DNA of 64,000 nucleotides from Neorhizobium galegae. GTDB lineage: Bacteria > Pseudomonadota > Alphaproteobacteria > Rhizobiales > Rhizobiaceae. Both the position numbers and the translations under genes were made by a program. Positions 1 through 64,000 of this stretch are shown piece after piece (the stretch's first letter is position 1; each line of letters starts with the position of its first letter). The notes beneath the pieces were generated by a model, which saw only the letters and a program-made list of their open reading frames with translations, made no database searches and was not told the DNA's origin. The stretch covers positions 2,547,501-2,611,500 of the forward strand of contig NZ_CP090095.1 in NCBI RefSeq assembly GCF_021391675.1. The letters are read 5' to 3'.

Positions 1-1302
1 TTGGCCGGCGCGGACATAGTGGTCGATGACGTCGTTGCCGAAGGCCGAGCGCAGCAGTTCCGATCCGTTCATCAGATCGATCGCATCGCGCAACGTTTTC
101 GGGATTTCGCGAATGCCATTGCCGCCATAGGCATCGCCGACGAAGGCCGGCTCCAGCGCCATCTTCTTCTCGATGCCGTCGATTCCGGCAGCGATCAGCG
201 CCGCCATGGCGAGATAGGGGTTGAGATCGGAACCGCCGACACGGCATTCGATACGGATCCCCTTGGTCGCCTCGCCGCAGAGACGGTAGCCGGCGGTGCG
301 GTTGTCCTTCGACCAGACGGCCTTGGTCGGCGCGAACGTACCGGCCATGAAACGCTTGTAGGAATTGATGTAGGGCGCCAGGAAATAGGTGATCTCGCCG
401 GCATGGCTAAGCAGCCCGGCGATATAATGTTTCATCAGTTCCGACATGCCGTGCTCGCCGTCCTTGTCGAAGAACAGCGGCGTCTTGCCGTCGGCGCTCC
501 ACAGGGACTGGTGGATGTGCGACGAGCTGCCGGCGGCCGAATAGTTCCACTTGGCGAGGAAGGTGATCGCCTTGCCCTTGCCCCAGGCGATCTCCTTGGC
601 CGCATTCTTGATGATCACGTGCCGGTCGGCCATGGTCAGCGCATCGGCGTAACGAACGTTGATTTCCTCCTGGCCGGCCGAGGCCTCGCCCTTGGAGTTC
701 TCGACCGGAATGCCGGCCCCCTGCAGCCCGGTGCGGATCGCCCGCATCACCTCCTCTTCCTTGGTGGTCTGGAAGATGTGGTAATCCTCGTTATAGCCGC
801 TCGCCAGCTTGAGGTTGCGGTAGCCGCTTTCGCGGGCCTGATCGTAGGTCTGGTCGAACAGGAAAAATTCGAGTTCTGTCGCCATGAAGGCGGACATGCC
901 CATCGCTTCCAACCGCTTCACCTGGGCCTTCAGGATGGCGCGCGGCGAATGCGGCACTTCGGCATGGGTGTGATGGTCGAGCACGTCGCAGAGGACCAGC
1001 GCCGTGCCTTCGAGCCAAGGGAGTTTGCGCAGCGTCGCAAGGTCCGGCTTCATCGTATAGTCGCCGTAGCCCTGTTCCCAGCTGGTCGCCTTGTAGCCTG
1101 AGATGGTCTCCATCTCGATATCGGTCGCAAGCAGGTAGTTGCAGCTATGCGTTTCCTGATAGGCGCTCTCGACGAAATATTCCGCCTGGAACCGCTTGCC
1201 CATCAGACGGCCCTGCATGTCCACCTGGGCGGCGATGATCGTATCGATGCGGCCGTCGGCAACATCGCGTTTCAGATCGTCGAAGGAGTAAATCGGGGTC
1301 AT
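1..1302 (-). CDS. Glutamine synthetase family ligase (gamma-glutamylputrescine synthetase-like), 3' end outside window
   Basis: The frame is open for 434 codons from ATG 1302-1300 to the window edge; the family is usually about 450-460 residues, so only a short C-terminus is missing. The N-terminus (MTPIYSFDDLKRDV) is a beta-grasp type. The catalytic domain shows the ATP/glutamate-site stretch GSSSHIHQS and the late RIECRVGGSDLNPYL block. These enzymes ligate glutamate to ammonia or an amine using ATP. It lies 88 bp downstream of an APC permease, and a polyamine or amino-acid permease next to a GS-like ligase is the PuuP/PuuA arrangement, so gamma-glutamylation of an amine is more likely than primary ammonia assimilation. 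This assignment rests on context; a GlnT-like enzyme is the alternative. Confidence 0.82.
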   Translation of the reverse strand, partial: MTPIYSFDDLKRDVADGRIDTIIAAQVDMQGRLMGKRFQAEYFVESAYQETHSCNYLLATDIEMETISGYKATSWEQGYGDYTMKPDLATLRKLPWLEGTALVLCDVLDHHTHAEVPHSPRAILKAQVKRLEAMGMSAFMATELEFFLFDQTYDQARESGYRNLKLASGYNEDYHIFQTTKEEEVMRAIRTGLQGAGIPVENSKGEASAGQEEINVRYADALTMADRHVIIKNAAKEIAWGKGKAITFLAKWNYSAAGSSSHIHQSLWSADGKTPLFFDKDGEHGMSELMKHYIAGLLSHAGEITYFLAPYINSYKRFMAGTFAPTKAVWSKDNRTAGYRLCGEATKGIRIECRVGGSDLNPYLAMAALIAAGIDGIEKKMALEPAFVGDAYGGNGIREIPKTLRDAIDLMNGSELLRSAFGNDVIDHYVRAGQ

Positions 1303-1329
1303 GCCTCACATCCGTTTCAAAAGGGTGAA

Positions 1330-1358
1330 CCGCCACAACCTCTCGAGTGTCGTGGCGG
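1330..1358 (-). other. Intercistronic hairpin between permease and GS-like gene
   Basis: Inverted repeat CCGCCAC / GTGGCGG (1330-1336 and 1352-1358) lies in the 88-bp gap. There is no T-run, so it is more likely an mRNA stability or attenuation element than a strong terminator. Confidence 0.35.
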
Positions 1359-1390
1359 CGGGATCATAGGGGCGTTAAGCCCGGTCGCGC

Positions 1391-2941
1391 TTACTTTTCT
1401 CCGACAGCCGCTTCCGCAGCAGCGATCTCGGCCTGCCGCTTGGCGATGGCCTCGCCGATCGGCGGTCCCATGAAGCGCCGGTTCTCGAAGGCGAACCAGA
1501 CGATCCCGGTCAGCACCAGGAAGCCGACGGTAATTTCGAGCGCCCAGTCGTTCGGCGGCTGGATGCCGATGAAGAAGATGACGATCATCGAGATGATCGC
1601 CAGGACGGCGATCAGCCTGTAGGCCGGAATACCCATGTTCCAGGGTCCCATGTTCGGCCATTTCGCCGTGCCGATCGTGAACAGCCCGAGCGCGATCGGC
1701 AGGGCGAAGGACAGGAACAGGAAGATGACAGTGCAGGACACGACGATCGAATAGGCCGGCGTGCCGGCAATGGTGATCGCCGAGGTAAACCAGACGAACA
1801 GGACGGCGAGGATGGAGCCGGTCCAGATCGCCGCGACGGGCGAACGGTATTTCGGGCTGACCTTGGCGAGCACCGACGACGCAGGCAGGCCCTTGTCGCG
1901 CGAGAAGGCGAAGATCATCCGCGATAGCGAGGTGACGGTAGCCAGTCCGCAAAGCAGCTGCGAGATGAAGATCAGGAAATACAGGATGCTCTTCACGGTC
2001 GGGTTCATCTGCGCGTCCATCGCCCAGAAGAACACGTTCCAGCCCTGCTTGGCCGCATCGTCCATGTTGGGTATCATCAGTACGAAGGAGCACAGCATGA
2101 TGTAGCCGAACACAGCGGACCATACGACGGCCGAGACCATGCCGCGCGGCACGGATTCCGCCGCCTTGACGGTTTCCTCGGATGTATGGGCCGAGGCGTC
2201 ATAACCGGTGATCGTGTAGATCGGCAGGAGCAGGCCGAGAAGGAATGCCATCACGCCGGAAACGCTATTCGGCCAGACGAGCGCCGCCCCCTCCGTGCCG
2301 GTATAGTTGGCGAAGGTGAAGAGCCGCGCGAAATCGAAGCCGGGGGCTGCGATAAGGCATGCGATCGTCAGGAGGATCGCGGTCGCGAAGATCAGATAGC
2401 CGGAAAAGTCGGTGAGTTTCGCGGTCAGACCTATGCCGAAATGATTGATGCCGGCCTGCAGCCCGGTGATGATGGCAACGAAAACCACGCGGTGTGTCAG
2501 CGTATCCTCGATGCCGAAAGTCGGGCCGAAGGCGCCGAAGAAGAAATAGAACGTCCCGACATTGATGGCGCCGAGAACGGTGACGAGGCCGAGCAGGTTA
2601 AGCCAGGCGGAAAGCCAGCCGGTAAAGCGGTTGCCGAGGATCGATCCCCAGTGATAGAGGCCGCCCGCCGTCGGATAGGCCGAGCCGATCTGCGCCAGCC
2701 CGAGCGCGAAGATGCCGGAAATCAGGCAGCCGAGCGGCCAGCCGATGCCGATCGCCGCGCCGCCGGCGCCGGCAGTCGCCTGGCCCAGCGAGTTGATGCC
2801 GCCGGAGAGAATGCAAATGATGGAAAAGGAAATAGCAAAGTTTGAAAACGAGCTCATGCGGCGCTCGAGTTCCTGCGCATAGCCCATGGAATGCAGGATA
2901 TGGGTATCCTGCTTTTTGTCGCCTTCGGTATATTCGGACAT
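1391..2941 (-). CDS. APC-family amino acid/polyamine permease
   Basis: 516 residues from ATG 2941-2939, chosen over an in-frame start 14 codons upstream because GGGGGAAG precedes it at proper spacing. The protein is strongly hydrophobic with about 12 membrane segments. The first helix contains the APC-typical unwound stretch (SFSIICILSGGINSLG), and the GxGxG-rich region around residues 50-70 and the family-like DASAHTSEET loop follow TM6-7. It resembles the bacterial GABA/choline/polyamine APC subgroup. It sits between an N-formylglutamate amidohydrolase family gene (101 bp upstream) and a GS-like ligase, all on the minus strand, which suggests co-transcription. Substrate is inferred to be an amino acid or amine. 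Confidence 0.85.
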   Translation of the reverse strand: MSEYTEGDKKQDTHILHSMGYAQELERRMSSFSNFAISFSIICILSGGINSLGQATAGAGGAAIGIGWPLGCLISGIFALGLAQIGSAYPTAGGLYHWGSILGNRFTGWLSAWLNLLGLVTVLGAINVGTFYFFFGAFGPTFGIEDTLTHRVVFVAIITGLQAGINHFGIGLTAKLTDFSGYLIFATAILLTIACLIAAPGFDFARLFTFANYTGTEGAALVWPNSVSGVMAFLLGLLLPIYTITGYDASAHTSEETVKAAESVPRGMVSAVVWSAVFGYIMLCSFVLMIPNMDDAAKQGWNVFFWAMDAQMNPTVKSILYFLIFISQLLCGLATVTSLSRMIFAFSRDKGLPASSVLAKVSPKYRSPVAAIWTGSILAVLFVWFTSAITIAGTPAYSIVVSCTVIFLFLSFALPIALGLFTIGTAKWPNMGPWNMGIPAYRLIAVLAIISMIVIFFIGIQPPNDWALEITVGFLVLTGIVWFAFENRRFMGPPIGEAIAKRQAEIAAAEAAVGEK

Positions 2942-3042
2942 GACTTCCCCCTGTTGGCAGAAAGACCGCGCCATCGCGGCCATCCGGTTTGTCCTTCCCG
3001 CGGCGATCGACCGCAGGCATGCGAGCTGCTGCTCCCCGGGTC

Positions 3043-3819
3043 TTATCCTTGGATGTCTGCGAGGCTTTCCCGCAGCAATCCTGTCAAGAAATCGGCCACG
3101 ACCCCCTGGCCGGTTTCGTCTGTTATGAGATCGTTCCTGATTTCGATCATGACATTGAGAAGCCCCGCCGGCAGGGCGTGGACTTCCAGTGTATGTGTCA
3201 CGCCGTCCGCCGGCCCGTAAGGCTCGTTGCGCTCGACGCGGTAGAGATGCGTGTCGGATGCGGCCTGCAGCATCCGATCGGCAAGCCGGCTGTCGGTATC
3301 GTGAAGCACGCCGATCTCGACCGGGCGTTGCTTGCCGAAATAGACCGGCGTAAAGCTGTGAATGGTGACGAGCACCGTCTGAAGTCCCCGTGCCCGCCGC
3401 GCCGCGATCTCCTCGCGGATGCGGCCGTGGAACGGCAGGTAGAGTGCCGTGGTCCGACGCGATTTCTCTGCCTCGGACAGGTTTTCGTTGCCGGGAATCC
3501 GGAAGATCTCGGACACGTCGCGGATGGCGGCGGGCGAATCCGGCGGCCGGTTGCAGTCGTAGATGAGCCGCGAAAACCGCTGGTGGATCAGCGTCGCGTC
3601 GAGGCTCTTCGACATCAGCCGGGAAACGGCAAGCGCTCCCGGATCCCAGGCGATATGCGAGGCGAGCGCATCCGCGGAAAGCCCGAGATCGCCATAGCGT
3701 TCCGGCAGGCGCCGCGAGGCATGCTCGCAGACGAGAAGCACCTCTCCCCGGCCGCCGGCATTGTCCACGGCAACGGGCCCGCCATCCGCCTCCGAGAAGA
3801 ATTCCGACTGGACCAGCAT
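3043..3819 (-). CDS. N-formylglutamate amidohydrolase family protein (HutG/FGase type)
   Basis: 258 residues. The early CEHASRRLP segment (residues about 31-39) and the later HSFTPVYFGKQRPVEIGVLHD segment match the metal-dependent N-formylglutamate deformylase family; the histidine and glutamate residues in these segments are the expected metal ligands. Known members hydrolyse N-formyl-L-glutamate to glutamate and formate at the end of histidine degradation. No other hut genes are present, so the context (permease plus GS-like ligase) leaves the true substrate open; a deacylase for a gamma-glutamyl or N-acyl compound is possible. It is divergent from the RpiR regulator, 170 bp away. Confidence 0.8.
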   Translation of the reverse strand: MLVQSEFFSEADGGPVAVDNAGGRGEVLLVCEHASRRLPERYGDLGLSADALASHIAWDPGALAVSRLMSKSLDATLIHQRFSRLIYDCNRPPDSPAAIRDVSEIFRIPGNENLSEAEKSRRTTALYLPFHGRIREEIAARRARGLQTVLVTIHSFTPVYFGKQRPVEIGVLHDTDSRLADRMLQAASDTHLYRVERNEPYGPADGVTHTLEVHALPAGLLNVMIEIRNDLITDETGQGVVADFLTGLLRESLADIQG

Positions 3820-3989
3820 GAACGCGTTCCGGGAAAAATCGTTTAAATTGGATTAAGAAGAGAATTCTTCACTTTCCGGCTGCCGTCAACGTGATTCTGA
3901 AAATTTCTCTTCAAAGGCACCGTTGACTTCTCTGCAGAAACGATTGTTAATCCTTCGACAACCGGCGAAGACCGGAGGGAACAGCTTTA
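3820..3989. promoter_or_regulatory. Divergent promoter region, amidohydrolase / rpiR
   Basis: 170 bp separate the two divergent genes. The stretch is AT-rich around 3841-3925 and holds short symmetric sequences (AGAATTCT near 3862-3870, GAAAATTTC near 3899-3907) of the kind RpiR regulators use. No confident -35/-10 pair could be placed. Confidence 0.35.
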
Positions 3990-4880
3990 GTGCCACCAAC
4001 TGCACGCACCGTATCGGATGTCATTCGTGTTCGTTACGACAGCCTGACGCGCGCGGAAAAACAGTTGGCGGACAGCCTATTGGAGAACTATCCGGTGTCA
4101 GGGCTCGGCAGCATCACTGTGATCGCGGAGAACGCGGGCGTTTCGACGCCGACGGTCGCGCGCATGGTGCAGAAGCTCGGCTACAAGGGCTACCCGGAAT
4201 TCCAGTCGCATCTCCACCAGGAACTCGAGGCAACGCTCTCCAACCCGATCGCCAAGCACGACCGCTGGGCGTCCAATGCGCCGGGCACACATATCCTCAA
4301 CCGTTTCGCCGACGCGATCACCGCCAATCTGCGCGATACGCTTTCAGCTCTCGACACTCCGACCTTTGAAGGGGCCGCCGCACTTCTGCGTGATCGCAAC
4401 CGGGGCATCTACTTCGTCGGCGGCCGCATCACCGGGGCGCTGGCCGAGTATTTCTTCACCCACATGCAGGTCATCCGACCGAAGACGACCCTGATCTCCA
4501 CCAATTCCAGTTCCTGGCCGCAGCATGTTCTCAACATGAGCGCCGGCGACGTCCTGGTGATCTTCGATATCCGCCGCTACGAGCAGGAGATGGCGACGCT
4601 GGCAGAGGCCGCAAGGGCCAACGGCGTCGTCATCATCTTGTTGACCGACGTCTGGGCCTCGCCTGTTGCCAAACATGCGCAGCATACGTTCAAGGTGCGG
4701 ATCGAGGCACCGTCGGCCTGGGACAGCTCCGTCATTACTCTCTTCGTCGTCGAGGCGCTGATCGAAGCGGTCCAGAGCGCGACATGGGAGGAGACCCGCG
4801 AACGCATGAACTCTCTGGAAGGCCTGTTCGAGCGGACGATGCTGTTCCGCCGGCCGGGCCGCCAGAGCCGTCCCGACTGA
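3990..4880 (+). CDS. MurR/RpiR family transcriptional regulator
   Basis: 296 residues from GTG 3990 with SD GGAGGGA at 3974-3980. The N-terminal HTH_6 domain (about residues 1-80) includes the recognition region NAGVSTPTVARMVQKLGYKGYPEF. The C-terminal SIS domain (about 120-265) begins at GIYFVGGRITGALAEYF and binds a phosphosugar or similar ligand in this family. It is divergent from the amidohydrolase gene and 147 bp upstream of an ABC importer operon in the same direction, so it could control either. A palindrome lies between it and the ABC operon. Confidence 0.9.
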   Translation: MPPTARTVSDVIRVRYDSLTRAEKQLADSLLENYPVSGLGSITVIAENAGVSTPTVARMVQKLGYKGYPEFQSHLHQELEATLSNPIAKHDRWASNAPGTHILNRFADAITANLRDTLSALDTPTFEGAAALLRDRNRGIYFVGGRITGALAEYFFTHMQVIRPKTTLISTNSSSWPQHVLNMSAGDVLVIFDIRRYEQEMATLAEAARANGVVIILLTDVWASPVAKHAQHTFKVRIEAPSAWDSSVITLFVVEALIEAVQSATWEETRERMNSLEGLFERTMLFRRPGRQSRPD

Positions 4881-4920
4881 TTGTCGGGGCCAAGAAATAT
4901 GCCGGCAATCCGCGAGTTTC

Positions 4921-4936
4921 ATGAGCAAATGCTCAT
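4921..4936. promoter_or_regulatory. Operator-like palindrome upstream of ABC operon
   Basis: ATGAGCA-AA-TGCTCAT has perfect 7-bp arms with a 2-bp centre, 91 bp before the binding-protein start. It is a good candidate site for the adjacent RpiR protein; no binding consensus is available to confirm this. Confidence 0.4.
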
Positions 4937-5027
4937 CCTCCGGGCTGTCACATACGATACATGAACTGGCTCTACGAGTCGCGCCGAAACGATCCGGACC
5001 ACACGATCTGAACCCTAGGAGGATACC

Positions 5028-6134
5028 TTGCTCAACAAGACCCAACGTCTTCTTTCCCTGACGACCGCCATCGTCATCGCCTCCACCGCCATCGCAGCCG
5101 CCGAGCCGAGCGCCGAGCTGATCGCAGCCGCCAAGAAGGAAGGCACGCTGACCACGATCGCCCTGCCCCATAGCTGGTGCGGTTACGGCGACGTCATCGC
5201 CGGCTTCAAGGCAAAATACGGCCTCGAGGTCAACGAACTGAACCCGGATGCCGGTTCGGGCGACGAAATCGAAGCGATCAAGGCCAACAAGGGCAACAAG
5301 GGGCCGCAGGCCCCCGACGTCATCGACGTCGGCCTGTCGTTCGGTCCGTCCGCCAAGGCCGACGGCCTGATCCAGCCCTACAAGGTCTCCACCTGGGATT
5401 CGATCCCTGCCGATGCCAAGGATGCAGACGGTTACTGGTACGGCGACTATTACGGCGTTCTGGCCTTCCTGGTGAACAAGGACCTCGTCAAGACGTCGCC
5501 GAAGGACTGGTCCGACCTCCTGAAGTCCGACTATGCCAATGCCGTCGCGCTTGCCGGCGATCCGCGCAGCGCCAACCAGGCCGTCCAGGGCGTCTTCGCT
5601 GCCGGCCTCTCCGGCGCCAAGGGAGACTCTGCCAAGGCCGGCGACGAAGGCCTGAAGTTCTTCGCGGACCTCAACAAGAAGGGCAACTTCGTTCCGGTGA
5701 CCGGCAAGGCCGCGCCGTTCGCGCAGGGCACCACGCCGATCATCATCGCCTGGGACTATAATGCCCTGTCCTGGGGCCAAAGCCTGAAGGGCAACCCTCC
5801 CTTCGAGGTCGTGGTTCCGGCAAGCGGCGTTGTCGCAGGTGTCTATGTCCAGGCGATCTCCGCCTTCGCTCCGCATCCGAACGCTGCGAAGCTGTGGATG
5901 GAATACCTCTATTCCGACGAAGGTCAGCTCGGTTGGCTGAAGGGATATTGCCACCCGATCCGCTTCAACGATCTTGCCAAGAACAACAAGATCCCGAAGA
6001 ACCTACTCGACGCCCTGCCTCCGGCAGCGGCCTATGAGAAGGCCGTATTCCCGACGCTCGCCCAGCAGGCCGCCGCCAAGGAAACCATTACCAAGAAATG
6101 GGATAGCGTCGTCGGCGCCAACGTCGCAAAGTAA
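5028..6134 (+). CDS. ABC transporter periplasmic binding protein (Fe3+/spermidine/2-AEP type)
   Basis: 368 residues starting at TTG 5028, supported by a near-perfect SD AGGAGGA at 5017-5023; no ATG is possible before the signal peptide. The signal peptide covers about residues 1-24 (ending AIAAAEP). The mature protein is a class-C type II periplasmic binding fold with ELIAAAKKEGTL near the N-terminus and the HPNAAKLWMEYLYSDEGQ block near the C-terminus. It is the first gene of a complete four-gene importer. Substrate is not readable from sequence; this family binds ferric iron, polyamines, thiamine or phosphonates. Confidence 0.85.
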   Translation: MLNKTQRLLSLTTAIVIASTAIAAAEPSAELIAAAKKEGTLTTIALPHSWCGYGDVIAGFKAKYGLEVNELNPDAGSGDEIEAIKANKGNKGPQAPDVIDVGLSFGPSAKADGLIQPYKVSTWDSIPADAKDADGYWYGDYYGVLAFLVNKDLVKTSPKDWSDLLKSDYANAVALAGDPRSANQAVQGVFAAGLSGAKGDSAKAGDEGLKFFADLNKKGNFVPVTGKAAPFAQGTTPIIIAWDYNALSWGQSLKGNPPFEVVVPASGVVAGVYVQAISAFAPHPNAAKLWMEYLYSDEGQLGWLKGYCHPIRFNDLAKNNKIPKNLLDALPPAAAYEKAVFPTLAQQAAAKETITKKWDSVVGANVAK

Positions 6135-6204
6135 TCGGAACAAGACTGAGCTCCCGCGCCCCCGGCGCGCGAGCTTTCCCGTTTCCCCTGGATGGCCAGC
6201 ATTC

Positions 6205-7080
6205 ATGACCACCGCTTCCACGTCATTCATCGATCGCCGGACAGTCATGGACTGGCTCGGCATCGTGCCGTTCATGGTATTCGCGCTCGCCTTCCTGATT
6301 GTTCCGACGCTCTATCTGATCGTCGGCGCCTTCTTCAATCCGGCCGGCGAATTCACGTTTCAGAATATTGTCGATCTCTTTTCGCCTTCCATCCTGAGCG
6401 CCTATTGGATCAGTATCCGGGTCTCCGTCGCCTCGGCGCTGGGTGGCGCATTGATCGGCTTTTTCCTCGCCTGGGCGGTCGTGCTCGGCGGCGTGCCGTC
6501 CTGGATCCGCTCCAGCCTGCTGACCTTTTCGGGCGTTGCCTCGAACTTCGCCGGCGTGCCGCTCGCCTTCGCCTTCCTGGCGACACTTGGCCGGACCGGG
6601 TTGGTCACGATCTTCATGCGGGACTGGTTCGGCTTCAATCTCTATTCGACCGGCTTCAACCTTCTCTCCTTCTTCGGCCTGACGATCACCTACATGTTCT
6701 TCCAGATCCCGCTGATGGTGCTGATCCTGACACCGGCGCTGGACGGGTTGAAGAAGGAGTGGCGCGAGGCATCCGAAATCCTTGGCGCATCCACGTGGCA
6801 ATACTGGCGCATGGTCGTGCTGCCTATCCTCTGGCCGAGCCTGATGGGCGCCACGCTCCTCCTTTTCGCCAACGCCTTCGGCGCGATTGCGACCGCCTTT
6901 GCGCTGACCGGTGCCTCGCTCAACATCGTGCCGATCCTGCTCTACGCCCAGATCCGCGGCGACGTGCTGCATAACCCGAATCTCGGCTATGCCCTGGCCC
7001 TCGGCATGATCGTCATCACCGGCATTTCCAACATCCTCTACATCTGGCTGCGCAGCCGCGCCGAACGGTGGCAGAAATGA
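6205..7080 (+). CDS. ABC transporter permease (first inner-membrane subunit)
   Basis: 291 residues. ATG 6205 (MTTASTSFIDRR) is chosen because the frame upstream overlaps the binding-protein gene and is not membrane-like. Six membrane segments are visible, and the cytoplasmic EAA loop (WREASEILGASTWQYWRMVVLPIL) near residues 190-212 contacts the ATPase. The stop overlaps the start of the second permease (ATGA), indicating translational coupling. Confidence 0.88.
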   Translation: MTTASTSFIDRRTVMDWLGIVPFMVFALAFLIVPTLYLIVGAFFNPAGEFTFQNIVDLFSPSILSAYWISIRVSVASALGGALIGFFLAWAVVLGGVPSWIRSSLLTFSGVASNFAGVPLAFAFLATLGRTGLVTIFMRDWFGFNLYSTGFNLLSFFGLTITYMFFQIPLMVLILTPALDGLKKEWREASEILGASTWQYWRMVVLPILWPSLMGATLLLFANAFGAIATAFALTGASLNIVPILLYAQIRGDVLHNPNLGYALALGMIVITGISNILYIWLRSRAERWQK

Positions 7081-7865
7081 AGGCTCACAAGATCTTCGCC
7101 TGGATCGCGATCGCCATCGGCGCCATCTATTTCTTCGTGCCGCTGATCGGCACGTTCGAGTTCTCGCTGCGCATGCGGCGCGGCGTCTATTCCTTCGATG
7201 CCTACCAGTCGGTGTTTACGGACGCTCAGTTCCGCGCCACCTTCGGCTTCTCGATGCTGATGGCGCTGGTGACGATCGTCGTCGGCATGCTGCTCATCGT
7301 GCCGACCGCCTATTGGGTCCGGCTGCGCCTGCCGCAGATGCGGCCGGTCATCGAATTCATCACGCTCCTGCCGCTCGTCATTCCGGCAATCGTCATCGTG
7401 TTCGGTTACCTGCGCCTCTACAATTCCTCGTCCTGGATCCCGTTCACCGGCTCGACGCAGGGCACGAACATCCTGCTGACCTTTTCCTACGTGACCCTGG
7501 CGCTTCCCTACATGTACCGCTCGGTCGATACGGCGATGCGGACCATCGATGTGCGGACGCTGACGGAGGCTGCCGAAATTCTCGGCGCCAAGTGGCCGAC
7601 GATCATGTTCCGCTGCATTTTCCCGAACGTCATGTCGGGCGTGCTCTCGGGCGCCTTCATCACGTTTGCGATCGTCATGGGCGAATTCACCATGGCGGCC
7701 CTTCTCAACCGTCCGGCCTTCGGCCCCTATCTCCAGCTCGTCGGCGCCAACAAGGCTTACGAACCTTCGGCGCTCGCCGTCATCGCATTTGCGATCACCT
7801 GGCTCTCGATGGGTCTGATCCAGCTCGTTTCCCGCTTCGGCAAATTGTCGCCGTCCAGGCCTTAA
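7077..7865 (+). CDS. ABC transporter permease (second inner-membrane subunit)
   Basis: 262 residues from ATG 7077, which overlaps the upstream stop as ATGA; a GTG three codons earlier is possible but less likely. There are six membrane segments. The EAA loop reads TEAAEILGAKWPTIMFRCIFP, with the usual conserved glycine. It forms a heterodimeric channel with the upstream permease. The gap to the ATPase is 9 bp. Confidence 0.88.
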   Translation: MKAHKIFAWIAIAIGAIYFFVPLIGTFEFSLRMRRGVYSFDAYQSVFTDAQFRATFGFSMLMALVTIVVGMLLIVPTAYWVRLRLPQMRPVIEFITLLPLVIPAIVIVFGYLRLYNSSSWIPFTGSTQGTNILLTFSYVTLALPYMYRSVDTAMRTIDVRTLTEAAEILGAKWPTIMFRCIFPNVMSGVLSGAFITFAIVMGEFTMAALLNRPAFGPYLQLVGANKAYEPSALAVIAFAITWLSMGLIQLVSRFGKLSPSRP

Positions 7866-7874
7866 GGAATTTTG

Positions 7875-8936
7875 ATGTCGTTCCTCGTTCTCGAAAGTAT
7901 CAAGAAGAGTTTCGGCCAGACGCAGGTCGTCAAGGACTTCAACATGTCCATCGAGAAGGGCGAGTTCGTCTCCTTTCTCGGGCCGTCGGGCTGCGGCAAG
8001 ACGACCGTGCTGCGCATGATCGCCGGGTTCGAAGCCCCAAGCGACGGCGCGATCTCGATAAACGGCCGGAACCAGAACGCGCTGAAGACCAACCAGCGCA
8101 ATATCGGCATGGTCTTCCAGGCCTATGCGCTGTTTCCGAACATGAACGTCTTCGACAACGTCGCCTTCGGCTTGAAGGTGGCGGGCAAGTCCAAGACGGA
8201 GATCGAAACGCGCGTCAAGGAAATGCTAAATCTGATCAGCCTCGACCATCTGGCCGACCGCTACCCCTACCAGATGTCCGGCGGCCAGCAGCAGCGCGTG
8301 GCGCTCGCCCGTGCGCTTGCGCCAAAGCCGCAGGTCCTGCTGCTCGACGAGCCGCTGTCGGCGCTCGATGCAAAGATCCGCGTGTCATTGCGCGAAGAGA
8401 TCCGTGAAATCCAGCGCCGGCTCGGCATCACCACCGTCTTCGTGACGCACGACCAGGAAGAGGCCCTGTCGATCTCCGACCGCGTCGTGGTCATGAATGC
8501 CGGCCGCGCCGACCAGATCGGCACGCCGTCGGAAATCTACAATCGTCCGACCACCCGTTTCGTCGCCTCCTTCGTCGGCACGCTCAACATCATCGAGGCG
8601 ACCGTCGTCGATCCGGCGGCCAACACCGTCAAGGTCGGCGAAAACACCATCAGGCTGAGGGAATCGATCGGCGCGCTGAAGGGCGGCGACAAGCTCTCGA
8701 TCGCGCTGCGCCCGGAAGCCGGTTCGCTCCTGGAAAATGCCAAGGGCGATACGGCGCTGACCGGCCAGGTCCTCTCCTCGCATTTTCTGGGGTCAGTCAT
8801 CCGCACCAAGCTCGATGTCGGAGGAAACCAGATTTCCTTCGACATGTTCAATTCCCCGGATGCGGTCCTGCCGCAGTCGGGCGAAACCCTGACGCTGCGC
8901 TTCAACGCCCACGACTTCCTGATCATTCGCGACTGA
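7875..8936 (+). CDS. ABC transporter ATP-binding protein (PotA/FbpC type)
   Basis: 353 residues from ATG 7875 with AAGGAAT just upstream. Walker A is GPSGCGKTT (about residues 37-45), the signature is SGGQQQR, Walker B is LLLDEPLSALD, and the H-loop is VTHDQEEA. The C-terminal 110 residues form a TOBE domain (IALRPE motif). All catalytic residues are present. It is the last gene of the importer and is followed 10 bp later by a strong terminator. Confidence 0.92.
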   Translation: MSFLVLESIKKSFGQTQVVKDFNMSIEKGEFVSFLGPSGCGKTTVLRMIAGFEAPSDGAISINGRNQNALKTNQRNIGMVFQAYALFPNMNVFDNVAFGLKVAGKSKTEIETRVKEMLNLISLDHLADRYPYQMSGGQQQRVALARALAPKPQVLLLDEPLSALDAKIRVSLREEIREIQRRLGITTVFVTHDQEEALSISDRVVVMNAGRADQIGTPSEIYNRPTTRFVASFVGTLNIIEATVVDPAANTVKVGENTIRLRESIGALKGGDKLSIALRPEAGSLLENAKGDTALTGQVLSSHFLGSVIRTKLDVGGNQISFDMFNSPDAVLPQSGETLTLRFNAHDFLIIRD

Positions 8937-8946
8937 TCGCAAACGG

Positions 8947-8974
8947 AAAACGGCATCCTCGCGGATGCCGTTTT
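8947..8974. terminator. Bidirectional rho-independent terminator
   Basis: AAAACGGCATCC-TCGC-GGATGCCGTTTT is a perfect 12-bp stem with a tetraloop, and it has A and T runs on both sides. It ends the ABC operon (plus) and metH (minus). Confidence 0.9.
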
Positions 8975-9003
8975 GCATTTGAGCAATCTCAGGCGGTCCT
9001 TCC

Positions 9004-12777
<3,774 letters not shown>

Positions 12778-12816
12778 GGCACTGCCCTTCATCATTTCCG
12801 GATACATCAATAACCG

Positions 12817-12834
12817 CATAAAGATATGTTTATG
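12817..12834. promoter_or_regulatory. Operator-like dyad upstream of metH (SahR-type candidate)
   Basis: CATAAAGATATGTTTATG is an 18-bp imperfect palindrome (CATAAA/TTTATG arms around ATAT) located 40 bp upstream of the metH start. It resembles the AT-rich CATAAAG-ATAT-type sites described for SahR-like ArsR regulators of methyl-cycle genes in proteobacteria. The name is an inference from similarity. Confidence 0.45.
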
Positions 12835-12947
12835 TCAATATATAACCGGCGTGTCGTGCGATATAGAATAGTCGATGACATGAAACCGGCCGGGCGTTAT
12901 AGGCGTTCTGATCACAATGCCCCCGCCATAGCGATTCCGAGGTTTTC

Positions 12948-14204
12948 ATGAGCGACACCGGTCAGACAGAAGCCAAGTGGGCGAGCCTTCCCTATCATCG
13001 TCGCTGGCTCCTGAACGAGGCCGACGAGCTCTTCAATTTTTTCCAGTACCGGGCGATGAACCCAAAGGGCGGTTTCTTCGATCTCGACGACCAGGGCTTG
13101 GCCCTCGGCGGCGCCAATCCGACTCGCGGCATCCATGCCTCGGCGCGTATGGTCCATTGTTTCTCGATCGGCTACCTGCTCGGCCGGCCCGGCGCCGGTG
13201 ATATCATCGACCACGGCATGCGCGCGCTCTGGGAGAGCCATCGCGATAGCGAATATGGCGGTTATTTCTGGCAGGTCAACGATGACGGCGCTGCCGATTC
13301 CGCCAAGCAGGGTTACGGCCACGCCTTCGTGCTGCTCGCCGCCTCTTCGGCAAAGGTCGCCGGCCACCCTCTCGCCGATCGGATGCTTGCCGACATAAGC
13401 GAGGTTCTGGAAACCAGGTTCTGGGAACCGCACCACGGTGCGATCGCGGAAGAATTCAACCGCGACTGGTCGCCGATCGATGGCGGCAGCTATCGCGGCC
13501 AGAACTCCAACATGCACCTCACCGAAGCGCTGATGGCCGCTTTCGAAGCGACCGGCGAGAAGGTCTATCTCGACAAGGCGGAAAGCATCGCCGACCTCGT
13601 TATCCGCCGCTCCGCCGGCAGCGTTGGTTTCCGCGTTGCCGAACATTTCGATCCCGAATGGACGATCGACAAGGACTATTACCATCCCGACGAGATGTTC
13701 CGCCCGGCCGGCACCACGCCCGGCCACTGGCTGGAATGGTCGCGCCTGCTGCTGCAGCTCTGGGCACTCGGGGGCAAAAAGCACGGCTGGATGCCGGATG
13801 CGGCGAAATCGCTGTTCGTCCAGTCCATGTCACTGGGCTGGGACAAGGAGAAGGGCGGCTTCTTCTATACGCTCGACTGGAGCGACAAACCCGCCAAGAC
13901 CAACAAGCTCTGGTGGCCGATGTGCGAGGCAGCCGGTGCCGCCCACTTCCTCAACGAGCACCTGCCGGCCGACGATTTCTACGAGGACAGCTACCGGCGG
14001 ATCTGGGGTACGATCGCCAACCGTTTCATAGACCACAGACACGGCGGCTGGCACGAGGAACTGACCGAGGATCTCGTCCCGGCCCACACCCTCTTCCCCG
14101 GCAAGGGCGATATCTACCACGCCCTGCAGGCCTGCCTCATTCCGCTCTTCCCGGCAAACGGCAGCCTGACGAAGGTCATCGTCGAGGCCGAAGGGCGTAT
14201 CTGA
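12948..14204 (+). CDS. AGE family sugar epimerase/isomerase
   Basis: 418 residues, the usual length for N-acylglucosamine 2-epimerase / YihS-type aldose-ketose isomerases. The protein is an all-alpha (alpha/alpha)6 barrel by composition. Conserved aromatic and histidine blocks include SARMVHCFSIGYLLGRP (about 62-80), GQNSNMHLTEALMAAFEAT (about 185-203) and TTPGHWLEWSRLLLQLW (about 250-267), carrying the histidine pair expected to act as catalytic acid/base. It has no sugar operon around it, so whether it acts on mannose/fructose-type sugars or N-acylhexosamines cannot be decided. It is divergent from metH. Confidence 0.85.
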   Translation: MSDTGQTEAKWASLPYHRRWLLNEADELFNFFQYRAMNPKGGFFDLDDQGLALGGANPTRGIHASARMVHCFSIGYLLGRPGAGDIIDHGMRALWESHRDSEYGGYFWQVNDDGAADSAKQGYGHAFVLLAASSAKVAGHPLADRMLADISEVLETRFWEPHHGAIAEEFNRDWSPIDGGSYRGQNSNMHLTEALMAAFEATGEKVYLDKAESIADLVIRRSAGSVGFRVAEHFDPEWTIDKDYYHPDEMFRPAGTTPGHWLEWSRLLLQLWALGGKKHGWMPDAAKSLFVQSMSLGWDKEKGGFFYTLDWSDKPAKTNKLWWPMCEAAGAAHFLNEHLPADDFYEDSYRRIWGTIANRFIDHRHGGWHEELTEDLVPAHTLFPGKGDIYHALQACLIPLFPANGSLTKVIVEAEGRI

Positions 14205-14344
14205 AGTTTTCGCGAAACCGCGCGATCGGGCTCTGCGTCGGCCTCGGCATGTGGATCGTTGCCGTGACGGCGACCGGTGCCGGCATCGTCATCCTCTGGC
14301 TGCTGCGCAAGACCGAAGTGGCGGCGGGCATGAAAGACGAATAG
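14201..14344 (+). CDS. Possible small single-pass membrane protein
   Basis: In the frame ending at TAG 14342-14344, residues reading KFSRNRAIG then a roughly 20-residue hydrophobic segment (WIVAVTATGAGIVILWLL) then RKTEVAAG look like a small inner-membrane protein. The only ATG (14249) would cut into the helix. A CTG at 14201, overlapping the epimerase stop and preceded by GAAGGG, would give 47 residues. The start is unresolved and the gene may not be real. Confidence 0.28.
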   Translation: MKFSRNRAIGLCVGLGMWIVAVTATGAGIVILWLLRKTEVAAGMKDE

Positions 14345-14370
14345 CGGCAGGGCATCGGAGATAATACGGA

Positions 14371-17340
14371 TCAGCCGCCCGACCGCGGCGTCACCATTGC
14401 CCGGATACGGCTCGTCAGCAGTTCGTAGTCATAAGGCTTGGTAATCAGCGCGGTATTGCCGAGCGTCTCCGATCCCGGCACGTTGCGGTCGCCGGTCGCG
14501 AAGATCACCGGCAGATCGGCCAGCGTTTCGCGCAATTTCAAGGAGAGCTGCAATCCGCTCATTTCCGGCAGATGGACGTCTGTGACGAGAATGTCGATCG
14601 GATCGCTGCCGGCCGCGGCAAGTGCTTCGGCAGCCGATCCGGCCTCGATCACGGTCATGCCCGCATCCTGCAGAAAATCGGCTGTCGAGATGCGGATCAG
14701 CGCCTCGTCCTCCACCAGCAGAACGGAGATCGGCAGATCCGGCGCCGACGGTTGCTCGACGGCAGGTTTGGCCGAAGCTGCCTCAGCCAAACCCGCCTCT
14801 GAAGGGCTTTCCGGCAAGCGAGGCTGTGGAGCCTGCCGATTCTGATCGATCACCTGGCGGATTTTTCGGGCGAGCGTCTCCCGTGTATAGGGCTTGCTCA
14901 AGAGATTGACGCCCGGGTCGAGCCGCCCGCCATGGACGATCGAATTCTCGGTGTAGCCCGAGGTGAACAGCACGCCGAGATGCGGCAGTCGCTCCTTGGC
15001 CCTCTTGGCGAGATCGCGGCTCTTCAGCCGACCGGGCATCACCACGTCCGTGAACAGGCAGTCGATCGGCACGCCGCTTTCGATGATCGCAAGCCCGCTG
15101 TCCGCATCCTTGGCTCGCAGGACCCGGTATCCCAGTTCGGCAAGCAGGCTGACCGTGATTTCCCGCACCGCTTCGTCGTCCTCGACGACCAGGATCGTCT
15201 CGTTTCCGCCGAGGGCAGCCCCACCGGCATTTTCGGCGACCACATCCTCGTCCTCCATCGATCGCGGAAGATAGATCCGCACGGTGGTGCCGTTTTCCGG
15301 CTCGCTGTAGATTCGGATATGGCCGCCGGACTGTTTGACGAAACCGTAGACCATCGACAGGCCGAGCCCTGTCCCCTTGCCTTCCGGCTTGGTGGTGAAG
15401 AAGGGGTCGAAGACCTTGCCGAGAATGTCGGCCGTCATGCCCGTACCGGTATCGGTGACCGCGAGCATAACGTATTGGCCGGCCTCGATGTCGAACGTGT
15501 GGCTCGCATATTCGTCGTCGAGATAGGCATTGCCGAGTTCGATCGTCAGCTTGCCCTGCCCGTTCATCGCATCGCGTGCGTTGATCGCGAGGTTGAGGAG
15601 CGCATTCTCGACATTGCTCGGATCGACCAGCGTGTTCCACAGCCCGCCGCCGACGATCGTGTCGATCTCGATCGCCTCTCCCAGGCTGCGCCTCAGGAGA
15701 TGATCCATCTCGCGGATCAGGCGGCTCAGATTGATCACCTTCGGCGAAAGCGGCTGGCGGCGGCCGAAGGCGAGAAGCTGCGAGGCAAGCCGAGCGCCGC
15801 GCGAAGCCCCTGCAAGCGCGCTGTTCAACCGCCTTTCGGCAACTTCGTTGCCCGCGAATTCCCGGCCGAGAAGCTGAAGATTGCCGGTGATCACCTGCAG
15901 GAGATTGTTGAAATCATGGGCGATGCCGCCGGCGAGATTGCCGATCGCCTCCATCTTCTGGCTCTGGCGAAGCACTTCCTGCGTCCGCTCGAGCTCGATC
16001 GTTCTTTCCTCGACGCGGTGGCCGAGGGTTTCCGCGAGGCTTGAAAGCTCCGATTCTGTCTTCTTCTGCTCGTCGATATCGGTATTGGTGGCAACCCAGA
16101 GGGTGATCTCGCCCTCGGCATTCTTGATCGGCACCGCACGGCTGATGAACCAGCGATAGACGCCGTCGTGGCGCCGAAGGCGGATTTCCGTCTCCAGCCG
16201 GCTTCCGGTGCGCAAGGCCTCGTCCCAGGCGGCGGCAATCCGGGGCGAATCATCCGGATGGAGCATCTCGGAGCGCCGCTCCCTGTCGAAATAGAATGAC
16301 TCAAGGCCGCTATAGGTGAAGATCTGGTCGTTGCACCATTGCATCCGGCCCTCCGGCGTCGCCGTCCACACATGTGTCGGCAAGGACTGGGCAAGCGTCC
16401 TGAAACGGTCCTCGTTTTCGCGGGCCGCCTCCTGTGCACGGCGAAGCTCCGTAACGTCCTGGCCCTGCACGAAAATGCCGCTGACCATCCCGTCGTGATC
16501 GCGGATCGGCTGATAGACGAAATCGAGAAAGCGTTCTTCCGGCTCAGCGCTTTCGGGGGACTGGAAAACGACCCGCGCGCCATAAGCGCTATAGGGCGTG
16601 CCGGTCCGGTAGACCTCGTCAAGCAGTTCGTAGACACCCTGGCTGGCGACATCCGGCAGAGCCTCGCGTACCGTCTTGCCGATCAGGTCCTCGCGGCCGA
16701 CGATCGTCCGGTACGACCTGTTGACGATCGAAAAAACATGCTCCGGGCCGCGCAGCACGGCCATGAAGCCGGGCGCCTGCTCGAACAGCATGCGCAGATA
16801 TTCCCGCTCCTCGCCGAGAGCGGCATTCTGCCCCTGGACCGCATCGGCCCGGCGCATCAGATCCGTATGCACCCTGAGGGCGCCGTCGCCCGCGGACCGG
16901 CTGCGCAGCAGGTGAAGCTCGGTCACGTCCACCGTATGCTGCAGGATGAAGATCAGCCGTCCCGCCTCGTCCTTGATCGGCGTATGGGTTGCGCTCCAGT
17001 AACGATCCTCGAGCTCTCCATCGGGACCTGGGATCGGATAGGGGATGAGCGGCAGATGATCCACCTCAGCGGTGGAAAGGACCCTGGCGAAGGACTGGCG
17101 CAACAGCCGGCCCGGGACAGAATCCGGTTCGCTTGGAAACGCGTCGAACATGGTGCGGCCGACAAGCTCTTCACGGCTGCGCCCCGTCACCGTCAGATAA
17201 GCGTCGTTCATTCCGACAAGCCGCAATTCCCGGTCGAGTATGACATAGGGATTGGGTGAGAGATTGAACAACTGATTCAGATCGATTGCGGAAAGCTCCG
17301 TCAGTCTGAACATGCGCCGTCCCTGATGCCAATGCATCAC
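14371..17340 (-). CDS. Hybrid sensor histidine kinase with three PAS domains and two receivers
   Basis: 989 residues from GTG 17340 (ATG 17337, or ATG 17313 after nine codons, are alternatives). Domain order: PAS (about 20-145), PAS (180-300), PAS with PAC (310-425), short coiled linker, HisKA with phospho-acceptor H475 in GGIAHDFNN, HATPase with N, G1 (DTGTGM) and G2 (GKGTGLGLS) boxes, receiver 1 with D765, an Ala/Pro linker, and receiver 2 with D921 and K968. No membrane segment is evident, so it is a cytoplasmic sensor, probably for a small ligand or redox signal. It is followed on the same strand by nothing within the unit; a diguanylate cyclase/phosphodiesterase lies just upstream. Confidence 0.92.
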   Translation of the reverse strand: MMHWHQGRRMFRLTELSAIDLNQLFNLSPNPYVILDRELRLVGMNDAYLTVTGRSREELVGRTMFDAFPSEPDSVPGRLLRQSFARVLSTAEVDHLPLIPYPIPGPDGELEDRYWSATHTPIKDEAGRLIFILQHTVDVTELHLLRSRSAGDGALRVHTDLMRRADAVQGQNAALGEEREYLRMLFEQAPGFMAVLRGPEHVFSIVNRSYRTIVGREDLIGKTVREALPDVASQGVYELLDEVYRTGTPYSAYGARVVFQSPESAEPEERFLDFVYQPIRDHDGMVSGIFVQGQDVTELRRAQEAARENEDRFRTLAQSLPTHVWTATPEGRMQWCNDQIFTYSGLESFYFDRERRSEMLHPDDSPRIAAAWDEALRTGSRLETEIRLRRHDGVYRWFISRAVPIKNAEGEITLWVATNTDIDEQKKTESELSSLAETLGHRVEERTIELERTQEVLRQSQKMEAIGNLAGGIAHDFNNLLQVITGNLQLLGREFAGNEVAERRLNSALAGASRGARLASQLLAFGRRQPLSPKVINLSRLIREMDHLLRRSLGEAIEIDTIVGGGLWNTLVDPSNVENALLNLAINARDAMNGQGKLTIELGNAYLDDEYASHTFDIEAGQYVMLAVTDTGTGMTADILGKVFDPFFTTKPEGKGTGLGLSMVYGFVKQSGGHIRIYSEPENGTTVRIYLPRSMEDEDVVAENAGGAALGGNETILVVEDDEAVREITVSLLAELGYRVLRAKDADSGLAIIESGVPIDCLFTDVVMPGRLKSRDLAKRAKERLPHLGVLFTSGYTENSIVHGGRLDPGVNLLSKPYTRETLARKIRQVIDQNRQAPQPRLPESPSEAGLAEAASAKPAVEQPSAPDLPISVLLVEDEALIRISTADFLQDAGMTVIEAGSAAEALAAAGSDPIDILVTDVHLPEMSGLQLSLKLRETLADLPVIFATGDRNVPGSETLGNTALITKPYDYELLTSRIRAMVTPRSGG

Positions 17341-17487
17341 AGGTTATAGGGTTTCCGCCATTATTGACAATTGAAATCAGGAGGGCTCGGGAAATCTCCC
17401 ACGGGATTATCGCGATACGCTAAAAGACATCTAACGCCCCGATTTTGCTCCCGGTTCCGGTACCGACCTGTGCGGGATCAGGCCGGA

Positions 17488-19671
17488 TTACTTGATCCGG
17501 ATCCGCTGCTTTTCCACCGGTTGGACGAAAAGCTGGGCAACCTCGTCGGCCGGCATCGCCTTGCCGTAACGATAGCCCTGCCCGGCCTCGCAGCCCATCA
17601 GGCGAAGCGCCGCCTCCTGCTCCTCGGTCTCGATGCCTTCGGCAATCGTCTTCAACCCCAGTTCCCTGCTGAGCGCGATCAGCGCGCGGGTAATGGCGGC
17701 ATCGCGCGGCTTGGTCAGGAGATCGCGCACGAACCCCATGTCGATCTTGAGCGTCGTCAGCGGATAGCGCTGCAGCGAACCGAGCGAAGCGTAGCCCGTG
17801 CCGAAATCGTCGAAGGCGATGCCGACGCCGAGTTCGCGCAGCGCCTGGATCGATTCGAGCGACTGGTCGTCGTCGTTGAGCGTGACCGTTTCGGTGATCT
17901 CGATCTCCAGGAAATGCGGATCGAGCGCGTAGCGTGCGATCAGGTCGACGACGCTGCGCGCCAGATCACCGGCCCGGACCTGCGCCGGAAACAGGTTGAT
18001 GCCCATCTTGATCGGCGGATACCCGGCCGCATCCCAGGCGGCCATCTGGCGGCCCGCCTGGTCGAGCACCCAGAAGCCCACGTCGAGCGCGATCGAACTC
18101 TGCTCCAGAGCCGGGAGAAAGGCGGCCGGCGACAGGAGCCCGCGCTCCGGATGCTGCCAGCGGATGAGCGCCTCGACGCCGAATACCTCGCCGGTATCGA
18201 GCGTCACCTGCGGCTGGTAGTGCAGCACCAGCTCGTTCTTGTCCAGCGCCCGCAGCAATTCGTCCCGCAGCATTCGCTTTGCCAGGGTCTCGTTGCGCAT
18301 CGACTGTTCGAACATGCGCACGACCCGGCCGCCGGCCTGCTTGGCCCGGTAGAGCGCGAAGTCGGCACTGGCGATGAGCTCCTCGGAATCGGAACCATGG
18401 TTGGGCGCAAGCGAAAAGCCGACGCTCGCCCCGATGCGGAACGTATGCCCGGCAACCTCGAACGGTATCTTGAAAGCCTCGATGACCGCATTTGCAGTTT
18501 TCTGAGCGACGAGAGGGTCCCCGGTTCCGGGAATGAGAATAGCAAACTCGTCGCCGCCGAACCGGGAGACCGTGACGTTGCGGTCGAGGACGGCCGGCAA
18601 TCTGACACCGATCGCCTGCAGCAGGGAATCGCCGATGCCGTGCCCCAGGCGATCGTTGACGTCCTTGAACCCGTCGAGATCGAAGAGCAGCACGGCAAGC
18701 GGCCGCTTGCGCGCCAGTTCCTCGCGCAGAAGGTCCTCGAAACGGTGTCGATTGCACAAGCCGGTGAGCGTATCCTGGCTTGCCAGCCTCAGGAGCCGGA
18801 CGTCGCGGTCGCGGCGTTCGGATATGTCCTTGATGATGGCGCCCACGCCGACGCCGCGCTGATCGTGCCAGATCGAAAGCGCCATCTCGACCGGAAACTC
18901 CGAGCCATCCTTGCGGCATGCCGAAATCTCGACGGTCTTGCCCTTGAGCATGGAACTGCCGCCCGCGGCCACGCGCGCGAGACCGGCGTTGTGAGCGGCG
19001 CGGAAACGTTCGGGCACGATCAGGTCGAGCGAGCCGCCGACCATCTCCTCCCGGCTGAAGCCGAACATATCGAGCGCCGCCTGGTTGACGAACTCGACCC
19101 GGCCGGTGGGATCGACGGTGATCAGCGAGAGATCGGTGGCATCCGCAAAGTTGGCAGCCGTCGCCTGCGGTATGCCCTCGCGACGCAATTCCATGTGCTC
19201 CATGACCATGGCGGCAAGGCCGGCGAGCGTTCGCCTTTCCCGCTCGGAGAAACTTTCTCGCACATGCGTATCGGCGATGCACAGCGCTCCGAGCCGGAAA
19301 CCGTCCGGCGAGATCAGCGGCGCGCCGGCATAAAACCGGATGAATGGTTCGCCGGAGACGATTGGCAGGCCGGAGAACCGCGCATCCAGTCGCGCATCGG
19401 AGACGACAAGGACATCGTCCGTGCGGATCGTGTGATCACAAAAGGTTTCGGATCGGTGGGTCTCCTCGATATCGAGACCCGAACAGGCCTTGAACCACTG
19501 CCGATCTTCTTCGATCAGCGTCACGAAAGCCATACGCGTGGAAAAAAGCTCGGAGGCAAAACGGCAGATTCGGTCGAAACGGTTTTCAGGCCCCGAGCCC
19601 GCGATTCGGTAGTTCGCCAGAGCGTCGAGCCGTCTGCGCTCTGCAATATCGATGCTGTCGGCGTAAGACAT
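17488..19671 (-). CDS. GAF-PAS-GGDEF-EAL cyclic-di-GMP turnover protein
   Basis: 727 residues from ATG 19671, preceded by TGGAGCAGAG; a longer frame exists but lacks a ribosome site. Order: GAF (about 25-160), PAS (170-285), GGDEF (295-455) with intact GGDEF at 372-376, and EAL (470-720) with EAL at 500-502 plus NLFPAQ, EITET, DDFGTGYASL, KID and EGIET blocks. Both catalytic sites look intact, so it may make or degrade c-di-GMP. No RxxD inhibitory site precedes GGDEF. It has no signal peptide or membrane helix. It lies 147 bp upstream of the hybrid kinase on the same strand, which suggests, but does not prove, a shared pathway. Confidence 0.93.
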   Translation of the reverse strand: MSYADSIDIAERRRLDALANYRIAGSGPENRFDRICRFASELFSTRMAFVTLIEEDRQWFKACSGLDIEETHRSETFCDHTIRTDDVLVVSDARLDARFSGLPIVSGEPFIRFYAGAPLISPDGFRLGALCIADTHVRESFSERERRTLAGLAAMVMEHMELRREGIPQATAANFADATDLSLITVDPTGRVEFVNQAALDMFGFSREEMVGGSLDLIVPERFRAAHNAGLARVAAGGSSMLKGKTVEISACRKDGSEFPVEMALSIWHDQRGVGVGAIIKDISERRDRDVRLLRLASQDTLTGLCNRHRFEDLLREELARKRPLAVLLFDLDGFKDVNDRLGHGIGDSLLQAIGVRLPAVLDRNVTVSRFGGDEFAILIPGTGDPLVAQKTANAVIEAFKIPFEVAGHTFRIGASVGFSLAPNHGSDSEELIASADFALYRAKQAGGRVVRMFEQSMRNETLAKRMLRDELLRALDKNELVLHYQPQVTLDTGEVFGVEALIRWQHPERGLLSPAAFLPALEQSSIALDVGFWVLDQAGRQMAAWDAAGYPPIKMGINLFPAQVRAGDLARSVVDLIARYALDPHFLEIEITETVTLNDDDQSLESIQALRELGVGIAFDDFGTGYASLGSLQRYPLTTLKIDMGFVRDLLTKPRDAAITRALIALSRELGLKTIAEGIETEEQEAALRLMGCEAGQGYRYGKAMPADEVAQLFVQPVEKQRIRIK

Positions 19672-19820
19672 CTCTGCTCCAGAGGAGGGCGGTAGTAGCA
19701 CTACCATAGAAATCCATCCATTAGAGAAAGCATAACGGGGCGCCCCCAAGAAATGAATGGTGTTTGGGAGGGGGCTCACCCGTTTAGCGGGATGGAAGAG
19801 AGCTTTCTCGACTTAAAATG

Positions 19821-19849
19821 AAAAACCTCCCGGATTTAGACCCGGAAGG
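19821..19849 (-). terminator. Terminator of the UbiD-family gene
   Basis: On the minus strand CCTTCCGG and CCGGGAGG form an 8-bp stem (one G-T pair), followed directly by TTTTT. It lies 39 bp after the ubiD-family stop. Confidence 0.75.
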
Positions 19850-19887
19850 CTGCTTCGGTAAGGCACAATGTCCCGAAATGGATCATC

Positions 19888-21429
19888 CTATCGGGGAAGA
19901 TAGTAACGGCCGCGCTCGTCGCGCTCCAGCCCCTTGCAGCGGAAGGTGTCGAGTTCGCGGACAACCTCGCGGCCATCGCGGCTGCCGACGGCGGCCATCA
20001 ACTCCTCGAAATGTTTGGCGCCATCCTTCAAAGCCGCTTCGAGCGAGGGAAAACGCTTGCCGGGATAGGATGGAGCCTGCGGCGTGACGAGCTCCCAGCT
20101 CTGGGCATGCTGCATCGGCCAGGTCAGGTCGTAGCCAGCCTTGGCGCCGGAGCGGGAACCATGAAGCGACGGATCGAGCGGCGACAGCCGAACGCCGGTC
20201 GCGATCACCAGATCCCGGTCGGCCTGGAAGCGAGTACCGAACGCCCATTCCATCTGGCTGTCGTCGAAGATGTCGATATCCGGATCGACGACGAAGACGT
20301 TCTTGACGCCGACGGCGCCGAGAACCGCATAGAGTGCCGAACGGGCCTCGCCCGGATAGGTCTGGCGGATGGAGAAGCGCATGCTCATCGAGCCGCCGGC
20401 GGCGACCGGCGCGTAGACGGCGACCGGCTGGCGCACCACATCGCGGAGCGTCTTCCAGACGTTCATCTCCATGCGCAGCGCTTCGAGGTTGGAGGTATCG
20501 GTGAAGTCCATGCGATTGCCGCTGATGGTCGCGGTCTGGAACAGCGCATCCCTGCGGTGAGTGATGGCCGTGACATGGAAGACCGGATTGGTCTTCACGA
20601 CGCCGTAATAGCCGAGATATTCGCCGTAGGGCCCTTCCTTCTCCACGTAACCGCGCTCGTCGAAATAGCCTTCGATGACCATTTCCGCGTCGGCCGGAAC
20701 CATGATGTCGTTGGTGACGCATTTGACGACCGGCAGCGGCGCCCCGCGCAGGGAGGAGATCAGCTCCAGTTCGTCGACCGGCTCCTTCATGGTGGCCGAC
20801 ACCATGTCGATCGGATGGCAGCCGACCACATAGGCAACGTTCAGCCGCTCGCCCCGCTCGGAAGCGGCCATGTACATGACGCGCAGGTCGCTCGGCGCAA
20901 TCAGGTCGACGCCCGCTTCCTTTGGGCCGCGCAGCATCAGCCGGCGCATGCCGCAATTGTAGCGGCCGTCCTTCGGGTCGATCGTATAGTCGATCGTAGC
21001 GGAAATGTAGGGCGCGCCATCGAGCGCGTGCTGCACGTGGACCGGCAGCTTGAGGAGGTCGGCGTCAGTGCCGGAGAGCACGACCTGCTGCACGGGCGCT
21101 TCGTCACCGGAAAGCTTCACCAGTTCCGGCTTCAGCGACAGGCGGCGGCGCATTTCCAGCGCCACGTCGCCGGCGGGCACGCCGAAAGCCTTTGCGAGAC
21201 GCGAACGGCTGCCGACCACGTTGCCGATCAGCTGCTGGCCTTCCGGACCTGCATTTTTGAACCAGACGGCCTTTGGGTTGTTCTGCAGGATCGCCGCGAC
21301 ATCGGCCAGATCGACCTTCTCCTCGCGAATCTCGAGCTCGTCGGCGCTCAGGCTCTCGACGAAATTCTTCAACCGGAAACGGTCGAGATCAAGCGCGGCG
21401 GCGGATTGGGTTGTCGTATTGGCGGTCAT
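19888..21429 (-). CDS. UbiD family prenylated-FMN (de)carboxylase
   Basis: 513 residues, the normal UbiD length. Family features include the early SRSRLAKAFG region, the KEGPYGEYLGYYG block near residue 265 with the catalytic glutamate, and the RQTYPGEARSALYAV region carrying conserved arginine and glutamate; the E-R-E triad appears to be present. UbiD enzymes reversibly decarboxylate aromatic or alpha,beta-unsaturated acids using prenyl-FMN made by a UbiX-type partner. No ubiX homologue or ubiquinone gene lies in the window, so it could be a catabolic aromatic-acid decarboxylase rather than the ubiquinone enzyme. It is divergent from fixL. Confidence 0.88.
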   Translation of the reverse strand: MTANTTTQSAAALDLDRFRLKNFVESLSADELEIREEKVDLADVAAILQNNPKAVWFKNAGPEGQQLIGNVVGSRSRLAKAFGVPAGDVALEMRRRLSLKPELVKLSGDEAPVQQVVLSGTDADLLKLPVHVQHALDGAPYISATIDYTIDPKDGRYNCGMRRLMLRGPKEAGVDLIAPSDLRVMYMAASERGERLNVAYVVGCHPIDMVSATMKEPVDELELISSLRGAPLPVVKCVTNDIMVPADAEMVIEGYFDERGYVEKEGPYGEYLGYYGVVKTNPVFHVTAITHRRDALFQTATISGNRMDFTDTSNLEALRMEMNVWKTLRDVVRQPVAVYAPVAAGGSMSMRFSIRQTYPGEARSALYAVLGAVGVKNVFVVDPDIDIFDDSQMEWAFGTRFQADRDLVIATGVRLSPLDPSLHGSRSGAKAGYDLTWPMQHAQSWELVTPQAPSYPGKRFPSLEAALKDGAKHFEELMAAVGSRDGREVVRELDTFRCKGLERDERGRYYLPR

Positions 21430-21481
21430 TCTTCCTCTCCCGAAAACGCGTTCTGCGTAGGACAGTTTTTAGCCAGAACAG

Positions 21482-21516
21482 TTGATTAAATCAAATATAA
21501 TTATACAATGTTGTAT
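21482..21516. promoter_or_regulatory. Two operator-like palindromes upstream of ubiD-family gene
   Basis: TTGATTAAATCAA (21482-21494) is a perfect 13-bp palindrome. ATACAATGTTGTAT (21503-21516) has perfect 6-bp arms. Both lie 53-87 bp upstream of the ubiD-family start, in the 308-bp divergent gap before fixL. The second resembles GntR-type operators. Nothing else was recognised in the rest of the gap. Confidence 0.4.
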
Positions 21517-21737
21517 CAGGTCGCATCGGGGAGGTGTGATCGGCCAGCGTTCGAAGCCGCCCGCACGTCGGCATAAATAAACGCGCAAAAGTATATGCTT
21601 TTTAAGCTACAACCGCTTCCGCCGTTGGACGCCGCATCGGCGCGCATGCTAGAACGGTTTCAGGGATAGGCTGTCAGGTTTCAAATGCACAAAGGAATGG
21701 CGTTCCTCCTCCAGACGATCGGATTCGGTTAGGCATC

Positions 21738-23255
21738 ATGGCTTCCAAGACGATCGCCGAAAAGAAGGATGACTATATTCAGTCTTTCTTGAGCCGTCGG
21801 TTTTCCCCCGCCGAGGTTTATGTCATTGCGACCGTCGGCGTGCTGATCGCGTTCGGGCTGCGCATTTCGCTGCATGGCGTCCTCGACGAAAGGGCACCTT
21901 TCACGTTCTTCATTCCGCCGATCCTGGTCGCCGCCCTTATCGGTGGCCTGCGGGCCTCGCTTTTCGCGGTGGCCCTTTCCGTTCTGGCAGGCTACATCAT
22001 CAAGGAGTTGACGCCGCGGGGAGCCGTTTTTTCGGAAATGGCCATGCTCAGCTTCATTGGCGTGGTGATCGCGCTGCTCGGCGAAATCCTTCACTCCGCC
22101 CGCAAGGCGATCGGAAAAGCCCAGGCGAGGGCCGATTCCCGCGAAGCCCATCTTCGCTCCGTCCTCGACACCGTTCTCGATGCCAGCATCGTCAGCACAA
22201 GGGACGGGACGATCGTCTCCTTCAACGCCGCCGCAATCCGCCAGTTCGGCTACAGCGAAGAAGAGGTTGTCGGCCAGAACCTGCGCATGCTGATGCCGGA
22301 ACCCTACCACCGCGAACACGACGGTTATATGGAAAGGTATCTGAGGACCGGCGAGAAGCGGATCATCGGCATGGACCGCGTGGTCGTCGGGCGGCGCAAG
22401 GACGGTTCGACCTTCCCGATGAAGCTTGCTGTCGGCGAGACCCATACCGGCGGGGAAACATTCTTCACCGGCTTCGTGCGCGACCTGACCGAACGCGAGG
22501 AATCGGCCGCACGCCTGCAGGAGATCCAGGGAGAGCTCGCACGGCTCGCCCGCCTCAACGAAATGGGTGAAATGGCATCCACCCTCGCCCACGAACTGAA
22601 CCAGCCCCTCTCGGCGATCGCCAACTATGTGCATGGTTGCGCACGCCTTCTGCGCGACATGGACGAAGCCGTCGCGGTGCGCATGCGCGAAGCGCTGGAA
22701 GAAACGGCGCATCAGTCACTGAGGGCAGGCCAGATCATCAAGCACCTCCGGGAATTCGTGACCAAGGGCGAGACTGAAAAGGCGCCGGAGAACATCCGGC
22801 GCCTGGTGGAGGAAGCCGGCGCCCTGGCGCTGGTCGGCTCGCGCGAAAAAGGTGTCCGGGCGATTTTCGAGTTCGCGCAAGGACCGGAAATGGTCACCGT
22901 CGACCGCATTCAGGTCCAGCAGGTGCTCACCAACCTGATGCGCAACGCCATCGAGGCGATGCGCGACAGCCAGCGGCGGGAACTGGTCATCCGCACCCTC
23001 CAGGAGGACGAAGACATGATCCAGGTGATCGTCCAGGATACCGGCCCCGGCATTCCCGAAGAGATCGCCGATCAGCTTTTCAAACCCTTCGTCACCACCA
23101 AGGCCGGCGGCATGGGAATAGGGCTTTCGATCTCCAAGCGCATCGTCGAAGCGCATGGCGGCGAGATGACGGTGACACGCAATGCGGCCGGAGGAGCGAC
23201 GTTCCGTTTCACACTCCCGATCGACAAGGAGGAACGCGAGAATGCAGACGGGTGA
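21738..23255 (+). CDS. fixL: Oxygen-sensing histidine kinase FixL
   Basis: 505 residues, the same length as S. meliloti FixL. Four membrane helices occupy about residues 25-120. The heme PAS domain (about 135-255) has the proximal heme ligand His194 (HREH) and distal-pocket Ile209/Ile210, the same numbers as in the S. meliloti protein. HisKA has the phospho-acceptor His285 (LAHELNQP) and the HATPase domain ends at [12 protein letters not shown]. Known role: oxygen bound to heme inhibits kinase activity; under low oxygen FixL phosphorylates FixJ. Unlike hybrid FixL of some Rhizobium, it has no receiver domain. Its stop overlaps fixJ by 14 bp. Confidence 0.97.
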
Positions 23256-23862
23256 CTACACGATCCATATCGTCGACGACGAGGAGCCGGTCAGAAAGTC
23301 CCTTGCCTTCATGCTGACCATGAACGGCTTCGCCGTGCGCATGCATGAAACCGCCTCGTCCTTCCTGCAGTTCGCGCCGAGCGTGCGAAACGGCGTTTTG
23401 GTCACCGACCTCAGGATGCCGGACATGACCGGCGTCGAACTGATCCGCAAGCTGACAACCAGCCGGACCGGCATTCCTTCGATCGTCATCACCGGCCATG
23501 GCGACGTGCCGATGGCGGTGGAGGCGATGAAGGCAGGCGCTGTCGACTTCATCGAAAAACCGTTCGGCGACACGGTCATCATCGAAGCGATCCAGCGGGC
23601 CGCCGAGCTGCTGTCGGATAAAATGCTCGATACGGACGACCTTGCCGAGGTTCAAACGCGGCTTGAAAGCCTGAGCGACCGGGAGAGGCAGGTGCTGGCG
23701 GCCGTGGTTGCGGGTCTGCCGAACAAGTCGATCGCCTACGATCTAGACATCAGCCCCCGCACCGTCGAGGTGCATCGCGCCAACGTCATGGCCAAGATGA
23801 AGGCGAAAAGCCTGCCGCAACTCGTTCGCATGGCGATCGCCGCCGGTTTCGGCCCCCATTGA
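23242..23862 (+). CDS. fixJ: Response regulator FixJ
   Basis: 206 residues from ATG 23242, chosen because it begins at the receiver domain; the upstream in-frame extension overlaps fixL. The receiver (about 1-125) has acidic pocket DDEE, phospho-acceptor Asp56 (VTDLRMPD), Thr in VITGHGD and Lys in FIEKPF. The LuxR-type HTH (about 140-206) contains [20 protein letters not shown] and SPRTVEVHR, nearly identical to known FixJ. It activates fixK-type promoters when phosphorylated. The 14-bp overlap with fixL indicates coupled translation. Confidence 0.97.
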
Positions 23863-23886
23863 ACGGCGGAAAAATATTGGAATTTC

Positions 23887-23900
23887 TTGATCTATCGCAA
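23887..23900 (+). promoter_or_regulatory. Degenerate FixK/FNR box
   Basis: TTGATCTATCGCAA matches the anaerobox TTGAT-N4-ATCAA fully in the left half and 3 of 5 in the right half. It lies in the 73-bp gap before the single-domain receiver gene, where feedback by FixK would be expected. Confidence 0.45.
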
Positions 23901-23935
23901 AGCGCTACTCCCCACGCAGGCCCTAGATATCTGAT

Positions 23936-24328
23936 TTGAGCGGCTCTCCGGCTGCCCCCACCCGCGCGGGAAGTTTGGTGTTATCACAAGCGAGAAGCAT
24001 AGTCGTCATCGCGCCCGATCTCGGTCTCAGGCAGTCGCTGACATTCGCACTCGAGGTAGAGGGCTACCGGGTCGAGGCGCATGAATCCTGGCGCAAGAGC
24101 ACCGTCATACTGGGTCCGACGCTGTGCATGATCATCGACGACCAGGTATTGCGCTCTTCGAGCGATATCCTGCAGCGCCTGCTCCAGTCGGGTCAGGCAG
24201 TGATCCTGCTCACCGACGGTATGTCTCCACCCATCGAAGGCGAACTCGGCCGGATCCTGAGCCTTGCCAAGCCGTTCAACGGCGCCGATCTCCTGGGTCT
24301 CGTCAAGAACCTTGCGCTCACGGCCTGA
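23936..24328 (+). CDS. Single-domain receiver (CheY-like) protein of the fix cluster
   Basis: Up to 130 residues (TTG 23936). A GTG at 23978 preceded by GCGGGAAG gives 116 residues and fits the domain start better. The sequence is a receiver fold: SIVVIAPDLGLRQSL is beta1 with only one acidic residue instead of the usual pair, MIIDDQV holds the candidate phospho-Asp, LLTDG the Thr, and LAKPFN the Lys. There is no output domain. A receiver-only gene between fixJ and the fixK homologue is also known in Bradyrhizobium, so the synteny is conserved. It may be a phosphate sink or modulator of FixL/FixJ; this is inference. Confidence 0.75.
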   Translation: MSGSPAAPTRAGSLVLSQARSIVVIAPDLGLRQSLTFALEVEGYRVEAHESWRKSTVILGPTLCMIIDDQVLRSSSDILQRLLQSGQAVILLTDGMSPPIEGELGRILSLAKPFNGADLLGLVKNLALTA

Positions 24329-24357
24329 GCCGGCTCGAAGCTGTCCTCCCTCCCGCC

Positions 24358-24374
24358 CCTACGTATATCCCCCT
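24358..24374 (+). promoter_or_regulatory. Candidate FixJ-binding site upstream of fixK
   Basis: CCTACGTATATCCCCCT resembles the FixJ site core (TAMGTA then a T/C-rich CCC end), matching about 10 of 14 positions as I recall the consensus. It is centred about 80 bp upstream of the fixK start, leaving room for a transcript start near 24425. Confidence 0.5.
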
Positions 24375-24445
24375 AGTGATACAACCCAATTTTTCCCCTG
24401 CACGTCTTCTGTCATCTTGACACTACAGCAAGGGGAGACCTGAAG

Positions 24446-25096
24446 ATGCACACCGCAGCCGCTCATGCCACGAAGTTGCAGCTCACCAAGAGCCAGATCG
24501 TGATCGCACCCCAGACGGCGGGTCTCTTCCGGGCCAATTCTGTGACGACCTTCAATGCCGGCGCCGAAATCTACGCCCCCGGCGACAAGGCAGGTACATT
24601 CTATCACGTCGAATTCGGTGCCGTGCGGATTCACCGCCTGTTGTCGGACGGAAGGAGGCAGGTCATCGCCTTCCATCTGGCCGGAGAAACTTTCGGGTTC
24701 GAGGCTGACCGGACCCACAGCTTCTTCGCCGAAGCCATCGCTCCGACCGGGCTGCGCGCCATCAGCCGCGCCGCCAACGACCAGGCCTTGCCGGAACTGC
24801 TTTCTCTGGCGCTGCGCGGCATGCTGCGCGCCCAGGAACATATCATGATGATCGGCCGCCAGACGGCGGTGGAACGTATCGCCGGCTTCCTCGTCGACAT
24901 GGCGGAACGCCAGGGCGGGCTCGAATATTTCGACATACCCATGACCCGGCTTGATATAGCCGACTATTTAGGCCTGACGATCGAAACGGTGTCGCGCGTT
25001 TTCGCAAAACTCCGTGCGGCCGGCCTTATCACACTGCGGAGCATTCGTTGCATCGAGATCAAGAAGCACGAAGCACTCCGCAGCCTCTGCGCATGA
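24446..25096 (+). CDS. fixK: Crp/Fnr family regulator FixK
   Basis: 216 residues from ATG 24446 with SD GGGGAGACC. The cNMP-like beta-roll (about 35-125) is followed by a dimer helix and a C-terminal HTH with DIADYLGLTIETVSRVFAKL; the Glu-x-x-Ser-Arg of the recognition helix is that of FNR/FixK proteins binding TTGAT-N4-ATCAA. The N-terminal Fe-S cysteines of FNR are absent, so oxygen input comes through FixLJ rather than directly. It activates microaerobic genes (terminal oxidase, fixNOQP-type). None of those targets lie in this window. Confidence 0.93.
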   Translation: MHTAAAHATKLQLTKSQIVIAPQTAGLFRANSVTTFNAGAEIYAPGDKAGTFYHVEFGAVRIHRLLSDGRRQVIAFHLAGETFGFEADRTHSFFAEAIAPTGLRAISRAANDQALPELLSLALRGMLRAQEHIMMIGRQTAVERIAGFLVDMAERQGGLEYFDIPMTRLDIADYLGLTIETVSRVFAKLRAAGLITLRSIRCIEIKKHEALRSLCA

Positions 25097-25125
25097 CAGT
25101 GAATGACAGTGCATAGCAGTGCATG

Positions 25126-25149
25126 AGCGGACGATGGCGGTCGTCCGCT
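25126..25149. terminator. Hairpin after fixK
   Basis: AGCGGACGA / TCGTCCGCT is a perfect 9-bp stem with a 6-base loop, 30 bp after the fixK stop. No T-run follows, so it is a weak or factor-assisted terminator. Confidence 0.5.
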
Positions 25150-25194
25150 GACCATGGAAGTGCCTATCTCCTCTATTCGTAACATCCTCCCTAA

Positions 25195-25258
25195 CTGCCG
25201 AGCGGCAGGTCGTCGTCCCCCGGCGGCCTGTCGCAAAGTCGTGCCTGCCGACCGGCAG
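25195..25258. repeat. Twin 14-bp palindromes between fixK and cutC
   Basis: CTGCCGAGCGGCAG (25195-25208) and CTGCCGACCGGCAG (25245-25258) are two near-identical perfect hairpins exactly 50 bp apart, in the gap between convergent genes just beyond the cutC stop. They may be minimal palindromic repeats or tandem terminators. Confidence 0.5.
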
Positions 25259-25269
25259 ACACCTGAGCA

Positions 25270-26007
25270 TCAGTCCCGCGCCACTTCCAGTTCATCGAGC
25301 AAACCGCGCATCTGCCGGACGATCTCGCTGCTCGTCTCGTGGGAAACAGGCGCCTGGAAACCGAAGGCAATGGCGCGCTCATCCTTGCCTTCGACGGGCC
25401 GGCGGCAGGAGCTGTGGACCTCGTGCACCCCGGTTTCGCGCACCACCCGTTCGACGGTCACGAGGTTGATGCCACCGCCGGGCATGATCGACACTCTGTC
25501 CCCCGCCCGCTCCACCAGCATCTTCAACATCTCGGTCCCCTCCGGCCCACTGACCTTGAGGCCGGAGCTCAGGATGCGTTCGACGCCGAGCGAGACCGCC
25601 TGTTCCAGGGCTTCAAACGGATCAGGCACAAGATCGAAGGCGCGGTGAAGCGTCACCCCGAGGCCTTGTGAATGCGCCATCAGCCGCTTGAGCAAGCCCA
25701 TGTCGAGCGTCATGTTCGGTCGGCTCGCGCCGATCACCACGCCTGCGAGGCCCGCCGCCCGCACCGCATCGATATCGGCCATCATCGCCGCCTCGTTGTC
25801 GGCGGCGTAGACGAAGCTGCCGGCGCGGGGCCGGATGATCGCATAGACCGGGATCGGGGCCTTGGCGGCAAGCGCGATCATGCCCGGCGGCGGCGTCAGC
25901 CCGCCGACATCGAGTGCCGCGCAGAGTTCGATGCGGTTTGCGCCACCGGCGATGGCGGCCGCCAAACCTTCGGGACTATCGACGCAGACTTCGAGCAGGA
26001 TGGACAG
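25270..26007 (-). CDS. cutC: CutC family protein, apparent CTG start
   Basis: 245 residues if started at CTG 26007-26005. Family members normally open with a strand reading LLEVCVDSxEG followed by AAAIAGGANRIELC; here that strand is encoded upstream of the first conventional start (TTG 25965), with no in-frame ATG, GTG or TTG before it. An AAGGAG ribosome site (26015-26020) sits 7 bp before the CTG. CutC is a TIM-barrel protein once tied to copper homeostasis, but its true enzymatic role is uncertain. It is the last gene of the ROK kinase/ABC operon, 57 bp after the kinase. Confidence 0.82.
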   Translation of the reverse strand: MSILLEVCVDSPEGLAAAIAGGANRIELCAALDVGGLTPPPGMIALAAKAPIPVYAIIRPRAGSFVYAADNEAAMMADIDAVRAAGLAGVVIGASRPNMTLDMGLLKRLMAHSQGLGVTLHRAFDLVPDPFEALEQAVSLGVERILSSGLKVSGPEGTEMLKMLVERAGDRVSIMPGGGINLVTVERVVRETGVHEVHSSCRRPVEGKDERAIAFGFQAPVSHETSSEIVRQMRGLLDELEVARD

Positions 26008-26064
26008 GATCAGTCTCCTTGATGACCGGCACTCTTGTAATAGCGGGCGCCCCTGAAAGGCACT

Positions 26065-27084
26065 TTAATGATCTTGAACGGCACTTTCGCGACCGTGGAC
26101 GGCGCTTTGATGGCCGAGCACGGCGGCACCGACCAGCCCGCCATCCTCCTGCCGCAGCGCCGGTGTCACCAGCGGGTGATCGAAGCGGTTGAGGATGCGC
26201 TTGCGTACCGCCCGGTCCAGCGCATCGATGAGCGGCGTGACCGAGGCGAGCCCGCCGCCGACCGGCACGATCGAGGCGCCGGTGACATTGACCGACAGGG
26301 CCAGCGGATCGGCGATCAGTTCGAGATAGACGGCGACGGTCCTTGCAGCCCTCGCCTCGTCGACCTGCCAATCCTCGAGTATCCGATAGCTTGTCTCTTC
26401 GCAGCCATGCAGGAAATGATGCAGCCGTTCGATGCCGCGCGCTCCGCCGATTGTATCGACACAGCCCGACTGGCCGCAGCCACAGGAAAAACGCGGGATA
26501 TGGAGCGTCTCGCCATCGAGCTCGACACTGGTGTTGAGGATCGGTCCGTGGCCCCACTCGCCGGTGACGCCGCCTGCCCCGCGCACCAGCCGGCCATCGA
26601 TTGCGAGGCCCCCGCCTATGCCGGTGCCCATGATGGCGCAGAAGACCACCGAATGACCGCGCCCGACGCCCTCGTTGGCTTCGGCAAGCGTCAGGCAGTC
26701 CGCGTCATTGGCAGCCAGTACCGGCCGCCCCAGGATCGCCGAAAGCTCGTCGCCAATCCGCCGTCCGGTGATGCAGGGAATATTGGCCGAGGTGGCGATG
26801 CCGTTTCTGGGATCGATGAGGCCGGCGATCGACAGCGCCAACGGCGAAGCCGGATCCCCCGCATGCGCATTGCGCTGGATCAGCGCTGAAAGCGACGCGC
26901 CAAGCTCGTGCCAGTCCGCGGCCGGCGTCGCTACCTTTTCGAGCGGCACCAGCGCGCCGGGTGCCGGCGAGACCGCGAATTTCATGAACGACCCACCGAT
27001 ATCGACGCAGAAGACCGGCTTTGCCGGTCCCACGCTGCCAGGTGCTGGCTGGCCCGTCGTGCGGGGTGTGGCGGCGATGCTCAT
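26065..27084 (-). CDS. ROK family sugar kinase (N-acetylglucosamine kinase-like)
   Basis: 339 residues from ATG 27084, which overlaps the permease stop as ATGA. The phosphate-1 motif CVDIGGSF (about 27-34), catalytic Asp in ANDADCL, the phosphate-2/adenosine-type GTGIGGGLAIDG, and the zinc motif CGCGQSGCVD (about residues 208-217) are intact. ROK kinases phosphorylate hexoses or N-acyl amino sugars with ATP. Its coupling to a peptide-type ABC importer suggests it phosphorylates a sugar released from the imported compound, for example an amino sugar or glycopeptide; the substrate is inferred. Confidence 0.85.
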   Translation of the reverse strand: MSIAATPRTTGQPAPGSVGPAKPVFCVDIGGSFMKFAVSPAPGALVPLEKVATPAADWHELGASLSALIQRNAHAGDPASPLALSIAGLIDPRNGIATSANIPCITGRRIGDELSAILGRPVLAANDADCLTLAEANEGVGRGHSVVFCAIMGTGIGGGLAIDGRLVRGAGGVTGEWGHGPILNTSVELDGETLHIPRFSCGCGQSGCVDTIGGARGIERLHHFLHGCEETSYRILEDWQVDEARAARTVAVYLELIADPLALSVNVTGASIVPVGGGLASVTPLIDALDRAVRKRILNRFDHPLVTPALRQEDGGLVGAAVLGHQSAVHGRESAVQDH

Positions 27085-27947
27085 TTGCGCGGATCCAGAA
27101 GATCGCGAAGGCCGTCGCCGAGGATGTTGAAGCCGAGCACGGTGATCATGATCGCCAGGCCCGGAAACAGCGACATCCAGATGTTGAGGCCGAGATAGTT
27201 GCGGCCGTCGCTCATCATCGCGCCCCATTCGGGCAGCGGCGGCTGGGCGCCGAGGCCGAGGAACGACAGGCTCGCGGCCGACAGGATGACGGTGCCGGCG
27301 GTCAGCGTCGACTGCACGATGATCGGCCCGATCGCGTTGCGCAGGATATAGTGGCTCATGATGCGGCGGCGCGAAATGCCGAGCGAGACGGCAGCTTCGA
27401 CATAGTCCATGCCCTTCAGGCCGAGGGTCAGGTTGCGGCTTAGGCGGGCGTAGACCGGCACCGAGAAAATGGCAATGGCGATCAGGAGGTTGATCAGGCT
27501 GGAGCCGAGCACGCTGACGATCAGGATGGCGAGCACGATGCCGGGAAAGGCAAACAGGATGTCCATCGTCCACATGATCGCCTGATCGACGTAGCGGCCG
27601 CTCATGCCCGACAGGATGCCGAGCGGCACGCCGACCAGCACCGCCAGCCCGACGGCCAGGACCACTTCAGCCAAGGAAATGCGGGCTCCGAAAATGACGC
27701 GGGCAAAAATATCGCGGCCGTTGTCGTCGGTGCCGAACGGATGCGCGAGCGACGGCGGCTCCATGGTCGCCAAAAGGTCCTGCACGTAAGGGTCGGCCGG
27801 CGCGATCAGCGGTGCGAAGATCGCGGCAGCCAGGATAATGCCGATCAGGAAGCCGCCGATGGTGATGCTGCGATGGGTCGCCATCCAGCGCAGTCCCCGG
27901 TAGACCGCAGGCCGGCGCGACGCGATATCGGTGTCAACAGATGCCAT
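27081..27947 (-). CDS. Peptide-type ABC transporter permease (DppC/OppC family)
   Basis: 288 residues. It has the N-terminal OppC signature (first helix then HPFGTDDNGRDIFARVIFGAR) and five to six membrane segments. The EAA loop is YVEAAVSLGISRRRIMSHYILRN. Its start overlaps the DppB-type stop by one base and its stop overlaps the ROK kinase start by four, so the genes are translationally coupled. It acts in the inner membrane with the adjacent DppB-like subunit. Confidence 0.9.
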   Translation of the reverse strand: MASVDTDIASRRPAVYRGLRWMATHRSITIGGFLIGIILAAAIFAPLIAPADPYVQDLLATMEPPSLAHPFGTDDNGRDIFARVIFGARISLAEVVLAVGLAVLVGVPLGILSGMSGRYVDQAIMWTMDILFAFPGIVLAILIVSVLGSSLINLLIAIAIFSVPVYARLSRNLTLGLKGMDYVEAAVSLGISRRRIMSHYILRNAIGPIIVQSTLTAGTVILSAASLSFLGLGAQPPLPEWGAMMSDGRNYLGLNIWMSLFPGLAIMITVLGFNILGDGLRDLLDPRK

Positions 27948-28867
27948 CAGTCGAACCTTATCTTCGGGTTGAGGAAGGCGATCAGCATTTCCGCCAGAAA
28001 ATTGATGATGACCACGCCGGTGACGGCGACGAGCGTCACGCCCTGGATGACCGGATAGTCGCGGTAACGCACCGCATCGACAAGGAAACGTCCGATGCCC
28101 GGCCAGTTGAAGACGGATTCGGTCACGACCGCGCCACCCATCAGGCTGCCGAAATTCAAGCCGACGATGGTGATGATCGGCAGCAGCGCATTGCGCAGCG
28201 CATGGCTCCAGTAGATGTTCCTCGGCAGGACGCCCTTGGCGTAAGCCGTGCGGATATAGTCCTGGCTCATCACCTCGATCATGCTGGAACGGGTCATGCG
28301 GGCGATGACCGCGGTCGGCAGCACCGCCAGCGTGATCGACGGCAGGATGAAGCTCTTCCAGGACGCGGCGCCGAGCAGCGGCAGCCAGCCGAGCTGCACG
28401 GAAAACGTATTCATCGCCATCAGCGCCAGCCAGAAATTGGCGATCGAGGCCCCGGCAATCGCAAGAATCATCACGATTTGGTCCGGCCAGCCATGCCGGT
28501 AGATCGCCGCGATCATCCCGGCCGGTACACCGATGCCGATGGCGATCAGATAGGCGGTAATCGCGAGCCCGATCGTGAACGGCAGGCGCTCGGCGATCTC
28601 GTCGACGACCGGCAGCTTCGACTTAATCGAGGTGCCGAGATCGCCCCTCACCGCCCCATAGGCAAACGAGGCATATTGCGCCGGCAGGCTGCGGTCGAGG
28701 CCGAGCCGAACGGTCATGTTGTCGACCGCCTCCTGCGTCGCCTCGGGTCCGGCCATCAGCCGCGCCGGATCACCCGGCAGCGCACGGATCGCCACGAAGA
28801 CCAGCAGCGACACGCCGATGAGGATCAGCGGCAGAGCCAGCAATTTCTTGAGGATATAGGCTTTCAT
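27947..28867 (-). CDS. Peptide-type ABC transporter permease (DppB/OppB family)
   Basis: 306 residues from ATG 28867 (a longer frame lacks the typical start MKAYILKKLLALPLILIGVS). The DppB pattern is clear: first helix, the RALPGDPARLMAGP segment, then YRDYPVIQG near the C-terminus. Six membrane segments and an EAA loop (YIRTAYAKGVLPRNIYWSHALRN) are present. It pairs with the DppC-like protein. Confidence 0.9.
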   Translation of the reverse strand: MKAYILKKLLALPLILIGVSLLVFVAIRALPGDPARLMAGPEATQEAVDNMTVRLGLDRSLPAQYASFAYGAVRGDLGTSIKSKLPVVDEIAERLPFTIGLAITAYLIAIGIGVPAGMIAAIYRHGWPDQIVMILAIAGASIANFWLALMAMNTFSVQLGWLPLLGAASWKSFILPSITLAVLPTAVIARMTRSSMIEVMSQDYIRTAYAKGVLPRNIYWSHALRNALLPIITIVGLNFGSLMGGAVVTESVFNWPGIGRFLVDAVRYRDYPVIQGVTLVAVTGVVIINFLAEMLIAFLNPKIRFD

Positions 28868-28916
28868 GCGCCTGTCCTGGAGCCCGGTTCCCGGCCCCAT
28901 GTTTCATAAAAGGAAA

Positions 28917-28942
28917 CGGCGGACGGTTTTCCCCATCCGCCG
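28917..28942 (-). terminator. Intercistronic attenuator between binding protein and permeases
   Basis: On the minus strand CGGCGGA / TCCGCCG forms a 7-bp stem followed by TTTCCTTTT. Such hairpins after ABC binding-protein genes lower downstream permease expression. Confidence 0.6.
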
Positions 28943-28953
28943 CACTGTTGATA

Positions 28954-30489
28954 TTACTTCTTGGCGTCCTTGACGACGATCAGGCCACCCGGAATGACCC
29001 ACGCACCCTTGACGCTGGCGCGCGTCGCAAACAGGTCCTGCTTGGTATAGAGCAGAACATGCGGCGCCTGCTCGTTCACTTGTCTCTGGGCATCGACATA
29101 GATCGCGTTGCGCGCCTTTTCGTCGAGCGTCGAGGCGGCCTTGTCGATCAACTCGTCAAGCTTGGCATCTGAGAAGAAACCGAGGTTCGCACCGGCGGGC
29201 GACGCGCTCTTCGTGTAGTAGAGCGGGCGGAACTGCAGGTCGGCGCCGTTTACGCCCGACGACCAGGAGGCGATCGACGAACCGATATTGTCCTTCTCCT
29301 TGCCGGCCGGATCCTGGAAGGCCGCCTTCGACCAGACGCCACCTTCCATCTTGCGCACGTCCAGCTTCACGCCGGCCTTGGCCCACATCGCCTGCAGCAG
29401 TTCCCCGATCCGCGACTCCTGCTCCTGCACGATGGTCGACATCGCGAACCCGTCCGGATAACCGGCTTCCTTCAGGAGCTGCTTGGCCTTCTCGACATTG
29501 TACGGATAGGGATTGAGCGTCTTGTCGTAGCCGGGCGTGACCGGTGCGAGCGGCGAATTCGCCGGCGTCGCATAGCCGTTCATGAACGCCTTGACGATGC
29601 CGTCGCGGTCGGTCGCATAGTTCAGCGCCTGGCGGACGCGCACGTCGTCAAGCGGCTTCAGCTTGGTGTTGAGCGACACCCAGAACACGGCCGAACCGTC
29701 GGTCGTCGAAAGCTTCATCTCCGGGTTTGCCTTGACCTGTGCGGCAAACGCGGCCGGGAACGGGTTGATGACGTCGGCATCGCCCGTCTGCAGCGCCATG
29801 TTCATGACCGAAGGCTCGGCTGTCCAGGTCCACTTGATCAGGTCTTCGCCCTTCGGCGCGCCGCCCCACCAGTCGGTGTTCTTGGCCTGGATTACGTATT
29901 CGCCGGACTTGTATTCCTGCAGCTTGTAGGGGCCGGTACCGACCGCCTTCGAACCGACCGTGCCGGCGGCATCCGCGGTCGGGCTGACCATCAGGCAGGG
30001 GCCGGTCGTCAGAAGCGCGAGGAAGGCCGGGTACTGGGTCTTCAGCTTGAACTGCACGGTCGTCGGGTCGACGGCGGTGACGCCTTCGAGGAAGGTGCGC
30101 AACCGGCCGCTGGCGGCAAGGCCGCGCTTGGTATCGAGATGACGGGCGAAATTCTTGACCACGGCATCGGCATCGAAGGCGGTGCCGTCGTGGAACTTGA
30201 CGCCCGGACGCAGCTTGAAGGTCCAGACGAGGCCGGAAGCATCTGCCGACCATTCGGTGGCGAGCGCCGGCTTCAGCGACAGATCGGGATCGCGCTTGAC
30301 GAGGCCTTCATACATCGGATCGAGCAGGGCTGCCGTATAGGTCGCGGTCTGGTCGCCCGGATCCATGGAGCGCGGGGCTTCGGTCTGCATCACGTTGAGC
30401 GTCGCGGCACTGGCCGCGACTGGAAACACGAGGCTGCCGGCAACCGCGCAGGCAAGCGCAAAATGACGGCTTTTCAGGAACATGGTCAT
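28954..30489 (-). CDS. Periplasmic peptide/nickel-type substrate-binding protein (SBP family 5)
   Basis: 511 residues with a cleavable signal peptide (about 1-28, ending VAASAATL). Family 5 features include the PRSMDPGDQTATYTAALLDPMYEGLV opening, RPGVKFHDGTAFDADAVVKNF (about 95-115) and GTGPYKLQEYKSGEYV (about 183-198). Members bind di/oligopeptides, but also oligosaccharides and opines. Neighbouring ROK kinase and ROK repressor suggest a sugar-containing ligand. It is the first gene of the minus-strand operon, divergent from the ROK regulator. The operon encodes no DppD/DppF ATPases. Confidence 0.9.
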   Translation of the reverse strand: MTMFLKSRHFALACAVAGSLVFPVAASAATLNVMQTEAPRSMDPGDQTATYTAALLDPMYEGLVKRDPDLSLKPALATEWSADASGLVWTFKLRPGVKFHDGTAFDADAVVKNFARHLDTKRGLAASGRLRTFLEGVTAVDPTTVQFKLKTQYPAFLALLTTGPCLMVSPTADAAGTVGSKAVGTGPYKLQEYKSGEYVIQAKNTDWWGGAPKGEDLIKWTWTAEPSVMNMALQTGDADVINPFPAAFAAQVKANPEMKLSTTDGSAVFWVSLNTKLKPLDDVRVRQALNYATDRDGIVKAFMNGYATPANSPLAPVTPGYDKTLNPYPYNVEKAKQLLKEAGYPDGFAMSTIVQEQESRIGELLQAMWAKAGVKLDVRKMEGGVWSKAAFQDPAGKEKDNIGSSIASWSSGVNGADLQFRPLYYTKSASPAGANLGFFSDAKLDELIDKAASTLDEKARNAIYVDAQRQVNEQAPHVLLYTKQDLFATRASVKGAWVIPGGLIVVKDAKK

Positions 30490-30588
30490 GGTTGTTCACC
30501 CTTGGTTTTGTTGACATGAGGGCGGACGTTGCCGCCTTAGATCATTTTTATAATTTATTGGCGTTGATTTGTTCATTTTCTAAACTTA
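30490..30588. promoter_or_regulatory. Divergent promoter of the ROK/ABC cluster
   Basis: This 99-bp gap has an AT-rich core (30541-30588) with TATAAT at 30549-30554 and a GGCGG/CCGCC dyad near 30521-30536. It should hold both promoters and the ROK repressor operators; exact sites cannot be fixed by eye. Confidence 0.45.
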
Positions 30589-31767
30589 GTGTCAAGCCAC
30601 ATTCACCAGCAGAAAACAGCCGCCTTGAACGCTCTTCTCACCTCCTCCCAGCGCCAGCTCGTGCGCGTCATCAGCGAGTCCGGTCCGCTCAGCCGGACCG
30701 AGATGGCGAACCTGCTGGGCCTGAGCAAGGCGGCGATGAGCGGCATTGCCCGCGACCTGATCGACCTCGGCGTGCTGCACGAAACCGAGACGGTCTATGG
30801 CCAGGGTCGCCCGTCGGTGCGGCTCGACCTGCACCCCGAATGCGCCTTCTTCGTCGGCATCTCGCTGCTCGAAGATCCGGCGCCGATGATCCTCTGCGAC
30901 CTCAACGGCAAGATCATCGCCCGCCAGTCGATGCCGCTGTCGCGCGATCCGCAGGTCATCGCCGAGGCGATCACCGAGGGCCTGCCGAGCCTGCTCAAAG
31001 CCCATCCGGAGGCGATGGAAAAACTGTCCGGCATCGGCGTGGCACTCTCCGGGTTCGTCGATGAGACCCAGTCGAACTGCGTCCAGTCGACGCTGCTCAA
31101 CTGGCAGGACGTGCCGCTGGCAAAAATCATCCGCGAACGCTCCGGCGTCGAGACCTTCATCGAGAACGACGCGAAGGCGGTCGCCGTCAGCGAAAAACTG
31201 TTCGGCAGCGCCCGCGAGATCCAGAGTTTCAGCGTCGTCTCTTTGGGCGACGGAATCGGCTGCGCCCATTTCATCGACGGCAAGCTCTATCGCGGCAATC
31301 ACGGCGGCGCCGGGGAAATTGCCCATTGCACCATCGAGCCCGGCGGCTCCCCCTGCCGCTGCGGCAAGCGCGGCTGCCTCGACACGGTCTCCTCGATGAA
31401 GGCGATCAAGGAAATGTCGCGCGCCGAAGGGCTCGAATGCGTCTCGCTTTCCGACATCGAGAACGAGGCCTCGACCGGCAATGCCGCCGCGATCCGCATC
31501 CTGCACCGCGCCGGCTCGGGGCTGGGACTGGCGATCGCCAACCTCATCCAGATCAACGACCCCGGCCTGATCCTGATCACCCATGTCGAAGGCTCGTTCG
31601 ACGGCCTGTTCGGTACGGTGGTCAACCAGGCAATCGAAACCAACGTGCTGCCGCGTTACGCCGGCCAGACGCCGATCCGCATCAAGCGCGTCGATGGCGA
31701 TGTCTGGGCGCGGGGTGCGGCGAGCATCGCAGCCCATAATTTCCTGATCGGCCCCAACTCCAACTGA
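30589..31767 (+). CDS. ROK family transcriptional regulator (NagC/XylR type)
   Basis: 392 residues from GTG 30589. The N-terminal winged helix (about 15-75) contains SRTEMANLLGLSKAAMSGIARDLIDLG. The ROK ligand domain (about 85-385) keeps the zinc motif CRCGKRGCLDTV and the SLGDGIGCAHFIDG glycine-rich segment. In this family sugar binding releases operator DNA. It is divergent from the ABC/kinase operon and 9 bp upstream of the M81 hydrolase gene, so it probably controls both directions. Confidence 0.9.
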   Translation: MSSHIHQQKTAALNALLTSSQRQLVRVISESGPLSRTEMANLLGLSKAAMSGIARDLIDLGVLHETETVYGQGRPSVRLDLHPECAFFVGISLLEDPAPMILCDLNGKIIARQSMPLSRDPQVIAEAITEGLPSLLKAHPEAMEKLSGIGVALSGFVDETQSNCVQSTLLNWQDVPLAKIIRERSGVETFIENDAKAVAVSEKLFGSAREIQSFSVVSLGDGIGCAHFIDGKLYRGNHGGAGEIAHCTIEPGGSPCRCGKRGCLDTVSSMKAIKEMSRAEGLECVSLSDIENEASTGNAAAIRILHRAGSGLGLAIANLIQINDPGLILITHVEGSFDGLFGTVVNQAIETNVLPRYAGQTPIRIKRVDGDVWARGAASIAAHNFLIGPNSN

Positions 31768-31776
31768 GGTTTCTCC

Positions 31777-33219
31777 ATGCGTATCGCTGTCGGCGGCATC
31801 CATATCGAATGCAGCACCTACAATCCGGTCCTCAACGAGGAGAAGGATTTTCGCGTCGTGCGCGGCGAGGAGCTGACCGCGGCCCCCTATTTCGCCTTCC
31901 TCAAGGATTACGACGCCGAATTTCTGCCGACCATCCACTGCCGCGCCATTGCCGGCGGCCCGGTCTCCCGCTCCACCTATGAGCGCTTCAAGGCCGAATT
32001 CCTCGATCGCCTGAAGCCGTTGTTGCCGCTCGACGGTCTCTATCTCGCCATGCACGGCGCCATGTATGTGCAGGGCATGGAAGATGCCGAGGGCGACTGG
32101 ATCACCGCCGCCCGCGATCTGGTCGGCCCGGACTGCACGGTCTCGGCCAGCTACGACCTGCATGGCAATGTCAGCCAGCGGATCATCGATGCGCTCGACA
32201 TGTATTCCACCTACCGCACCGCGCCGCATATCGATGTCGAGGAGACCATGCGCCGCTCGGTGAAAATGTTGGTCGAAAGCCTGAAGACCGGCGTCAAGCC
32301 CGTCCTGCTCTGGGCGCCGATCCCGGTCGTGCTGCCCGGCGAGCGCACCTCGACGGTCGATGAGCCCGCAAAAAGCCTCTACGAGATGATGCCGGAAATC
32401 GACGCGATGGACGGCGTCTGGGATGCCTCGCTGATGGTCGGCTACGTCTGGGCCGACGAACCGCGCGGCACCGCCGCCGCGATCATGACCGGCACCGACC
32501 GCGCCGTCCTTGAGCGCGAAGCCAAGCGCGTCGCCAAAGCCTATTGGGATGCCCGAGAAAAATTCGTGTTCGGCTGCGAAACCGGCTCGATCCAGGAATG
32601 CGTCGACAAGGCGATCGCCACCAAGACCGCTCCGGTCGTGCTCGCCGAATCCGGCGACAACCCGACCGGCGGCGGCGTCGGCGACCGCGCCGAGGTGCTG
32701 GCCGACCTGATCGCCAAAGGCGCCACCGGCGTCGTCTTCGCCGGCATCGCCGACAAGGCGGCGGCGGAAGCGTGTTATGCCGCCGGCGTCGGCGCCGAGC
32801 TCGACCTCACGATCGGAGCCTCGCTCGATATGATGGGCAGCAAGCCGGTCCAGGCAAAAGTGAAGGTGCAGTTCCTCCACGAGACCGCAGACCTTGCCGA
32901 CCGGCAGGCGGTCGTTGCCATCGGCGGCATGGAACTGGTCCTCTCGGCCAAGCGCCGCCCCTATCACTACATCGCCGACTTCACCCGGTTGGGCCTCGAC
33001 CCGAATGGCGCAAAGATCATCGTCGTGAAATCGGGCTATCTGTCCCCGGAACTGGCGCCGATCGCCAACCCGAACCTGATGGCCCTGTCGCCGGGCGTCG
33101 TCGACCAGTTCGTCGAACGCCTGGAGCGCCACCGTAAGCTGAAGCCGACCTATCCCTTCGACAAGGGTTTTAGCTATGAGCCGCAGGTATTTGTCTCGGC
33201 GCGGTCCGCGGGTCGGTGA
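31777..33219 (+). CDS. M81 family metallohydrolase (MlrC-like)
   Basis: 480 residues. The zinc-ligand blocks of the M81/DUF1485 family are visible: GGIHIECSTYNP near the N-terminus, HGAMYVQGMEDAEGDW (about 98-113) and SYDLHGNVSQ (about 126-135). The C-terminal MlrC_C domain includes SGDNPTGGGVGDRAE. MlrC hydrolyses linear microcystin-derived peptides, but most homologues sit beside peptide transporters and have no known substrate. Co-transcription with the ROK regulator and divergence from a peptide-type importer suggest it hydrolyses the imported compound in the cytoplasm. Confidence 0.88.
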   Translation: MRIAVGGIHIECSTYNPVLNEEKDFRVVRGEELTAAPYFAFLKDYDAEFLPTIHCRAIAGGPVSRSTYERFKAEFLDRLKPLLPLDGLYLAMHGAMYVQGMEDAEGDWITAARDLVGPDCTVSASYDLHGNVSQRIIDALDMYSTYRTAPHIDVEETMRRSVKMLVESLKTGVKPVLLWAPIPVVLPGERTSTVDEPAKSLYEMMPEIDAMDGVWDASLMVGYVWADEPRGTAAAIMTGTDRAVLEREAKRVAKAYWDAREKFVFGCETGSIQECVDKAIATKTAPVVLAESGDNPTGGGVGDRAEVLADLIAKGATGVVFAGIADKAAAEACYAAGVGAELDLTIGASLDMMGSKPVQAKVKVQFLHETADLADRQAVVAIGGMELVLSAKRRPYHYIADFTRLGLDPNGAKIIVVKSGYLSPELAPIANPNLMALSPGVVDQFVERLERHRKLKPTYPFDKGFSYEPQVFVSARSAGR

Positions 33220-33618
33220 CTTCCGAAAGGAACGACGCCTAAGCGGGGACATTTTTGGCCTATCGGAAAATTTAGCGGTCGAGCTTTCAAACACTTACCC
33301 GCTTTCGCTTCCCCGCTTGTCCCCGTCTCCAGACGACGCCGCATAATCTCCCCGTCATCGGATGGGAAACCGGGTTCGCGAACCGGCCGCATCATCCGGC
33401 TCGCAAGGTCCGGTTTCCGGTGACGGTCGAGGAAGCGGTCTAAGGGGCCTGACAATCCCCGGAAACGCAAAAACGGCCGGGGCAGGCGGAAAGCCTGAAT
33501 ACCCACCACCCAAAAATACCCCGCCTGCCCTATTCCCGCAAAACGGAACCGCCGGATTTTTCATCCGCGCGGCCAAAAGTGCTGTTTGGAAAACAGGATC
33601 GAGAAGGCCGGCCGACAA
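33220..33618. other. 400-bp intergenic region rich in inverted repeats
   Basis: No convincing gene lies here. It holds a 12-bp perfect palindrome GGTTCGCGAACC (33373-33384) next to an outer pair GGAAACCGG (33365-33373) / CCGGTTTCC (33410-33418). A 10-bp perfect pair GGGCAGGCGG (33480-33489) / CCGCCTGCCC (33521-33530) encloses a 31-base loop. Repeated AAGCGGGGACA-type sequence (33240-33250) recurs in inverted form near 33312-33325. It separates two convergent genes and may be a terminator cluster, palindromic repeat or small RNA. Confidence 0.45.
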
Positions 33619-34293
33619 TTATTCCCCGGCAGTCGCAAACACCGCACTGGCGTCGCTGACGATCGCCACATGCGAATAGGCCGCCTGCCCCGCAGCCGCC
33701 GCATCGGCGCGGATGATGGCGGTGACGATCTGGTCGTGTTCCTCATAGGATTTCGCAAGGCGCCCCGGCAGGCGGAACTGTGCGCGGCGGAAAGGGGCGA
33801 GCCGCGCCCGCGTCTGCGTCACCATCTCGAAGACGTGGTCGTTATGGGCGCCGCGATAAAGCCTTGTGTGGAATTCGGTATTGTGCGCAGCATAGTCTTC
33901 TTCGGCACCGGCATGCACCAGCCGCATCGAACCGCGATGTTCGAGCTCCAGCGCCCGCCGCTCGTCGACCGTCATCCGCTCGGCCGATAACCGGGCGCAA
34001 ATACCTTCGAGCTCGGCCATCGCCTCGAACATCGAGTGCAGATAGGTCCCGGTCACGTTGGTGACGACGGCGCTGCGGTTCGGCTCGCGCCCGACTAGGC
34101 CCATGGCCCCAAGTTCGCGCAGAGCCTCGCGCACCGGCGTGCGGGACACTTCGAAGCGCGAAGCGAGCGTGATCTCGTCGAGCTTCTCGCCCGGCAGGAT
34201 GGCGCCCGTGACGATCATGTCGGCAATCGCCCGCACCATCTGCTCGACGGTGGTTCCGGTACGGATGACTTCTCTGCGCCTGACCTGCTTCAC
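33619..34293 (-). CDS. GntR family regulator, FCD/FadR subfamily
   Basis: 224 residues. The N-terminal winged helix (about 10-78) includes ITLASRFEVSRTPVREALRELGAMGLV. The all-helical FCD ligand domain (about 85-215) keeps the metal-ligand pattern with NTEFHTRLY and SHVAIV histidines. It is divergent from the biuret-type operon and is the obvious candidate repressor. Two inverted copies of an 11-bp motif lie in the intergenic region. Confidence 0.9.
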   Translation of the reverse strand: MKQVRRREVIRTGTTVEQMVRAIADMIVTGAILPGEKLDEITLASRFEVSRTPVREALRELGAMGLVGREPNRSAVVTNVTGTYLHSMFEAMAELEGICARLSAERMTVDERRALELEHRGSMRLVHAGAEEDYAAHNTEFHTRLYRGAHNDHVFEMVTQTRARLAPFRRAQFRLPGRLAKSYEEHDQIVTAIIRADAAAAGQAAYSHVAIVSDASAVFATAGE

Positions 34294-34320
34294 GGGACGA
34301 TTCTACTCATGCTTACAACC

Positions 34321-34331
34321 TGCATACAGAT
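34321..34331. promoter_or_regulatory. GntR operator candidate, proximal copy
   Basis: TGCATACAGAT, 28 bp upstream of gntR, is the exact reverse complement of the sequence at 34493-34503. Confidence 0.5.
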
Positions 34332-34492
34332 GCCGTTCCGGACTCGATAAGTCAAATGACACCGGCAAGACATTGGTAATTTTCGGCTTTCGGACGCTGA
34401 AAATCGGCACCGGCAATTGCCGTATTGCTCTGCCTGCCGGATTGCTGAACAAATAATATCTCTTGATTATTTCTTAAGCGAAAAGGCGATGA

Positions 34493-34503
34493 ATCTGTAT
34501 GCA
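34493..34503. promoter_or_regulatory. GntR operator candidate, distal copy
   Basis: ATCTGTATGCA, the exact inverted copy of 34321-34331. ATGCACTTTTCAT (34499-34511) is echoed at 34580-34591 as ATGCACTTTCAT, just before the transporter operon, giving a further direct repeat. Confidence 0.5.
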
Positions 34504-34633
34504 CTTTTCATTTCGCATTTTTTTGGCCTGTAAAGTTTTAACGCAATAACAATGGCTTGAAGTCTGGCACGCACATTGCATGCACTTTCATGTACCCGTT
34601 CGAAACCGGCCCAGCGCCGCAAGGAGCATTCCG

Positions 34634-35761
34634 ATGACCAAACTCCTTCCCATGAACCGCCGCAATTTTCTCCAGGCTTCCGTTGCCGGCCTGGCGGCCG
34701 GGGCCGCTCCCGGCCTGATCGGCTCGCCGGCCATGGCGCAGACCGCGCTCACCGTCGGCTTCATCTATGTCGGCCCCAAGGACGACTACGGTTACAACCA
34801 GGCGCATGCCGAGGGTGCGGCCGTCATCAAGAAGATGCCGGGCATCACGCTCGTCGAAGAGGAAAACGTTCCGGAAACCGTCGACGTCCAGAAGACCATG
34901 GAATCGATGATCAACCTCGACGGCGCCACCCTGCTCTTCCCGACCTCCTTCGGTTACTTCGACCCCCATATGCTGGCCATGGCCGCGAAATATCCGAAAG
35001 TGCAGTTCCGCCATTGCGGCGGCCTGTGGACCGAGGGCAAGAACCCGATGAATACCGGCTCCTATTTCGGCTATATCGGTCAGGGCCAGTATCTGAACGG
35101 CATTGCCGCCGGTTATGCGTCGAAGAGCAAGAAGATCGGCTTCGTCGCCGCCAAGCCCATCCCGCAGGTCGTCCAGAACATCAATTCCTTCCTGCTCGGC
35201 GCCCGCTCGGTCGATCCGACCATCACCTGCCAGGTGATCTTCACCGGGGAATGGTCGCTCGCCGTCAAGGAAGCCGAAGCCACCAACGCGCTGGTCGACC
35301 AGGGCGCCGACGTCATCACCTGCCATGTGGACAGCCCGAAGGTGGTCGTCGAGACAGCCGCCCGCCGCGGCGCCTTCGTCTGCGGTTACCACGCCAACCA
35401 GAGCGCGCTCGCCAAGGACAAGTACCTGACCGGCGCCGAATGGGCATGGGGCAATGTCTATACGAACTTCATCAAGGCGGCCCAGAACGGCGGCAAGCTC
35501 GGCAATTTTGTCCGCGGCGGCCTGAAGGACGGCTTCGTCAAGATGAGCCCGCTCGGACCCGCCGTGTCCGCCGAGGGGCGCAAGAAGTTCGAGGCGACGC
35601 TCGCCGAGATCATGTCCGGCAAGTTCTCGGTCTTCAAGGGGCCGATCAAGGACAACAAGGGCAATGTCGTCGTCACCGCCGGCAAGTCGTTTGCCGAGGA
35701 TGCGATCGAACTCGAAAGCATGGGTTACCTGGTCGAGGGCGTCGTCGGGTCGACGTCCTGA
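34634..35761 (+). CDS. BMP family ABC transporter substrate-binding lipoprotein-type protein
   Basis: 375 residues from ATG 34634 with AAGGAG 8 bp upstream. A twin-arginine signal (NRRNFLQAS at about 8-16, cleavage after PAMAQ) indicates export folded. The mature part matches the BMP/PnrA basic membrane protein family (TVGFIYVGPKDDYGYNQAHAEG, VQFRHCGG, YGYHANQ-like segments). BMP proteins usually bind purine nucleosides, but this one heads an operon of urea-derivative hydrolases, so biuret or a related amide is the likely ligand (inference). Confidence 0.88.
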   Translation: MTKLLPMNRRNFLQASVAGLAAGAAPGLIGSPAMAQTALTVGFIYVGPKDDYGYNQAHAEGAAVIKKMPGITLVEEENVPETVDVQKTMESMINLDGATLLFPTSFGYFDPHMLAMAAKYPKVQFRHCGGLWTEGKNPMNTGSYFGYIGQGQYLNGIAAGYASKSKKIGFVAAKPIPQVVQNINSFLLGARSVDPTITCQVIFTGEWSLAVKEAEATNALVDQGADVITCHVDSPKVVVETAARRGAFVCGYHANQSALAKDKYLTGAEWAWGNVYTNFIKAAQNGGKLGNFVRGGLKDGFVKMSPLGPAVSAEGRKKFEATLAEIMSGKFSVFKGPIKDNKGNVVVTAGKSFAEDAIELESMGYLVEGVVGSTS

Positions 35762-35813
35762 CCTGATGTCCTGACCTTACGTCCCTAACCTCACGTCAAG
35801 GGGGAGAAGCGCC

Positions 35814-36944
35814 ATGACGGCCGAAGCGAACGACCCGAGACTATCCATCGCGGCGGGGGGCAATGCGTCCTTCCGCCCCCTCCTCGAATGGCTGGCGCGG
35901 CGGGCGGAACCCGTGGCGATCGGGCTCGTGGCGATCCTGATCGGCCTGGCGCTTTTCTCCCTCTTCATCCTGGCGATCGGCAAGTCACCGGTCACCCTCT
36001 TCCAGCTCATGTACACGGGCGGGTTCGGAAGCTGGTTTTCGATCCAGAACAGCCTTTCCCGCGCCGCCCCCCTGTTACTGACCGCACTCTGCGTCGCGCT
36101 GCCGGCCCGGCTCGGTCTCGTCATCATCGGTGCGGAGGGCGCGGTCGTGCTCGGCGGCGTCGCGGCGGCGGCCAGCGCCATGCCCTTCGTCGGCATCGTG
36201 CCGCCGATCGTGCTGTTCATCTTCATGGGTTTCGCCGCCATGGTCGTCGGCGGCATCTGGATCGGCTTTGCCGGTTTCCTGCGCCACTATCGCGGCGTCA
36301 ACGAAACGATCTCCTCGCTGCTTCTGGCCTATATCGCCATCGCCCTGATGAACCAGTTCGTCGAAGGGCTGCTGCGTGACCCGGCCAGTCTGAACAAGCC
36401 CTCCACCAAACCCCTGCCGAAGGAATACATGCTCGGCCAGATCCCCGGCATGGACGTCCACTGGGGCCTGGTCATCGGCGTCGTCGCCTGCATCCTCTCC
36501 TGGGTGCTGATCGAGATCACCAGCTTCGGTTTTGCCGCCCGCATCGCCGGCGGCAATGTCCGCGCCGCACAGATCCAGGGCCTGCCAGTCGGCAAGCTGA
36601 TCGTCGGCTTCACCGCGATTGCCGGCGGCTTTGCCGGTCTCGCGGGCATGATCGAGGTCGCGGCGGTCCAAGGCAGCGCCAACGCCTCGCTCGCCGCCGG
36701 TTACGGTTACACCGGCATCCTCGTCGCCTTCCTGGCGCGGCACAATCCGCTGGCGATCATTCCGGTCGCCATCCTGCTCGGCGGCATCTCCGCTTCGGGC
36801 GGCCTGATCCAGCGGCGCATGGGCTTGCCGGATGCGACCGTCCTGGTGCTGCAGGGCACGCTCTTCATCGTCATCCTGTTCTGCGAGACCTTTTACGGCC
36901 GCTTCAAGATCTTCAATCCCGACCTCTGGAAAAGGAGCCACTGA
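35814..36944 (+). CDS. ABC transporter permease (nucleoside/BMP type, YufP-like)
   Basis: 376 residues with about nine to ten membrane segments, preceded by a GGGGGAGAAG ribosome site. The glycine-rich GLVIIGAEGAVVLGGVAAA and VNETISSLLLAYIAIALMNQ segments are typical of branched-chain/nucleoside (HAAT-like) permeases that serve BMP binding proteins. Its TGA overlaps the next ATG by one base. Confidence 0.88.
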   Translation: MTAEANDPRLSIAAGGNASFRPLLEWLARRAEPVAIGLVAILIGLALFSLFILAIGKSPVTLFQLMYTGGFGSWFSIQNSLSRAAPLLLTALCVALPARLGLVIIGAEGAVVLGGVAAAASAMPFVGIVPPIVLFIFMGFAAMVVGGIWIGFAGFLRHYRGVNETISSLLLAYIAIALMNQFVEGLLRDPASLNKPSTKPLPKEYMLGQIPGMDVHWGLVIGVVACILSWVLIEITSFGFAARIAGGNVRAAQIQGLPVGKLIVGFTAIAGGFAGLAGMIEVAAVQGSANASLAAGYGYTGILVAFLARHNPLAIIPVAILLGGISASGGLIQRRMGLPDATVLVLQGTLFIVILFCETFYGRFKIFNPDLWKRSH

Positions 36945-37870
36945 TGGAAGACACAGGTATCGGCCTCTGGGGCGTGCCGCTGGCGATCTTCGCAGGCGCC
37001 ATCCGCGTCTCCACCCCCTTCATCTTCGTCTCGCTCGGCGAGACGATCACAGAACGCTCCGGCCGCATCAATCTCGGGCTCGAAGGCACGCTCGTGTTCG
37101 GCGCCATGACGGCTTACGCGGTGGCGGTGATGACCGGTTCGCCGACATTGGGCGTGCTGGCGGCGATGGCGACCGGCGCCATGTTCGGCACGATCCACGG
37201 CTGGATATGCAAATGGCCCAAGGTCAACGATATCGCCATCGGCATCGCCATGATGCAGTTCGGCCTGGGCTTGGCCTTCTTCCTCGGCAAATCCTTCATC
37301 CAGCCGGTGGCGCCGAAACTGCCCTCCATCCCGCTCGGCGGCTGGTCGGCGGTGCCGCAGGTTCAGGCGGCGCTCAATATCAACGTGCTGTTCTTCATCG
37401 GCGCGGCCCTCGCCCTCTTCCTCTGGTGGGCGTTCAAGAACACCCGCATCGGCCTCATCCTGCGTGTCGTTGGCGACAGCACCGATGCCGCCCGCGCCAT
37501 GGGCATCAGCCCGGACCGCGTCCGGCTTCTGGCGACGGCCGCCGGCGGCTCGCTGGCCGCGATCGGCGGTGCCTATCTGTCGCTCTTTTATCCGGGCTCC
37601 TGGAACGAAGGCATTTCCTCCGGCCAAGGCCTGATGGCCGTAGCGCTGGTCATCTTCGCCCGCTGGAACCCGATCGGCTGTTTCCTGGCCGCCCTGCTCT
37701 TCGGCGGTGCCGGCGCACTCGGCCCTGCCCTGCAATCGGTCGGCGTCACGCAGGGTTATTACCTGTTCTACGCGGCACCCTACGTGCTCACCCTCATCAT
37801 CCTGATCGCGACCTCGTCGCCCACCCGCTCGCTTGCCGGTGCGCCAGGCGCGTTGTCGCTGACGAAATAA
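36944..37870 (+). CDS. ABC transporter permease (nucleoside/BMP type, YufQ-like)
   Basis: 308 residues with about eight membrane segments. GRINLGLEGTLVFGAMTAY is the family hallmark. It overlaps the previous gene by one base and forms the second half of the channel. The formamidase gene follows after 12 bp. Confidence 0.88.
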   Translation: MEDTGIGLWGVPLAIFAGAIRVSTPFIFVSLGETITERSGRINLGLEGTLVFGAMTAYAVAVMTGSPTLGVLAAMATGAMFGTIHGWICKWPKVNDIAIGIAMMQFGLGLAFFLGKSFIQPVAPKLPSIPLGGWSAVPQVQAALNINVLFFIGAALALFLWWAFKNTRIGLILRVVGDSTDAARAMGISPDRVRLLATAAGGSLAAIGGAYLSLFYPGSWNEGISSGQGLMAVALVIFARWNPIGCFLAALLFGGAGALGPALQSVGVTQGYYLFYAAPYVLTLIILIATSSPTRSLAGAPGALSLTK

Positions 37871-37882
37871 GGGAGATCGGTC

Positions 37883-38899
37883 ATGAACGGATTGGGCGGC
37901 CTCAACAAATCGGAGCACGGCGTCGGTATCGGCCTCGTCCAGCTCCAGCTTCCGGTGACGGTCACAAGGGCGGATCTCGCCCGGCAGACGCAGGTGATCG
38001 TCGATCTCGTCGCCAAGGCCCGGCGCAACCAGCCGGGCATGGATCTCGTGGTCTTCCCCGAATATGCGCTGCACGGGCTTTCGATGGACATCAATCCGGA
38101 GATCATGTGCACGCTCGACGGCCCGGAAGTCGCGGCCTTCAGACGCGCCTGCAGGGACAACGCGATCTGGGGTTGCTTCTCGATCATGGAGCTGAACCCG
38201 GGCGCCATGCCCTACAATTCCGGCATCGTCATCGACGATGCCGGCGACCTGAAGCTCTATTACCGCAAGATGCACCCCTGGGTGCCCGTGGAACCCTGGG
38301 AGCCGGGCGATTTCGGCATTCCGGTGATCGACGGACCGAAAGGCGCCAAGCTCGCCCTGATCATCTGCCATGACGGCATGTTTCCTGAAATGGCCCGCGA
38401 ATGCGCCTACAAGGGCGCCGAGATCATGATCCGCACGGCGGGTTACACCGCGCCGATCCGCGAAAGCTGGAAATTCACCAACCAGTCGAACGCCTTCTGC
38501 AACCTGATGGTGACGGCGAGCGTCTGCATGTGCGGCTCGGACGGCACGTTCGATTCGATGGGAGAAGGCATGGTCTGCAATTTCGACGGCACGATCATCG
38601 CCCATGGCACGTCCGGCCGCGTCAACGAGATCATCACCGCCGAAGTGCGACCCGACCTCGTGCGCGAGGCGCGGGTCGGCTGGGGCGTCGAGAACAACAT
38701 CTACCAGTTCGGCCATCGCGGTTACGTCGCGGTATCCGGCGGCGCCGGCGATGCGCCCTACACCTACATGCACGACCTGATTGCCGGGAAATACAAGCTG
38801 CCCTGGGAGGACGCGGTGAAGGTCACCGACGGCACCTCCTGCGGCTTCGACAAACCCGTGCGGCTCTATGGCGAGACTTTCAAGCTGGCTGGCGAATAG
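37883..38899 (+). CDS. amiF: Formamidase (nitrilase superfamily)
   Basis: 338 residues. The catalytic triad of the nitrilase fold is E60 (VVFPEY), K129 (YYRKMHPW) and C162 (ICHDGM). Spacing matches Helicobacter AmiF (E60, K133, C166), and the whole protein follows AmiF rather than aliphatic amidase AmiE, including GLENN-like [16 protein letters not shown] and [10 protein letters not shown] near the C-terminus. Reaction: formamide to formate and ammonia. Placed inside the transporter/biuret operon, it may handle formamide or another short amide arriving through the same importer. Confidence 0.92.
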
Positions 38900-38907
38900 G
38901 AGAGACA

Positions 38908-39612
38908 ATGATGGACGCGATGGTTGAAACCAAAGGGCATTATATCGACGCCGATCCCTATGCCTGGCCCTATAACGGCGATTTGAGACCCGAAAACACC
39001 GCCCTCATCATCATCGACATGCAGACCGATTTCTGCGGCAAGGGCGGGTATGTCGACCACATGGGTTACGACCTGTCGCTGGTGCAGGCGCCGATCGAGC
39101 CGATCAAGACAGTGCTCGCCGCCATGCGCGCAAAAGGCTACCACATCATCCACACCCGCGAAGGCCACCGCCCGGACCTCGCCGACCTGCCCGCCAACAA
39201 GCGCTGGCGCTCGCAGCGCATCGGCGCCGGCATCGGCGATCCCGGCCCCTGCGGCCGCATCCTGACGAGGGGCGAGCCCGGCTGGGACATCATCCCGGAA
39301 CTCTACCCGATTGAAGGCGAAGTGATCATCGACAAGCCGGGCAAGGGCTCGTTCTGCGCCACCGATCTCGAACTCATCCTCAACCAGAAGCGCATCGAGA
39401 ACCTCATCCTCACCGGCATCACCACCGATGTCTGCGTCTCGACGACGATGCGCGAGGCGAACGACCGCGGCTTCGAATGCCTGATGCTGGAAGACTGCTG
39501 CGGCGCCACCGACTACGGCAACCACCTCGCCGCCATCAAGATGGTCAAGATGCAGGGCGGCGTCTTCGGCTCCGTCTCCAATTCCTTGAACCTCGTGAGC
39601 CAGCTGCCATGA
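38908..39612 (+). CDS. biuH: Biuret hydrolase (isochorismatase-like cysteine hydrolase)
   Basis: 234 residues from ATG 38908 (or 233 from the adjacent ATG 38911). The cysteine-hydrolase triad is D37 (IIIDMQTDF), K143 ([10 protein letters not shown]) and C176 (TTDVCVSTT). Counting from the second Met gives D36-K142-C175, the residue numbers reported for Rhizobium leguminosarum BiuH, and the sequence closely matches that protein as I remember it. Reaction: biuret to allophanate and ammonia. The allophanate hydrolase needed next is encoded in the same operon. Its stop overlaps the ATPase start (ATGA). Confidence 0.93.
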
Positions 39613-41162
39613 ACAACGTCGTCCGCGATACTCCGCTCCCCAAGGCCGGCAAGGCGGTCGGCATCGAAACGCTCGGCATGACCATGCGCTTCGGCTCCTT
39701 CACCGCGCTCGACAATGTCTCGATCAGCGTGCCCGCCGGCTCGTTCCACGCGCTGCTCGGCGAAAACGGCGCCGGCAAGTCGACGCTCGTGAAATGCATC
39801 ATGGGTTTCTACCACGCCACATCCGGCTCGCTCTCGGTCGACGGCCGCGAAGTCTCGGTCGCCTCGCCCAAGGATGCAGCCACCTATGGGCTCGGCATGG
39901 TCTACCAGCATTTCACGCTCGTCCCCTCGCTGACCGGGGCCGAAAACCTGGTGATCAGCCGCACCTCCGTGCCCTCGGTGATCAACTGGGCGAAGGAGCG
40001 CAAGGATCTTGCCGCCTTCATGGAGCGCATGCCCTTCCAGATCCCGCTCGAACGGCCGGTCAGCGAACTGGCGGCCGGCGAGAAGCAGAAGCTGGAAATC
40101 GTCAAGCAGCTTTATCTCGGCCGCTCCTTCCTCGTGCTCGACGAACCGACCTCGGTGCTGACGCCGGCCGAGGCCGACGAAATGCTCGGTATCGTGCGCG
40201 GCATGACCGAACGCGGCGAACTGACCGTGCTGATGATCAGCCACAAGTTCCACGAGGTGACGAAGTTTGCCGATGCCGTCTCGATCCTGCGGCGCGGCAA
40301 GCTGGTCGGCACCGGCAAGGTGGACGAGCTTTCCACCGCCGACATGGCGGGGATGATGATCGGCGACGTCAAGCTCGCCGAACTGGACAGCCGCCTGCCC
40401 GTGCCGGAGGCGGCGAAATCGGTGCTGAAGGTCGAGCAGGTCAAGGCGCCGGACCGCTCCGGCCTGAAGACGATCGAGATCGACAACCTGACGGTCCGTT
40501 CCGGCGAGATCGTCGGCATTGCCGGCATTTCCGGCAACGGCCAGAAGGAGCTCACCGAAATCCTCGCTGGCCAGCGCCCGACTGACAGGGGCACCGTGAC
40601 CGTCAACGGCGAGGCCTATGGCGCGACCCGGCCCGAGACCCGCAAGAACAATGTCCGTTTCATCCCCGAAGAACCGCTGCAAAACGCCTGTGCGCCAAAA
40701 ATGACGGTCAGCGAAAACCTCGCCTTCCGCACCTTCGACCTGAAGGGTGACGGCAAGGATGCGATCTGGCTGAACAAGGGCGAGATGAAGAAACGCGCTT
40801 CATCGCTGATCTCGGACTTCAAGGTGAAGACCGCCTCGTCCTCCTCACCGATCGCCGCTCTATCAGGCGGCAACGTGCAGCGCGCGGTGCTCGCCCGAGA
40901 ACTGACCGGCGACGTGGACCTGCTGATCGTCTCCAACCCCTGTTTCGGCCTCGATTTTTCTGCCGTCGCGGAAATCCGCGCCCGCATCATGAGGGCCCGC
41001 AATTCAGGCACCGCCGTGCTGCTGCTCTCCGAAGACCTCGACGAGCTTCTGGAAATGTCGGACCGCATCATGGTGATCTCGGAGGGCAAGCTGGTCTACG
41101 AAACTCCGATCCGCGCCGCCGATATCGGCGTGATCGGCGCCCATATGGCGGGACATCACTGA
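39609..41162 (+). CDS. ABC transporter ATPase with two nucleotide-binding domains (BMP/nucleoside type)
   Basis: 517 residues from ATG 39609. NBD1 (about 15-250) has Walker [10 protein letters not shown], Walker [11 protein letters not shown] and an unusual signature [11 protein letters not shown]2 (about 270-500) has a degenerate Walker A (GISGNGQKE), a canonical signature LSGGNVQR, and SNPCFGLD replacing the catalytic D-E-P of Walker B. One good and one degraded site is typical for YufO/RbsA-like ATPases. It lies between the two cysteine hydrolases, coupled at both ends, so transport and hydrolysis are expressed together. Confidence 0.92.
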
Positions 41163-41845
41163 TGGGTCAGATCAAGGCAGAACCTTTCGCCTTTCCGGCC
41201 AAACCCGCGGCGCTTGCGCTTATTGTCATCGACATGCAGCGCGATTTCGCTGAGCCCGGCGGTTTTGGCGCAAGCCTCGGCAACGATGTTGGGCGCATCA
41301 CCAAAATCGTGCCGGACGTCAAACGTCTCATCCAGGGTTTTCGCGATGCCGGCCTGCCGGTCATCCACACGATGGAATGCCATAAGCCCGATCTCTCCGA
41401 CCTGCCGCCCGCCAAGCGCAACCGCGGCAACCCGTCCTTGAGGATTGGCGATCTCGGCCCCATGGGTCGGGTGTTGATATCCGGCGAACCCGGCACGGCG
41501 ATCATTTCCGAACTTGCGCCGATCGACGGCGAGGTGGTGATCGAAAAGCCCGGCAAAGGCGCCTTTTATGCCACCGAACTCGGTGAGGTGCTGAAGGCGA
41601 AAGGCATCAGCCAGCTCGTCTTTGCCGGCGTCACGACGGAAGTCTGCGTCCAGACGACGATGCGCGAGGCGAACGATCGCGGTTACGAATGCCTGCTCGC
41701 CGAAGAGGCGACCGAGAGCTATTTTCCCGAGTTCAAGGCGGCCGCCGTCGCCATGATCCGCGCCCAGGGCGCGATCGTCGGCTGGACCGCCCATGTGGAC
41801 GACATTCTGGAAGGGATCGCGCCAAAGGGGATGACCAATGCCTGA
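41162..41845 (+). CDS. Second isochorismatase-like cysteine hydrolase (possible triuret hydrolase)
   Basis: 227 residues. The triad D24 (IVIDMQRDF), K129 (VIEKPGKGAF) and C162 (TTEVCVQTT) is intact. It is a clear paralogue of the BiuH two genes upstream, sharing HKPDLSDLPPAKR and [14 protein letters not shown]. Triuret hydrolase TrtA belongs to this superfamily and works upstream of BiuH, so the position in a biuret operon makes TrtA a good hypothesis. Ureidoacrylate or another carbamoyl amidohydrolase is the alternative. Coupled to the ATPase (TGATG) and overlapping the cupin gene by 8 bp. Confidence 0.85.
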   Translation: MGQIKAEPFAFPAKPAALALIVIDMQRDFAEPGGFGASLGNDVGRITKIVPDVKRLIQGFRDAGLPVIHTMECHKPDLSDLPPAKRNRGNPSLRIGDLGPMGRVLISGEPGTAIISELAPIDGEVVIEKPGKGAFYATELGEVLKAKGISQLVFAGVTTEVCVQTTMREANDRGYECLLAEEATESYFPEFKAAAVAMIRAQGAIVGWTAHVDDILEGIAPKGMTNA

Positions 41846-42191
41846 ATCAACCCGCGAACTTCTGACGCTAGGCGGCTGGAAAGATTTGAAATTCGAGCCT
41901 TTCCGCGACGAGGTCACGATCCACTGGATCCGCCCCTTCGAGGGCGACCAGCCGGGCGTCGCGCTCTTGAAATACGAGGCCGGCGCCGGCGTTCCCCGCC
42001 ATCGCCATGAGGGCCTCGAAACCATCCTTGTGCTCGAAGGCGTGCAATCCGACGAGGCCGGCGACTACGGCCGCGGCAGCTATATCGTCAATGCGCCCGG
42101 CACCGAACACTCCGTCTGGAGCGATACCGGCTGCGTCGTACTGATCCAGTGGGACCGGCCGGTGACAATACTGGAAGAGGAAATGGCATGA
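41838..42191 (+). CDS. Small cupin-domain protein (ChrR-like)
   Basis: 117 residues, a single cupin barrel. The metal-binding motif appears as GVPRHRHEGLETILVLEG (about 51-68) with a second-half histidine in APGTEHSVWSDTGC. It resembles the anti-ECFsigma ChrR cupin domain but has no zinc-binding ASD domain and no sigma factor nearby, so it is more likely an accessory or metal-binding enzyme of the pathway. It overlaps both neighbours (8 bp and ATGA). Confidence 0.8.
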   Translation: MPESTRELLTLGGWKDLKFEPFRDEVTIHWIRPFEGDQPGVALLKYEAGAGVPRHRHEGLETILVLEGVQSDEAGDYGRGSYIVNAPGTEHSVWSDTGCVVLIQWDRPVTILEEEMA

Positions 42192-44017
42192 TTGCGACAC
42201 CAGCCTTCGATATCGCCTCGCTTCACGCGTTCTACCGGGGTGGCGGCGGTGTCGCGCAGATCGTCGAAGCGGTTTTCACGCGCATCGCCGAGATCGGCGA
42301 TCCCGGCATCTTCATCCATCTGGCCGACAGGCAGGCCGTACTGGCAGAAGCCGCCAAACTCGGCGCCTTCGATCCCGAAAAACCGCTGTTCGGCATACCC
42401 TTTGCCGTGAAGGACAATATCGACGTCGCCGGCATGCCGACCACCGCCGCCTGCCCGGACTATGCCTATCTGCCCGAGAAGGATGCGACCGTGGTCGGCC
42501 TGCTCAAGGCAGCCGGCGCCTTTGTCATCGGCAAGACCAATCTCGACCAGTTCGCGACCGGCCTTGTCGGGGTGCGCTCGCCCTATCCGATCCCAAGAAA
42601 TGCCATCGATCCGAAACTCGTGCCCGGCGGCTCCTCGTCCGGCTCGGCGGTCGCGACCGCGCAAGGCATCGTCAGCTTCGCGCTTGGCACCGATACCGCC
42701 GGCTCCGGCCGCATCCCGGCCGGCCTCAACAATATCGTCGGACTGAAGCCGAGCGTCGGCGCGTTGTCGACCAGCGGCGTGGTCCCCGCCTGCCGCACGC
42801 TCGACTGCGTCTCGATCTTCGCGCTGACCACGGACGACGCGTGGAAGGTCTTCTCCGTCGCCGCGAAATACGACGAGACGGACGCCTATTCGAAGGTCGT
42901 GCCGGCCACCGGCTTCGGCTCGGCGCGGCCGGTGCTGACGATCGGCGTGCCCGCCAAGGCGGACCTGCAATTCTTCGGCGATACTGTCATGGAGGCAGCC
43001 TATGGCGATGCCGTATCGATGCTTGCAAGGCTCGGACATCGCATCGTCGAAGTGCCCTTTGGCGCGTTCTACAAGGTTGCCAACCTTCTCTACGAAGGCG
43101 CCTGGGTGGCCGAGCGTTATGCGGCGGTAAAGCCATTCTTCGACACCAGGGAGGAAAGCTTCCACCCGGTAACGCGAAAAATCTATGGCGGCGCCAAATC
43201 GCTCTCCGCAGCCGACGCCTTCAAGGGCCTCTATGCGCTGCAGGCGCTGAAGAAGGTGCTGGCGCCGCTGATCGCCTCCGTCGATCTCTTCTGCGTGCCG
43301 ACCGCCCCGACCCACTATACGCGCGCCGATCTGGATGCGGAGCCGATCCGGGAAAACTCGCGACTCGGCACCTACACGAATTTCGTCAACTTGGCTGACA
43401 TGTGCGGCATCGCCGTGCCGACCGGTACTCGCGCAGACGGCCTGCCGGCCAGCGTCACGCTGCTCGCCCCCTTCGGCCACGACGGCCTCACCGCGTCACT
43501 GGCCCGTGACCTTCACCAGGCAAGCGGCCTCACCCTCGGCGCCACCAGCTGGCCGCTCCCGGCCCCATCGGAACCGCCTGCGGCCATTGCCGGCGATGCC
43601 CTGATCGACATCGTCGTGGTCGGCGCCCACCTTTCCGGCATGCCGCTCAACCATCAGCTTACCGATCTCGACGGCACTTTCTCCCGCGTCGCGAAAACCT
43701 CCGCCGCCTACAAGCTTTACGCGCTTGCCGGCACCGTGCCGCCGAAACCCGGCATGGTCCGCGTCGCCGAAGGCGAAGGCGGCGAGATCGAGGTGGAGGT
43801 CTGGAAGCTGACGCCGGCGGCCTTCGGTCTGTTCGTCGCGGCTATCCCGCCGCCGCTCGGCATCGGCACCGTTACCCTGTCGGACGGCACCTCGGCCAAG
43901 GGGTTCCTCGCCGAACCCTTCGCGCTTCAGGGCGCGCTCGACATCACCGCCTATGGCGGCTGGCGGGCCTATCTCAGGGAGTATGCATCGCTGCCGCGGG
44001 TCGGCAACGTCGGCTGA
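42188..44017 (+). CDS. atzF: Allophanate hydrolase
   Basis: 609 residues from ATG 42188, close to the roughly 600 of AtzF. The amidase-signature domain (1-about 460) has K75 (PFAVKDNID), cis-Ser S149 (GGSSSGS) and nucleophile S173 (GTDTAGSGR); the K-to-Ser spacings of 74 and 98 equal those of Pseudomonas AtzF K91/S165/S189. The C-terminal domain (about 470-609) is the AtzF-type decarboxylation domain. Reaction: allophanate to CO2 and two ammonia. No biotin carboxylase (urea amidolyase) partner is present, so the feed is biuret rather than urea. Last gene of the operon. Confidence 0.93.
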   Translation: MIATPAFDIASLHAFYRGGGGVAQIVEAVFTRIAEIGDPGIFIHLADRQAVLAEAAKLGAFDPEKPLFGIPFAVKDNIDVAGMPTTAACPDYAYLPEKDATVVGLLKAAGAFVIGKTNLDQFATGLVGVRSPYPIPRNAIDPKLVPGGSSSGSAVATAQGIVSFALGTDTAGSGRIPAGLNNIVGLKPSVGALSTSGVVPACRTLDCVSIFALTTDDAWKVFSVAAKYDETDAYSKVVPATGFGSARPVLTIGVPAKADLQFFGDTVMEAAYGDAVSMLARLGHRIVEVPFGAFYKVANLLYEGAWVAERYAAVKPFFDTREESFHPVTRKIYGGAKSLSAADAFKGLYALQALKKVLAPLIASVDLFCVPTAPTHYTRADLDAEPIRENSRLGTYTNFVNLADMCGIAVPTGTRADGLPASVTLLAPFGHDGLTASLARDLHQASGLTLGATSWPLPAPSEPPAAIAGDALIDIVVVGAHLSGMPLNHQLTDLDGTFSRVAKTSAAYKLYALAGTVPPKPGMVRVAEGEGGEIEVEVWKLTPAAFGLFVAAIPPPLGIGTVTLSDGTSAKGFLAEPFALQGALDITAYGGWRAYLREYASLPRVGNVG

Positions 44018-44133
44018 TCTACTGCGCCCTGCCCACGCGGGCACGAAAATCCGGAAAAGATGCGCATGTGCGGGAACGCCTTCCCACGCCGCCCGTTCGA
44101 ATGAAGCGCCAGTCAGGCGCTGGAGGAGAAATC

Positions 44134-44319
44134 ATGGGTATCGAACAGGCACCGACCGAAAAGGGCAAGGAATCCGCGCGCGGTCTGAAGCAGAGCACCC
44201 GCAAGGAAGAGAAGAAGGTCGAAGCTCAAAAAGGATCGGACCTCGCCAAGGGCGCCGACCGTTTCGAAGAAAGGTCGAAGAGTTCGGACGGCAAGAGCGC
44301 GGGCGCCAAGCAGAGGTAG
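44134..44319 (+). CDS. Small highly charged protein of unknown function
   Basis: 61 residues from ATG 44134 with a strong GGAGGAGAA ribosome site. The sequence is almost entirely Lys, Glu, Arg, Ser, Gly and Gln (MGIEQAPTEKGKESARG... ending SAGAKQR), with no hydrophobic core, so it is likely disordered, like small stress-type hydrophilic proteins. It lies 116 bp after atzF and could be read through from it. I do not recognise a family. Confidence 0.6.
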   Translation: MGIEQAPTEKGKESARGLKQSTRKEEKKVEAQKGSDLAKGADRFEERSKSSDGKSAGAKQR

Positions 44320-44339
44320 GGTGTAAATCGCCCTGCTCT

Positions 44340-45251
44340 TTACATCGACCAGGTCTCGCTGATGCGGCGGATGCATTGCAGCAGATTGACCGTCGTCGGC
44401 GTCATCAGGCCCTTCTTGCGGCGGTAGACGCGGAACGTCCGCTGCCAGTCGAGTTCGGGCACGTTGACGCGTGCCATGTCGCCCCGTTCCACCTCCTCGC
44501 GCACCAGGGGCAGCGGCATCCAGCAGAACATCGCTTCCGAGAGAACCGCGGCTTTCAGAACCGGCACCGAGCGGGAGACGATCGACGGCGCGTTCGGCTC
44601 CAGCGCATTGTCGTGGAACCGCCGCTGCCACTCCCTGACGGTCGGTGTGCCCGGTGGAGGCATGGCCCAGTCGAAGCCCGCCGCCTCGGCAAGCGCTACA
44701 TGCTCTCGCCTGATGATCGGATGATCGGCCCTCGCAAAGACCGACACGGTGTCGTGCATGATATCAGGCGTCGCCATGATGATGTCGTCGTCGAGATAAG
44801 GCTCCGGTGAAATCGCGATATCGATCGTTCCGCCCTTCAGCCCTTCCAGCACCCGGTCCTCAAGATCCTCGATGACCTGGTACTGCACTTCCGGATGCTG
44901 TTTGCGCATCTCGCCGATCACGGCGATGATGAAGCCGCCGACGACGCTCGCGACCCCGCCGATCCGCACCACGCCGCGGCTGGCACCGCGCATCTGCTGG
45001 ATCACGTCGGTCGCATTGCCGATCTCGGAAACGACCAGTTTGGCATAGGGAAGCAGGGCATCTCCGAACACGGTCGGCACCACCCCGCGCGTCGTGCGCT
45101 CGAAGAGAGGAACGCCGTAGCTGTCCTCCAGCCGCTTCAGCATGCGTGTGATCGCCGGCTGGGTCATGTTCAACGCGGTCGCTGCCGCGCCGAGGCTGCC
45201 GCGCCGCGCGCATTCGAGAACGATTTGAGCCGATCGCACATCCAAAGTCAT
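44340..45251 (-). CDS. LysR family transcriptional regulator
   Basis: 303 residues. The N-terminal HTH (about 5-62) contains RRGSLGAAATALNMTQPAITRMLKRLE; the C-terminal LysR substrate-binding domain (about 90-295) follows. It is divergent from the decarboxylase-dehydrogenase fusion gene, 125 bp apart, with an inverted repeat between them. It probably activates the fusion gene in response to an aromatic acid intermediate. Confidence 0.9.
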   Translation of the reverse strand: MTLDVRSAQIVLECARRGSLGAAATALNMTQPAITRMLKRLEDSYGVPLFERTTRGVVPTVFGDALLPYAKLVVSEIGNATDVIQQMRGASRGVVRIGGVASVVGGFIIAVIGEMRKQHPEVQYQVIEDLEDRVLEGLKGGTIDIAISPEPYLDDDIIMATPDIMHDTVSVFARADHPIIRREHVALAEAAGFDWAMPPPGTPTVREWQRRFHDNALEPNAPSIVSRSVPVLKAAVLSEAMFCWMPLPLVREEVERGDMARVNVPELDWQRTFRVYRRKKGLMTPTTVNLLQCIRRISETWSM

Positions 45252-45270
45252 GCCTTGATGTAATGGATTA

Positions 45271-45291
45271 TTGGAAATTCTTCAATTCCAA
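45271..45291. promoter_or_regulatory. LysR-type operator candidate
   Basis: TTGGAA-N9-TTCCAA is a 21-bp interrupted perfect dyad (T-N11-A style) in the divergent gap between the LysR gene and the fusion gene. Confidence 0.5.
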
Positions 45292-45376
45292 GAGAGGGCG
45301 CTATCTGCGACACTTCCCACGAAAAGATACGCGCTCAGGGTGGGAACCCTGAAGGCCGGGAGGAGGCCTCGAAGCT

Positions 45377-48300
45377 ATGAACAAGATGTCGCTGGATTTC
45401 CTGTCCGGCAGCACGAAGCTGCGTGGACAGACGGTAAGCGAGGCCGTTTTCGACTTTCTGAGGCAGAAGGGCATCGACCGCATTTTCGGCAATCCGGGCT
45501 CGACCGAACTGCCGATGTTCGTCAATGTGCCGGAAGACTTTTCCTATGTGCTCGGCCTGCAGGAATCGATCGTCGTCGCCATGGCAGACGCCTATGCGCA
45601 GACGACCCGCAAGCCGGCCTTCGTCAACCTGCATTCGGCCGCCGGCCTCGGCCATGCGCTCGGCAATATCTACACGGCCTATCGCAACCGCGCGCCGCTG
45701 ATCATCACCACGGGACAGCAGAGCCGCGAGCTGCTGCCCCACGATCCGTTCCTGTTTGCCGAAAGCCCGACGGAATTTCCGAAGCCCTATGTGAAATGGG
45801 CCTGCGAACCGGCCCGCGCCGAAGACGTGCCGGCAGCGATTGCCCGCGCCTACTATATGGCGATGCAGGCGCCCCGCGGCCCGGTCATGGTCTCGGTCCC
45901 CTTGAGCGACTGGCAGGCACAGGCAGCCCCGATCGCCATCCGCGACGTGGAAACGGTGATCAGTGCGCCGGCCTCGGCGATCGACGATCTTGCCCGCCGG
46001 CTGAACGATGCCCGCGAGCCGGTGCTGGTCGTCGGACCGGGCGTCGATATCGACAATGCCTGGGATGCGACGGTGCGGCTGGCGGAAATCCTGCAGGCGA
46101 AGGTGTGGGTAAGCCCGCTTTCGTCGCGCTGCAGTTTTCCGGAACGCCATCCGCTTTTTGCCGGTTTCCTGCCGGCCTTCCAGCCGAAGCTCGCGAACTG
46201 CCTGCATGGCGCCGATCTCGTTCTGGTGCTCGGCGCGCCGGCCTTCACCTATCATTTCGCCGGCTCCGGCCCGGATATCCCGGCAGGTGCGGAACTGTGG
46301 CTGATCACCGACGACCCGGCCCAGGCGGCAAGCGCCATCGTCGGCAACGCCATGGTCTCGAACCTGCGCGCCGCCACCGAAAGCCTCGTCTACCGCCTGC
46401 GCTGCCGCCCGCAGCGCACCGGCGGCCCGGCCCGCACCATTCCGCGCCTGAAGCAGCCGAAGGGCATCACCCAGGAATTCTTCTACCAGACGCTGGCCGA
46501 CGTCCGCTCGCCGGACAGCATCGTCTTCGAGGAAGCCCCAAGCGGCCGTGACGCGCTGCACGACTTCTTCCCGATCGAACGGCCTGGCGGCTTTTTCGCC
46601 ACCGCCAGCGGCGGGCTCGGCTATGCCCTGCCCGGCTCGGTGGGCGCCGCCCTGACCAGGCCGGAACAGCCGGTCATCGCCGTCATCGGCGACGGATCGA
46701 GCCTCTATTCCATCCAGTCGATCTGGTCTGCCGTCGAATACGATGCCGATCTCATGATCGTCATCCTCAACAACGGCGGCTACAAGGTGCTGAAGGCGAT
46801 TGCCGAGCGGAGCGGCTCCGGCCGTATCGACGGCGTCGATATCGGCCACATGGATTTCGTGAAAATCGCCGAGGCGCAGGGCTGCAAGGCCGTTCGCTGC
46901 GAAAAGGGCGATGAACTGTCGTCATGCCTGCGGGACCTTCTGAAAATGAAGGGGCCGCGGCTTTTGGAAATCATACTATCCGAGGAGGAGACTGAAATGA
47001 ATGTCGCGGTCAGAAACGAACAGATCCTGAAAACCCCCGAAAAATTCTTCATCGGCGGTGAATGGGTCGCCCCGCTCGGCACCAACAAGCTCGACGTCAT
47101 CTCGCCGGTGACCGAAGAAGTGCTGATGAGCTATCCGGAAGCCAGCAACGCCGATATCGACAAGGCCGTTGCCGCCGCCCGCGACGCCTTCGACAACGGC
47201 CCCTGGCCGCGCATGACCTTCAAGGAGCGCGCCGGCTATCTGCGCAAGATCGCCGACCTGCTGACCGCCCGCCTCGACGAGATCGCCAATGCCTGGACGA
47301 CCCAGGTCGGCGCGCCGATCTTCCTGACCAAGAAGCTGGTCGGCCAGAACCCCGGCCTCTACAACTACTATGCCGGCCTGATCGAGAACGACGAGTTCGT
47401 CGATCAGCGCAAGCGTGCCGATGGCGGCGAAGTCCGCGTCGTGCGCGAGCCGGTCGGCGTCTGCGCCGCGATCACCCCGTGGAACGCGCCGATGGTGCTC
47501 CTGAACTACAAGGTCTCGGCAGCGCTTGCCGCCGGCTGCACGATTGTCGCCAAGCCCTCGCCGGAAACCCCGCTGGACGCCTATCTGCTCGCCGAATGCA
47601 TCGAGCAGGCTGGTATCCCCAAGGGCGTCTTCAACCTCGTTCCGGCCGGCCGCGAAGGCGGCGATTATCTCGTGCGCCACACGGGCATCGACAAGGTCTC
47701 CTTCACCGGCTCGACCATCGCCGGCAAGGTGATCGCCGCAGCCTGCGCCGATCGGCTCGCCCGCGTCAGCCTGGAACTCGGCGGCAAGTCCGCAGCCGTG
47801 CTTCTCGATGACGCCGACTTCACCAAGGCGCTGCCCGCCCTGATGGTCTATTCCATGCCGATCACCGGGCAGGTCTGCTTCTCGCTGACCCGCATCCTGG
47901 TACCGGAGTCCCGCAGCCAAGAATTCATCGACCTCTATGTGGGCGCGGTGAAGAACATCAAGGTCGGCGATCCGGCTGATCCAACCACCCAGATGGGCCC
48001 GCTCACCATGGCCCGCCAGCTTGCCCGCGTCGAAGGTTACATCGCCGCCGGCCGCGCAGGCGGTGCGACGGTTGCCTGCGGCGGCGGGCGCCCGAAGGGC
48101 CTCGACCGTGGCTACTTCATCGAGCCGACCGTCTTCACCGACGTGACGATGGACATGAAGATCGCCCAGGAGGAAATCTTCGGACCGGTCGTGTCGATCA
48201 TCAGCTACAAGGACGATGACGAAGCGGCGAAGATCGCCAACGACAGCACCTACGGCCTGTCCGGCGCGGTGTTCACCTCCGATCCGGAGCGTGGTTATGC

Positions 48301-48460
48301 CTTTGCCCGCCGCATGCGCACCGGCAGCGTCACCGTCAACGGCATGATCGTCGACATCCACCATCCGTTCGGCGGCTTCAAGCAGTCCGGCATCGGCCGC
48401 GAGGGCGGTCCCGAAGGTCTCGAAAACTATTTCGAGGTCAAGACGATTCACATGGCCTGA
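45377..48460 (+). CDS. Fused benzoylformate decarboxylase - aldehyde dehydrogenase
   Basis: One uninterrupted ORF of 1027 residues, ATG 45377 with GGGAGGAGG upstream. Residues 1-540 are a ThDP decarboxylase: catalytic Glu in GLQESIVVA, His in NLHSAAGLGHALG and His in GAPAFTYHFAG match the E47/H70/H281 positions of Pseudomonas MdlC, and GDGSS...LNNGGY is the ThDP-Mg motif. Residues 541-1027 are a full NAD(P)-aldehyde dehydrogenase (about 487 residues, normal free-standing length) with Asn in TPWNAPM, Glu in LELGGKS and nucleophile Cys in GQVCFS. The joint activity would turn a 2-oxo arylacetate into the aldehyde and then the aryl carboxylate. Codon use is uniform across the joint. Confidence 0.93.
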   Translation: MNKMSLDFLSGSTKLRGQTVSEAVFDFLRQKGIDRIFGNPGSTELPMFVNVPEDFSYVLGLQESIVVAMADAYAQTTRKPAFVNLHSAAGLGHALGNIYTAYRNRAPLIITTGQQSRELLPHDPFLFAESPTEFPKPYVKWACEPARAEDVPAAIARAYYMAMQAPRGPVMVSVPLSDWQAQAAPIAIRDVETVISAPASAIDDLARRLNDAREPVLVVGPGVDIDNAWDATVRLAEILQAKVWVSPLSSRCSFPERHPLFAGFLPAFQPKLANCLHGADLVLVLGAPAFTYHFAGSGPDIPAGAELWLITDDPAQAASAIVGNAMVSNLRAATESLVYRLRCRPQRTGGPARTIPRLKQPKGITQEFFYQTLADVRSPDSIVFEEAPSGRDALHDFFPIERPGGFFATASGGLGYALPGSVGAALTRPEQPVIAVIGDGSSLYSIQSIWSAVEYDADLMIVILNNGGYKVLKAIAERSGSGRIDGVDIGHMDFVKIAEAQGCKAVRCEKGDELSSCLRDLLKMKGPRLLEIILSEEETEMNVAVRNEQILKTPEKFFIGGEWVAPLGTNKLDVISPVTEEVLMSYPEASNADIDKAVAAARDAFDNGPWPRMTFKERAGYLRKIADLLTARLDEIANAWTTQVGAPIFLTKKLVGQNPGLYNYYAGLIENDEFVDQRKRADGGEVRVVREPVGVCAAITPWNAPMVLLNYKVSAALAAGCTIVAKPSPETPLDAYLLAECIEQAGIPKGVFNLVPAGREGGDYLVRHTGIDKVSFTGSTIAGKVIAAACADRLARVSLELGGKSAAVLLDDADFTKALPALMVYSMPITGQVCFSLTRILVPESRSQEFIDLYVGAVKNIKVGDPADPTTQMGPLTMARQLARVEGYIAAGRAGGATVACGGGRPKGLDRGYFIEPTVFTDVTMDMKIAQEEIFGPVVSIISYKDDDEAAKIANDSTYGLSGAVFTSDPERGYAFARRMRTGSVTVNGMIVDIHHPFGGFKQSGIGREGGPEGLENYFEVKTIHMA
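46982..46999 (+). promoter_or_regulatory. Internal ribosome-binding site and in-frame ATG at the fusion joint
   Basis: GAGGAGGAG (46982-46990) sits 6 bp before ATG 46997, which is in frame and coincides exactly with the start of the dehydrogenase half (codon 541). It can initiate a free aldehyde dehydrogenase in addition to the fusion. Confidence 0.6.
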
Positions 48461-48486
48461 AGGCCAGCCGGCTTCATAAGCGACAA

Positions 48487-48519
48487 AAAGGCCGCCGGAT
48501 CATCAATCCGGCGGCCTTT
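48487..48519. terminator. Bidirectional rho-independent terminator
   Basis: AAAGGCCGCCGGAT-CATCA-ATCCGGCGGCCTTT is a perfect 14-bp stem with A/T ends on both strands. It ends the fusion gene (plus) and the TRAP operon (minus). Confidence 0.92.
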
Positions 48520-48542
48520 CCATTTCTCGGTGGACTGGTGGA

Positions 48543-49000
48543 TCAGAGCACTTCGAAAACGCTGATACGCACGGCGCTTGCCAAGCGCTCCCCGCTGCCG
48601 ATGAAAATCGTATGGTTCAGCCAGGCATAGCGCGGATCGCCGGTCTGCAGACGCGGCGTGGTGCGCATGTAATAGAGCGCCGGATCGACCGTCTCGCCGG
48701 CCGCCAGCCGCGCCAGCACGTCTGCCGGCCCGTGACGGAAACCGAAATTGCGGATGTCGATCATCGCCCCGTCATGGGTTTCGATCACGTAGCGCGTATC
48801 GAGTTCCGCGTACCGGCATCATAGACGCTCTGCCAGTCCGCGCCGAGATTGAGGACGCGCCCCGAAAGGCGTTCCCCTTCCACCACGCCGCCGATGATCG
48901 GGATGATCCGCCAGCGGCCGCCCGGGCCGCCTCCCTTCTCGATCGGCGCGCCGAGTTCGGCGCGGATTTCGCAAAGCTGCCTGAGGCTCGGTGCGATCAT
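48543..49000 (-). pseudogene. DUF3237 family protein, frameshifted
   Basis: Two abutting minus-strand frames make one DUF3237 protein of about 152 residues. The first half (49000 to about 48810) runs LCEIRAELGAPIEKGG...GADWQSVYDAGT and then slips. The second (to 48543) resumes with VIETHDGAMIDIRNFGFRHGP...YAWLNHTIFIGSGER. Inserting one G near 48806-48811 (ACGCGG to ACGGCGG) restores a continuous sequence reading DAGTAELDTRYVIET, as in homologues. Either a real single-base deletion or a sequencing error. It begins 5 bp after dctM, so it is the last gene of the TRAP operon. DUF3237 function is unknown, though it often accompanies catabolic operons. Confidence 0.85.
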
Positions 49001-49005
49001 GTGCG

Positions 49006-50301
49006 TTATCTCATCGTTTGCGGCAGCCAGAGCGAGATCACCGGGAACGCCACCAGCAGGAAAAGCCGGATGATATCGTTGAGAATGAAAGGCATGACGC
49101 CGCCGTAGATCGTGGTGATCTTCACGTCCTTCGCAATCGAATTGATGACGAAGACATTGATGCCGACGGGCGGCATGATCATGCCGAGCTGGCAGGCGAC
49201 GACGATGATGATGCCGAACCAGACCGGGTCGAAGCCAAGATGGCTGATGACCGGGAACACGATCGGCACGAGCAGGATGATCATCGCCATCTCGTCCATC
49301 AAAGCCCCCGCGATCAGGAAAATGACCAGGATCAGCGTCAATGTTCCGTATGGTCCGAGATCCATTCCGACCAGCATTGCCGTCAGCTTCTGCGGCGACT
49401 GGGTGATCGCCAGGAAATAGCCGAACAGGATGGCGCCGATCAGCACGCTGAACAGCGAAACCGACGTCCGGAGCGACTCCACGAGGCTCGCCATGATGGA
49501 CCGATAGTTCAGCCGGCCGCGCAGCAGGCCGATGACCATGGTCATCAAGGCCCCGACCGCCGCCGCTTCCGTCGCGGTGGCGATACCGAGATAGATTACC
49601 CCGATGACGGAAATGAAAAGAAGCATGACGGCCCAGACGTCCCGAAGCGATGCGAGAGCCTCCCTCAGCTCGAACGGCTTTCCGGGCGGCAACCGCTTGC
49701 CGTGGGCGATCAGCACGGTCGCCATGTACATGAAGGTCGCCATGATGCCGGGGATGATGCCGGCCATCAGCAGCTGCGCGACATCCGTCTCCGTCAGAAA
49801 GGCGTAGACGACCATGATCACCGAAGGCGGGATCAGAATACCGAGTGTGCCGCCTGCGGCGATAACGCCGGTCGAGGTGGCATCGGCGTATTTCGCCTTG
49901 CGCATCTCGGGCAGCGCGATGCGGGTCATTGTCGCGGCGGTCGCAATCGAACTGCCGCAGATCGCCGCAAATCCGGCACAGGCGCCGATCGTGGAGAGCG
50001 CGAGCCCTCCCCGGAACTGTCCGAGCCAGGCATTCCCCGTCCTGAACAGTTCCCGCGACATGCCGGAATTGGTGGCAAAGGCCCCCATCAGGATGAAGAA
50101 CGGCACGAGCGTCAGGTTGAAGTCGGTAATCACGCGGATCGGCGATGTCGTCAGCAGGTTGAGCGCCGGCGACATGCCGCGCATGGCGGCAAAGCCGAAT
50201 ATGCCGACCAGCCCCATCGAAACGCCAAGCGGAACGCGCAGGCCCATGAGCACGAACATGGCGACAAAGCCGCCGATAGCGACGAGATCAGCAGTATTCA
50301 T
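49006..50301 (-). CDS. dctM: TRAP transporter large permease (DctM)
   Basis: 431 residues, about 12 membrane segments, standard DctM length. Family blocks include VPFFILMGAFATNSGMSRELF, GSSIATAATMTRIALPEM and GGTLGILIPPSVIMVVYAFLTE. It exchanges sodium for a carboxylate ligand delivered by DctP. Its start overlaps the dctQ stop (ATGA). Confidence 0.93.
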   Translation of the reverse strand: MNTADLVAIGGFVAMFVLMGLRVPLGVSMGLVGIFGFAAMRGMSPALNLLTTSPIRVITDFNLTLVPFFILMGAFATNSGMSRELFRTGNAWLGQFRGGLALSTIGACAGFAAICGSSIATAATMTRIALPEMRKAKYADATSTGVIAAGGTLGILIPPSVIMVVYAFLTETDVAQLLMAGIIPGIMATFMYMATVLIAHGKRLPPGKPFELREALASLRDVWAVMLLFISVIGVIYLGIATATEAAAVGALMTMVIGLLRGRLNYRSIMASLVESLRTSVSLFSVLIGAILFGYFLAITQSPQKLTAMLVGMDLGPYGTLTLILVIFLIAGALMDEMAMIILLVPIVFPVISHLGFDPVWFGIIIVVACQLGMIMPPVGINVFVINSIAKDVKITTIYGGVMPFILNDIIRLFLLVAFPVISLWLPQTMR

Positions 50302-50798
50302 ACGCCATGGCCCTCAAGCGGATCGATATCTTCAGGTTCGCGCCGAACGAAAGGCGAGATCGCGGTGGTGACGACGGCCGATGCGCAGCCGAGCCAGATC
50401 AGTCCGATCAATGGCCAGACGGGGATGCGCAGATCGAACGTCGCTTCATTGCTCCGATAGGCGCTGGCGAGGCGGAAGAACATCATGTAGGCAAGCATGG
50501 CCGTGAAGGCGAGGAGCAGCGCCCAGGCGATGAAATTGAGGACGCGGCGCCCCCGCGGCCCCATCGGCTCGTAGAGCAGGTCGACCGCGATATGCCCGCC
50601 GCGATAACCGAGCGACGCGAGACCCCACATGATGCAGGCGCCGATCAGATAGCGCGAAATATCGAAGGAGTCTGGGATCGGCCACGCCAGGACATAGCGG
50701 CCAACGGTGGAAGCGACGATCAGGATGGTACACAGCCCCAGCAGGATGCCTGCCACAAGATCGACCACGTCGCTGAAGCGTTCCAGATAGCGGTTCAT
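50298..50798 (-). CDS. dctQ: TRAP transporter small permease (DctQ)
   Basis: 166 residues from ATG 50798; upstream in-frame extension is not hydrophobic. Four membrane helices are visible, with the family motif RYVLAWPIPDSFDISRYLIGACIMWG and GYRGGHIAVDLLYEPM. It couples the binding protein to DctM. The gap to dctP is 74 bp and includes a hairpin. Confidence 0.9.
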   Translation of the reverse strand: MNRYLERFSDVVDLVAGILLGLCTILIVASTVGRYVLAWPIPDSFDISRYLIGACIMWGLASLGYRGGHIAVDLLYEPMGPRGRRVLNFIAWALLLAFTAMLAYMMFFRLASAYRSNEATFDLRIPVWPLIGLIWLGCASAVVTTAISPFVRREPEDIDPLEGHGV

Positions 50799-50827
50799 GG
50801 ACAGCACTCGATGAACAGATGGAAAAG

Positions 50828-50852
50828 GGCGGGCGCCGCGACAGCACCCGCC
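50828..50852 (-). terminator. Attenuator hairpin between dctP and dctQ
   Basis: On the minus strand GGCGGG / CCCGCC forms a stem followed by CTTTTCC in the dctP-dctQ gap, the usual way binding-protein expression exceeds that of permeases. Confidence 0.55.
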
Positions 50853-50872
50853 TGCGAATGGTCCCGCACGCG

Positions 50873-51892
50873 CTATTTCACGTCGGCGCCGTATTTCTTG
50901 AGTGTCTCTTGCAGGCTCGCCCAGGCCGCCTTCGCGTCTATGCCGGCCTTGGTGGCTGCAGTCTCCCATTCGCCCTGCAGCGAACCTGTCGCCTTTTTCC
51001 AGAGGCCTACTTCATCCGGGGTCGGCTTGTAGAGGGTGTGGCCGCCCGCATCGATCATCTTCTTGCGCCCGGCCGCTTCCGCATCGGCCCATTTGCTGGC
51101 CATCTTCTCGGCCCATTCGGGCGTGCAGTGATCGTCGATCACCTTGCGGTCGGCGGCGGAAAGCCCGTCGATCTTGGCCTTGTTCATCACGAAGGCAAAG
51201 GTCGTCGCGTAGAACGGCAGGTCGAGATGATGCTTGGTCACGTCCTGCAGACCGAACGTATAGATCGAGTTCCAGGGCGAGGCAGTCATGTCGGCACCTC
51301 CCTTGGAGATCAGTTCGCGCATTTCGCCCGCCGGCACCTGCACCGATGCGGCGCCGAGCGAACTCACCATGCGGGCCATGGTCGCGTGCGCCGGGCGGAT
51401 GTTCTTGCCCTTCAGGTCGGCAGGAACCTGGATCGGTCCCTTGACGCCGTGCAGCGTTCCCGGGTCATGCAGATGCACCATGCAGACGTAGACGTCCTTC
51501 ATTTCCTTCTGGGCGTACTGCCCGTACCATTCGTCGATCGCCCGCGACCCGCCCTTGGCATTGGCGATCAGGAAGGGAATTTCGCCCGCCGCGATGATCG
51601 GGAAGCGCCCCGGCTGATAGCCCGGATTGATGAAGCCGATATCGACGATGCCGTCGCGCGCCATGTCGTAATGATCGGGTGCGGCGCCGAGCTGAGAGGC
51701 GGGGTATATGGTGATGTTGATGCGCCCGCCGGACGCTTCTTTGATCGATTTCGCCCAAGGCTCCATCCCGCCCGGCTGCAGCGCATGAGTGGCGGGGACC
51801 CAGTGCGACAATGTCAGTTCCACGTCGGCGGCGTGGGCGGGTGCAGTCAGCGCCGCGAGGCAGGCCGAAGCGAGCAATGCCTTCAGTTTCAT
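50873..51892 (-). CDS. dctP: TRAP transporter substrate-binding protein (DctP)
   Basis: 339 residues with signal peptide (about 1-21, ending PAHAAD). Family features: VELTLSHWVPATHALQPGGMEPWAKSIKEASGGRINITIYPASQLG and the ligand-arginine region around LKGKNIRPAHATM (about 158-170), where the conserved Arg binds the ligand carboxylate. The carboxylate is probably an aromatic hydroxy acid, given the neighbouring FAD dehydrogenase and decarboxylase fusion (inference). Confidence 0.9.
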   Translation of the reverse strand: MKLKALLASACLAALTAPAHAADVELTLSHWVPATHALQPGGMEPWAKSIKEASGGRINITIYPASQLGAAPDHYDMARDGIVDIGFINPGYQPGRFPIIAAGEIPFLIANAKGGSRAIDEWYGQYAQKEMKDVYVCMVHLHDPGTLHGVKGPIQVPADLKGKNIRPAHATMARMVSSLGAASVQVPAGEMRELISKGGADMTASPWNSIYTFGLQDVTKHHLDLPFYATTFAFVMNKAKIDGLSAADRKVIDDHCTPEWAEKMASKWADAEAAGRKKMIDAGGHTLYKPTPDEVGLWKKATGSLQGEWETAATKAGIDAKAAWASLQETLKKYGADVK

Positions 51893-51980
51893 GTGTTTCT
51901 CCTCCCTTTGAGATCAGAGGCCGGCGGGGCTCCCTCCCCGCTCCGGCCGGCGAATATCGCGGTCAACCCACCAGGAGAGT

Positions 51981-52172
51981 TCAAGTCCCGGGCAGATCGC
52001 CGAAGTCGTTGGAAATTCCGTGGAGAGACGCAATTGCGGCGCCCATAAAAACGGCCGGCGAAAGATGCGCCGAAAGGTCGGCGGCGACGCGGCCGGACAT
52101 CATCTCCGCAGCCGGAACCGAACCCGCCATGTCTGTGGCAGATGCAACTGTCCCGGCCAGTTGTGTATACAT
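51981..52172 (-). CDS. Small ORF ahead of the TRAP operon, unknown function
   Basis: 63 residues, ATG 52172 preceded by GGGAGGAA at ideal spacing. The product (MYTQLAGTVASATDMAG... AHLSPAVFMGAAIASLHG... LPGT) is rich in Ala, Ser and Met and mildly hydrophobic in the second half, with no clear membrane helix. It lies 88 bp upstream of dctP in the same direction, so it probably sits in the 5' part of the TRAP transcript. A faint likeness to RebB-type small proteins was noted but is not convincing. Confidence 0.5.
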   Translation of the reverse strand: MYTQLAGTVASATDMAGSVPAAEMMSGRVAADLSAHLSPAVFMGAAIASLHGISNDFGDLPGT

Positions 52173-52282
52173 TGATTTCCTCCCATGCCCGGTCTCCCGA
52201 GGTGACGCCGTCCTCCCGACATCGCCTAACCGAACATTCGAATTTCAACACATCCAGGCTGAAACGACAAGCTTCCATTTCG

Positions 52283-52298
52283 TTTTGGGATACAAAAA
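52283..52298. promoter_or_regulatory. Shared operator motif in the TRAP / FAD-dehydrogenase divergent region
   Basis: TTTTGGGATACAAAAA, with TTTTG/CAAAA arms. The 13 bases TTTTGGGATACAA recur exactly at 56473-56485 upstream of the ligM-like gene. A weaker TTGGGATAC lies at 52474-52482. The rest of the 449-bp gap (52173-52621) shows no further clear element. Confidence 0.6.
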
Positions 52299-52621
52299 GT
52301 CAGGGCTCCTGAGATTTTTCCGATAGGCACTTCAACCGCGGTTCAAACCGTCTAGAATGTCGCGGCAGCACTTCATGCATACACGGCAGGATGAATGCGG
52401 CAACAAGGCGGGGCTGGGAGACGCTGATCTTAAGGAGGGAATGTTCGGCCGGGAGAAACTGCCGGCCGATCGGTTGGGATACGGTAGCGGCGTCCAAAAC
52501 CGTTCGCGGAAACGCCGGGACGCGCCAAGATTTCCGGCCCTGGTTGCTTTGGATCCGCAAGCCGGATCGAGCCCTGGGCACGATTATTTCAAGTCATCAT
52601 TGCGGCATCAGGGAGGAAAAA

Positions 52622-54010
52622 ATGGAAGATCTCGTCACGCCGGTCGGTCAGGCGATTGCGAAACTCAAAGGCATTCTCGGCGACAGGCTGGTGACCTCGG
52701 CTTCCGTTCGAGAGCATCACAGCCACGATACGTCGCGGCTCACCCCTCACCTGCCCGATGCCGTCGCCTTTCCGCGCATCGAAGAAGAGGTCCAGGCGAT
52801 CGTTTCTGCCTGTGCTGCGCATGGCGTACCGGTCGTGCCGTTTGGTGCGGGGTCCTCGATGGAAGGCCATACGATCCCGATCCGCGGCGGCATCTCGCTC
52901 GATACCCGCGAGATGAACAGGATACTCGAGATCCGGCCCGAGGACCTGCTGGCCGTCGTCCAGCCCGGCGTCACCCGCAAGCAGCTCAATGTGGAGTTGC
53001 GCGAAACCGGCCTGATGTTCTCGGTGGACCCCGGCGCCGATGCCTCGATCGGCGGCATGGCCTCGACCCGCGGCAGCGGCACCACTTCGGTGCGCTACGG
53101 CACGATGCGAGAAAACGTGCTGGCTCTCCGGGTGGTGACACCCGACGGCGAGGCCATCCAGACTGGATCGCGGGCCAGAAAATCCTCGTCCGGCTACGAC
53201 CTGACGCATCTCTTCGTCGGCTCCGAAGGCACGCTCGGCGTCATCACCGAATTGACCGTCCGCCTGCATCCGATCCCGGAGGCCGTTTCATCCGCCATCT
53301 GCTCCTTCCCGACGGTCGCCAATGCCGTCGAAGCGGTGATCGAGGCGGTGCAATACGGCATCCCGGTCGCCCGCGTCGAATTCCTGGACGAGGTGGCGAT
53401 CGCCTCGACCAACAATTATTCGAAGCTCGGCCTGCCGGTCGCCCCCACCCTGTTCTTCGAGTTCCACGGCACCGAGGCCTGGGTGAAGGAACAGGCGCGG
53501 CTTGTCGAGGAGATCACCAAGGGCCATGACGCGATCTCCTTCCGCTGGACCGCGGATGCGGACGAGCGCGCCAAACTCTGGCAGGCCCGCCACGATCTCT
53601 ACTGGGCGACCAAGGCGATTATTCCCGGCTTTGAGCTCTATACCGGCGATATCTGCGTGCCGATCTCGCGGCTTGCCGAAAGCATCGTCGCGGCGCGCGC
53701 CGATATCGATGCCTCGTCGCTGACAGGCCAGATCATCGGCCATGTCGGCGACGGCAATTTCCACACCGCCTACCTGATCGACCCGAACAATCCGGACCAC
53801 CTGAGGCAAGCCGACGAGATGGCCGACCGGGTCGTCGAACGCGCACTCGCCGTCGGCGGCACGGCGAGCGGCGAACACGGCATCGGCATCGCCAAGCTCA
53901 AGTTCATGCGCAAGGAACACGGCAAGGCGGTGGATGTGATGAAGAAGATCAAGGCCGCGCTCGATCCGCTGGGGATCATGAACCCGGGCAAGATGGGTGA
54001 CGCTGGCTGA
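52622..54010 (+). CDS. FAD-linked 2-hydroxyacid dehydrogenase (GlcD/D-lactate dehydrogenase family)
   Basis: 462 residues from ATG 52622 with AGGGAGGAAA upstream; the longer frame is unlike the family. The FAD_binding_4 domain (about 40-220) has VPFGAGSSMEGHTIP and DPGADASIGGMASTRGSGTTSVRYGTMREN. The C-terminal FAD-oxidase domain ends with GHVGDGNFHT and SGEHGIGIAKLKFM, which carry the substrate/metal histidines. Such enzymes oxidise D-2-hydroxy acids (lactate, glycolate, 2-hydroxyglutarate, mandelate) to 2-oxo acids and pass electrons to the respiratory chain. Divergent from the TRAP importer; D-mandelate-type substrates would feed the decarboxylase fusion. Confidence 0.9.
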   Translation: MEDLVTPVGQAIAKLKGILGDRLVTSASVREHHSHDTSRLTPHLPDAVAFPRIEEEVQAIVSACAAHGVPVVPFGAGSSMEGHTIPIRGGISLDTREMNRILEIRPEDLLAVVQPGVTRKQLNVELRETGLMFSVDPGADASIGGMASTRGSGTTSVRYGTMRENVLALRVVTPDGEAIQTGSRARKSSSGYDLTHLFVGSEGTLGVITELTVRLHPIPEAVSSAICSFPTVANAVEAVIEAVQYGIPVARVEFLDEVAIASTNNYSKLGLPVAPTLFFEFHGTEAWVKEQARLVEEITKGHDAISFRWTADADERAKLWQARHDLYWATKAIIPGFELYTGDICVPISRLAESIVAARADIDASSLTGQIIGHVGDGNFHTAYLIDPNNPDHLRQADEMADRVVERALAVGGTASGEHGIGIAKLKFMRKEHGKAVDVMKKIKAALDPLGIMNPGKMGDAG

Positions 54011-54094
54011 GGCGCGACGGCCGGCCGGCAGAACGCTCCAGTGGAGCATTCTGAGCGTCGAACGCCCTGGGCCTAGCAACGGGCCGATAAACTA

Positions 54095-54113
54095 ACGGGG
54101 GGACATCCCCCGT
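54095..54113 (+). terminator. Hairpin after the FAD dehydrogenase gene
   Basis: ACGGGGG-GACAT-CCCCCGT is a perfect 7-bp stem 85 bp after the stop; no T-run follows. A weaker AGAACGCTCC/GGAGCATTCT hairpin lies at about 54031-54052. Confidence 0.45.
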
Positions 54114-54167
54114 ACCCCAAAACTCATGTGGGGCTTCGCGTTGAAGATGCCGCCGATCCAGATTGGT

Positions 54168-54335
54168 TCAATTTCCGCAAGCGGCATTGCGAGCAGTTTC
54201 GTTGGCGATGTAGGCGGGATCATAATCATCGAAGCAACGGCTGACGCGGTCATTCAATTGCCAACCCCACACCCCGAAAGCAACCGCCACAAGCAACAGA
54301 ACCACCAGTACGCGCCGTCCGCTAAGGCTCTGCAT
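54168..54335 (-). CDS. Small single-pass membrane protein, unknown
   Basis: 55 residues from ATG 54335 (GGAAG about 10 bp upstream). It has a short basic N-terminus (MQSLSGRR), one hydrophobic helix (VLVVLLLVAVAFGVWGW) and a soluble tail with two cysteines (SRCFDDYDPAYIAN... AACGN), a normal layout for a small exported-tail membrane protein. It is isolated on the minus strand in a low-coding gap. No family recognised. Confidence 0.5.
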   Translation of the reverse strand: MQSLSGRRVLVVLLLVAVAFGVWGWQLNDRVSRCFDDYDPAYIANETARNAACGN

Positions 54336-54804
54336 CGTCGCCGTTTCTTCCAACCACATCTGGCAAAAGCGTTAGCAAACAGCCGACTTTTGAGCAAGGT
54401 GACGGAGGCTATCGTTGACAGCTATTGGCAAGGCGTGCCCCCTCACAGATTCCGCTGGGGCTTTGCCGCCTCGCGTTCTGATCCCGAAACGAGCGAGGTC
54501 TTGGAAGAAAAGGTCGTTAGCAACGGCTATGTCATCATCACGAACGGACGCTGCTATGTGAAACCGGTCCAATTCATAGGCAAGGCGCACATGATCGCGG
54601 TTGCGTGGTCGAAAGTGGAGACCGGCAATGACCGAAGCTCTTGTAGGCACTTTCTCGACTCGCGGGGAACCGTCACGCAGACGGCGTATCATCGCTAGTC
54701 GGCCATGAGGATCAAACCGCCGTCGTCAACAGATGCCACCATCTAATGACCGCAGCACGTCAGGCACCACGCCCCAGCATCAACCGCCACCTCCACCAAC
54801 CAAA

Positions 54805-54826
54805 AACGGCGCCCGAAGGCGCCGTT
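54805..54826 (-). terminator. Terminator of the ligM-like gene
   Basis: AACGGCGCC / GGCGCCGTT, a perfect 9-bp stem with tetraloop, followed on the minus strand by TTT; 25 bp after the stop. Confidence 0.9.
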
Positions 54827-54850
54827 CTCATGTCATATCCTGGGAGGATA

Positions 54851-56257
54851 TCAGACCTTCTTGGTGCGCCAGCTTTCGGCATAATTTTCGCGGGCTTCGG
54901 CCGCATAGGGGGTGGGCGAGACGCGGACGCGGATCTCGGCCTGTTTGTGGCCCTTTTCGATCGACGTCTTGCCGGTGCCGCCGTTCGGTTCGCCCCAGAT
55001 CAGCGTCAGAACGTCGCCTTCCTGGACGTCGGCATCGACGATGCCGAGCGACAGCATGCAGCGTTCGTTGTAGCTGTAGCCGTTGAACATCGACATGCCG
55101 ACCACCTTGTCGCCATGCATGATCTTGTCGGCGCTCGAAGACGCATAGTTCGGCTGCGGCAGGTCGATCCACTTGTAGGCTTCGCCGCCCGGCACGAAGT
55201 TCGAGGCGATGACCTTCATCACGTCTTCCGCGTTCCACTCGAAGGTGACCTTCTTGCGCTGCGGCTGCGACTTCATCTTTTCCAGCGCCTCGCGGCCGAC
55301 GAAATCGTGGTCGAACTTGATGTAGATGCCGTAACCGAGCTCGTACGGGTTGACGTAGTAGTCTTCGATATTGTCGGAGACGAGGCTGCCGCCGATCGAG
55401 CCCGTCGCCTCATAGCTGTCTTCCGTCAGCCAGTCGCGATAACCTTGCAGTTCGGCGGCGGTGTAGATGCCCGGCAGCGGCGACGGAATCCAGCCCGATT
55501 CCAGCGTGTTGGTGGAATAGGCGCGCGCACCGACGAGATAGAGGTCGACGCCGGCGTCCTTGGCGGCCTTGACGATGATCTCGCGGACTTCGTCCTTCTC
55601 GGCATAAGGTCCCCAGACTTCGAGACCCGGAGCGCCGGCCATGCCGTGGCGCAGGGCCTGGACCTTCTTGGAGCCGATATTGATCCAGTCGACATGGAAG
55701 AACTTGATGTCGGGGATCGGGCCGCCATTCATCTTCTCAAAGATCTTCGGAGCATCCGGCCCCTGGATCTGGAAGCGGTAGTGAACGCGATCGACTTGCT
55801 TGCCGTCCGGGCGCGAAGGCGAACGCGGGTCGTGGGTGAGCTTGACGTCATGCTTGCCGAGCGAAGCGTTGTAGCGCAGCCAGTTGGCGGTCGGCGCACG
55901 GCCGACGAGCACGAATTTGTCATCACGCTCGCGGAAGATGATCATATCGCCGATGACGTGTCCGGCAGGCGTCACCGGAACGTAATGCTTGGCGCGATCG
56001 ACGCCGAAATTGGCAAAGCTGTTGATCGCCAAGCTTTCCAGGAACTTGGCCGCATCCGGACCTTCGACGATCAGCTCGTCCATGTGGTGCGACTGATCGA
56101 ACAGCACGGCCGAATGGCGCCATGCCATCTGCTCGGTGCGCCAGTTCGAAAACTCCGGCGCGACGACCGGATAGATATACATGCCGATGCGCGAATTGCG
56201 CAGCATCTCGACAGTATTGCCCTTCTCTTTCAGGATCTGGGTGAGATTCTTAGCCAT
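54851..56257 (-). CDS. LigM-like tetrahydrofolate-dependent aromatic O-demethylase (GcvT fold)
   Basis: 468 residues from ATG 56257 with GGGAAGG upstream. The whole chain follows Sphingobium LigM (vanillate/3-O-methylgallate O-demethylase) as I recall it: GNTVEMLRNSRIGMYIYPVVAPEFSNWRTEQ near the N-terminus, YVPVTPAGHVIGDMIIF, RHGMAGAPGLEVWGPY, NTLESGWIPSPLPGIYT, SNIEDYYVNPYELGYG and GMSMFNGYSYNE. This enzyme class moves an aryl methyl group to THF, giving 5-methyl-THF and a phenol. Closely related GcvT-fold demethylases (DMSP DmdA, glycine T protein) are shorter and less similar. Monocistronic; regulated region upstream has two copies of the GGGAT motif. Confidence 0.85.
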   Translation of the reverse strand: MAKNLTQILKEKGNTVEMLRNSRIGMYIYPVVAPEFSNWRTEQMAWRHSAVLFDQSHHMDELIVEGPDAAKFLESLAINSFANFGVDRAKHYVPVTPAGHVIGDMIIFRERDDKFVLVGRAPTANWLRYNASLGKHDVKLTHDPRSPSRPDGKQVDRVHYRFQIQGPDAPKIFEKMNGGPIPDIKFFHVDWINIGSKKVQALRHGMAGAPGLEVWGPYAEKDEVREIIVKAAKDAGVDLYLVGARAYSTNTLESGWIPSPLPGIYTAAELQGYRDWLTEDSYEATGSIGGSLVSDNIEDYYVNPYELGYGIYIKFDHDFVGREALEKMKSQPQRKKVTFEWNAEDVMKVIASNFVPGGEAYKWIDLPQPNYASSSADKIMHGDKVVGMSMFNGYSYNERCMLSLGIVDADVQEGDVLTLIWGEPNGGTGKTSIEKGHKQAEIRVRVSPTPYAAEARENYAESWRTKKV

Positions 56258-56672
56258 TTGCCTACCTTCCCTCGGTTGCTCTCTCCTGCAAGTCGCCCCC
56301 CGGAAACCGGTTCGGGATACGATATGCATCGTCTCAAGATTCTCATGCAAATGAGGGCCAGCGGTCTCCTCCCGCCATCTCCTCTTAACAACCCGGTTCT
56401 CGAACCTCGCCTCAACGGCTTTGCGGAAATCGAGGCCTCCTCCCGGGACGAAGTAATTCATAGAGCAATCGATTTTGGGATACAATACCCATATTGGGTC
56501 GATCGACGAAAAGCACCGCAACAGCCCATTAGAATTGCGCTGTTTCTATAATATATTGGTGATAATTGATGCAGTGCGGAAAAACCAACGAGATCCGGAT
56601 TATCGCCCTTCAACGGGGGATTTGGCAATTTGGGATCCCAAATTGGAATTCCCTACCGCCGGGACGTAGGTC
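56258..56672. promoter_or_regulatory. Promoter region of the ligM-like gene with two GntR-type sites
   Basis: This 415-bp gap holds TTTTGGGATACAA (56473-56485), identical to the motif at 52283, and a 20-bp perfect palindrome CAATTTGGGATCCCAAATTG (56626-56645). The shared core is TTTGGGATNC. A weaker CGGGATACGATA lies near 56308-56319. These are the likely sites for the adjacent GntR protein. Confidence 0.6.
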
Positions 56673-57488
56673 CTAGTCTTCGTTTTCATCCTGCATCATG
56701 CCGTTGATATGGCCCGCCGGACTGTCGAGGTCGAAGATCGGCAGGATGCGCGAGCCGTCGATCGCGAAAAGCCCCTTGCTGATGCCGAGGCTGATCTTCA
56801 CGCCTTCCCCATGCTCGCGAAAAAGGCTTTCGGCACGGGCACCGTCGCGGGCGATCAGCGCCGAGACCATGTGATGGTGCTGCCAGTGCGCGTAATGCAG
56901 ATGCTGCGCCCGCTCCTTGCGCGTGATGTTGTCGAAGCGGATCGAATCCGGCGCGCCGAACGGCACGCGGTCGAACAGGCTGGTGAGCTGATGCAGCAGG
57001 TTTCCGCCGGCAGCCTCGATGATCAGCGTGTGGAAACGCAGGTTCATCACCGCATAACGCTCCTCGTTGACGGGGTCGTCGATGCCGCCGTTCTCGAAGA
57101 TGTCGTCACCTTCCCGCAGGCAATCCTTGAGCTCCGCCACCAGCGTCGGCGACGGGCCTTCGCTGGCGATCTTCTTGGCCGCATAACCCTCGATCATCGA
57201 GCGCAGTTCGATCGCCTCGATCACGTCGGCCACCTTGTAGGCCCGGACACGGTAACCACGGGCACCAACCCGCTGCAGGACGCCCTCTTCGACGAGTACC
57301 GCCAGCGCATGCCGGATCGGCGTGCGCGACACGCCGAGCGCCTCGGCAAGCCCGGATTCGGACAGTTTCTTGCGCGGGTCGATCGTGCCGTCGCTCGCCC
57401 AGGTCCTCAGCTTGTCGATCACGTGCTGCTGGCGGGTCTCCTGCTTCTCAGGCCCGGGAGGATTCTGAGTTCGGGTACCTGTGGTCAT
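56673..57488 (-). CDS. GntR family regulator (FCD/FadR subfamily)
   Basis: 271 residues. The winged helix (about 20-85) includes LSESGLAEALGVSRTPIRHALAVLVEEGVLQRVG. The FCD domain (about 95-235) keeps Asp/His metal ligands (MNLRFHTLIIEAAGG, HWQHHHMVSAL). The last about 30 residues extend beyond the usual domain. Positioned upstream of the ligM-like gene on the same strand, it most likely controls that gene and, through the shared motif, the TRAP/FAD divergon. Confidence 0.9.
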   Translation of the reverse strand: MTTGTRTQNPPGPEKQETRQQHVIDKLRTWASDGTIDPRKKLSESGLAEALGVSRTPIRHALAVLVEEGVLQRVGARGYRVRAYKVADVIEAIELRSMIEGYAAKKIASEGPSPTLVAELKDCLREGDDIFENGGIDDPVNEERYAVMNLRFHTLIIEAAGGNLLHQLTSLFDRVPFGAPDSIRFDNITRKERAQHLHYAHWQHHHMVSALIARDGARAESLFREHGEGVKISLGISKGLFAIDGSRILPIFDLDSPAGHINGMMQDENED

Positions 57489-57559
57489 GCTTGGGCCTCA
57501 CCTGCGCCATATCGAAATGCAGATCGCGGCGAACGAGAAACGCCCGACGGGAACACCAC

Positions 57560-57571
57560 TTCAATATTGAA
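57560..57571. promoter_or_regulatory. 12-bp palindrome upstream of gntR
   Basis: TTCAATATTGAA is a perfect palindrome 72 bp upstream of the GntR start, in its promoter region; it differs from the GGGAT-type sites, so another regulator may act here. Confidence 0.35.
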
Positions 57572-57620
57572 TATCTGCGACAAAACGCAAGTTTTCCATA
57601 TCTGTGGCCAGCCGAAACGA

Positions 57621-58715
57621 TCAGTTCCGCACGGCCCAGGCAGCCTCCACGGGTGCGGCAACCGTGACCGGACGGCCGATATCGACGTTCGAAAGCGACG
57701 AGGCCTCGACATGCAGGGTCTGCGCCGGGGTCTTGACCATGATCGAGCGGTGCGAGCCGCGGAAGATCGCCTGCGAAACCTCGCCCGACCAGGAGAGATC
57801 GCCGTTCACCTGGCCCGCATCGCGGACATGCAGGTTCTCGGGGCGAACCATGACGGTGACATCCGCTCCCTTCGGCATTTCCGTCGCCGCATGACAGTCG
57901 CCGGACCAGCCCTGGCCTTCGACCGAGAGCTTGAAATATTGCCCGCCATTCGGACGGCAGTCCTTGACCGTGGCGTTCAAAAGGTTGGGCGTTCCGAAGA
58001 AGGCGGCGACCTGCCGGTTTTCCGGCCGGCGGTAGATCTCTTCCGGCGCGCCGACCTGCAGGATCTTGCCGCCATGCATGACGACCACCCGGTCGGACAG
58101 CGCCATGGCTTCCGCCTGGTCGTGGGTGACGTAGAGCGCGGTAATCTTCAGCCGCTGCTGCAGCGCGCGAAAATCGTCGCCCATCTGGGTGCGCAGGCGC
58201 GCATCGAGGTTGGAAAGCGGTTCGTCGAGCAGCAACACTTCCGGCTCGAACACCAGCGCACGGGCGATCGCGACGCGCTGCTGCTGGCCACCGGACAGTG
58301 CCGGCGACGGACGTTCGGCATATTGCTCCATCTCGACGAGACGCAGCGCGTTCATGACGCGATCCCGGACTTCCGTGTCGGGACGGCGGCGGATGCGCAA
58401 GGGGTAGGCGACATTGTCGAACACCGTCATATGCGGCCAGATCGCGTAGGACTGGAAGACCATGCCGAGGCGGCGGCGTTCGGACGGCACGAAATAGCCC
58501 TTCTCCGAATCCGAGACGACATTGTCGCCGATCGAGATGCGGCCGCCGGTATTCTTCTCAAGCCCCGCCACCATGCGCAGCGTCGTCGTCTTGCCGCAGC
58601 CCGACGGCCCGAGCAGCGTGACGAATTCGCCGCTCTTGATCTTCAGGTTCACGTTGTCCACGGCGGTCACCGCACCATACATGCGGCTCACGTTTTCGAG
58701 CGTCACCGAAGCCAT
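57621..58715 (-). CDS. ABC transporter ATP-binding protein (FbpC/PotA type)
   Basis: 364 residues. Walker A GPSGCGKTT (about 36-44), signature SGGQQQR, Walker B LLLDEPLSNLD and H-loop VTHDQAEA are all intact. The TOBE-type C-terminus (about 250-364) includes VMVRPENLHV. It is the distal gene of a three-gene importer read binding protein, permease, ATPase. Confidence 0.92.
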   Translation of the reverse strand: MASVTLENVSRMYGAVTAVDNVNLKIKSGEFVTLLGPSGCGKTTTLRMVAGLEKNTGGRISIGDNVVSDSEKGYFVPSERRRLGMVFQSYAIWPHMTVFDNVAYPLRIRRRPDTEVRDRVMNALRLVEMEQYAERPSPALSGGQQQRVAIARALVFEPEVLLLDEPLSNLDARLRTQMGDDFRALQQRLKITALYVTHDQAEAMALSDRVVVMHGGKILQVGAPEEIYRRPENRQVAAFFGTPNLLNATVKDCRPNGGQYFKLSVEGQGWSGDCHAATEMPKGADVTVMVRPENLHVRDAGQVNGDLSWSGEVSQAIFRGSHRSIMVKTPAQTLHVEASSLSNVDIGRPVTVAAPVEAAWAVRN

Positions 58716-58803
58716 ATTTCTCTTCCTTGTCGAACACGGATTGCAGGAATCCGCTTATTGAAAACTTGACGATATGCCGGCGGCGGCAAGCCGCCGTGCA
58801 GGC

Positions 58804-60570
58804 TCAGAGCTTGCTGATGCGTGATTTGATGAAGCCGAGCTGCACCCAGCGGAACACGATGACCAGGAGCATCATCATCAGGCCGATGACGCTCACCTGT
58901 TCGGCATTGCCGTTGGCCCAGAGCTTCATCAGCACGACGGCGAGCGTTTCCGAACCGACCGAATAGAGAAGGATCGACGCCGACAGCTCGCGCATGATGC
59001 CGAAGAAGGTCAGCACCCAGCCGACGGCAAAGGCCGGCCAGGCGAGCGCCACCATGATCCGCCACATGGTCTGGGCCCAGGTTGCGCCGTGGACGCGCGA
59101 ACATTCTTCCAGATCATAGGAAAGCTGGTGATAGGCACCGGTCATCACCCGCACCGAGACCGGAGTGCCGAGCGCGATATAGGCAAGCAGCAGCGCCCAG
59201 ATGGTGCCGTAGATCGGGATCGGTCCCGGCAGCATCGCAAACGCCCAGAGGAACCCGACGCCGAGCACCATGCCCGGCATCATCCACGGAAGCCAGGCCA
59301 TGCTGTCGATCAGGTTGCGGCCGCGCCAGCGGGTGCGCACCGAGATGTAGGCGACGATCGCGCCGAGCGCCATGGTCGCGGTGGCGCCGAGCAGGCCGAG
59401 CACCATCGTGTTGCGGACCGCCCGCCAGAATTCGCTGTTGGCGAAGACGGCCCTGTAATGCTCCAGCGTCAGCATGTCGTAGGTGTAGAAGCCGAAGAAG
59501 CGGAAGAACGAGCCGAGCATCAGCTGCCCGATCGGCAGCACCACCGTGATGAAGAAGAACAGCACACAGAAGGCGAAGGTGACCCAGCGCCAGGGGCCGA
59601 GCTCCATGACGCTCGGGCGAAAACCCTTGCCCGTGACGGTCTGGAAACTTTTGCCGCGCAGCATCCACCACTGCCAGATGACGAGCAGGAACATCAGCCC
59701 CATGATCGCGAAGGAAAGCGACGTCGCGTACTGGTAGTCGGGCGTCGCGCGGTGGTTGATCGACTCGTAGATGTCGGTGGTGATCACCTTGATGCCTGCG
59801 GGCAGGCCGAAGAACAGCGCCGACTCGAAAGTCTCGATGCCCTTGATGAAGCTCAGCATGAACGAGCTGGTCAGCACCGGCAGCATCAGGAGCAGCGTGA
59901 TCTTGCGAAAAGTCGTCCAGCGCGAGGCGCCGCACATGCGGCTCGATTCCTCGAGCGACGGGTCCATCGCCCGGAACGCGTCGACCATGAACAGGAACAG
60001 GAACGGGATCGAATACTGGCACATGTGCCAGATGACCCCACCATAGGAATAGATGTTGACGAGCGGATCTGTCGCGCCGGTTGCCCAGCGCCAGACCATG
60101 TTGATGACGCCCACCTGCGGGTTGGCAAGCATGCCCCAGGCCATGGCCGTCAGGATCGGCGGAATGAAGAAGGGCAGCGTGATCAGCACTTCCAGCGTGC
60201 CGCGGAACGGCGTGTCGGTGCGCGCGACGATCCAGGCGAGAAACACCGCGATCGTCAGCGACGGTATGGTCTTGGCAAGCGAAATGCCGATCGTGTTGGC
60301 CAGAACGATGAGGTTCTGGGTGGTCATGATCGACCGATAGCCGTTCAGATTGAACTCCCCGGCCATGCCGGGCGGCGTCGAATGCAGGCTGCCGTAGAGC
60401 AGCATGGCGAGCGGATAGATCGTCAGGAAGCCGAGGATCAGGATCAGCACCAGCATGCCGATCAGACGCCACAGCGAACCGCCGGAAAAGGCGCGCGTCA
60501 AGGCATTGCCGCCCAGCGTCGGCGCAGTTTCGGCGATATCGTCTAGGGGGCGATTGTGGATAATCGTCAT
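58804..60570 (-). CDS. ABC transporter permease, two permease domains in one chain (FbpB-like)
   Basis: 588 residues from ATG 60570 with GAGGAATCC upstream. Two six-helix halves (about 30-290 and 335-580) each carry an EAA-type loop (ESSRMCGASRWTTFRKITLLL and EECSRVHGATWAQTMWRIMV). Fused permeases of this length are standard in ferric-iron and related POPT transporters, so a single gene replaces the usual pair. Confidence 0.92.
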   Translation of the reverse strand: MTIIHNRPLDDIAETAPTLGGNALTRAFSGGSLWRLIGMLVLILILGFLTIYPLAMLLYGSLHSTPPGMAGEFNLNGYRSIMTTQNLIVLANTIGISLAKTIPSLTIAVFLAWIVARTDTPFRGTLEVLITLPFFIPPILTAMAWGMLANPQVGVINMVWRWATGATDPLVNIYSYGGVIWHMCQYSIPFLFLFMVDAFRAMDPSLEESSRMCGASRWTTFRKITLLLMLPVLTSSFMLSFIKGIETFESALFFGLPAGIKVITTDIYESINHRATPDYQYATSLSFAIMGLMFLLVIWQWWMLRGKSFQTVTGKGFRPSVMELGPWRWVTFAFCVLFFFITVVLPIGQLMLGSFFRFFGFYTYDMLTLEHYRAVFANSEFWRAVRNTMVLGLLGATATMALGAIVAYISVRTRWRGRNLIDSMAWLPWMMPGMVLGVGFLWAFAMLPGPIPIYGTIWALLLAYIALGTPVSVRVMTGAYHQLSYDLEECSRVHGATWAQTMWRIMVALAWPAFAVGWVLTFFGIMRELSASILLYSVGSETLAVVLMKLWANGNAEQVSVIGLMMMLLVIVFRWVQLGFIKSRISKL

Positions 60571-60603
60571 GGATTCCTCGCGGCTCCATTTCATGGAAAA
60601 AGC

Positions 60604-60636
60604 AGCGCCGTCACGAGGGTTGCCCGTGGCGGCGCT
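60604..60636 (-). terminator. Attenuator hairpin between binding protein and permease
   Basis: AGCGCCGTCACG / CGTGGCGGCGCT forms a 12-bp stem (one G-T pair), followed on the minus strand by GCTGCTTTTT. It lies in the 73-bp gap after the binding-protein gene and should reduce read-through into the permease. Confidence 0.75.
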
Positions 60637-60643
60637 GGCAGCA

Positions 60644-61723
60644 TTACTTGAAGATGTCCTTCGACTTGGCCAGCATCTCGTTCTGGCGGGTCGTGTCCGT
60701 CGTGCCGTAGAGCTTGGCTTCGGAAATCGCCTTGACGTCTGCCGGCAGGCCTTCGGTCATACCGCTAAGGACAGGACCGTAGCCGAGACCCGCGTAGATT
60801 TTCTGCACGACCGGGCTCTGCATGAAATCGAGATAGAGCTTGGCGGCGTTCGGGTGCGGAGCCTTCTTGAGCATGACGTTGCCGTAGAGAACGTAAGGAA
60901 CGCCCTCCTCGGGAATGATGAACTTGACCGGCAGCCCCTTCAGATCCGAGAAATCGGTCATGATCACCGGCATGTATATCGAATATTCGCCACGGGCCGT
61001 ACGGCGCTGCGATTCGCGCTGGTCGCGAGTGAAGACGAGCTTCTGGCTTGCAACCTTTTTCACATAGTCTTCGCCGATCTTGTCATAGGTCGAGAAGAAC
61101 CAGAGGTAACCGGCGCCGATTGCGCGCGGATCGTCGGAGAGGATCTTGCCCTGCCACTTGGGGTCGGCAATGTCCTTCCAGCTCTTCGGCTCGTCCGCAG
61201 GCTTCACGAGGCCGGTATTGATCATGATCCCGTAGGGAATGGTCATGACCGAGGCCATCGGCACCTTGAGCTTGAACTTGTCGCTGATCTTTTGCGAATT
61301 CGGGGTCACCGGCAGCGGATCGACGGACTTGTCCTCCTTGTCGTAGAGCATGGTCTGCCCTTCGCTGGTGAACATCACGTCGGCGGCGAACCGACCGGCG
61401 GCCTGTTCGACGCGGACGCGTTCGCGGATTTCGCTGGCGCGCGCTTCAAGCACTTCGACGGAAATTCCGTATTGCTTGGTGAAGGCCTCGGCGATCTGCT
61501 TGGTGCTCGGCTGGCCGACGAGCGCGGTATAGAGGACCAGCGTCCCCTCTTTCTTGCCTGCCTCGATCACCTTCTGCCACTCGGCGTCCTGCGCGAAGGC
61601 AGGCATGCCGGCCGCAGCCGAAATGGCAAGGCTGCCCGCAGCCGCCATGAAGAACCGGCGCGACCATTTTTGAATGGCCGAAGTCTTCTGAATGAACGAA
61701 GTCATGGATGTGTTTGTCGTCAC
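60644..61723 (-). CDS. ABC transporter periplasmic binding protein (Fe3+-type family)
   Basis: 359 residues from GTG 61723, chosen because GGGAGGAGAG precedes it; ATG starts lie 6 or more codons inside. A twin-arginine signal (WSRRFFMAAAGS, about 22-33; cleavage near AFAQDAEW) suggests Tat export. The mature protein is the iron/thiamine-type fold: AGKKEGTLVLYTALVGQPSTKQIAEAFTKQYG, then HPNAAKLYLDFMQSPVVQKI. The paired tyrosines of true ferric-binding FbpA are not evident, so an organic ligand is possible, perhaps the amidohydrolase substrate encoded nearby. Confidence 0.88.
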   Translation of the reverse strand: MTTNTSMTSFIQKTSAIQKWSRRFFMAAAGSLAISAAAGMPAFAQDAEWQKVIEAGKKEGTLVLYTALVGQPSTKQIAEAFTKQYGISVEVLEARASEIRERVRVEQAAGRFAADVMFTSEGQTMLYDKEDKSVDPLPVTPNSQKISDKFKLKVPMASVMTIPYGIMINTGLVKPADEPKSWKDIADPKWQGKILSDDPRAIGAGYLWFFSTYDKIGEDYVKKVASQKLVFTRDQRESQRRTARGEYSIYMPVIMTDFSDLKGLPVKFIIPEEGVPYVLYGNVMLKKAPHPNAAKLYLDFMQSPVVQKIYAGLGYGPVLSGMTEGLPADVKAISEAKLYGTTDTTRQNEMLAKSKDIFK

Positions 61724-62214
61724 GTGTCTCTCCTCCCTGGAACCGACGATCGAGCGTCGCGCCCGGGACCCGATCCCGGCACTCGACACTCAAAATTTCT
61801 GCGGCCACCGGCCGCGATCTCCCTTTTCACCGCAAGCGGTGCCGCTTTCCCGAACAGCTACTCAATCTCGACGGCTCACCGATCGCTCCGAAACGATCTG
61901 GCGCGCACCCTGCAATTGACAAGGTCCCTGATAAGCACCGCATGATGCGGAACATTTGGGCCTTCGGTTCGGACGGGATTGGCCTTGGCCAACTGCAAAC
62001 TCCCTTTTTGAATTCCGATCTGCGCCGGCTCTCCCTGCCAGTCGCGGCGATGCCACCCGGCACCGGAACTCCCTCTTCTGTTAGATTGACCTTTTCCCGT
62101 GCAGGGGAAAAGCACCATTTTTTTACATTCACTTTTCTCGAAAATAGAAAGATGAATTGTGCTACCGTTTACGCGGAGGGCCGCTCGACAGGGCGGCATG
62201 GGAGACCTAAGACA
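61724..62214. promoter_or_regulatory. Divergent region between ABC operon and LysR gene
   Basis: 491 bp without a convincing gene. A TTGACA lies near 61916. CTTTTCTCGAAAATAGAAAG (62132-62151) is a dyad sharing TTTCTCGAA with the perfect palindrome at 63162-63184, and is a likely LysR site. Confidence 0.45.
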
Positions 62215-63120
62215 TTGGATACGCTTATCAATATCCGCACGTTTCTGGCGGTTGCCCGGTCCGGCAGCTTTTCGGCGGCAGGTCGTCACCTCGGCGTCGC
62301 ACCCTCGGTCGTGACGAAACGCATCAGCCGGTTGGAGGACCAGATGCGGGTGAAACTCTTCATCCGCTCCACCCGTCAGATCATCCTGACGGAGGTCGGC
62401 GAGCGCTACCTGCCCCGCTACCAATCGCTGGTCAAGGAGATCGACGATGCCATCAGCGGAGCGGCCGCCGTCGCCCAGCGAATCGAAGGACACTTGAGGA
62501 TCAAGGCGCCGACGACGGTGACGATCGCCTTCCTTGCCCGCATCCTCAGCGACTTCCAGCAGGAGAACCCGAACGTCACCATGGACCTTGCCCTGGTCGA
62601 TCGTTCCGTCAATCCGGCGGAAGAGGGATATGACATCGCGCTCGGCGCCCTGCCCGCCTCCTATTCCAACGTCGTCGACGAACCGCTCTGCCCTTATCCG
62701 CGAAAACTCTGCGCCGCTCCTGACTATCTCGAAAACCGTGGACTGCCGAAACATCCGCGCGATCTGGTCAATCACATCTGCCTGACGTTTCACGCGACGG
62801 GTTCAACCTGGTCGTTTCGTAGCCCCGGCGGGCCGATCGATGTCGAGGTACGCTCCGCCTTCAGCGCCAATGATACCCAGATCCTGCACGACCTGGCGCT
62901 GCGGGGCCGTGGTGTCGCCATGGTGGCGAATTACGTGGCGGAAGAATCCATCCGGACGGGCAAGCTGATCGAGCTGCTGCCGGACTATCCCGTGGCGGAA
63001 CTCTGGCTGAAGGCGCTCATCCCCCAGACCCAGGCACGCAAACCGACCGTGCGGGCGCTGATGGAATGGCTGCGCATCCATATGCACGCGGCTCTCGTTC
63101 CGGGTGATCGAGCAGCGTGA
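62215..63120 (+). CDS. LysR family transcriptional regulator
   Basis: 301 residues from TTG 62215, chosen because LysR proteins open directly with DTLINIRTFLAVARSGSFSAAGRHLG; GGGAGACC lies upstream. ATG 62152 would add 21 untypical residues. HTH about residues 1-60 (VAPSVVTKRISRLEDQM), then the effector-binding domain (90-290). It is between a divergent ABC importer and an amidohydrolase gene and probably regulates both. Confidence 0.88.
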   Translation: MDTLINIRTFLAVARSGSFSAAGRHLGVAPSVVTKRISRLEDQMRVKLFIRSTRQIILTEVGERYLPRYQSLVKEIDDAISGAAAVAQRIEGHLRIKAPTTVTIAFLARILSDFQQENPNVTMDLALVDRSVNPAEEGYDIALGALPASYSNVVDEPLCPYPRKLCAAPDYLENRGLPKHPRDLVNHICLTFHATGSTWSFRSPGGPIDVEVRSAFSANDTQILHDLALRGRGVAMVANYVAEESIRTGKLIELLPDYPVAELWLKALIPQTQARKPTVRALMEWLRIHMHAALVPGDRAA

Positions 63121-63359
63121 GCGCCGCGCCTTTGCCCGAGGAGAAAAGCTGAAAGCCGTTTGGCTTTCTCGAATCGAGAAAGCCGCTACGATGAAAAAGC
63201 ATATTCTCTTGGCCCCCCGTGCCGCTTACCCTCCCAAATCGAGGAAACGCATCGCTGATGCGAGGGCGGTCGGCGTCTTGCGACGTAGCCCCCGGGAGTG
63301 AGGTTCAGGTCCGCCGCGAAACGAGCGGCCGGACTGACAGACAAGGGAGGTTTTAAGCG
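63121..63359 (+). other. 239-bp leader upstream of the amidohydrolase with nested hairpins
   Basis: Contains GAAAGCC-GTTT-GGCTTTC (63151-63168) overlapping the 23-bp palindrome GGCTTTCTCGA-A-TCGAGAAAGCC (63162-63184), so the two hairpins exclude each other. Further stems: GCATC/GATGC near 63249-63261, GTC/GAC near 63275-63284 and GTCCGCCGC/GCGGCCGGAC (63309-63334). It may be the LysR terminator plus the amidohydrolase promoter, or a structured leader. Confidence 0.4.
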
Positions 63360-64000
63360 GTGGATACTGCTGTGACCCAGCAGCGCCCTGTGCTTTCGCA
63401 ATTGGGCGCGATCGATTGTGACGTTCATCCGGACGCGCCGCTGCGCGAGGATCTTCTACCCTATTTCGACGAATACTGGCGCGAGATCGTCACGACGCGC
63501 GATGTCGACCGTCTGGAACTCACCAATTTCCCGACACGCACCAAGCCCTTCTTCCGGGAAGACTGGAAGGCGACGGAAGGCAAGGGCGTCGAAAAGCTCC
63601 GCAAGAACCTGCTTGATCCCTACGGCCTCAAATACGCAATCCTGAACTGCGTCACCGCCGTGCACGCGATCTACGATCCCTATCTCGCGACCGCCGTCTG
63701 CCGCGCCACCAACGACTGGCTGAAGGCGGAATGGCTCGACCGCGACCCGCGCCTGCGCGCTTCTCTCGTGCTGCCGATGCAGAACCCGGAAGCCGCCATC
63801 GAGGAGATCGAGCGCTTTGCCGATGACAAGCGTTTCGTGCAGGTGCTGACGCTCTGCATGGGCGAGATGCCGCTCGGCCGCCGCATCTACTGGCCGGTCT
63901 ACGAAGCCGCACAGCGGCATGGCTTCGCGCTCGGCGTGCATGCCGGCAGCGCCTACCGCCACGCGCCGAGCCAGAGCGGTTTCCTCTCCTATCTCGCCGA
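63360..64000 (+). CDS. Amidohydrolase family protein (amidohydrolase_2), 3' end outside window
   Basis: GTG 63360 with GGGAGG 9 bp upstream; 213 codons are visible. The N-terminal metal motif D-x-H is in AIDCDVHPDAPL, the family's first beta strand, and a later metal histidine is in ALGVHAGSAY (about residue 195). Amidohydrolase_2 members include decarboxylases and hydratases of aromatic ring products (for example ACMSD, gamma-resorcylate decarboxylase) and lactone hydrolases. The LysR neighbour and divergent importer suggest a catabolic role. The family level is sure, the reaction is not. Confidence 0.82.
   Translation, partial: MDTAVTQQRPVLSQLGAIDCDVHPDAPLREDLLPYFDEYWREIVTTRDVDRLELTNFPTRTKPFFREDWKATEGKGVEKLRKNLLDPYGLKYAILNCVTAVHAIYDPYLATAVCRATNDWLKAEWLDRDPRLRASLVLPMQNPEAAIEEIERFADDKRFVQVLTLCMGEMPLGRRIYWPVYEAAQRHGFALGVHAGSAYRHAPSQSGFLSYLA

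Follow-up and report, generated by a model that had tools for sequence, protein, structure and literature searches.

A single open reading frame in the window, the 64,000-nucleotide stretch of the Neorhizobium galegae genome analysed here, joins a ThDP decarboxylase of the benzoylformate decarboxylase (BFD) family to an aldehyde dehydrogenase (ALDH). We put at about 0.6 the probability that its product is a bifunctional enzyme of single evolutionary origin which would decarboxylate an aryl-glyoxylate with ThDP and oxidise the aldehyde to the acid with NAD(P) within an uptake cassette, most likely yielding a 4-hydroxybenzoate-type acid. The gene apparently encodes a natural, conserved and undescribed one-chain decarboxylation-oxidation pair of aryl-C2 acid catabolism. 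The features concerned, in window coordinates, are as follows.

44340..45251, minus strand: divergently oriented gene for a LysR-family regulator, retained next to both fused and split versions (NCBIfam, neighbourhood comparison)
45377..48460, plus strand: fusion gene, 1027 aa, ThDP decarboxylase (BFD family) followed by ALDH (ORF, Pfam, NCBIfam, relatives)
45377..46978, plus strand: decarboxylase half, residues 1-534, with predicted catalytic-site residues S42, E63, H86 and H293 (Pfam, alignments)
46982..46990, plus strand: GAGGAGGAG, an in-frame Shine-Dalgarno-like stretch encoding EEE at the joint (sequence; strongest pairing of all Met codons of the gene)
46997..46999, plus strand: in-frame ATG within the gene (Met541), which aligns with the codon at which free ALDH relatives are predicted to start (alignments)
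46997..48457, plus strand: ALDH half, residues 541-1027, with N703, E800 and C834 (Pfam, alignments)
49006..50301, minus strand: TRAP transporter large permease DctM (TIGR00786 over cut-off, neighbourhood comparison)
50298..50969, minus strand: TRAP small permease DctQ, assigned from its conserved place between DctM and DctP, with no NCBIfam match; the ORF start is probably too far upstream, as it overlaps DctP
50873..51892, minus strand: TRAP solute-binding protein DctP (NCBIfam, neighbourhood and structure comparison)
52391..54010, plus strand: FAD-linked D-2-hydroxyacid dehydrogenase (GlcD/LDHD-like); the true start probably lies inside the ORF, in the direction of 52600 (NCBIfam, domains, neighbourhood)

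The frame of the fusion gene runs from ATG to TGA without an internal stop, and bears out the sequence-only reading of both domains in one 1027-residue ORF. Pfam places TPP_enzyme_N (residues 19-121), TPP_enzyme_M (202-334) and TPP_enzyme_C (394-532) in the BFD-family part, which spans residues 19-532, and Aldedh (PF00171; 529.8 bits, profile positions 1-461 of 461 covered) in the ALDH part at residues 563-1024. An MdlC-type decarboxylase had been proposed, and the fusion protein indeed scores 681.8 bits against NF005485 (benzoylformate decarboxylase), over the cut-off of 493. By alignment, S26, E47, H70 and H281 of P. putida BFD correspond to S42, E63, H86 and H293 here; these four and N703, E800 and C834 of the ALDH half, residues whose catalytic roles we assume from P. 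putida BFD (Ser26, Glu47, His70, His281) and from the ALDH Asn/Glu/Cys set, are invariant in 55 aligned fusions (the window's protein and 54 chosen from 82 two-domain proteins), as expected if both active sites are intact. The MdlD-type label given to the second half found no such support: all ALDH families among the best 25 of 96 NCBIfam rows were below cut-off, and among the best 60 of 259 PDB sequences the closest solved relatives were 3b4w and enzymes of the betaine-aldehyde-dehydrogenase type, with no MdlD-type benzaldehyde dehydrogenase name.

The joint of the fusion falls where 14 free ALDH relatives are predicted to start, and the joint residue is Met in 65 and Val in two of 67 fusions; many of the fused proteins P0024-P0058 have DKE or DKD in front of the Met. 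Among 19 fused DNA loci, several nearly identical to one another, there are 18 in which the joint Met has the best Shine-Dalgarno pairing of any Met codon in the gene; L084, L088 and L089, whose match values equal those of L011, L022 and L021, were excluded as copies, L091 is partial, and L090, with a run of N and two decarboxylase pieces in different frames, entered the Shine-Dalgarno statistics only with the part after the run. Because the ALDH start codon and the Shine-Dalgarno stretch persist in frame, free ALDH may be made as well. We offer tentatively, at somewhat less than even odds, that this is a two-product gene: one mRNA would give a 110-kDa decarboxylase-dehydrogenase and, from the internal ribosome-binding site, a free 52-kDa ALDH able to join it in one assembly, which would let the cell set the ratio of the two active sites, and later lineages would have freed the ALDH again at exactly the same start codon.

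There is, however, close to an even chance that the internal ATG and Shine-Dalgarno stretch are inert relics of an ancestral operon and that the 110-kDa protein is the sole product. EEE codons readily yield a Shine-Dalgarno-like motif, and in four of 10 representatives (L021, L022, L087 and L090; p 0.54, 0.89, 0.40 and 0.54) the pairing is no stronger than synonymous codons give, with p 0.11-0.12 in three more. Against inert relics stand the rank of the joint Met among all Met codons, the restriction of the joint residue to Met or Val in 67 of 67 fusions, the overall comparison with synonymous codons (Fisher p 3e-4 over the 10 representatives, themselves still related) and a low synonymous diversity, the segments that begin at codons 536 and 537 ranking 16 of 1017 from the bottom. 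The in-frame Shine-Dalgarno is strong in the Rhizobium group and not in Aminobacter types; a conserved internal start signal is supported in part of the Rhizobium/Neorhizobium group, and not in the four loci named.

When neighbourhoods were compared by tblastn with the window's proteins, the genes for LysR, DctM, DctQ and DctP were found to adjoin the fusion in all 14 further fused loci (L009-L022), 13 of which also have the GlcD/LDHD-like gene there; this gene was not found in the L011 stretch nor in the split-locus stretches examined. In all five loci with a split counterpart (L024-L028), LysR, BFD, DctP, DctM and ALDH lie in one cluster. The product of the FAD gene has FAD_binding_4 and FAD-oxidase_C domains, falls below the GlcD equivalog cut-off (344.5 against 567.9) and has as its closest solved relative the mitochondrial D-lactate dehydrogenase 8jdc (489 bits), which we take to be the mouse LDHD of PMC10589216. 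The best matches of DctP among solved proteins are 7nqg, 5i5p, 5iga, 5im2 and 4p56, and a literature search for papers with 7NQG found none. ALDH, decarboxylase and GlcD-like genes also lie close together on a Rhodococcus plasmid. We infer both activities, the substrate and the order of the pathway: an aromatic 2-hydroxy acid would enter through the TRAP transporter, its D-form would be oxidised to the 2-oxo acid by the neighbouring FAD enzyme, the decarboxylase half would convert this aryl-glyoxylate with ThDP to the aldehyde and CO2, and the ALDH half would complete the side-chain shortening by NAD(P)-dependent oxidation of the aldehyde to the carboxylic acid.

The host genome suggests where the product may go. 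PobA (684.4 bits) and PcaH (358.8 bits) are both over cut-off, whereas no BenA is (a match to part of the profile scores 99.8 bits against a cut-off of 780.95) and BoxB has no match, the latter a weak negative because none of 14 control genomes passes the BoxB cut-off. A substrate like 4-hydroxybenzoylformate therefore fits better than benzoylformate, and its likely product, a 4-hydroxybenzoate-type acid, would enter the PobA/protocatechuate route. A benzoate-CoA ligase-like protein lies just under cut-off (370.1 bits against 375.25), so a benzoate route is conceivable.

At positions 377, 397, 460 and 464 of the substrate pocket (P. putida numbering) the window's protein has P, A, V and I. Positions 377 and 397 differ from P. 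putida in every other aligned row shown as well, and were rejected as a fusion-specific pocket for that reason. Position 464 is I or M in the window's protein and in all 13 other fusions shown, and F in all four split sister rows, as in wild-type P. putida; this difference between fusions and split sisters may reflect another substrate. The 460/464 pair is not constant, since position 460 is A in eight and V in five of the 13 other fusions. The best PDB match of the decarboxylase half, 5dgd (418.2 bits; native-type 1bfd, 414.3), which we take to be a designed variant, shares V460 and I464 with the window's protein. A literature search for a BFD with A460 and F464 found no paper.

On this evidence a classical mandelate enzyme, taking benzoylformate through benzaldehyde to benzoate as the sequence-only reading had it, is unlikely in this host. 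The NF005485 score, the retained P. putida catalytic residues and the near-cut-off ligase are what such an enzyme would lead one to expect, and a P. fluorescens relative is cited, in the excerpt of PMC7760541 used here, as taking both benzoylformate and 4-hydroxybenzoylformate; the genome's BenA and BoxB results, with the weak BoxB control, and V and I in the pocket speak against it. Rather improbable, too, is a substrate among aliphatic or arylpyruvate-type 2-oxo acids (e.g. phenylpyruvate) instead of aryl-glyoxylates. Such a substrate would suit the residue at 464, the likeness to 5dgd at both positions and the neighbouring enzyme, since LDHD takes small to moderate hydrophobic D-2-hydroxyacids, but it fits less well with the variation of the 460/464 pair among fusions and with the name of the NF005485 family.

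The aryl-glyoxylate enzyme that we favour is encoded by a rare gene, but one that is not unique to this host. A search of other genomes, as had been suggested, recovered an unbroken fused frame in the 14 further loci, out of 75 fetched (best segments 72-98% identical), and among the matches listed both domains occur in 82 of 120 database relatives, 67 of the 120 being full-length or near-full-length fused proteins. Where the window's gene differs from eight relatives, it does so mainly at third codon positions; this holds for the joint as well as for the two halves, and shows the joint to be genuinely coding. Relatives in the split state exist, but an assembly or sequencing artefact that joined two genes through a lost stop codon in this single sequence has a negligible probability and is ruled out by the recurrence of the open frame, with no stop or frameshift at the joint, in independent genomes (the 14 loci and 67 database proteins). 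Within the host's family, nine genomes out of 394 carry the fusion, two of the nine being partial, and in samples of 397 genomes of its order and 385 of its class no fused gene appeared besides those of the host itself and G047, only ALDH parts. Fused proteins are known from Rhizobiaceae and from records named Hyphomicrobiaceae, Pseudoruegeria and Pararhodobacter. A Variovorax place (H25) that matched in one piece is in fact two genes with a stop between, and a phage collection searched with P0030 held no place covering 80% of the query. The statement that no characterised enzyme of this kind is known agrees with the literature searched, in which no report of such a fusion was found.

In a tree of 40 fused rows (the window's and 39 of the 67 database proteins), 11 hand-chosen database decarboxylases and four plasmid loci, the fused decarboxylase halves of this lineage form one clade with support 100/99. 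A single clade of the fused ALDH halves is rejected (AU p 0.0058; nine long or distant rows omitted; tree of 100 rows thinned to 67 at a position-by-position identity over 93%). Our interpretation is a single fusion event, after which several lines lost the decarboxylase half, although exchange of ALDH halves or repeated fusion would also fit. For this lineage we infer a single origin, probably by loss of the decarboxylase stop codon upstream of the ALDH ribosome-binding site. Two other BFD-ALDH fusions, P0081 and P0082 (1037 and 1041 aa), known as database proteins only, share the domain order and a Met near the joint, but their ALDH is distant in the tree and their decarboxylase halves lie on other branches; a single fused clade including them is rejected (AU p 4.8e-6), and with it the idea that BFD-ALDH fusions all go back to one event. 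No fused relative of P0081 outside the window's own lineage appeared among the match rows of 299 genomes. Genes related to this other fusion lineage lie on a Burkholderia anthina plasmid, where mdlC and an ALDH gene are followed by a small ORF, an MFS gene, 4-hydroxybenzoate 3-monooxygenase and a hydroxy-acid oxidase. Of the neighbourhoods compared this one is the most plainly aromatic, but these relatives are only about 48% (decarboxylase) and 33% (ALDH) identical.

In PaaZ, PutA and DmpFG an aldehyde-producing step is coupled to an ALDH in one chain or complex. The fusion would follow the same logic of passing a reactive aldehyde on to an ALDH, although its aldehyde-producing partner differs. 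In the P. putida mandelate pathway MdlC and MdlD are separate enzymes. If the substrate is right, the fusion would carry out the same two steps in the same order as this pathway, which is described in the excerpt of PMC7760541; its decarboxylase half belongs to the MdlC family and has the same four catalytic-site residues, but the two activities would reside in one polypeptide, the ALDH half lacks support as MdlD-type, and here an FAD D-2-hydroxyacid dehydrogenase and a TRAP transporter adjoin. The bzf cluster of Pseudomonas sp. LLC-1 acts on aryl-C2 acids and likewise groups LysR, decarboxylase, transporter and ALDH; its genes are separate, its transporter is MFS rather than TRAP, and the excerpted text, which also cites 4-hydroxybenzoylformate decarboxylases of R. 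jostii and P. fluorescens, mentions no fusion (PMC7760541).

Channelling of the aldehyde between the two halves is plausible, and the fusion offers a ready system for testing it. The database proteins show that a similar fusion has formed a second time, with a different ALDH, and this recurrence hints that holding the aldehyde between two active sites is of benefit. With the start signal retained at its joint, the gene is a clean test case for whether bacterial fusion genes still make their parts separately.

The sequence-only reading placed a decarboxylase and an aldehyde dehydrogenase (ALDH) together in one 1027-residue ORF, and the two are indeed joined in a single frame that lacks stops and carries Pfam domains of both enzymes:

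45377-48460, + strand: fusion ORF, 1027 codons from ATG to TGA, no internal stops

The ThDP decarboxylase spans three domains (residues 19-532) and is followed by a complete Aldedh domain (residues 563-1024). By NCBIfam, the first half is a benzoylformate decarboxylase (BFD; NF005485, 681.8 bits against a cut-off of 493); the second half stayed below the cut-off of every ALDH family among the best 25 of 96 NCBIfam rows, with betaine-aldehyde dehydrogenase scoring best (440.3 against 668.6). Residues S26, E47, H70 and H281 of the P. putida enzyme align with S42, E63, H86 and H293 of the fusion, and these four together with N703, E800 and C834 of the ALDH, which we take to be the catalytic residues, are unchanged throughout an alignment of 55 chosen fusions. 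The earlier claim that both active sites are intact would thus hold at the level of sequence.

A search of other genomes, proposed in the same reading, returned 75 loci from a species-level collection, 14 of which (L009-L022, titled Neorhizobium, Rhizobium, Xaviernesmea, Aquamicrobium, Aminobacter and Rhizobiales) encode the fusion in one frame over residues 1-1027. A protein search restricted to candidates of 0.55-1.75 times the query length gave 920 matches among 8000 scored; ThDP-enzyme and Aldedh domains occur together in 82 of the best 120 of these, and among the matches listed P0001-P0067 match at or close to full length (988-1059 aa, 65-94% identity, 91-100% query coverage). Where eight relatives differ from the window's gene, it is mostly the third codon position that has changed; this applies to each half as well as to the joint, the region around Met541. 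Matches at 1e-180 or better were present in 21 of 394 sampled genomes of the host's family: seven fused at full or nearly full length, including the window's own genome, two partial, and 12 with the ALDH part only. Within this sample the fusion is found in two of the eight genomes listed for the host's genus, and samples of 397 order-level and 385 class-level genomes contained no additional fused genes. The fusion is therefore an accessory, uncommon gene, yet conserved where present. Five shorter proteins with ThDP-enzyme and ALDH domains (P0073, P0074, P0076, P0078 and P0079; 648-815 aa, on contigs of up to 4.4 Mb) are possibly truncations or frameshifts of the fusion.

Fused proteins among the matches listed are named 'benzoylformate decarboxylase' or by both domains, and no description of a BFD-ALDH fusion was found in the titles and abstract openings of the literature searched, a scope that excludes most subscription journals. 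As far as we have seen, such fusions are therefore already deposited but apparently undescribed.

Twelve family genomes and two order genomes encode free ALDHs (L092-L105) that share 69-79% identity with the second half. The Met541 position is a possible start codon in all 14 (ATG in 13, GTG in L103), preceded by what by eye is a purine-rich stretch such as GGGAGGA; these starts are predicted, and several frames are open further upstream. The joint residue is Met in 65 of 67 fused proteins and Val in two, and GAGGAGGAG or a variant, translated as EEE, EEK and similar, lies upstream of the joint Met in fused loci. The decarboxylase halves of the fusions group in a single clade (support 100/99; 64 rows), to which the split decarboxylases are sister in a separate tree (93/100); a single clade of fused ALDH halves was rejected (AU p 0.0058; 58 rows). 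In Pseudooceanicola and relatives, all five loci (L024-L028) have one cluster containing the decarboxylase and the ALDH as two individual genes, and TRAP genes lie in between. The simplest reading would be one fusion event, in which the decarboxylase stop codon was lost just upstream of the ALDH start, after which the decarboxylase half dropped out several times. Next to seven of the 14 free ALDHs (L092, L093, L096, L097, L098, L099 and L102) lies a further ALDH gene (36-39% identical), and a branched-chain-type binding protein follows two others (L104, in L137, and L100, in L139); the free enzyme therefore seems to serve another pathway.

Two further fusions, P0081 and P0082, known from database proteins only, have ALDHs far off in the ALDH tree, and a common fused clade including them was rejected (AU p 4.8e-6). 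With P0081 as query, 33 of 299 genomes gave matches; among those listed, none was a P0081-type fusion, and outside the window's lineage the decarboxylase and ALDH parts were separate. Tandem decarboxylase and ALDH genes occur on Burkholderia, Variovorax and Bradyrhizobium plasmids. On Nitratireductor, Shinella and Ochrobactrum plasmids (H2, H4, H5 and H6), an 'acetolactate synthase large subunit' adjoins an ALDH, another ThDP-enzyme/ALDH pair (32-33% to the fusion over 95-98%).

Predicted pairing with the 16S tail is stronger before the joint Met than before any other Met codon in 18 of 19 fused genes. Judged against synonymous codons, this pairing gave a Fisher p of 3e-4 over ten representatives, which are related to each other; L012 (0.002), L014 (0.005) and L085 (0.017) carry the signal, the values for the window's gene, L013 and L086 are 0.12, 0.11 and 0.11, and L021 (0.54), L022 (0.89), L087 (0.40) and L090 (0.54) show none. 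The window's gene uses GAA 38 times and GAG 21 times, yet has three GAG codons at the joint. Across 13 Rhizobium/Neorhizobium genes, the 11-codon windows starting at 536 and 537 had a synonymous diversity of 0.104, the mean being 0.264, and ranked 16 of 1017, with 14 overlapping windows at three other sites (55-56, 780-783 and 819-826) equal to or below the joint. For the Rhizobium group, the pairing, synonymous-codon and diversity results together make internal initiation a reasonable hypothesis; elsewhere it is simply a hypothesis. Internal Shine-Dalgarno sequences are fewer than expected in highly expressed genes, according to PMC5100845. That one gene yields both the 110-kDa fusion and a free 52-kDa ALDH is a tentative proposal, somewhat short of even odds, and is rated slightly lower once the window's own gene and three of the four clearly negative representatives are given their full weight.

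In all 14 fused loci the fusion is flanked by a divergently oriented LysR-type regulator, and on the opposite side DctM, DctQ and DctP are convergent to the fusion, also in 14/14; a GlcD/LDHD-like FAD gene then follows in 13. The solved sequences nearest DctP are 7nqg (330 bits) and then 5i5p, 5iga, 5im2 and 4p56, several of them presumably solved with aromatic acids bound, and the solved relative nearest the FAD gene is mitochondrial D-lactate dehydrogenase (8jdc, 489 bits). On a Rhodococcus plasmid, a GlcD-like gene (33%) lies directly after a decarboxylase (39%), with an ALDH (50%) ~1.7 kb upstream. Across these neighbourhoods, the plasmid trio included, the three predicted steps recur together. 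According to PMC3333776, protocatechuate uptake in R. leguminosarum proceeds via a TRAP transporter.

L021 (15192-17211), L022 (15139-17176) and L140 (2832-4927) have DctP in two tandem copies next to one copy each of DctQ and DctM, which suggests that a single TRAP permease works with two binding proteins. L022 (18697-20286) and L141 (13761-15425) encode another ThDP enzyme immediately before the GlcD/LDHD-like gene, one that is distantly related to the decarboxylase half (24-26%). A separate nitrogen cluster (window 39477-44017), beside the fusion in eight of the 14 loci, encodes a biuret amidohydrolase-like protein (239.5 bits against a cut-off of 370), allophanate hydrolase (807.6 against 511.05) and ORFs named by eye as ABC-ATPase-like and cupin-like.

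The host genome encodes PobA (684.4 bits; cut-off 538.7) and PcaH (358.8; 296.4). The search for benzoate routes there covered three proteins: BenA gave only a partial match (99.8 against 780.95), BoxB gave none, with a weak control (0/14 control genomes over its cut-off), and benzoate-CoA ligase fell slightly below its cut-off (370.1 against 375.25). On a Burkholderia anthina plasmid, mdlC and an ALDH lie with a small ORF and with genes for an MFS transporter, 4-hydroxybenzoate 3-monooxygenase and a hydroxy-acid oxidase; it is related to the second lineage of fusions (71% to P0081), the decarboxylase being ~48% and the ALDH ~33% identical to the window's two halves. PMC7760541 cites R. jostii and P. 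fluorescens enzymes as decarboxylases of 4-hydroxybenzoylformate that deal with aryl-C2 fragments of lignin, and the P. fluorescens one as accepting benzoylformate as well. Our inference favours a 4-hydroxybenzoylformate-like compound as the substrate.

The pocket residues would neither prove nor refute this substrate. Like the window's row (P and A), all other rows shown in the pocket alignment have P at 377 and A or T at 397. Among the rows shown, the window has V at 460, where the 13 other fusions have A (8) or V (5); at 464 the window has I, the same 13 have I (10) or M (3), and all four split sister rows have F. The change at 464 follows the fused lineage and could reflect a shift in substrate. 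Because 464 differs in all fused rows shown, action on aliphatic or arylpyruvate-type 2-oxo acids becomes slightly likelier, though still improbable, and the preferred explanation slightly less so. That explanation, to which we give a probability of roughly 0.6, is that one cassette-borne enzyme would decarboxylate an aryl-glyoxylate and oxidise the resulting aldehyde to the acid, alongside a TRAP importer and an FAD D-2-hydroxyacid dehydrogenase.
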